From a virus: DNA of 25,660 nucleotides. Positions 1 to 25,660 of this stretch are shown here, piece by piece; within the stretch, counting starts at the first letter, position 1; each line of letters begins with the position of its first letter. Below the pieces are notes generated by a model, which saw nothing but the letters and a program-made list of their open reading frames with translations, did no database searches and had not been told where the DNA came from. A program made the translations under genes and the position numbers. The DNA lies in IMG/VR virus record IMGVR_UViG_3300048928_000074, positions 1-25,660 of that record. One strand, written 5' to 3'.

Positions 1-143
1 TTTGTCTGCGACACATTTATTTTGTCGGCGTGCGGCTGCGCCTGCGTAACGGTGCTGACGTGATCGGTTTAAGGGGTTGCGTGATGGCGGGATGATGCGC
101 CATGGGCTCACAGCGCGTTGTGTGGCGTCTGGCGCGAGGGTAT
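1..143. other. Left edge beyond the late terminator, no supported gene
   Basis: This stretch lies downstream of the late-operon terminator. A 28-codon minus-strand frame (ATG at 103, stop at 17-19) ends in a very basic arginine-rich tail, and another minus-strand ATG at 14-16 runs off the edge. Neither has a convincing ribosome binding site. In P2-like phages the attachment site and integrase lie beyond this end of the late genes, so part of an att region could be here, but I see no tRNA end or recognisable core sequence. Confidence 0.3.
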
Positions 144-166
144 AAAAAAGCCCGCATTGCGCGGGC
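144..166 (-). terminator. Rho-independent terminator of the late operon
   Basis: On the minus strand a perfect 6-bp stem GCCCGC/GCGGGC with a 5-nt loop is followed directly by six T residues. It starts 6 bases after the stop codon of the hub-spike gene, so it most likely ends the long late transcript. Confidence 0.9.
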
Positions 167-171
167 TCGGA

Positions 172-1878
172 TCAGGCGATTATCTTCTGGTATTTGCTGC
201 GGGTCTGCCCCGCCCTGGCGGCCACCTGCGTAAAAGCGCTGGCGCTGGCCGGCGCACCGGTGCCGGGGTGGGTGTGGCTGGCACACTGCTGCGCCAGCTC
301 TGCCAGCAAATCAATGGTGTCCAGCATCATGGCCAGCGCATTAATGCTTTCGCTGCCGATATGGACGGTTGCCCCCATCAGCTGCTGACCGCCGGCGGCC
401 ACGGATTTGCGTAGCGCCGCGATTTTTTCAGTCAGTGCGCCGCTGGTTTCAATGCTGATCCCGCCGGTCACTTTCGTTGACTGTTTCCCGGCGATCTCTG
501 TTTCGGCATCGCCCGTCACACTCGCCACGTATTTCCCGCCGGTGGCCATCGCATAATCGCCGCTGGTCACATGCTGGATATGCCCGGCCATCAGGGTGGC
601 CGTTCCCAGCACGGTGGTTTTGTCCGTGGCTTTAATGGTGGTTTCACGCGTCACCATTTCGCGGGTTTCAGTATCGGCCTGAACGTGGCGTGACATGGAT
701 GTTTCGCGGATTGACTGATCCGTCTGTCGCTCCCAGTCACCGCCCTGCGTCACCCGCTGCGATACCTCGGCGCGCTGCTGCTGCAACTGCTCGCCCGGCT
801 TCACGTCCGGCAGGCTTGTGCCCTCCGGCACGGTCTGGCGCACAAAGGGCTTATCCGGTCTGCCGCCGGTGAAGGCCACCTCAACCAGCGTCCCTTCGGG
901 CGGAAACTGGAACATGCCCGAATCATTCCCGGCCATTGGCACGGGCAGCGGCACGGCAGAATAAACCGGCGTACCGCTGTCGGGCTTACCGTCTGCGTCA
1001 AGCAGCTGCACATCGACGGCATAACGCGGCCGGAACGGATCGGCAAAATTCCCGCTGCTGGCCGGTTCACTCGCGGCCATCACCCGCGCAAACTTAGGCA
1101 GGTGCATACCGCTGGCCAGCTCCGGAAAATGGCTTTCTATCTGCCGTTGTGCCGGTGTTTTTTGCAGGGGCGCGCCGGTGGCTTTGTCGCGCGGCGTCCA
1201 GGTGATAACCATCGTGTCGCCGGTGAGACTGACTTTCGTTACCCGCTCGCCGTTCATCTCAACACCGGGGCGCATTGTCTGGATCATCGGCAGCGTCATG
1301 CTGTTGCCGCCCGCCGCTGCCTGGCTGAATTCATGCGGGATATCTACCGGGCGCGCAGCAAAGAGGGACTTTTCTGCCCCGCCGGTGTAAAGCGAGCCAT
1401 CCGGCAGCTGATACCAGAGATAATCCGCCACGCCAAAGGCCTTGCCCAGATTATTCAGCAGCTGGAACCCGGTGCCGGAATGCGTGAAATGGGGCACGGG
1501 CTTGTCACTGTAACCGGCATCCGGCACGGCCACCGTCAGGCCGCTGTTTTCCGTCAGCCAGGCGGTAATATCGCGCAGCGTGGGGTGCTGGAAAGAGCAC
1601 GGCCACAGCTTTTCAAACACCCCGGACAGCTCGCGCACAAACAGGCGTGAAAAGCCCTTTTCCGCAGGCTGGGAGCGCTCAACATAGCCGGTAAACCAGC
1701 GAAACAGCGACTCACCGTAGCCAATATCGAGACGCACCATTTTGCCGGTGTAATCCTGCTCCGTTGCGGCAGTGATGAAACCGCGCCCGCAGCTGCTCAG
1801 CTCCAGCACGATATTCACATCAGCGGCATGCACTTCGTCACCGGACAGATAAAGACGTTTTACAGGTTTCATACTCAC
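172..1878 (-). CDS. Fused baseplate hub and tail spike (gpD-gpV / VgrG-like)
   Basis: This 568-residue protein combines what P2 makes as two proteins, hub gpD and spike gpV. The first ~330 residues resemble the gpD/VgrG hub (beta-rich, with a short 'GTGFQLLNNLGKAFGVADYLWY' type segment around residues 135-156). An OB-like part follows around 335-390 (PPEGTLVEVAFTGGRPDKPFV). Next comes a repetitive T/V/G-rich stretch (~400-500) typical of the triple-stranded beta-helix of spikes. Near the end an HTH triplet at residues 535-537 (in HTHPGTG) matches the HxH iron-binding motif at spike tips of gpV-type proteins. Its start overlaps the stop of the upstream gene (ATGA). It would sit at the tail tip and pierce the outer membrane. 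It is the last gene of the late operon. The hub-spike reading is quite secure; exact domain borders are estimates. Confidence 0.8.
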   Translation of the reverse strand: MSMKPVKRLYLSGDEVHAADVNIVLELSSCGRGFITAATEQDYTGKMVRLDIGYGESLFRWFTGYVERSQPAEKGFSRLFVRELSGVFEKLWPCSFQHPTLRDITAWLTENSGLTVAVPDAGYSDKPVPHFTHSGTGFQLLNNLGKAFGVADYLWYQLPDGSLYTGGAEKSLFAARPVDIPHEFSQAAAGGNSMTLPMIQTMRPGVEMNGERVTKVSLTGDTMVITWTPRDKATGAPLQKTPAQRQIESHFPELASGMHLPKFARVMAASEPASSGNFADPFRPRYAVDVQLLDADGKPDSGTPVYSAVPLPVPMAGNDSGMFQFPPEGTLVEVAFTGGRPDKPFVRQTVPEGTSLPDVKPGEQLQQQRAEVSQRVTQGGDWERQTDQSIRETSMSRHVQADTETREMVTRETTIKATDKTTVLGTATLMAGHIQHVTSGDYAMATGGKYVASVTGDAETEIAGKQSTKVTGGISIETSGALTEKIAALRKSVAAGGQQLMGATVHIGSESINALAMMLDTIDLLAELAQQCASHTHPGTGAPASASAFTQVAARAGQTRSKYQKIIA

Positions 1879-2414
1879 CCCAGCGCATCATTCACCGGTT
1901 TCAGCACCTTGCGCTCAAACCACGTCATTTGTTCTGCATCCTCTCCGATTTCTGCCGCCCCGCCAGCTGCGCCGGGCTTCTGCGCCTTACTGGTTTTGCG
2001 GCTGTTTACTGCCGCCTCTTTTTTCTCCGCCACGCTGATATGCTCACTCAGGGTAAACGTGATCGCCCAGGACATACGCCCGTCCTGCTGCGGGGCATCA
2101 ATCGTGCCGCTGAAAGAGGCTTCACGCAGATTAACCGCCCGTGCAACGCTGTTGGCAACACGATACACCATGCGTTTCCCGCCGGAATCGGTGGCGTTGG
2201 CCAGCTGGAAAAGCCGGGTAAGCACGGCCACATCTTTAAAGGCTATTTCGCCATTAATACGCAGCTCTTTACCCTTCGCGCCCTGCTCCGATTTACTGGT
2301 CGCACTGGTCTGCCCGGACTGGTCTTTGTCGGGGAATTGCTGGCTCACCGTCACACGGATGCCTTTCAGGGGAATGGCTTCGCCGTTAAGCGCCAGTGTG
2401 GTTGTCGTCGTCAT
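1875..2414 (-). CDS. Baseplate/hub-associated tail protein of unknown role (HP1-type)
   Basis: A 179-residue protein with a beta-rich first two thirds (MTTTTTLALNGEAIPLKGIR...) and a charged, alanine-rich C-terminal tail (AEKKEAAVNSRKTSKAQK) without membrane segments. An AGGA element 9 bases before the ATG supports the start. The gene lies between an unknown tail protein and the hub-spike gene, overlaps both, and is therefore probably translated with them. Comparable small proteins next to the hub gene in HP1-like phages are named only as baseplate-complex proteins. Its position suggests an adaptor joining the hub to the tube or wedges, which is inference. I do not recognise a catalytic motif. 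Confidence 0.6.
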   Translation of the reverse strand: MTTTTTLALNGEAIPLKGIRVTVSQQFPDKDQSGQTSATSKSEQGAKGKELRINGEIAFKDVAVLTRLFQLANATDSGGKRMVYRVANSVARAVNLREASFSGTIDAPQQDGRMSWAITFTLSEHISVAEKKEAAVNSRKTSKAQKPGAAGGAAEIGEDAEQMTWFERKVLKPVNDALG

Positions 2415-3105
2415 GGATCATCTTCCTGATACTGCTTAAATCAGCACCGGCGAGCATCAGCGCGGCGGTGTATACGGATGAAAGCGCCGGAATCCCGTCA
2501 GCCAGCTGGCGCACGATCTCCGCCGCGTTGCCACGGGCAGTAAATACCCACGCCCGTGCGCTTTTCCCGGCCACTCCGCCCGCAACGGTCGCAATATCGG
2601 CCAGCATACCGGCGCGCCGGGCACTGAAGCCGGTGAGCGCAGCCTTGAGCGCTGTCATATTCAGACCGCCCGCCGCGCCCGCCTGCGCAATCTCGCCCGC
2701 GCTGCTGACGGTTCTGGCCGTGGAAACAGACAGCGGCAGGGCAGCAGGCAGACCGTTCATCGCCCTGGCGGGCTTCTGCATTTTCACGGTGGCCAGCTCC
2801 GCCGCCGAACGCGCAAGGCGACTGACCTGTGTGAACGCCGGGGCGGGAAAAACCGCCGTCAGTGGATCGAGGCCTGCCATAAATTCATCATGCGTCGCGC
2901 CGGTGGCCATAATGATCACAACCTCCGTTTCGCCGGTCACGCCGGATAATTTTTCCGCCAGCCACGAAACGGCATTGGCCGGGCTCAGATACGCCCCGTT
3001 ATCCGTCTGCTGCCCCAGCCCGAACACCCACGGGTGCGCGGCCACAACGGAACAGCTCAGCGCCGGAAACTGCCCGGGAAAAGCCAGCGTTGCTTTACGC
3101 CACAT
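2386..3105 (-). CDS. Conserved-looking tail-region protein, function unknown
   Basis: A 239-residue protein without a family I can name. It is alanine-rich, with weakly hydrophobic segments (SWLAEKLSGVTGETEVVIIMATGATHDEF near residues 47-76), and includes GG/AG-rich helices around 130-200. There is no signal peptide or clear membrane span. It overlaps the tail-fibre chaperone gene by 11 bases and the following 179-residue gene by 29 bases, which strongly suggests translational coupling in the late operon. The long overlap in two frames and its place between fibre chaperone and baseplate genes argue that it is a real structural or assembly protein. HP1-like phages carry an uncharacterised gene at a similar place. 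Confidence 0.6.
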   Translation of the reverse strand: MWRKATLAFPGQFPALSCSVVAAHPWVFGLGQQTDNGAYLSPANAVSWLAEKLSGVTGETEVVIIMATGATHDEFMAGLDPLTAVFPAPAFTQVSRLARSAAELATVKMQKPARAMNGLPAALPLSVSTARTVSSAGEIAQAGAAGGLNMTALKAALTGFSARRAGMLADIATVAGGVAGKSARAWVFTARGNAAEIVRQLADGIPALSSVYTAALMLAGADLSSIRKMIHDDDNHTGA

Positions 3106-3517
3106 CCGCAGGTGCCTCCGGCCAGACCGGTGCGGTCACGTCCACGCGGTTCAGTAACACACGATAGGTTTTGAGCGTCTGGAGTGATCCGCTTTCGTCC
3201 TCGGTCGCGATACCCAGCTCCACCGCATCAAGTAGCGGGGCGATGGCAGCATTGACGCTGCTGATGAGTTTTTGTTTTTTCTCTGTCGCCAGCTGGATCA
3301 GGTCATCTTTTCCCGGTGCCGGAATGTCTGCCCAGACCGGGAGGCCTTTTTTCCCGGCAATGCGCATTTTTCCTTCCGGCGGTGCGCTCCCGGCAAACTC
3401 TTCCCAGACGTGATCGGCAACTTCCCTGGCATCCTCAAAGAATGTCCCCGCATCGATATAATCCTGTTTCAGGGCTTGAGGAATAAAGGTGTTATGTTTC
3501 GCACTGTAGTAATACAT
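3095..3517 (-). CDS. Tail fibre assembly chaperone (Tfa/gpG-like)
   Basis: A 140-residue protein. It begins MYYYSAKHNTFIPQALK, then has a central 'GKMRIAGKKGLPVWADIP' stretch, a helical segment, and a C-terminal 'LLNRVDVTAPVWPEAP' motif. This order, with the tryptophan-proline ending, is typical of the caudoviral Tfa family, which helps the C-terminal part of the adjacent fibre fold and trimerise. It starts 2 bases after the fibre stop codon, as usual for this pair. Such chaperones tend to be exchanged together with the fibre tip, so specificity probably matches the gene upstream. Confidence 0.85.
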   Translation of the reverse strand: MYYYSAKHNTFIPQALKQDYIDAGTFFEDAREVADHVWEEFAGSAPPEGKMRIAGKKGLPVWADIPAPGKDDLIQLATEKKQKLISSVNAAIAPLLDAVELGIATEDESGSLQTLKTYRVLLNRVDVTAPVWPEAPADVA

Positions 3518-3519
3518 CG

Positions 3520-5775
3520 TTAAAACCCCTTCGCTATCCAGTATGAGCCGTTCAGATCAGAGCCCGCCTCAAAGCCCGTTCTGCTTACATTACGCACTGA
3601 TGACCAGTTGCCATCCCCTGCACTCATGCCGGTACGGTCTGCGGTGCAGGAAATCCCCACACAGGCATTCGGAAACGCGATCGGGAATGCCACGCCGAGA
3701 TAACCTATCGCGCCACTGTTAACCCTGCCCCACTGGGTGATCAGTCCTGTTGATGCATCCTTAAACCAGCCATTTGCACTGAGGCTCGCTGTATTTTTAA
3801 ATGAGTATCGGGCGTCAAAGTTGCTGTAGTCATTCAACGAAAGGCGATCTATGTAGATGTTGCCGGTGGCGTTGTTGATCGTTAAAGGCCGCAGCGAGTT
3901 GTAATTACCGTACGGATCGCCCTTGTTAGTCAGCAGCAAATAGGTATTCACATTATCCTGACGCCAGAATGCACCGTACTCCCCGTACGCCATGCGCAGG
4001 GCATTGGGGTAAGTCGAAACGATTTCCGCATTGACGCTGACCGGCTCACTGTTCCGCGTGGTCATCTCAATCCCGCCAGTAGCCTTGAGCATAAGACCGT
4101 TATTGCCGCCTTTGTAATTCAGAAAACTGACGTTATCTGAATACGATGACCCCTTACCGATGTACCACTGACTTGCACCGGCATAATCACGCGAAATAAT
4201 ATAACTGGACTCGCCAGGCGTAACCCCTCGTACAGCCAGCGGCTCACCATCAGCAATGATGCGCAGCCCGCCGGTCATGGTATCGCCGCCTTTCGCAACA
4301 GCCCCTACATCTGACGGTGCAGGCGGATTCGCTGTATTGAAGCTACGTCGCCAGCCAGGCTGATAATTAAAATTCGGGGCAAAGGAATCCTGATTATTGA
4401 TGTAGATGAACTCAGCTTTCGTAACTGCATTTGCCCCGGTAGCTGTTGTCGGCGTTGTGACACGAATAGTCATCGCATAGCGATTCCCCATGACCTCAAC
4501 AACCGCGCCCGCTAACTGGATATTGCCGCAGCCAGTATCGGTGATGATTTTGTTGGTGGCGTAGTTCCACGATCCCCGGCACATCCAGTACGGGTGGCTA
4601 AAAGCGCCCTGCGCCTCAAGCCATGCAATAAATTCGCCTGTCGTCCAGCTGTTACTGTCTCCACCAATATCCACAGCGCCGGAAGACGCATAAGCGGCCG
4701 CTATAGTGCGGGCAAATTGCCGTTTATCGGGAATATCTGCCCCGTTCTGGTTTTTTTTCAGGCTGGCTTCGGCGTTATCAAAAGCTACTTTCACCGCTGC
4801 TGGCGTCGCCGCCATAGCCTGACTGGTGCTGTTTGTGGCGCTGGAAAGCATGACAAAACCTTTCTCCGTCAGCGTCGCATCGGGATGATTGCGGGATTGC
4901 TCATGCAGCCTTAAGGCGCTGTCGGCGTTCTGCGCATTCAACGAGCCCTTAGGGCGTAAGTCGGTGATCGTGCCGCCCGCGTCGATACTCGCGAGCGCAA
5001 AGACATAATGCTGCACCCCGTCCTGCACGTAATCAGCGAGGTTTGCGGCCACCGTAATTTTGCTTTGCACCGTCCAGGCACTGGTCAGGGTTCCCGTCCA
5101 GCACACATCCAGCCAGACGTTAACGGGCTTGGCGCTAAGGGTAATATTCTGGTTAGCGACCAGCTGTGTGCGCAGCCCGGCCACGTATCCCGCGCCCTGG
5201 GTAACAAAGTATTGTGTGCCGGTTCGCCCGACCATATAGCCGTCACCAAAGAAAGCCGCCATGCCATAGATATCAATGTTTTCCAGGCGCTGGCGCTCAT
5301 CCATCCCGGCCATGCGGGCGGTAAAGTCGATCTGCCATGTTTCAGCAGGCGTGCTAATACCGGTTTCAGCCTGCGCACCGGTGAACTCCATCAGAAACGA
5401 GCGGGTCAGCACATTACCCTGCTGCCCTGCGGCCGTTTTCAGCTTCTGCTGCGCCGGGGCATGCACCACCATGGCAAGGATGCCACTGGCTTTGTTAACA
5501 AGTCCGATCCAGTTGAAGGTGAAATTACCCACATCCGCGCCCAGCACCACTGAAAAGGCCACGGCATTAGCACTGACCACACCGGTGCGCGACACGGCCT
5601 GGCGGTGAACAATCTGCGATGCGGGCGGCAGCGTCTCCGCACGGTTTACAGGCAACGAGGGATCAAGGCCGGGTACGTTCGCGAAAACGAATTCATCCAG
5701 CACAACAGGCTCACTGCTGATGGTCTGCCTGGCTTTCCATTGCTCGAATGCCGTAGTGATAGCTGTCTGTGACAT
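3520..5775 (-). CDS. Tail fibre with collar domain and gp53-like tip
   Basis: A 751-residue receptor-binding fibre. Residues ~1-160 (QWKARQTISSEPVVLDEFVFANVPGL region) match the DUF3751 tail-collar domain of P2 gpH-like fibres, which attaches to the baseplate. Around residues 290-335 there is a fibre repeat (DATLTEKGFVMLSSATNS). The middle is glycine- and asparagine-rich shaft. The last ~80 residues (WFKDASTGLITQWGRV ... GSYWIAKGF) match the gp53-like C-terminal domain found on many enterobacterial fibres and likely contact the host surface. The start is supported by AAGGAG 9 bases before ATG. No DNA-inversion system for switching tips is present nearby. Confidence 0.88.
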   Translation of the reverse strand: MSQTAITTAFEQWKARQTISSEPVVLDEFVFANVPGLDPSLPVNRAETLPPASQIVHRQAVSRTGVVSANAVAFSVVLGADVGNFTFNWIGLVNKASGILAMVVHAPAQQKLKTAAGQQGNVLTRSFLMEFTGAQAETGISTPAETWQIDFTARMAGMDERQRLENIDIYGMAAFFGDGYMVGRTGTQYFVTQGAGYVAGLRTQLVANQNITLSAKPVNVWLDVCWTGTLTSAWTVQSKITVAANLADYVQDGVQHYVFALASIDAGGTITDLRPKGSLNAQNADSALRLHEQSRNHPDATLTEKGFVMLSSATNSTSQAMAATPAAVKVAFDNAEASLKKNQNGADIPDKRQFARTIAAAYASSGAVDIGGDSNSWTTGEFIAWLEAQGAFSHPYWMCRGSWNYATNKIITDTGCGNIQLAGAVVEVMGNRYAMTIRVTTPTTATGANAVTKAEFIYINNQDSFAPNFNYQPGWRRSFNTANPPAPSDVGAVAKGGDTMTGGLRIIADGEPLAVRGVTPGESSYIISRDYAGASQWYIGKGSSYSDNVSFLNYKGGNNGLMLKATGGIEMTTRNSEPVSVNAEIVSTYPNALRMAYGEYGAFWRQDNVNTYLLLTNKGDPYGNYNSLRPLTINNATGNIYIDRLSLNDYSNFDARYSFKNTASLSANGWFKDASTGLITQWGRVNSGAIGYLGVAFPIAFPNACVGISCTADRTGMSAGDGNWSSVRNVSRTGFEAGSDLNGSYWIAKGF

Positions 5776-5788
5776 TTTTTACTGCTCC

Positions 5789-6382
5789 TTACAGGCTGGC
5801 GCTGAACGTCGCGCCGCTGACCGAACCGGCCAGGCTGGCCGGATAACAAATGTATTCCCCCTGATCCCAGCCAGCACGGATGGCCAGCTTTTCGGAGGTG
5901 ATGACTTCAAACTGATAACGGCGGCAGGTTCTGCCGTACTGCTGGATTATCTGCACAAGCAGTTGCGTATTACTGGCTATCTGACCATCGGTGAGACGTA
6001 ACGTGATAATGTCCCAGTCAATCCCTGGTTGCCGTTCAAGCACTTCAACAAGCCCGATCCCCAGTCGCTGAAAGATTCTTATAAACCCCTCAACGGAACC
6101 GGCGTCTGCCGCGTTAACAAAGGCATAGGCCACCCGCTTACGGAACAGCGCAAGCGGCTCCCCGTCGAAGCGGGAAATGTCCCGGTCATAGGCAATCAGA
6201 TTAAGCAGCGGCTCTGTGCAGGTGAGCGGATCGAACTGACTCACCGGCCACGTCACCCAGCCATAAACGGCCTGCCAGAATGCGCGCGCAGCGCGCAGCA
6301 GCTTCTGCGGCTCACCGTTATCCATCCAGAACGGCAGCGCGAGCGCCGCCAGCTTTTTCATAAACTCAGGCATTAGTGACAC
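5789..6382 (-). CDS. Baseplate protein, gpI-like (DUF2612 type)
   Basis: A 197-residue soluble protein. It contains the run FWMDNGEPQKLLRAARAFW near the N-terminus and 'DPLTCTEPLLNLIAYDRDISRFDGEP' around residues 46-71, as in short phage tail proteins that follow gpJ (P2 gpI role, DUF2612 family in HP1-like tails). It overlaps the gpJ-like gene by 17 bases and precedes the fibre gene by 13 bases, the classical J-I-H order. It probably bridges baseplate wedge and fibre. The assignment rests on order and general resemblance, so the exact family is less certain. Confidence 0.72.
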   Translation of the reverse strand: MSLMPEFMKKLAALALPFWMDNGEPQKLLRAARAFWQAVYGWVTWPVSQFDPLTCTEPLLNLIAYDRDISRFDGEPLALFRKRVAYAFVNAADAGSVEGFIRIFQRLGIGLVEVLERQPGIDWDIITLRLTDGQIASNTQLLVQIIQQYGRTCRRYQFEVITSEKLAIRAGWDQGEYICYPASLAGSVSGATFSASL

Positions 6383-7550
6383 TCACGGTTAAGGATTGCA
6401 GGCGCGGCACGCTCAGCTCACTGACAATATCCGGGAGTGAAAAGGCCACCGAATCGGCCAGCGGAAAGGCCTGGTGAATCTCCTGCCCCAGTCGCGAGAA
6501 GCTAAAGCGCGCGTAAGGCCATGTTTTTTCGACGCTAAAATCGGCGTTTTCACGAAAGGCGCAGCGGATCATGTTTTCCACACCGGTTTTCAGGCTGCTG
6601 CGCGCATCCTCACTGACGCTGGCAAGGTTTCGTACATACACCGTGACGGTCAGCGCATGCCGCGTTTCCGGCATGGGGAAGCACTGCATATCATCACCAT
6701 GGCCGTGATGCCCCTGCGTGGTGATGTAGTCGTTGACGGTTGCCACAAACGGATCGGAGGGCGCGCCGGTATCAAGCAGAAGATAGGCATTCGCCGTGCC
6801 TGGCCCCCGTGGTGCGTCATGCTTAAAAAAGACGCGGTCTATGCTCAGCCCGGCCACGCCTGCAATCATCGAACGGTACACGGCGTCAGTGTGATAATTG
6901 CCGACCAGATTGAACTGGTTTCGGCAGCGCTCGCGCAGCTCGTCGTCGCTCTCTTCATCTGCGCCCGGCGTCGTCAGCCAGTCCTCTTCGTTGACTGCGT
7001 GGCTGATACCGTCCACGGCCACCGGCAGAATGCGGTAATACCCCGGCGCAAGGTTATAGGCACCGCCCGGCGCACTGGCTTTTACCGGGATAAGCGCAGC
7101 GGGCTTGTCGGCCGTGATGGTGAAATCGTCCAGCGTGGCCAGTACGTAAATCACGCCGTTAATGCGCTCGGTCTGGATAAGCGTTCCCGCCTTCACCGTG
7201 ACCACTGCCGTGGCATCCGTTTTATAAAAGCGGATCATTCCCAGCGCAGCGCTGGCGGGCTTTGGCGTGACATTCACCGCCCAGGCGAGCAGCCGCAGCA
7301 TTTCCCCTGATGCGGTGGCCACAAACATGCTGGCCAGCACCGTATTCACCAGCACATCCTTAAGCCAAAGCACTGGCGTGGTCACAATGGCGGTGATTAA
7401 CCGCCAGAACGGGGACATGCGCGAGGTATTGGTGATAATGCCCTCGTCGGCGACGATATGGTTAAAGCGGGTGCGCAGCGCCTCAGCTGTCACCGGCATG
7501 CCGGACTGCTTCACCACCTCTTCAAAATCAACCTGCGGCTTATTTGTCAT
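6366..7550 (-). CDS. Baseplate wedge protein gpJ-like
   Basis: A 394-residue baseplate protein of the gpJ / Mu gp47 family. Recognisable parts are the N-terminal 'PVTAEALRTRFNHIVADEGI' region, 'ATASGEMLRLLAWAVNVTPKPASAALG' (~75-110), 'GTLIQTERINGVIYVLATL', and the highly typical 'GADEESDDELRERCRNQFN' followed by 'VAGLSIDRVFFKHDAPRGPGTANAYLLL'. I chose the ATG at 7550 because it overlaps the upstream stop (ATGA) and has AGGG about 7 bases before. A GTG at 7586 would add 12 residues but lies inside the upstream gene without a good site. It forms the wedge ring around the hub and follows the gpW-like gene as in P2 (W-J-I). Confidence 0.88.
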   Translation of the reverse strand: MTNKPQVDFEEVVKQSGMPVTAEALRTRFNHIVADEGIITNTSRMSPFWRLITAIVTTPVLWLKDVLVNTVLASMFVATASGEMLRLLAWAVNVTPKPASAALGMIRFYKTDATAVVTVKAGTLIQTERINGVIYVLATLDDFTITADKPAALIPVKASAPGGAYNLAPGYYRILPVAVDGISHAVNEEDWLTTPGADEESDDELRERCRNQFNLVGNYHTDAVYRSMIAGVAGLSIDRVFFKHDAPRGPGTANAYLLLDTGAPSDPFVATVNDYITTQGHHGHGDDMQCFPMPETRHALTVTVYVRNLASVSEDARSSLKTGVENMIRCAFRENADFSVEKTWPYARFSFSRLGQEIHQAFPLADSVAFSLPDIVSELSVPRLQSLTVSVTNA

Positions 7551-7876
7551 AACTCCACCCTGGTAGAAATTGCCCCGAACTCCCACGTGCCCGCCGTGAT
7601 CCAGAGGCGCTTAAGGTTTTCCTCTGTGATGACCACCGTTCCCGGCTCTATACGCTCATCACTTTCGATCAGCAGCTCCAGACGCGTAAGAATGTCGCCG
7701 CGCAGGGTCGGGCTGCGCTCGGCGATAAGTTCAGTCGCCAGACCACTTTCTAAAATGGCGTGAACAATGTCCTGCCCGATGCTTTTACTGTTATTGCAGA
7801 GTGTCGGCTCATTCCCCGGATTTAAAACAAAGTCCCGGCCATTAATCAGTAAATCAATATATAAAAGGTCACTCAT
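7547..7876 (-). CDS. DUF2590-type baseplate protein, probable gpW/gp25 equivalent
   Basis: A 109-residue protein with 'DLLINGRDFVLNPGNEPTLCNN', 'SIGQDIVHAILESGLATELIAERSPTLRGDILTRLELLIE' and a beta-rich C-terminus. This pattern is that of the DUF2590 family of HP1-like phages and looks like the gp25/gpW sheath-initiator fold. It sits directly before gpJ, where P2 has W. The ATG at 7876 overlaps the tape-measure stop (ATGA), which fixes the start; the frame stays open to 7894 without a supporting site. The sheath-initiator role is inference from order and size. Confidence 0.78.
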   Translation of the reverse strand: MSDLLYIDLLINGRDFVLNPGNEPTLCNNSKSIGQDIVHAILESGLATELIAERSPTLRGDILTRLELLIESDERIEPGTVVITEENLKRLWITAGTWEFGAISTRVEL

Positions 7877-9879
7877 GCATGTAGCTCCTGCCATTCCGCA
7901 AGCTGTCCCGGCGTCAGCGGTTGCTGGGTATTAATATTCAGGGTGCCGATTTTCTGGCTGCGGTCTGTCACGGTACTGGTATTAGCGGAAATGGTTTTGC
8001 TGATGCCGCCTTTATCAATATCGGTTAAGCGCCCACCGGTGGATAACGTATTTTGTGTTACGGTTGGCGCAGGTATTTCCTGCGCACTCACCGGCACAGC
8101 ATTAATTGCCGTTTCCGCCGCAAGCGAAATATCAACACCGGGAATTTTATTTAATTTTTCAACTATCCAGTTCCACGACTTAAGAAACCCACCTTTAATC
8201 GTGTTCCAGATATTATCGAACAACCCCATAATGCCGGAGGCCATATTCCCCAGCGACTCTAACGGGGAAAAACCGGACAGTAAGGCCGTAAATTTATTCC
8301 ATCCCTCGCTGATGTATTCCCATGCGCCCGTAAAGACTTCGGCCAGCCACGAAATATATTTCTCAACCAGCTTAAACGCCGTGGTGTTCATCACTGCCGC
8401 TTTCACGTCGTCCCAGTGCTTAATCAGCATGTAACAACCGATGGCCAGCAGGGCAATCGCACCGATGATCAGCAGAATCGGCCAGCTCAAAAAGTTGATG
8501 GCCGCACCGGTCAGTACCGACGCAATACGAACCGCCAGCAGCACCCCACGCAGCGCAGAGAGTGTGGCGGCGTAAGCCGCAGTTGCGCCCCGGACAAGCC
8601 ACATGACGGCGATATGTACTTTCGTGACCGCCATGACGGCGGACATAATGCCCCGCAGGCCGCTCATGATAAAAAATGACACGCCCATAACGATATTGGC
8701 GAGCGCCCCGGCACCGGCCAGGCTCATAACGGCCAGTGTGGCATACCCCACCACACGCGCGATATTGGGAAACATCTCCATCCATTTTGCGAACGTGGCA
8801 CCCATATCTGCCAGACGGTTCAGCAGCGGATAGAGAACCGGGATCAGCGTCAGGCCAATAACGGTCTGGATCGCGGTAAGGATGGCCATAAAGCGATCCC
8901 ACGGCTTCACCATTTTCGCGGCCATCTCCTGGGTACGCTTCAGCCCGTCCGATCCGCCCAGTTCAGTGATGTTGCGCTGCATCAGCGCCACGTTGCCGTA
9001 AAGCTGTTTCACCACGGCCGAACTGTCACCAAAAGCATCATCCAGCTCTTTCTGTGCTTTCAGGTTCCCTTCGAGGCTCTTGCCGTATTTGCCCTGTAAT
9101 TTTTCCAGCATGGCGGGCATGGACAGGAGATTGCCGTTGGCATCCTCAAACGACAACCCCAGCTTTTTCGCCCCGTCCACTGCCCCGGTGATAAAGCTCT
9201 CATACGCCCCGCTGGCCTCGGTGCCCAGCGTCCGGCTCAGTTGCCCCAGCACGGCCAGCTGCTCATCGAGGCCGATATTGAAGTTCGTCCCGACGCCGCG
9301 CGCGCCTTCGATCAGGTCTTTGACCGTGCCCAGTTCAACGCCAAACTGCTGGCGCATAAAGGCCATTTTGCCCGCCAGCTGCTCGGCGAACTGCACTTTG
9401 CCCAGGCGCTCGGCATCGCTGCGGAAATTACCGAACATCTGCCCCATAAATTCAGCCGTTTCGGCGGAGGTGGCTTTCATCGCAAAGGCCAGGGTGTTGG
9501 CAACTTTCGTCACCTTTGGCAGCTCCGTTGAGGTCAGCCCGGCAATCGCGCCGTTAATTTCTGCCGTGGAATTCACAAACTCCACCGCGCTGGCACCGTA
9601 TTTCATGCTGAAAAGCGTGGCATCCCGGCTGACGGTCTTCAGCGCTTTGTCGTCCACGCCCCGCGCCGATGCCTCCTGAAGCGCGTCATACATCTCAATA
9701 GCAGGACTCAGCGCCCCTTTAATGGTCTGCGCCACGCCCCACATCGCCAGTGCGCCCATGCCGATGCGGTTAAAGGCGTCCTTGGACTTATCGGCAAAAG
9801 CCGTTACCGATCGCTGCGCCTGCCTTAGCGGGCGCGTTAATCTGTCGATGAGCCTTAATTCAAAATCCAGTTCATTCAT
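7873..9879 (-). CDS. Tail tape measure protein
   Basis: A 668-residue TP901-type tape measure. The N-terminus (LRLIDRLTRPLRQAQRSVTAFADKSKDAF) is helical, followed by a core domain with 'AMKATSAETAEFMGQMFGNFRSDAERLGKVQ' (~135-170). Several hydrophobic segments lie in the middle: around residues 335-355, 375-405 and 460-485 (INFLSWPILLIIGAIALLAIG). The C-terminal 100 residues contain threonine-rich segments. The start overlaps the stop of the frameshift extension of the chaperone (TGATG). It sets tail length and is ejected with the DNA. It is shorter than the ~815-residue P2 gpT, so a shorter tail is expected. Confidence 0.92.
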   Translation of the reverse strand: MNELDFELRLIDRLTRPLRQAQRSVTAFADKSKDAFNRIGMGALAMWGVAQTIKGALSPAIEMYDALQEASARGVDDKALKTVSRDATLFSMKYGASAVEFVNSTAEINGAIAGLTSTELPKVTKVANTLAFAMKATSAETAEFMGQMFGNFRSDAERLGKVQFAEQLAGKMAFMRQQFGVELGTVKDLIEGARGVGTNFNIGLDEQLAVLGQLSRTLGTEASGAYESFITGAVDGAKKLGLSFEDANGNLLSMPAMLEKLQGKYGKSLEGNLKAQKELDDAFGDSSAVVKQLYGNVALMQRNITELGGSDGLKRTQEMAAKMVKPWDRFMAILTAIQTVIGLTLIPVLYPLLNRLADMGATFAKWMEMFPNIARVVGYATLAVMSLAGAGALANIVMGVSFFIMSGLRGIMSAVMAVTKVHIAVMWLVRGATAAYAATLSALRGVLLAVRIASVLTGAAINFLSWPILLIIGAIALLAIGCYMLIKHWDDVKAAVMNTTAFKLVEKYISWLAEVFTGAWEYISEGWNKFTALLSGFSPLESLGNMASGIMGLFDNIWNTIKGGFLKSWNWIVEKLNKIPGVDISLAAETAINAVPVSAQEIPAPTVTQNTLSTGGRLTDIDKGGISKTISANTSTVTDRSQKIGTLNINTQQPLTPGQLAEWQELHA

Positions 9880-10324
9880 CAGGAGCCTTTAAACGCTTTT
9901 CCAATGCCATTGCCCACCGCCGCAGACATGAATTCCCAGTGGCGGTTATCCAGCCAGATGGCGGCAGCAATATCATCAACAGTGTCCTCCCCGTGGGGGA
10001 GATAATGGCGGCGTAAAATTAAATATTGCGAGAGTCCATTTGATTCAATCGCCTGAACCCGCTGCGTTAGTTTTTTACTTCGATTTCCAGCTCAGGAGCG
10101 TAAATCTCATTAATCTTACCAACCAGCTGGAGCGCCGCGCCCGGACGTTTCACAATATCCGCCAGCGCTTCTTTACTTTCCGCTGCGACAATACGGTTCA
10201 GATAATTCACCGCCGGGGCAACCTTATTATCCATCGACATTTCGTTGATGAATTTATTGTATGCCGTGGTATTAGGCGTAAATACCAGCTCAACACCGCC
10301 AATCATTAATTCAATCTTTTCCAT
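9879..10324 (-). CDS. Frameshifted tail assembly chaperone fusion (gpE+E' type)
   Basis: A predicted 148-residue product: the 85 codons of the upstream chaperone, a -1 slip on AAAAAAC at 10070-10076, then 63 codons in the new frame (LTQRVQAIES ... GIGKAFKGS) ending at TGA 9879-9881. The downstream frame is open over its whole length and has no start codon with a binding site; its only ATG is late. It ends in a TGATG overlap with the tape-measure start. Phage lambda G/GT and P2 E/E' use the same arrangement directly before the tape measure gene. The longer form is thought to bind the tape measure and recruit tube subunits. Frameshifting itself is inferred, not shown. Confidence 0.82.
10067..10324 (-). 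CDS. Tail assembly chaperone, short form
   Basis: An 85-residue protein: a short beta-rich N-terminus (MEKIELMIGGVELVFTPNT), then helices (YNKFINEMSMDNKVAPAVNYL and ALADIVKRPGAALQLVGKIN). This layout fits small tail-assembly chaperones (TAC families) that precede the tape measure in contractile phages. GAGG lies 9 bases before the ATG. Its start lies inside the end of the Rz1 gene (14-base overlap). The stop codon comes immediately after the slippery heptamer, so most ribosomes would make this short form and a minority the fusion. Confidence 0.8.
   Translation of the reverse strand: MEKIELMIGGVELVFTPNTTAYNKFINEMSMDNKVAPAVNYLNRIVAAESKEALADIVKRPGAALQLVGKINEIYAPELEIEVKN
10070..10076 (-). other. 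-1 ribosomal slippery heptamer A AAA AAC
   Basis: In the zero frame the codons read GTA AAA AAC TAA, so the heptamer A-AAA-AAC is in the exact X-XXY-YYZ phase needed for a -1 slip and sits right before the stop codon. After slipping, reading continues as CTA ACG CAG CGG for 63 codons. Upstream purine-rich GGAAAT/CGAAG could act as stimulators; I did not find an unmistakable downstream stem-loop. Confidence 0.8.
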
Positions 10325-10586
10325 TTACTATTTCCTCTCGTTTATTAATTTCATCGACCAGCGTGTTATGACGCGCTGCACAGGTTGTATATAATTTCTG
10401 GTAATCCAGTAATGCCCCGGCAATATATGCCCCGGTTACACCGTTAAGGCGTGGCAGTTTTTCCGGACATTTTGTTTTCAGGTTTTCCTGATAGGACACG
10501 TTCGGCGCGATCTGCGGCGTCGTTGTACAGCCGCACAAACTCATCAGACACACAGACGTTAGTAAAAACCGGCTTAACGATTTCAT
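10311..10586 (-). CDS. Rz1-like outer-membrane spanin lipoprotein
   Basis: A 91-residue protein starting inside the Rz gene in another frame and continuing 133 bases beyond it. Residues 1-19 form a lipoprotein signal with lipobox L17-C18-G19-C20 (MSLCGC), so Cys20 would be acylated after cleavage and the protein tethered to the outer membrane. The mature part has prolines and basic residues and a longer helical C-terminus than lambda Rz1. GAGA about 8 bases upstream supports the ATG at 10586; an ATG at 10598 in the same frame is a possible alternative. Together with Rz it would fuse inner and outer membranes as the last lysis step. Confidence 0.85.
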   Translation of the reverse strand: MKSLSRFLLTSVCLMSLCGCTTTPQIAPNVSYQENLKTKCPEKLPRLNGVTGAYIAGALLDYQKLYTTCAARHNTLVDEINKREEIVNGKD

Positions 10587-10803
10587 AGCGAATCTCATCT
10601 GGCTGATCGGCCTGAAGCGCCGCCAGCTTGTCTTCAAGACTGCGGGCGGAGTCACTGGCAATGCCCCGGAACACGCTGCCGGTTGCGGCGGCCGCTTTCT
10701 GCACGGCCAGATCGAGGCTGTCACGGTGCCACGTCGCCACTTTCCAGCCCGCCAGAAATGCCAGTGCCAGCCCCGCCAGTAGCGCAACTGCCGCCCTGCT
10801 CAT
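10444..10803 (-). CDS. Rz-like inner-membrane spanin
   Basis: A 119-residue protein with a single N-terminal membrane anchor at about residues 5-22 (AVALLAGLALAFLAGW). A periplasmic alpha-helical region follows (LDLAVQKAAAATGSVFRGIASDSARSLEDKLAALQ), and the C-terminus is polar. This is the layout of an i-spanin, and the overlapping lipoprotein gene in another frame confirms it. The start shares one base with the endolysin stop (TGATG). Confidence 0.82.
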   Translation of the reverse strand: MSRAAVALLAGLALAFLAGWKVATWHRDSLDLAVQKAAAATGSVFRGIASDSARSLEDKLAALQADQPDEIRYEIVKPVFTNVCVSDEFVRLYNDAADRAERVLSGKPENKMSGKTATP

Positions 10804-11144
10804 CAGCGCACCCCGTTATGCTCAAGGCTGAAATGATTACCGTCCGGGCGGGATTTGAAGCGCCCGCCCCAGCAGCCGCCAAGGCTTTCCCAGTATTCCC
10901 CCAGGGGACGGTACGCTTCGGTCTGCGTCTGGTACACGCCGTTGATAAACAGGTTAAAGTCCACCGCCAGACGCTGGGTATGCAGACTGTTACTGATGCC
11001 GCTGCCCTTTTTCGCATTCAGCGCTGCCTGCTCCGGGGTACGGTATGCCTCGCCAAAGGTCAGGCGATAGCCCTTGCTCTGCGCCCAGTGGATCAGGTCA
11101 GCAATCAGCGCCGTAAACAGCTGTTGTTTTTCGCTCAGGGTCAT
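10803..11144 (-). CDS. Endolysin, M15 peptidase family
   Basis: A 113-residue peptidoglycan peptidase, not a muramidase. Zinc-ligand motif 1 is SLHTQRLAVDFN with His55 and Asp62 (the SxHxxxxAxD signature of VanY/T5-type M15 enzymes), and the second is GNHFSLEH with His104 and His109 near the end. The family usually cleaves the L-Ala-D-Glu or D-Ala-D-Ala bonds of the stem peptide. There is no signal peptide, so release to the periplasm would depend on the holin. It lies between holin and spanin genes, the normal lysis order. P2 uses a glycosidase (K) here, so this is a replacement within the same module. Confidence 0.88.
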   Translation of the reverse strand: MTLSEKQQLFTALIADLIHWAQSKGYRLTFGEAYRTPEQAALNAKKGSGISNSLHTQRLAVDFNLFINGVYQTQTEAYRPLGEYWESLGGCWGGRFKSRPDGNHFSLEHNGVR

Positions 11145-11428
11145 TATTTTTCTTCCGGTTCGCTCCCCGCCCGGCAGCGGAGATACATTTCAACGGCCTG
11201 ATAACCGGCAATCCCGAGCCCTGCCCCCAGCCCCTGAATCGCCAGCGGGCTGGCATCGGGGATCTGAATCAGAATGGCACCGGCCACAACGGAAACCAGG
11301 CTCCCCAGAATGACGCGACTGACAAACAGGCGCGGCGTGATGGGGTCATTGCTGGCGAGCACTTTGGCAATCGCGATCAGCGCGCCAATGGCCAGCAGCG
11401 AATACAAACTTTTTTCATGTTCCTGCAT
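11144..11428 (-). CDS. Y: Holin, P2 gpY family
   Basis: A 94-residue membrane protein with three hydrophobic segments, at about 8-25 (LYSLLAIGALIAIAKVLA), 36-55 (SRVILGSLVSVVAGAILIQI) and 60-80 (LAIQGLGAGLGIAGYQAVEMY). The run ASNDPITPRLFVSRVILG and the ending GLGIAGYQ closely recall P2 gpY. It forms lethal holes in the inner membrane that time lysis. It is followed without a gap by the endolysin gene. Confidence 0.88.
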   Translation of the reverse strand: MQEHEKSLYSLLAIGALIAIAKVLASNDPITPRLFVSRVILGSLVSVVAGAILIQIPDASPLAIQGLGAGLGIAGYQAVEMYLRCRAGSEPEEK

Positions 11429-11436
11429 TTTTTCCG

Positions 11437-11892
11437 TTATCCGATAAGGTTTGCCGTGGCTTCCGCTTCCAGATACGGGATGCCGTCAATGTTGATAAAA
11501 CGCGGATCAGTCACCTTGAACGGGATTTTTCGCGTTGCCAGTGCGCCGCCCTTCGGATCGATATCCAGAATGTCAGACATGATCATCTTGCAGCCGAAGG
11601 CCTCGACTTTGGCCTCTTCATCCCCGGCTTTCGCGTAAAACATAAAATCCTGCGGCGGGATGCCACGCCATGATCCGGCCTGCTGTGCCAGCCCTTTGAT
11701 AAGGGCGAAATATTTGATACTCAGCTCCAGCTCACCTTCTGCCGCCACATCGCCGTCAACGTAGCCATCCGGCACACCGTGCGTCTGTGTGGCGGCGGTG
11801 TTGTCGGTAATCGAGAGCGTGATTTTCTCGGCATGCACCTGCGTACCGTTCACCAGAAAATCAAATGACATGCCACTGATACGCTTACTCAT
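11437..11892 (-). CDS. Tail tube protein (DUF2597 type)
   Basis: A 151-residue beta-rich protein: MSKRISGMSFDFLVNGTQVHAEKITLSITDN at the start, 'HGVPDGYVDGDVAAEGELELS' in the middle and 'FKVTDPRFINIDGIPYLEAEATANLIG' at the end. This is the pattern of DUF2597 proteins encoded right after the sheath in HP1-like phages, and size and order fit a tube subunit (P2 FII role). The start overlaps the sheath stop (ATGA). The tube assignment is from synteny and family resemblance. Confidence 0.8.
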   Translation of the reverse strand: MSKRISGMSFDFLVNGTQVHAEKITLSITDNTAATQTHGVPDGYVDGDVAAEGELELSIKYFALIKGLAQQAGSWRGIPPQDFMFYAKAGDEEAKVEAFGCKMIMSDILDIDPKGGALATRKIPFKVTDPRFINIDGIPYLEAEATANLIG

Positions 11893-13016
11893 GCGCTGGC
11901 CTCCACGGTCTGATCGAGCACAAGACTGATCGAGATTTGCAGCGGTACTTCATACGGACGCACCACAATGTAAATCTCGACGTGTTTTTTGGTTTTCCAG
12001 ACGATTTTCACGTCGCCATCCTGCGGCGGCTTCACCTCTCCCGGAAACGTCACACCGTTGATTTGTACGGATCTGGACATTTCACGCAGCGGCGCGGCGA
12101 AAATGGACTGGTGCGCGGCAATGCTCGCCGGCGTGCTGTTAAGCGAACGGTCGCCAATTTTGCCGATGGCCAGCAGTCGCACACGGCGCGCCACCTTGTC
12201 AGCAATGCGCAGCGTCTCAATCGACTGATAATCGCCGCCCTCAACATCCAGTGTCCGCCCGTCTGACCAGTAAAGGCCGTCATAATCGGGATACCACATC
12301 GGCACACTGAAACGCTGTGCCTCCAGCGCCTGGAGGGTGGCCACCGTGATGGCTTCACCCTCGCCATCCACCGGCATTTCGTCACTGCCGGTACTCAGCA
12401 GCGCCCCGGTTTTCACGCGCGCCGGGCTGTCTGCGACGGTAACAGCACGGTTACACAGCCGCCCGGCCAGTACACCCGGCTCGTTGCCCCACAGGCACGG
12501 AACCAGCTGAACCGCCTTTTCTGCGATGCCAGCCTGAAGCGCTGACAGCCGCGCCAGATAATCGGCCTGGGTCTCTTTTGCCTGAAAACCTTCCACGGCC
12601 AGCAGGAACCATACCCAGCGCCCGTACTTTGCAATAAGCTCAGCGCGAAGCGTGGCGGCCAGATTGATCGCGGCTTTGTCGCTCACGGCATCACACAGCA
12701 CCACCCCTTCAACGGAGCACGCCAGCTGCGCCGCGTGAACCGCTTTTGCCCAGGCATCAGGCTCCGCGTCATCGGCCAGCACATGCACGAATGCCCACCA
12801 GTTCTGCCCGGCGTTTGCCCGTGCAGCCATCAGATAGCTTTTCAGCGGACTCGCTGCACTGCCCAGCAACGCATCAAAATCCGTCTGGGTGTTTACCGCC
12901 TGCGTTTTGCCGTTGCCCTTTTTACCCCTGCCGATAAACAGTACGCAGCGCTCGACTTCCGTCACTTCGCCCTGCAACTGGTTTACCTGGTTTACGTCCA
13001 CACTTGGCCAGGTCAT
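11889..13016 (-). CDS. Tail sheath protein (DUF2586 type)
   Basis: A 375-residue contractile sheath subunit. Beginning 'MTWPSVDVNQVNQLQGEVTEVERCVLFIGRG', it contains a central 'VAVADSPARVKTGALL'-like segment and the C-terminal 'VRPYEVPLQISISLVLD', which fit the DUF2586 sheath family of HP1-like phages rather than P2 FI. Sheath followed by tube with a 4-base overlap is the usual pair. The C-terminal beta strands would form the inter-subunit mesh that survives contraction. Confidence 0.83.
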   Translation of the reverse strand: MTWPSVDVNQVNQLQGEVTEVERCVLFIGRGKKGNGKTQAVNTQTDFDALLGSAASPLKSYLMAARANAGQNWWAFVHVLADDAEPDAWAKAVHAAQLACSVEGVVLCDAVSDKAAINLAATLRAELIAKYGRWVWFLLAVEGFQAKETQADYLARLSALQAGIAEKAVQLVPCLWGNEPGVLAGRLCNRAVTVADSPARVKTGALLSTGSDEMPVDGEGEAITVATLQALEAQRFSVPMWYPDYDGLYWSDGRTLDVEGGDYQSIETLRIADKVARRVRLLAIGKIGDRSLNSTPASIAAHQSIFAAPLREMSRSVQINGVTFPGEVKPPQDGDVKIVWKTKKHVEIYIVVRPYEVPLQISISLVLDQTVEASA

Positions 13017-13025
13017 GTTTTCCCC

Positions 13026-13721
13026 TTATCTGTCCTGCGCGTTCACATCCCAGCCAAAGCCGATGGCTTGCAGCTGGCGCGCCAGTGCCTTGTTAAATTC
13101 ATCATCATTCATGCCCAGAAATGCGCGGGCAGGGACGTTGATAACCCAGCTTGTCTTCACCGCTCTGCCGCTCATCCTGCGGATAATTACCCCCGCCTGT
13201 GCGTAAGTCAGGGTGTCGGTGATTTGCCGGTAAGTCGGTTTTTTCCACCGCTTACCGCGCTTTACTGCATACCCCAGCGCCCGCAGCTTTTTGGCCTGGG
13301 CGATGGTGGCTTTTTTACCCGGCTCCGCCCGGCTTCTTTGCCCGCTGCGGTTTACCCGCACGGACATGCCGTATTGCTGCGAGTACCCCACCACACCGGC
13401 AGGAACAGGCGAAGCTCCGTTGCGGTAGCCACCGCCCTGCAAATACACCCGCACGGCGTCAATTTCCGGCATTTCACGCACATGCAGCAGCTTCGGCAGG
13501 TTGCGCAGCATCTTGCCCCGGCGCTTTGTCTTTCGCCCCGCCCATGCGCTGCCATCGGGCGACTGTTGATTGCGCACATTGCGTTTTGCGGCGGCAATCA
13601 GGCCGTATTTCGCCAGGCGCCACAAAAGCCGCTGACGCTTGCGGGGCGGCAAATCAAGGCTGGTCAGCGCGTTTTGCAGTCCGGCCAGCTGGTCCGGGTT
13701 CAGCTCCCCGCCCGCAAACAT
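13026..13721 (-). CDS. Virion morphogenesis / tail completion protein (gpS-like)
   Basis: A 231-residue basic protein. Its N-terminus (LNPDQLAGLQNALTSLDLPPRKRQRLLWRLAKYG) and 'QQSPDGSAWAGRKTKRRGKMLRNLP' (~50-75) match the phage virion morphogenesis family (P2 gpS, Mu gpG). It is longer than P2 gpS (150 residues), as is common for the HP1 branch. It probably caps or joins the top of the tail. The start shares one base with the R-like stop. Confidence 0.82.
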   Translation of the reverse strand: MFAGGELNPDQLAGLQNALTSLDLPPRKRQRLLWRLAKYGLIAAAKRNVRNQQSPDGSAWAGRKTKRRGKMLRNLPKLLHVREMPEIDAVRVYLQGGGYRNGASPVPAGVVGYSQQYGMSVRVNRSGQRSRAEPGKKATIAQAKKLRALGYAVKRGKRWKKPTYRQITDTLTYAQAGVIIRRMSGRAVKTSWVINVPARAFLGMNDDEFNKALARQLQAIGFGWDVNAQDR

Positions 13722-14221
13722 CAGGACTCACCCACCGGCGCGCCCGCTTCATCCACGCCGTGAACCGTGGCACTCAGCGCCGTCCAGATCTCCGGCTCAA
13801 CCAGTGACCAGCGTTCACCGCGATACGGGATAAGGCCTGCGGCATCCGGCCTGATAACCAGTTCATCCGCGAGGGGAAGGGTCAGCACCACCGTGGCGGT
13901 CTCCTCATCCTCAAGCGTCACATCCCAGTCGGCCTCCGTGTTTTCAATCCCCAGCTCTTCCATCACCGGGGCGGCGTGTTCATCCATCCAGACTTCAAGC
14001 AGCGCAACCAGCAGCTGCGGCGCAACCAGGCGAAACGGGAAGCGCTCCCACGACAGCAGCGCGTTATACCGCAGCACGGAAAGGCGGTACTGCCCTGCGC
14101 CCAAATCCCGCGCGGCTGAGATCACCTGCATCCCGTCAATCTGGCTGTCGAAACTCAGGCGCGCGCGCTCCGGCACGTTCTGCGTAAAAAATGCGGTAAG
14201 CGACTCCAGCTGTGTTTTCAT
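13721..14221 (-). CDS. Tail completion protein, gpR-like
   Basis: A 166-residue acidic protein with 'YRLSVLRYNALLSWERFPFRLVAPQLLVALLEVWM' (~42-76), the most diagnostic part of the P2 gpR family, and a beta-rich C-terminus. In P2 the R product acts with S in completing the tail for joining to the head. Here R precedes S as in P2, with ATGA overlap to the L stop. Confidence 0.8.
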   Translation of the reverse strand: MKTQLESLTAFFTQNVPERARLSFDSQIDGMQVISAARDLGAGQYRLSVLRYNALLSWERFPFRLVAPQLLVALLEVWMDEHAAPVMEELGIENTEADWDVTLEDEETATVVLTLPLADELVIRPDAAGLIPYRGERWSLVEPEIWTALSATVHGVDEAGAPVGES

Positions 14222-14670
14222 ACCTTGCGCACCCCGGCACGTTTCAGGCCTTTCATATGCCGGATAGTCACTGAGGATTCAGCCATCAGCCCGGCGCGGG
14301 TTTCGTCGCTCTCCTGCCCCGGATGGGTTTCACGCCGTCCGATAGTGGCGAACTCACCCAGCAGATCGGCTTTTGCCCTGGCAAACACCGCTTTGGTGTA
14401 CTGCGCACAAAGACCGTTCAGGCCATCCATGACGGGGCCAGGCACATCAGCGGCGTTTTCATGCCCCGCCGCCCGGTGTTTTGCCTCCACCGTGGCCAGA
14501 TCGGCATTCACTTCCATCACTGCCGCCAGTAACGCACTGGCAAGGGTGCTGGCGTCCATATCAGGCGGTAACGCCCGCTGTGACTGAAAATCTGCCAGAT
14601 TCAGATCCGGCCAGAATCCGTCATTGGTTAACGCTACATCCTGATAGTCGATCGGCTTTCCGCTAAACAT
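14218..14670 (-). CDS. L: Head completion/stabilisation protein L
   Basis: A 150-residue protein. 'DVALTNDGFWPDLNLADFQSQRALPPDMDASTLASALLAAVMEVN' and 'YTKAVFARAKADLLGEFATIGRRE' match P2 gpL, which binds the connector side of the filled head. I chose the ATG at 14670 because GGGGGAG lies just upstream (minus strand); an ATG at 14718 is in frame but lacks such a site. P2 gpL is slightly longer (169). Confidence 0.83.
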   Translation of the reverse strand: MFSGKPIDYQDVALTNDGFWPDLNLADFQSQRALPPDMDASTLASALLAAVMEVNADLATVEAKHRAAGHENAADVPGPVMDGLNGLCAQYTKAVFARAKADLLGEFATIGRRETHPGQESDETRAGLMAESSVTIRHMKGLKRAGVRKV

Positions 14671-14767
14671 GGCTCCCCCGAAAAAGGCGGGCTGACCGGC
14701 ATCCAAGGCGCATAACACCGCTGTGTTTTGCCCTCCGCCGCGCCCGCCCGGCTTGCGGTAGTCGTTA

Positions 14768-15469
14768 TTATTCTTTTGTCAGACTGCGGATACGTGCGGC
14801 AATCTGGGCGCGCAGCGTGGTAACGCCCACGCGCTTGTAAAGATGCTCAGCGCTGGCCAGCAGGGCATCGGCTTTTTCCAGCGTTTCCACATCCTCTACA
14901 GCCGTGGCGCGTGGCTGACCGTTGTCATCACGCAGCAGCATCTGACCGGCAAACTTGAACCATTTGGCGGTGATTTCTTCATGCAGCCGCCAGTGCTGCG
15001 TGACCTTTTCAAAGACCTGCGAGAAATAGGGCTCCACACTTTCACCCGCTGCCGCCGTCTCCTCCGCCCAGGCCATCACCGTATCGGCGACAAACACAGG
15101 GAAGCGGCTTTTGATGCCCTCCGGGGTCGGTTGCTGCTGTTCGATGGCGATATCGGCCAGGCGCAAGGCCTCGTCCAGATCGCCCGCATCAAACATCCAC
15201 ACCACGTACCAGGCCAGGACCGGGTTTTCATACGCGCTGTCGCCACTCAGATAGGCTTCAATGGTCGGTTTCCAGCGAGGAATAAGCTCATCACGCTTGT
15301 ACGCCTCGCGATCGGCAATGGTCGGCAGCGCGCGCACATACGCCACATCCTGATTCAGCATCTGGATCTGCATATGCAGGCTTTCCATCGTCTCGATGGC
15401 CTTACGCTGCTTTAACTGCTGCGCCACATTGAGGCGCTGGCTGTGTCGCTGTGCGGGTGAAAGTGCCAT
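14768..15469 (-). CDS. M: Terminase small/endonuclease subunit M
   Basis: A 233-residue protein, close to P2 gpM (247). 'ERRLNVAQQLKQRKAIETMESLHMQIQML'-like N-terminal helix (RHSQRLNVAQQLKQRKAIETM, ~8-28), 'KRDELIPRWKPTIEAYL', and 'VLAWYVVWMFDAGDLDEALRLADIAIEQ' are family hallmarks. It acts with gpP to recognise and cut cos. It follows the capsid gene by 3 bases, as in P2 (O-N-M-L). Confidence 0.9.
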   Translation of the reverse strand: MALSPAQRHSQRLNVAQQLKQRKAIETMESLHMQIQMLNQDVAYVRALPTIADREAYKRDELIPRWKPTIEAYLSGDSAYENPVLAWYVVWMFDAGDLDEALRLADIAIEQQQPTPEGIKSRFPVFVADTVMAWAEETAAAGESVEPYFSQVFEKVTQHWRLHEEITAKWFKFAGQMLLRDDNGQPRATAVEDVETLEKADALLASAEHLYKRVGVTTLRAQIAARIRSLTKE

Positions 15470-15472
15470 TTA

Positions 15473-16492
15473 TCAGCCCTCAGCCGGTTCGGTCACTTTG
15501 CCGATGGTCACAGCCTCTTCGTCGATCGCCGCGTACAGCTCCGGCACTTCGACGGCATAGCCTTCGTTGCGCAGGTATTTGTTTTCATACTGCTTGCGGT
15601 CTTCAACAAACTCCGCCTTACGCTGGCGGGTGCCGCGCTGGGTGTAGATATGCAGGTTGCTCAGCGGCGTTACCACCATGCGCTTACCCGGCATAAACGG
15701 CGGGATGATCGCCGGACGGCCTGCGATGGTGCTGCCAAGCAGCTGCGCCGCGATTTTTTCCGTGGGTCGGTCAGCAGCCTGGTAAAGCCGGTACTGCTCA
15801 GCGGCCACAAGGTCAGCGCCAACCAGCACGACCAGACGCGGATCGGTGCGGAACTGCGCCGGAATCTTGGCGTTGATGAGATCAGAGGCCATGGCATCCA
15901 GCGAACGGTAATCACCTTTGTCGTCCAGGGTGATCGGCGTGTCCATGATCTGGAAGCCGTCGTTGAAGGTTTTCATACGGGCATGCCAGCCGATATTCAC
16001 GTCCTCACCGTTCGGGTTCTTCTCCGGGTCGGTGTCAACCGCGACGGACTTGCCGTTAAAGCCGATACGCAGCATATCCAGCGCAAACGCCTGATTAGAG
16101 AACGTCTGAACCATCTGGAAGAACTCACCCTCACTGCCTGCGTTTGCCCACATGGAAAGCAAATCCCAGCGCAGCGCGGCGCAGGAGTCCGTTTCAACCA
16201 GTTTGTAGTCATTACCGTCAACGCCAACGCGTTTGGTAAAACGCCCTTCAGCCTTGCGCCCGGTATGAAGTGCAGACGCCCCCACAGACACGACCTGGCC
16301 GCTCAGCTGATCAACATCGGCGACGGTGATCATGCTCAGGAACTCAACAGACTCCAGCAGCGCAGCGCGCAGGGTTGTTTCCTGCGGATCGGTTAATTTG
16401 AATGCGCGGGATGGATTGGTGACGCCATAGTGTTCTGCCAGACCGGCAGAGAAGGCATCAATATAATCCAGCGCACGGTTATTTAATTGCAT
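15473..16492 (-). CDS. N: Major capsid protein N
   Basis: A 339-residue P2 gpN-type capsid protein (P2: 357). Recognised by 'RALDYIDAFSAGLAEHYGV', 'FTLTDPQETTLRAALLESVEFL'-like segment (KLTDPQETTLRAALLESVEF), 'IGFNGKSVAVDTDPEKNPNGEDVNIGWHARMK', and 'IIPPFMPGKRMVVTPLSNLHIYTQRGTRQRK'. In P2 the N-terminal ~30 residues are removed by gpO during maturation; the equivalent cut site cannot be placed from sequence alone. The gene follows scaffold O after a 64-base gap. Confidence 0.93.
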   Translation of the reverse strand: MQLNNRALDYIDAFSAGLAEHYGVTNPSRAFKLTDPQETTLRAALLESVEFLSMITVADVDQLSGQVVSVGASALHTGRKAEGRFTKRVGVDGNDYKLVETDSCAALRWDLLSMWANAGSEGEFFQMVQTFSNQAFALDMLRIGFNGKSVAVDTDPEKNPNGEDVNIGWHARMKTFNDGFQIMDTPITLDDKGDYRSLDAMASDLINAKIPAQFRTDPRLVVLVGADLVAAEQYRLYQAADRPTEKIAAQLLGSTIAGRPAIIPPFMPGKRMVVTPLSNLHIYTQRGTRQRKAEFVEDRKQYENKYLRNEGYAVEVPELYAAIDEEAVTIGKVTEPAEG

Positions 16493-16556
16493 ACGGTTCC
16501 CTCGCGTTGACGCGATTTATTAAATAAAGTCGAATGACTTTTAGCGAAAACGGTGA

Positions 16557-17357
16557 TCAGATAAATTTAAAGCGCTTGTCTTTTTTATCGCCGAACTGAC
16601 GGCGCGGCATATCGGTCACGCGTTTATCCAGCTTGCTGAAATTTTTCACCACGTCTTTGATATTCCCCAGCAGCGTTGAAAACTCCTGCGTATCGATTAC
16701 TTCAGCAATCTGATCGACATCTTCCACGGTTGAATTCAGTTTTTCTTCAATCGCTGTAACACGCGTTTCCAGTGCGTTAACAGCTTCTGCAAGCGCCTGC
16801 AATTTATCGTCGCCGGCCGGTACTTCCTCCTGCGGCTCTTCTTCAAAGTGTGGCTTGATACCAAATAATTTTTGCCATTGTGGCTTCATTTTTATCGCCT
16901 TATTAATGTTTCCGTTGGTGGTTACTGAAAACGCGTAGTAACCCGATTTATTTTTATTACGCTCAGAGAAGCGTAATCGTGTAGTGCCCACGCTGGCGGG
17001 TGAGTCAGTGACCGCCAGCCCTTTGAGATAGGTACGCCCGGTGCCGCGCCAGTCCTCTTCGGGTTCAATGGAGAAATAAACCAGCTGGTCTTCGCGATTA
17101 GCATGAATAAGGTTCATAGCAGGGCTGATTTTTGCGTAAAGCCGGGCAACACCATCATTTCCGTCCTGCCACATTACTTCGCGTACTTCCCCGAATGTCC
17201 CCCACCCACGCTCATGCTCTGGCCAGAGTCTCGCGCTGTAATGGTTAAAGTCATAGGTTTCCCCCATATCAATAATCCAGTCGCGATGAATCTGGCGTCC
17301 GTCAACCGTATCTCCTTCGGTGGCAATACACAGCCAGTCTGTTAACAGTTGAGACAT
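16557..17357 (-). CDS. O: Capsid scaffold and maturation protease O
   Basis: A 266-residue protein (P2 gpO 284). The N-terminal protease domain keeps the catalytic triad known from gpO: Asp19 in GDTVDGR, His48 in PEHERG and Ser96 in VYFSIEPEE. The motif LKGLAVTDSPASVGTTRLRF follows. The C-terminal ~100 residues are the scaffold part, including a likely coiled coil (KLQALAEAVNALETRVTAIEEK). GAGG six bases before ATG supports the start. It is the first gene of the long late transcript and diverges from P. Confidence 0.93.
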   Translation of the reverse strand: MSQLLTDWLCIATEGDTVDGRQIHRDWIIDMGETYDFNHYSARLWPEHERGWGTFGEVREVMWQDGNDGVARLYAKISPAMNLIHANREDQLVYFSIEPEEDWRGTGRTYLKGLAVTDSPASVGTTRLRFSERNKNKSGYYAFSVTTNGNINKAIKMKPQWQKLFGIKPHFEEEPQEEVPAGDDKLQALAEAVNALETRVTAIEEKLNSTVEDVDQIAEVIDTQEFSTLLGNIKDVVKNFSKLDKRVTDMPRRQFGDKKDKRFKFI

Positions 17358-17517
17358 TATTTCCTCTCGCCTCGCTGATATTGCAGGGCGATTATTACGG
17401 AATAAATGAATCCCTTCACCCCGGTTAATTCTTATGAGTTCGGATAACAGCCCTTAGTGGAATGGTTACGAATAATGCCCGCCGTTTTTTATATTCAGGC
17501 GCGGCATAATTAAGCCT
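17358..17517. promoter_or_regulatory. Divergent late promoter region between O and P
   Basis: This 160-base gap separates the two late units, so late promoters for both must be in or near it. For P a TATATT box at 17490-17495 is a candidate -10 with only a poor -35 (TTACGA at 17466-17471, 18-bp spacer), as expected for an activator-dependent promoter. The P2 Ogr site TGT-N12-ACA is not present; there is no TGT on the plus strand in this gap. The Ogr-like protein may therefore bind a different sequence. Confidence 0.55.
17475..17507 (+). repeat. Imperfect inverted repeat just before the P start codon
   Basis: ATGCC-CGCC and GGCG-C-GGCAT form a 9-bp stem with one bulge around a 14-nt T-rich loop, ending 10 bases before the P start. 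The start has no good Shine-Dalgarno sequence. The dyad covers the proposed -10 box, so it may be a protein-binding site or an RNA hairpin. Confidence 0.5.
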
Positions 17518-19293
17518 ATGGCTAAATACTCAGAAGAATTAAAAGGCGTTGCCCGTGCATTATATTTGCGTCGCGCCACGCCAAAAGAAATTGCATCCGA
17601 ATTAAATCTGCCGAATGCGCGGATCGTTTATTACTGGGCGGAAAAACACAGCTGGGCTGACTTACTGAGCCACGAAAGCACAGAGGAAGCGATTGAACGA
17701 CGCTACCAGCTGCTTGCCGCGCGTGACGGTAAAAGCGACACCGAACTTAAAGAAATGGACATGCTGATTGCGCATGCCACCAAACTGCGGGCGCAGAGCA
17801 ACAAGCATAAAGAGAAGCTGGCCGAAAACCGGGGAACGACGCGCGACAACGCCCCTGACGACAGCGACGGGGAGCCGCGCAAGAAACGCAAATATAAAAA
17901 GAATGATGTTTCATCCCTGACGCAGGACGATTTTGATGCCTGGGCAGATGAGCACCTCTTTGAATACCAGAAACACCTGCGGCTTAACATCGGCCAGCAG
18001 GTCAGGAACATCCTCAAAAGCCGCCAGATCGGGGCGACCTGGTATTTTGCTTATGAGGCTTTTGAAAATGCGGTGATGACCGGCGATCCGCAAATTTTTT
18101 TGTCCGCGTCCAAAGCGCAGGCCGAGGTGTTCCGTTCCTACATCGTGAACATCGCCGAGCAGTATTTCGGGATCACGCTCACCGGCAACCCGATTCGCCT
18201 GAGTAACGGCGCAGAGCTGCGTTTTCTCTCAACGAACAAAAACACCGCTCAGTCATACAGCGGGCACCTGTACTGTGACGAATATTTCTGGGTGCCCAAC
18301 TTCGCCAGGCTGAACGAAGTAGCCAGCGCGATGGCCACGCATGACAAGTGGCGCACCACCTACTTTTCAACGCCATCGGCCAAAACTCACCAGGCCTATC
18401 CGTTCTGGACTGGCGAGGAATGGAAACAGGGCAGTAAAAAGCGCGCGGCGGCAGTCTTTCCGTCCTTTGACGATATGCGCAACGGTGGCCGTCTTTGCCC
18501 GGATGGTCAGTGGCGCTACATCATCACGATGGAAGATGCGATCGCGGGCGGCTTTAACCTCGCCAGCATCGAGAAACTGCGCAACCGCTACAACGACGCC
18601 ACCTTTTCCATGCTTTATATGTGCGTGTTCGTGGACAGCAAGGACAGCGTTTTCCGGTTTTCTGATCTGGAGGCCTGCGGCGTAGAAACGGAAACCTGGC
18701 AGGATCACGACATCAGAAAAGCGCGGCCATTTGGCGAGCGCCCTGTGTGGGGCGGTTTCGACCCTGCCCGCAGCGGTGATTTGAGCTGCTTTGTCATTGT
18801 CGCCCCGCCTGAGTATGCCGCCGAGCGATACCGGGTGCTGCGCGTCTTTAACTGGAAGGGCATGAATTTTCGCTGGCAGGCAAAGCAGATCGAGGAGCTG
18901 TTTCACAAATACAACTTCACCTATCTGGGCATCGACGTGACCGGCATCGGCCAGGGCGTTTATGAAAATATTCAGCATTTTGCGCTGCGTGTGGCGGTGG
19001 CTATCCGCTATGACCGTCACACCAAAGACCAGCTGGTCCTGAAAGCCGCTGATGTGGTGGAGAGCCAGCGTATCGAGTGGGACAAAGACATGAAAGAGAT
19101 CGCGGCCAGCTTTATGGCCATACGCCGCACCACCACGCAAAGCGGTGGCGCAATGACATTTGTCGCAGACCGCAGTCAGGACACCGGACACGCGGAATCC
19201 TTCTGGGCGATAGCCCATGCACTGCATAACGAACCCCTTAACTACGAGAACAAACCGCGGAGTCGCTGGCGGATCAGGAAAGAGGCAGCATGA
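17518..19293 (+). CDS. P: Terminase large subunit P (ATPase/nuclease)
   Basis: A 591-residue P2 gpP-type terminase. An N-terminal helix-turn-helix region (~10-45, ATPKEIASELNLPNARIVYYW) is followed by a linker, then the ATPase with deviant Walker A at 167-174 (LKSRQIGAT) and Walker B-like HLYCDE at 250-255. The C-terminal RNase H-like nuclease has GGFDPARSGD (Asp415) and GIDVTGIGQG (Asp473), with DTGHAESFWA near the end. It cuts concatemers at cos and drives packaging. It overlaps Q by 4 bases and diverges from O as in P2. Confidence 0.95.
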   Translation: MAKYSEELKGVARALYLRRATPKEIASELNLPNARIVYYWAEKHSWADLLSHESTEEAIERRYQLLAARDGKSDTELKEMDMLIAHATKLRAQSNKHKEKLAENRGTTRDNAPDDSDGEPRKKRKYKKNDVSSLTQDDFDAWADEHLFEYQKHLRLNIGQQVRNILKSRQIGATWYFAYEAFENAVMTGDPQIFLSASKAQAEVFRSYIVNIAEQYFGITLTGNPIRLSNGAELRFLSTNKNTAQSYSGHLYCDEYFWVPNFARLNEVASAMATHDKWRTTYFSTPSAKTHQAYPFWTGEEWKQGSKKRAAAVFPSFDDMRNGGRLCPDGQWRYIITMEDAIAGGFNLASIEKLRNRYNDATFSMLYMCVFVDSKDSVFRFSDLEACGVETETWQDHDIRKARPFGERPVWGGFDPARSGDLSCFVIVAPPEYAAERYRVLRVFNWKGMNFRWQAKQIEELFHKYNFTYLGIDVTGIGQGVYENIQHFALRVAVAIRYDRHTKDQLVLKAADVVESQRIEWDKDMKEIAASFMAIRRTTTQSGGAMTFVADRSQDTGHAESFWAIAHALHNEPLNYENKPRSRWRIRKEAA

Positions 19294-20321
19294 AAAAGAA
19301 GAAATACACCGCCGCGCGCGGTAAAGGTAAAAACGCGCCAGCCAGAAAGATGAGTATCCTGCGTTTCGGCAAGCCTGAACCGGTACTGACCACCGGCACA
19401 GATTACTGCGACGTATGGTATGACAACGAGGCCAACCACTTTACGCTACCGATTGACAGGCTGGCGCTGGCGCAGCTGATTAACCTGAATGGCCAGCACG
19501 GCGGCATCATCCATTCACGCAAAAACATGGTGCTGGCTGACTATATCGGCGGCGGGTTATCCCGTGATGACCTTGAAGCCGCAGTGTTTGATTTTATTAC
19601 CTTCGGGGATGTGGGGATCGTAAAAATCCGCAATGGCTGGGGTGACGTTATCGCCCTGACACCCTTGCCGGGGCTGTATACGCGTCGTCGTAAAACGGGG
19701 GAATTTGCTGTGCTGCAACAGGGCGAGCCGCTGATTTATCCGCCAGAAGATGTAGTTTTTCTGCGTATGTATGACCCGCAGCAGCATATCTACGGCCTGC
19801 CGGACTACATCGGCGGCATTCACTCCGCGCTGCTTAACAGTGAGGCGGTGATTTTCCGCCGCCGCTACTACCACAACGGCGCACATACGGGCGGCATCCT
19901 CTATACATCTGACCCCAGCATGACCGACGAACTGGAGGAAGAGATTGAACGCCAGCTGCGTGACAGCAAAGGGATCGGTAACTTCTCCACGATTCTGGTG
20001 AATATTCCGAACGGACAAAAAGATGGGGTGCAGTTTATTCAGATGGGCGACATTTCTGCCAATGATGAGTTTGCCAGCGTGAAAAACATCAGCGCCCAGG
20101 ATGTACTGAATGCGCACCGCTTTCCGGCAGGTCTGGCCGGGCAAATCGCGCAGAATGCTGCCGGGCTGGGCGACCCGGAGAAGGCGGAGCGAATTTACAA
20201 AAAAAGCGAAGTACTGCCCCTCCAGCGCCGCTTTATGGAGGCCATCAGCGCCGACCCGGAAATCCCGGAATATCTGCACCTTAACTTTGCTTTCCCACAA
20301 CAAACAGACGGTGCGGCATGA
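19290..20321 (+). CDS. Q: Portal protein Q
   Basis: A 343-residue P2 gpQ-type portal. Typical segments are 'FTLPIDRLALAQLINLNGQHGGIIHSRKNMV', 'GEPLIYPPEDVVFLRMYDPQQHIYGLPDYIGGIHSALLNSEA', 'FRRRYYHNGAHTGGILYTSD' and 'RFPAGLAGQIAQNAAGLGDPEKAERIY'. It forms the ring through which DNA enters and leaves the head. The ATGA overlap with the P stop and GAGG upstream indicate coupled translation. Confidence 0.95.
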   Translation: MKKKKYTAARGKGKNAPARKMSILRFGKPEPVLTTGTDYCDVWYDNEANHFTLPIDRLALAQLINLNGQHGGIIHSRKNMVLADYIGGGLSRDDLEAAVFDFITFGDVGIVKIRNGWGDVIALTPLPGLYTRRRKTGEFAVLQQGEPLIYPPEDVVFLRMYDPQQHIYGLPDYIGGIHSALLNSEAVIFRRRYYHNGAHTGGILYTSDPSMTDELEEEIERQLRDSKGIGNFSTILVNIPNGQKDGVQFIQMGDISANDEFASVKNISAQDVLNAHRFPAGLAGQIAQNAAGLGDPEKAERIYKKSEVLPLQRRFMEAISADPEIPEYLHLNFAFPQQTDGAA

Positions 20322-20371
20322 GCAAAAAAAGGTTAAAATCTAGGCATCCCAAAATGTCTGGAGCATGGAAA

Positions 20372-20635
20372 ATGCGCGTATTAAAAATTAAATGCCCGGA
20401 TTGCGACGCTGCGGCGATTATAAAGAAAACTAACCGCAAGCATCGCGAAATAGCGGATATTTACTGTGCATGTAGCGATGTGGAGTGTGGGCATACGTTT
20501 GTTATGAATCTGACGTTCTCCCACACACTTAGCCCCAGCGCTAAAACCGGTGATGCGATGTTGCAACAGCTGATCAGCAACCTTTCACCTCAGCAAAAAC
20601 AGATGACGTTTGATTTGCTGAAAGCAAGTACCTGA
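20372..20635 (+). CDS. ogr: Ogr/Delta-family zinc-finger late activator
   Basis: An 87-residue protein. Cysteines 8, 11, 34 and 39 give C-x2-C-x22-C-x4-C, exactly the spacing of P2 Ogr/P4 Delta. These bind zinc, interact with the RNA polymerase alpha subunit and activate late promoters. The ATG at 20372 is preferred because GGAG lies 8 bases upstream and the zinc finger then begins at the N-terminus as in Ogr. A longer frame from 20318, overlapping the Q stop, would add 18 residues. It is downstream of Q in the same orientation, so it may reinforce its own operon. Confidence 0.85.
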   Translation: MRVLKIKCPDCDAAAIIKKTNRKHREIADIYCACSDVECGHTFVMNLTFSHTLSPSAKTGDAMLQQLISNLSPQQKQMTFDLLKAST

Positions 20636-20638
20636 TCA

Positions 20639-20833
20639 TCAATGGCCTCTTTCATAGAGGCTTTTTAACGCTTGCTCTTTTTCGACGAGTGCGACAATCA
20701 AATCCGAAGACATTTCAGAAATCCATGACATCACTATTCTATTTTGCTCAAGGTCTAAATCTCCTTTAGCAGCCAGACCAGCAACCAGATCTAATCGGCG
20801 CATCTGAATAATCTCGTCAAACAGTTCAGGCAT
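20639..20833 (-). CDS. Small SOS-controlled protein of unknown function
   Basis: A 64-residue acidic, helical protein (MPELFDEIIQMRRLDLVAGLAA ... EKEQALKSLYERGH) with no signal peptide, membrane segment or family I recognise. A near-consensus LexA box lies 21-40 bases upstream of the start, so expression should rise on DNA damage. In phage 186 an SOS-controlled antirepressor region (tum) occupies the same place after gene A, so an induction role is attractive but unproven. DinI-like sequence is not seen. Its 3' end converges on the Ogr-like gene with 3 bases between the stops and contains that operon's terminator. Confidence 0.7.
   Translation of the reverse strand: MPELFDEIIQMRRLDLVAGLAAKGDLDLEQNRIVMSWISEMSSDLIVALVEKEQALKSLYERGH
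20645..20666 (+). terminator. Terminator of the P-Q-ogr operon
   Basis: Plus-strand stem GCCTCT/AGAGGC with a 5-nt loop TTCAT, followed by five T. It starts 9 bases after the Ogr stop codon. The same bases encode the last residues of the 64-residue protein on the other strand. Confidence 0.85.
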
Positions 20834-20853
20834 AACTCACTCCATCGCAAAAA

Positions 20854-20873
20854 CACTGTATATATAAACAGTA
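20854..20873 (-). promoter_or_regulatory. LexA (SOS) operator
   Basis: CACTGTATATATAAACAGTA differs from the E. coli consensus TACTGTATATATATACAGTA at two positions and keeps the CTGT-N8-ACAG core (20856-20871). On the minus strand it overlaps a TATACA/TATATA -10 candidate with ATGTCA 17 bases upstream. LexA binding would block transcription of the 64-residue gene. Confidence 0.9.
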
Positions 20874-20910
20874 TCATTTTGACATGATTTTAGAAACATC
20901 TTTTTTACTC

Positions 20911-20943
20911 ACCCAAGGTATATATCTATAAATTTCCTTGGGT
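20911..20943. repeat. Inverted repeat ACCCAAGG-N17-CCTTGGGT
   Basis: Perfect 8-bp arms flank a 17-base AT-only or nearly AT-only centre, starting 9 bases past the gpA stop codon on the minus strand. No T-run follows the hairpin in either direction, so it is not a standard intrinsic terminator. It may be a protein-binding site or a weak or Rho-assisted end for the early operon. Confidence 0.6.
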
Positions 20944-20951
20944 TATACACA

Positions 20952-22967
20952 TCATGCCCAACCCGGCCAGATTTCATCTTCCGGCATTCTTCTTTTTTCC
21001 TGTAGCTGTCCATTTCGATAAATCAAAGAATTTCGACCATATACCAGCCCACTCCCCCGCATCAAAATATCGATTTCTACATCATCACCGTTAAAACCAC
21101 GGCTATGCAGATCCAGTTTTAATCGTCTGCGGGCTCCACCCTCAGTACAGTTATTGACAGAACTCCAAGGGGCGGTGCTGCCGCCAGAAAAACCCGCCTC
21201 CGCTGGCGCTTCGGCCAACTTCGCGACTTTCTGCCATTTGACGAGACGTGTGCAAACTTCAGAGTCAGGAATAAGAGGTGAGTAAACCCCCTGAACACGC
21301 TGCACATCTTCTGCGTACTCGTTCCCCTGCTCTGTGATTTCATAAGCGAGGCGCACGACCAGATCACAACGCTTTACCAGTGCGCCGCCCTGCAACTGCG
21401 TATACGCAGCCCAGTCGCCCACATCTGCCGCCGCTAAAACGGCATCCATGCGGCTATCAGTCAGCCGCTGATCCCGCAAACGGCGCAGCTCGCGCCAGAC
21501 CGTCACCGGCGCGCCGCCAATCTGTTGAAACTGACGTATGCGCCACCGGGACGCCCATGCCGTAACCGCTTTGGACATATCCCGCAGGCTTTCCCCTGTT
21601 TCCTCGTCTGTTTCGCCATCAAGCGCAAAACCATCAATGTTTTTGGAGATGTATTTAGCGATATAGCCGGTGGCGGAACCTTTTTCCGGATCGATAGGCT
21701 CAACGTGAAAACGCGCCTTAAGCGCGTAGGGTGACTGTAGTTCTTCTGAATACGCTATACGGGCGTAATAACAAAGAATGTCGCGAACAGCGGCAACATC
21801 ATGCGGGGGCATGAATAACAGCATGTGCCAGTGTGGTGTACCATCGTGATGAGGCTCTACCACACGGAAGCCAAAAACCTTGATGCCGGCGCGCGAAATC
21901 GCGGCACGGCACTTAGCCCACACACGGCAGAGATAGCGCTGTGTATCCTGTGGGCTGCATCCGTTCCACTGGCTGACAAAGCCACCCTTACTGTGTACGG
22001 CGTGGAAGCGTGACGGCGCGGTGATTGTATAGAACTCCCCGGCCAGCCCCTCTTCGTTTGCGATATCCTCAAATCCTCGCATGCGAACCATCAGTTCACA
22101 GCGACGGATCGCAGGATTGGCCACGCTACCGTAAACCATATCGCCAAGAGCAACGCGATCACCGTCTTCGTTAATGAGGTCGAACTTTTTAAAAAACTCG
22201 GTATTACGTTTTTTCTGCTCTACCCATTCGCCCAGGGTTTTGCGTGACACGTATGCGCTTGCGGCTTTTTGTACCTGCCCCACGGCAATGGCCAGATGTT
22301 CACGCTGGAGATCGCGGGCACGTTTAAGGCGCAGATACCACCAGTCAGGTGCCATCATACGCAGAATGCCAGAATGCGCCTGCCGCTCCGTCAGCTTGTC
22401 AGCAATAAACGCTCCCCAGTAGGGCGCGGTGAAGTTAATCTGCTGTACCAGTTCGCCCATATGGAAAAACGCCAGCCCCGCACGCTTAGCCAGCTCTTTT
22501 TCGTCTCGCGTCTCACCATTAAGTGTGTCTGTAAAATCACAGAATGCCTTGGTTAGCCAGGCAGCAACGCGGCCGGCCAGCTTTTTAAGTTCGGAACGGT
22601 CAAGGGACGGCAGGCGATTAAGCGCCTTACCAAAGGGGAGATCGTCCACGTCGCCCATCAATGCATATCGGGACATGACTTTTCGTAGGCGTGGCAATAC
22701 AGCCCCGGCGACAGTTTTACGCAGGAATGTATTGGCACGACGACGACCATCAACGCCGTTATAAAGCTTTTCGTAGCGGTGGCCGAAATACCCGGCCAGC
22801 CAGTCGGGTATTTCATGCAGGTACTGGGAGCGCCATTCATAGTCCTGTGGGTTCACAGCCCATAAACGGCGCTCTGTTATCGTCGCATCATCTGGCATGC
22901 CAGGCGCGAAGGTTTCACGCCGCCAGGCTTCAACGGCGTGATGTTGGCCATGAGTACCAGGTGTCAT
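20952..22967 (-). CDS. A: Replication initiator gpA (HUH endonuclease)
   Basis: A 671-residue P2 gpA-type rolling-circle initiator. The metal-binding HUH motif is PHWHMLLF with His379 and His381. The twin catalytic tyrosines are in GYIAKYISKN at about Tyr435 and Tyr439, the arrangement P2 A uses to nick and rejoin at ori. The N-terminal ~300 residues are family-specific. I prefer the ATG at 22967 with GAAG 8 bases before; a TTG two codons earlier is too close to that site. It is somewhat shorter than P2 gpA (761). It is the last gene of the early operon. The origin of P2 lies inside A; I could not place it here. Confidence 0.93.
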   Translation of the reverse strand: MTPGTHGQHHAVEAWRRETFAPGMPDDATITERRLWAVNPQDYEWRSQYLHEIPDWLAGYFGHRYEKLYNGVDGRRRANTFLRKTVAGAVLPRLRKVMSRYALMGDVDDLPFGKALNRLPSLDRSELKKLAGRVAAWLTKAFCDFTDTLNGETRDEKELAKRAGLAFFHMGELVQQINFTAPYWGAFIADKLTERQAHSGILRMMAPDWWYLRLKRARDLQREHLAIAVGQVQKAASAYVSRKTLGEWVEQKKRNTEFFKKFDLINEDGDRVALGDMVYGSVANPAIRRCELMVRMRGFEDIANEEGLAGEFYTITAPSRFHAVHSKGGFVSQWNGCSPQDTQRYLCRVWAKCRAAISRAGIKVFGFRVVEPHHDGTPHWHMLLFMPPHDVAAVRDILCYYARIAYSEELQSPYALKARFHVEPIDPEKGSATGYIAKYISKNIDGFALDGETDEETGESLRDMSKAVTAWASRWRIRQFQQIGGAPVTVWRELRRLRDQRLTDSRMDAVLAAADVGDWAAYTQLQGGALVKRCDLVVRLAYEITEQGNEYAEDVQRVQGVYSPLIPDSEVCTRLVKWQKVAKLAEAPAEAGFSGGSTAPWSSVNNCTEGGARRRLKLDLHSRGFNGDDVEIDILMRGSGLVYGRNSLIYRNGQLQEKRRMPEDEIWPGWA

Positions 22968-23001
22968 GCGCAAAACTTCAAAATGGAATTAAGCGGGGTT
23001 G

Positions 23002-23247
23002 TTACTGCCATGCCGCACCGCCTTTACTGCAAATGGCCGCTGACTCTTCACGAATGAGTTCTATAATTTCCAAAGCAGTTAAGCCTTCATTTACCGCATG
23101 GTTGGCCAGCTTATCGAGGCGGGCGGAGCACAGATCTGCGGCAGCGGCTTTACCCTCTCGCGTGGCTTTCTGAAGCATCAAAGCCAGCGCCAGCCCGGCG
23201 GCTGAATCACTCTGTCTTTCTGGCTTTGGCTTGATAATGGTCGGCAT
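23002..23247 (-). CDS. DUF2732-like small early protein
   Basis: An 81-residue protein: charged N-terminus, then 'LMLQKATREGKAAAADLCSARLDKLANHAVNEGLTALEIIELIREESAAI'. The SARLDxLAxH...GLTAxEIxELIREE pattern fits the DUF2732 family found before gene A in P2/186-like phages. Function is unknown. GGAG eight bases before the ATG supports the start. Confidence 0.7.
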   Translation of the reverse strand: MPTIIKPKPERQSDSAAGLALALMLQKATREGKAAAADLCSARLDKLANHAVNEGLTALEIIELIREESAAICSKGGAAWQ

Positions 23248-23313
23248 GTTTGTTTCTCCAAGGCAAAAGAATCCCAGGCCATTGAAGTAATGGCCGAAAA
23301 AATCCAGGGTTAA

Positions 23314-23715
23314 TTAGTGAAAAGCGGGGGTTTTAACTACAGCTGTATGATTTGGTGCCGGGACTTTATGTAGTGGATAAGTCTGACGCCACCATTCATG
23401 AATCAGAGCCTTAATCTCTCCCTGTCCAAGCGCGCCTGCGGTGTAAAACAAAGCACGTAGGCTGGCCAGCGCCTCAATCTGGCTTTCTTTGATTTCGGCT
23501 TCCCGGTAAACGGTGCACCACATAGCGGCATTAATGGCCAGCCAGTGCCTTTGATTAGTCAGGTGCTCCGTATCGTTGAAGAAGAACGGATGCAGCGAAA
23601 CGCGCCCGGCTTTATCAGTGTTTTTACTGATAAACATCAGGGAGTAATTCATTGGCACCAGCCAGGCGTTTAACTCGGTGGCGAGTGTGGTTTTATCTAC
23701 AGAAATTATTGTCAT
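23314..23715 (-). CDS. Early protein of unknown function
   Basis: A 133-residue soluble protein with no family I can name with confidence. Visible parts are 'LNAWLVPMNYSLMFISKNTD', 'RHWLAINAAMWCTVYREAEIKESQIEALASLRALFYTAGALGQGEIKALIHEWW' (mainly helical) and a histidine/proline tail. AGGA eight bases before the ATG supports translation. It occupies the stretch between the B-like gene and DUF2732-like gene where P2/186 phages carry variable accessory genes. Confidence 0.65.
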   Translation of the reverse strand: MTIISVDKTTLATELNAWLVPMNYSLMFISKNTDKAGRVSLHPFFFNDTEHLTNQRHWLAINAAMWCTVYREAEIKESQIEALASLRALFYTAGALGQGEIKALIHEWWRQTYPLHKVPAPNHTAVVKTPAFH

Positions 23716-23730
23716 AGCGGAAGTCCTGGT

Positions 23731-24135
23731 TTATCGCTGACGCAGCTGGTTGCGCCCGGCTATCAGATTTGCGGTACTTGCGGGAAGCACGTCAGCGGAT
23801 TGCTGTTGTGTGCAGGTCTTATTAGTAAGGCGTCGGGCAGTTCGCGGGGAAAAGTCCTGTTGCCTCAGTGAACCGAAACCCGCAAACAAGTTGCGCGCAT
23901 GCTGAATACCGGCACGTAGCTGCAACATTCGGCGATGATCCAGACGCGCGTAAAGCTCATACCAGTTACATTCAGCCAGGCCTGAACTCAACGCCTCGGC
24001 ACCGTGCAGTGATGCAGCATGGAGGACTAATCCCCTCCACTCGGGTTTGAGCGAGTCCCAGTATTTAGCCGCTTCCGAATGACCAGGAAACAGCTGTTCG
24101 CGTAATTTCTGGATGCGCTCAAGATTAGAAGGCAT
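23731..24135 (-). CDS. Possible gpB-like replication accessory protein
   Basis: A 134-residue basic protein beginning MPSNLERIQKLREQLFPGH, with 'AAKYWDSLKPEWRGLVLHAASLH' (~22-44) and a basic, low-complexity C-terminal third. Position (between Fil-like and small genes before A) and the 'HSEAAKYWDSLKPEWR' segment suggest the replication protein B group of P2-like phages, which helps load host DnaB. The resemblance is only moderate. The ATG at 24135 has GGAGGTG at ideal distance; the frame stays open to 24255 but without such a site and inside the neighbouring gene. It overlaps the Fil-like stop by 11 bases. Confidence 0.6.
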   Translation of the reverse strand: MPSNLERIQKLREQLFPGHSEAAKYWDSLKPEWRGLVLHAASLHGAEALSSGLAECNWYELYARLDHRRMLQLRAGIQHARNLFAGFGSLRQQDFSPRTARRLTNKTCTQQQSADVLPASTANLIAGRNQLRQR

Positions 24136-24313
24136 GGACACCTCCGATAAATTTGGTGAAACGCTCCCACATAGAAAGCGGGCGCGTATTGAATTTGTGA
24201 ATATGCGAAGGGTTCCAGCGCTTGCCGTTTGGCAGTTCAAGCCAGCCATTTCCATAGCTGGGAAGCTGCGGCGTCGGCGACTGGCGCTTTAGCATGGAAG
24301 CTATATCTTTCAT
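24125..24313 (-). CDS. Fil-like (filamentation) small early protein
   Basis: A 62-residue basic protein: MKDIASMLKRQSPTPQLPS, then 'GNGWLELPNGKRWNPS' and a C-terminal 'LSMWERFTKFIGG'. The order CII then a ~60-residue gene with an 'ASxLKxQSP' start and a WLELPNGxRW motif fits the phage 186 Fil family, whose expression inhibits host cell division. I chose the ATG at 24313, 7 bases from GAGG; the ATG at 24319 directly abuts that site. Family assignment is moderate. Confidence 0.6.
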   Translation of the reverse strand: MKDIASMLKRQSPTPQLPSYGNGWLELPNGKRWNPSHIHKFNTRPLSMWERFTKFIGGVHAF

Positions 24314-24322
24314 GGGCATACC

Positions 24323-24826
24323 TCACATAAGCCCGGTAGCGTTTGCAGTGACGATATCGACGGCAGCAGCCAGCACAGGCACTGACTGAAAGCGGCTTTC
24401 TACGGAATAGACGATCAGTGAAAGGCTTCTGATTGCATCGCTGGCACGGTCAAGGATTTGATTTCGGCGGGTTACGGTCATCTTCTCTGTAGAAACCGCT
24501 TCACCGGCAATAGCGCCAACACTGGCCGCAGCGGTCAACACACAAAGTTGCATGTTTTCATGTGCGGCATTATTAACAGGTACGGATGGCTGACAATTTA
24601 ACTGCCTCAGAAGACCGTCAAGGATGCGCGGGTCTTCCGTGTAATCAGTAATTGCTACCAACTCATTCAGGGTAAGCTGATGAACCTGATCGGGATTCAG
24701 CTTGCAACGCAATGTTGCCGGTCGCATCCCCAGATCTCTGGCCAATTGTTCAACGTTATGCGCCTGTGAAAAGGCGCGAAAAGCGTTATCCAAGTGATCA
24801 TGTATGGAAACCGCATAATCGTACAT
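24323..24826 (-). CDS. cII: CII-like regulator of the P2/186 family
   Basis: A 167-residue protein starting MYDYAVSIHDHLDNAFRAFSQAHN. The helix-turn-helix is at about 25-50 (VEQLARDLGMRPATLRCKLNP), followed by 'HQLTLNELVAITDYTEDPRILDGLLRQLNC' and a helical C-terminus, as in 186 CII (169 residues), which activates the promoter for establishing lysogeny. The ATG at 24826 has GGGG about 8-9 bases before and gives the family's N-terminus. The ATG at 24850, in a TAATG overlap with the Cox-like gene, would add 8 residues and lacks a site. Confidence 0.88.
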   Translation of the reverse strand: MYDYAVSIHDHLDNAFRAFSQAHNVEQLARDLGMRPATLRCKLNPDQVHQLTLNELVAITDYTEDPRILDGLLRQLNCQPSVPVNNAAHENMQLCVLTAAASVGAIAGEAVSTEKMTVTRRNQILDRASDAIRSLSLIVYSVESRFQSVPVLAAAVDIVTANATGLM

Positions 24827-24849
24827 GTTCGCATCCCCGAACTTATGCA

Positions 24850-25158
24850 TTATTGAAGTGAGTTACGTTTAGAGAGGCGGTATTCATCAGGAACATGAAT
24901 ATCCTCGCCTGTGATGTTGATAACAAAGTTCGAATGACCAAGCGCAAGTCGAGTTTGTTCTTCTTTGTATTTCAGGTACTTAATCTGAATCTTACCGCCA
25001 GCGCGCTTGCACCCTTTGCGGATTTTCTTTGGTAGGATCTCTACCTTCCCGTGTTCCTTCCATTTATAGACAGTGTGAAGGGACATTTTTTCGAGATAAG
25101 CAAACTCATCCGGGTATACCCAAATACGAGGGATGTTGATTGAAATGGTTGCATTCAT
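24850..25158 (-). CDS. Cox-like excisionase/regulator
   Basis: A 102-residue basic protein. An N-terminal HTH region (YPDEFAYLEKMSLHTVYKWKEHGKVEILPKK, ~15-45) is followed by a basic 'GCKRAGGKIQIKYLKYKEE' wing. This layout and the divergent position opposite CI are those of Cox/Apl proteins, which repress the lysogenic promoter and act as excisionases. The C-terminal 35 residues are not recognised. AGGA about 9 bases upstream supports the start. Cox identity is based on order and HTH type, not on a close match. Confidence 0.72.
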   Translation of the reverse strand: MNATISINIPRIWVYPDEFAYLEKMSLHTVYKWKEHGKVEILPKKIRKGCKRAGGKIQIKYLKYKEEQTRLALGHSNFVINITGEDIHVPDEYRLSKRNSLQ

Positions 25159-25165
25159 AGTGCAA
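25149..25165. repeat. Inverted repeat TTGCA-N7-TGCAA over the Cox-like start codon
   Basis: Perfect 5-bp arms place the start codon (25156-25158) in the loop. It could be an autoregulatory binding site or a translation-affecting hairpin. Confidence 0.4.
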
Positions 25166-25183
25166 TATCCTCACTTTGTTTGG

Positions 25184-25203
25184 CTTGTATTCGTACATAC
25201 AAG
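25184..25203. promoter_or_regulatory. Operator-like dyad CTTGTAT-N6-ATACAAG
   Basis: Perfect 7-bp arms around TCGTAC, lying between the Cox-like start and the early promoter. Its centre includes ATTCGTACAT, closely related to the ATTCGTACGT sites next to the promoter. It is probably bound by CI or the Cox-like protein. Confidence 0.65.
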
Positions 25204-25238
25204 CATTCATTAGCTCTTCTTCGTATATGTACGCATTT

Positions 25239-25274
25239 ACGTACGAATTGATACTACCGGCATCATTCGTACGT
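25239..25274. promoter_or_regulatory. Paired CI-type operators ACGTACGAAT / ATTCGTACGT
   Basis: Two exact 10-bp arms in inverted orientation (25239-25248 and 25265-25274) with 16 bases between them. The right arm lies in the spacer of the proposed early promoter and the left arm near its start point, the expected position for repression. A weaker related site, CGTA-TATG-TACG at 25222-25233, is next to them. Confidence 0.7.
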
Positions 25275-25280
25275 AGTCAA
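25251..25280 (-). promoter_or_regulatory. Candidate early lytic promoter
   Basis: Minus strand: -35 TTGACT (25275-25280), 18-bp spacer, -10 TAGTAT (25251-25256). It would start about 90 bases before the Cox-like gene and transcribe Cox, CII, Fil, the small genes and A. ATTCGTACGT lies in its spacer. Confidence 0.6.
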
Positions 25281-25305
25281 CAATTTTGTTCGAGATTACG
25301 TAAAA

Positions 25306-25660
25306 ATGAAATATCAGACAGGCGGTACAGCCGCACTAGAACGCGTAATGGAAGCTTATGGTTTTCGATTTCGAAATGACCTTTGTAGACAAATCGACAC
25401 ATCATCAAGCACGCTAAGCACTTGGATAAAAAAGGATTATCTCCCTGGGGAAGTTTTGATTCAGTGTGCCATTGAAACAGGTGCATCAATAGAATGGCTT
25501 GCTACAGGGAATGGTGTTTCGTTCGAGCATACAAAATCCGACATAGCCCAACTTCAATCTTACGAATTGAACGATGGCCAACTCAGAACCAGTGGAAAAA
25601 TTTTGTTCGATCTGGTGCTTATGCCTATGGATACTGCACAGCCTTTCGCAATCAAGAACG
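25306..25660 (+). CDS. cI: CI repressor of the 186 family, cut by the window edge
   Basis: 118 codons open to the right edge. The N-terminus 'LERVMEAYGFRFRNDLCRQIDTSSSTLSTWIKKDYLPGEVLIQCAIETGASIEWLATGNG' (~12-70) is the HTH of the phage CI repressor family typified by 186 CI; the SSTLS segment corresponds to the recognition helix. A linker and the start of the C-terminal oligomerisation domain (SYELNDGQLRTSGK...) follow. GAG lies 11 bases before ATG. It diverges from the Cox-like gene and faces the operator array. The missing C-terminus leaves open whether it can self-cleave. Confidence 0.88.
   Translation, partial: MKYQTGGTAALERVMEAYGFRFRNDLCRQIDTSSSTLSTWIKKDYLPGEVLIQCAIETGASIEWLATGNGVSFEHTKSDIAQLQSYELNDGQLRTSGKILFDLVLMPMDTAQPFAIKN

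Follow-up and report, generated by a model that had tools for sequence, protein, structure and literature searches.

How are the late genes of a phage switched on when it encodes an Ogr-type activator and its two divergent late units start from a gap with no P2-type activator site? The question is raised by the window analysed here, an IMG/VR record of 25,660 bases that represents a fragment of a Peduoviridae phage genome (Table 1). The leftward late unit starts with gene O and continues through head, lysis and tail/baseplate genes on the minus strand down to position ~172. The rightward unit is comprised of P, Q and ogr, whose DNA is 75-77% identical to that of the ESSI-2 and ESSI2_ev coliphages. 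As originally predicted, the Ogr-like gene is third in this divergent unit: its open reading frame (20318-20635) follows P and Q, shares an ATGA overlap with Q and matches PF04606. The same prediction contrasted this placement with that in P2; it is ordinary in this branch, as in ESSI-2, K139 and phiO18P. The gene adjoins Q in all seven named phages of the box clade that were first compared (ESSI-2, ev129, ev040, ev239, YenM_324, SW5 and phiO18P) and lies beside Q in K139, SMHB1 and F108 as well. Its position after Q has already been remarked for K139 and Smhb1 (PMC8537503), hence the gene order is not what is new. A partial second terminase-like gene was observed between the portal and large terminase genes in phiO18P (L168, 12247-13020) and in 186 (L661, 1215-1961).

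Table 1. Coordinates of the late genes and of the candidate regulatory elements in the window
Feature	Position	Strand	Basis
Gene O (capsid scaffold/protease)	16557..17357	-	PF05929, E 8e-42
Candidate -10 hexamer AATAAT of O-side late promoter, 32 nt from box	17391..17396	-	Best conserved offset
Candidate activator box TTC-N7-TTC(GG)-N14-(TG)GAA-N7-GAA, dyad centre 17450.5	17429..17472	.	12/12 framework match
Candidate -10 hexamer CATAAT of P-side late promoter, 32 nt from box	17505..17510	+	Best conserved offset
Gene P (terminase large subunit)	17518..19293	+	PF03237, PF17289, PF06056
Gene Q (portal)	19290..20321	+	PF04860
TAAAAT, putative -10 of separate ogr promoter, inside long frame	20334..20339	+	Invariance in relatives
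Probable ogr ribosome-binding site GGAG	20360..20363	+	GGA[AG] in 79/80 loci
Probable extent of ogr-like gene, 87 aa (long frame from 20318)	20372..20635	+	PF04606; conserved start codon
Predicted intrinsic terminator after ogr, hairpin and TTTTT	20644..20666	+	RNA fold -10.6 kcal/mol, z -4.5

The product of the third gene has both sequence hallmarks of the Ogr/Delta family, and late activation is its predicted function. The 20318-20635 frame matches the Ogr_Delta profile with an E value of 1.6e-16 (60.3 bits against a cut-off of 26.3), and in an alignment with P2 Ogr, where the cysteines are invariant, it keeps the zinc motif CX2CX22CX4C of the family (PMC3931495) as C26, C29, C52 and C57. 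A sequence search of the PDB with Ogr gave weak matches only, to Pumilio chains (with the C-terminal part) and to RNA polymerase II zinc ribbons (E 0.06-0.26), and an AlphaFold model of the 87-residue Ogr using 12 relatives was discarded (mean pLDDT 52). Some diversity was observed in the family. Prophages and phages of Vibrio, Photobacterium, Enterovibrio and Salinivibrio encode a tandem double zinc-finger Ogr, often with CxC as the first cysteine pair (loci L211, L212, L218, L220, L223, L228, L229, L230, L235, L244, L246 and L247, and 12237-12749 of SMHB1, L664), which recalls the two-domain Delta protein of P4. In HP1 (L167, NC_001697), an unannotated Ogr-like frame follows Q on the minus strand (10420-10713); in the deposited sequence it seems to be disrupted near the first cysteine pair, whereas the frame is intact in relatives.

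The 160-base gap between O and P (17358-17517) contains no TGT on the plus strand, just as the original prediction stated, and its sole ACA, at 17447, belongs to no site. A scan of both strands of the gap for TGT-N12-[AC]CA yielded no match. The looser motif is the proper one to scan for, since TGT-N12-CCA is the annotated sequence at the shared O/P-type sites in P2 and 186 as well as at P2 PF and 186 pJ, and most annotated sites of these two phages take the looser form. Elsewhere in the window TGT-N12-ACA occurs six times against 4.0 expected, and none of these matches falls in the gap or ahead of the gene that opens either late unit.

Aligning the O-P gap among related phages, as had been suggested, revealed a conserved element of another kind. 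Across 67 distinct sequences the alignment reads ATTC-N7-TTCGG ... CGAA-N7-CGAAT, and the box of this branch is the dyad TTC-N7-TTC(GG)-N14-(CC)GAA-N7-GAA, with four half-sites phased at 10 bp. The box of the window is imperfect outside the TTC/GAA triplets, since its right inner arm reads TGGAA instead of CCGAA. The triplets themselves are complete, and four of 200,000 shuffles of the window's own gap match the framework. We searched for the 12-base framework TTC-N7-TTC-N17/18-GAA-N7-GAA in 116 non-redundant O-P gaps from phages that resemble ESSI, phiO18P, SW5 or HP1, together with prophages of named bacteria. It is exact in 59 of them, a count raised somewhat by common descent, whereas 5,800 dinucleotide shuffles gave no full match and reached 11/12 at best. 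The 13 P2-like control gaps, which derive from near-identical phages, all carry TGT-N12-[AC]CA and never the TTC/GAA box, whereas the P2-type motif is found in five of the 116 gaps of this branch.

The box is also confined to this gap. With a 16-base score made of the triplets and the inner GG/CC, near-complete boxes (at least 14/16) were found 65 times in the O-P gaps of 108 loci and not once in the remaining 1,326,171 bp of those loci. ESSI-2, ev129, ev040, ev239, YenM_324, phiO18P and the window have one convincing box apiece; a second phiO18P candidate at 8864 scored only 13/16 and was judged a chance match. A blind, motif-only scan of viral contigs, with three TTCGG half-sites as the query, led back to the same place. 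Among the matches listed, 51 of 80 loci lie no more than 300 bp from a P gene, as do all eight loci with four TTCGG half-sites, and the other 29 loci, with neither P nor Ogr, look like chance matches.

About half of the non-redundant gaps depart from the exact framework. SW5-like gaps have lost one inner arm, and in HP1-like gaps (L167, L243, L245, L412-L447) long 10-bp-phased GGATAT/TTCGGATATG arrays replace the plain four-part box. The half-site is TTCCG in Psychromonas and some Aeromonas prophages and TTCGT in L387-type gaps, and TTCCT was also recorded. Separately, SW5 (L169) has three TTCGG at 10-bp spacing at 227-251, near the left genome end and away from its O-P gap.

The position of the box relative to potential promoters is equally regular. 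Among 67 non-redundant gaps that carry a good box, TATAAT-like hexamers score highest on either side at a distance of 32 nt from the box, with a mean of 4.00/6 on the P side (1.73 over all offsets) and 4.04/6 on the O side (1.66 over all offsets). The window has exactly this spacing in both directions. From the position of the P-side hexamer, P transcription is predicted to start at ~17517, and with the hexamer this near to the start codon of P the mRNA may be leaderless; the short spacing between this hexamer and the P start (17505-17520 in the window) is conserved in ESSI-like phages. Assuming the usual distance from a -10 box to the start, the dyad centre would lie at ~-66 and the tandem half-sites at ~-46 and ~-56. 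The predicted proximal half-site at ~-46 is close to the site of P2, whose centre lies near -55 as compared with ~-66 here. A single site shared by the divergent P and O promoters, typical of P2 and 186, is found here too, with the box midway.

The supply of the activator itself can be considered at the 3' end of the rightward unit. Codon 19 of the long ogr frame is ATG in 70, GTG in eight and TTG in one of 80 related loci, and in 79 of the 80 GGA[AG] is followed by a start codon at the site equivalent to 20372, which is probably the real start rather than 20318. Upstream of it, TAAAATCC is invariant in 80 of 80 related loci, despite the rarity of xTA leucine codons (Leu codons in Q are mostly CTG, and xTA makes up ~11% of them), and TAAAAT at 20334 is unchanged as far as SW5 and YenM_324. 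Together with the pattern of start codons and ribosome-binding sites, this invariance suggests that ogr has its own putative promoter near 20334 and starts at 20372. The hairpin and T run 3' of ogr, missed by a generic terminator scan and then supported by RNA folding, would terminate the P-Q-ogr transcript.

Based on these observations, we propose that the Ogr-like protein occupies the TTC/GAA dyad at 17429-17472, bringing host RNA polymerase to a pair of promoters, each with a -10 box and no recognisable -35. The rightward promoter would read P-Q-ogr and the leftward one would read O through the baseplate genes. One box could serve both directions because each promoter faces a tandem half-site pair at ~-46/-56, and the whole late regulon because it is the only box found. 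The putative ogr promoter at ~20334 would supply the first Ogr, and read-through from P would then add to it, similarly to P2 and 186, whose ogr and B genes carry annotated promoters of their own. We have good confidence in this scheme as a whole; in particular, all structural genes are very probably switched on from one symmetric site between back-to-back promoters, with a sequence unlike that of P2. The positive loop envisaged in the original prediction, in which Ogr would require its own activated promoter, is plausible, given that the box-driven P promoter lies upstream of ogr and a terminator follows the gene. However, the invariant TAAAAT suggests a separate promoter, so the loop would not be needed to start Ogr synthesis or be its sole source.

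Ogr is likely the protein that reads the box. Three points make it the best candidate. Of the regulators compared it is the conserved one (41-94% identical), whereas CI and Cox diverge or cannot be aligned from one box-bearing phage to another; the box occupies the position of the P2 Ogr and 186 B sites; and the box is found nowhere else in the genomes searched. An unlikely alternative is that the box is real and is read by another regulator, such as the phage repressor, Cox, CII or a host protein, with Ogr acting elsewhere or having lost its role. The box-bearing phages encode several DNA-binding proteins, the half-site is unlike TGT, and binding by Ogr is a prediction. Nevertheless, among box-bearing phages CI and Cox show great divergence or no relation, and ev239 and SW5 have no annotated CII. 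The absence of the box from the rest of the searched genomes, immunity regions included, and its matching of the P2/186 activator position also speak against another reader. Of the two possibilities raised at the outset, namely a factor that reads another sequence or a unit driven differently, the former is well supported by the clade-wide dyad midway between the -10 boxes.

A second alternative, that ordinary sigma-70 promoters drive the late units and the palindrome is incidental, comes from the K139 record, which gives putative -35/-10 pairs (P16 and P17) in the O-P gap. We regard it as very improbable. Both annotated P16 hexamers fall within the palindrome and are probably a misassignment, a scan for sigma-70-like promoters with a -35 had no match in the window's gap and its only match inside P, and an incidental repeat would not be expected to keep a constant 32-nt spacing on both sides in 67 gaps. 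Least probable of all is a structural role for the dyad in packaging, as an origin or as an mRNA hairpin, which an inverted repeat could in principle form, as constraint falls on the 10-bp-phased triplets while the intervening sequence varies, and the symmetric -10 boxes place the box outside both predicted transcripts.

More tentatively, and at somewhat less than even chances, the Ogr proteins of the K139/HP1/ESSI-2 branch may have a DNA code of their own, based on tandem 10-bp-phased TTC half-sites in a four-part dyad, with one box switching the whole late regulon. The two bases after TTC (GG, CG, GT or CT) would co-evolve with the finger, so that helper phages and satellites of different lineages could not cross-activate each other. 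Half-site class and finger residues covary in part, though not tightly enough to establish contact. At alignment position 24, Arg mostly accompanies a G as the last half-site base, being present in 119 of 139 proteins with GG and 7 of 7 with CG, and in 0 of 4 with GT and 0 of 2 with CT. A single recognition residue tracking the half-site class was sought and none was found, as the SW5-like proteins break the Arg rule.

Comparison with established systems shows which features are shared. In P2 (NC_001895), the shared PO/PP site (3057-3087) lies midway between the divergent P and O promoters, Ogr is a C4 zinc-finger activator, and ogr can be supplied from its own promoter and by late read-through, all of which has a counterpart, in part proposed, in the window. 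In contrast, the P2 site is TGT-N12-CCA/ACA at ~55 bp from both annotated starts rather than a TTC/GAA dyad predicted near -66, P2 has three annotated sites for four promoters rather than one box per genome, and its ogr follows D, between D and attP/int, rather than Q. Phage 186 (NC_001317) likewise has one B site between the divergent promoters pV and p12 (3798-3817), and its B promoter, pB, has a putative counterpart here; the window differs in that 186 uses TGT-N12-CCA, has a second site for pJ and carries B near attP. In K139, phiO18P, ESSI-2 and the ESSI2_ev phages, as in the window, ogr comes after Q and the box lies between O and P, while their records give no activator site, that of K139 having sigma-70 promoters instead. 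Operator variants among Ogr systems are already known and are of the TGT/ACA kind. The Ralstonia phages phiRSA1 and phiRSY1 combine Ogr-type regulation with the operator TGTTGT-N13-ACAACA, unlike that of P2 (PMC5694545); it stays within this kind, whereas the box of the window does not. The literature searched held no earlier account of the TTC/GAA box, which the K139 genome paper may mention; the PV94 paper has nothing on late promoters.

Late control in K139, HP1, phiO18P and ESSI-2 has apparently been assumed to be P2-like or to proceed from ordinary promoters. The box is very probably common to hundreds of related phages, K139 among them, as judged from sequence comparison, and a defined box allows late control to be tested directly in Vibrio, Aeromonas, Haemophilus and Enterobacterales phages. 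The box can also serve as a sequence tag for finding such phages and possible satellites. Finally, the half-site variants provide a natural specificity set with which to study DNA recognition by C4 Ogr fingers.
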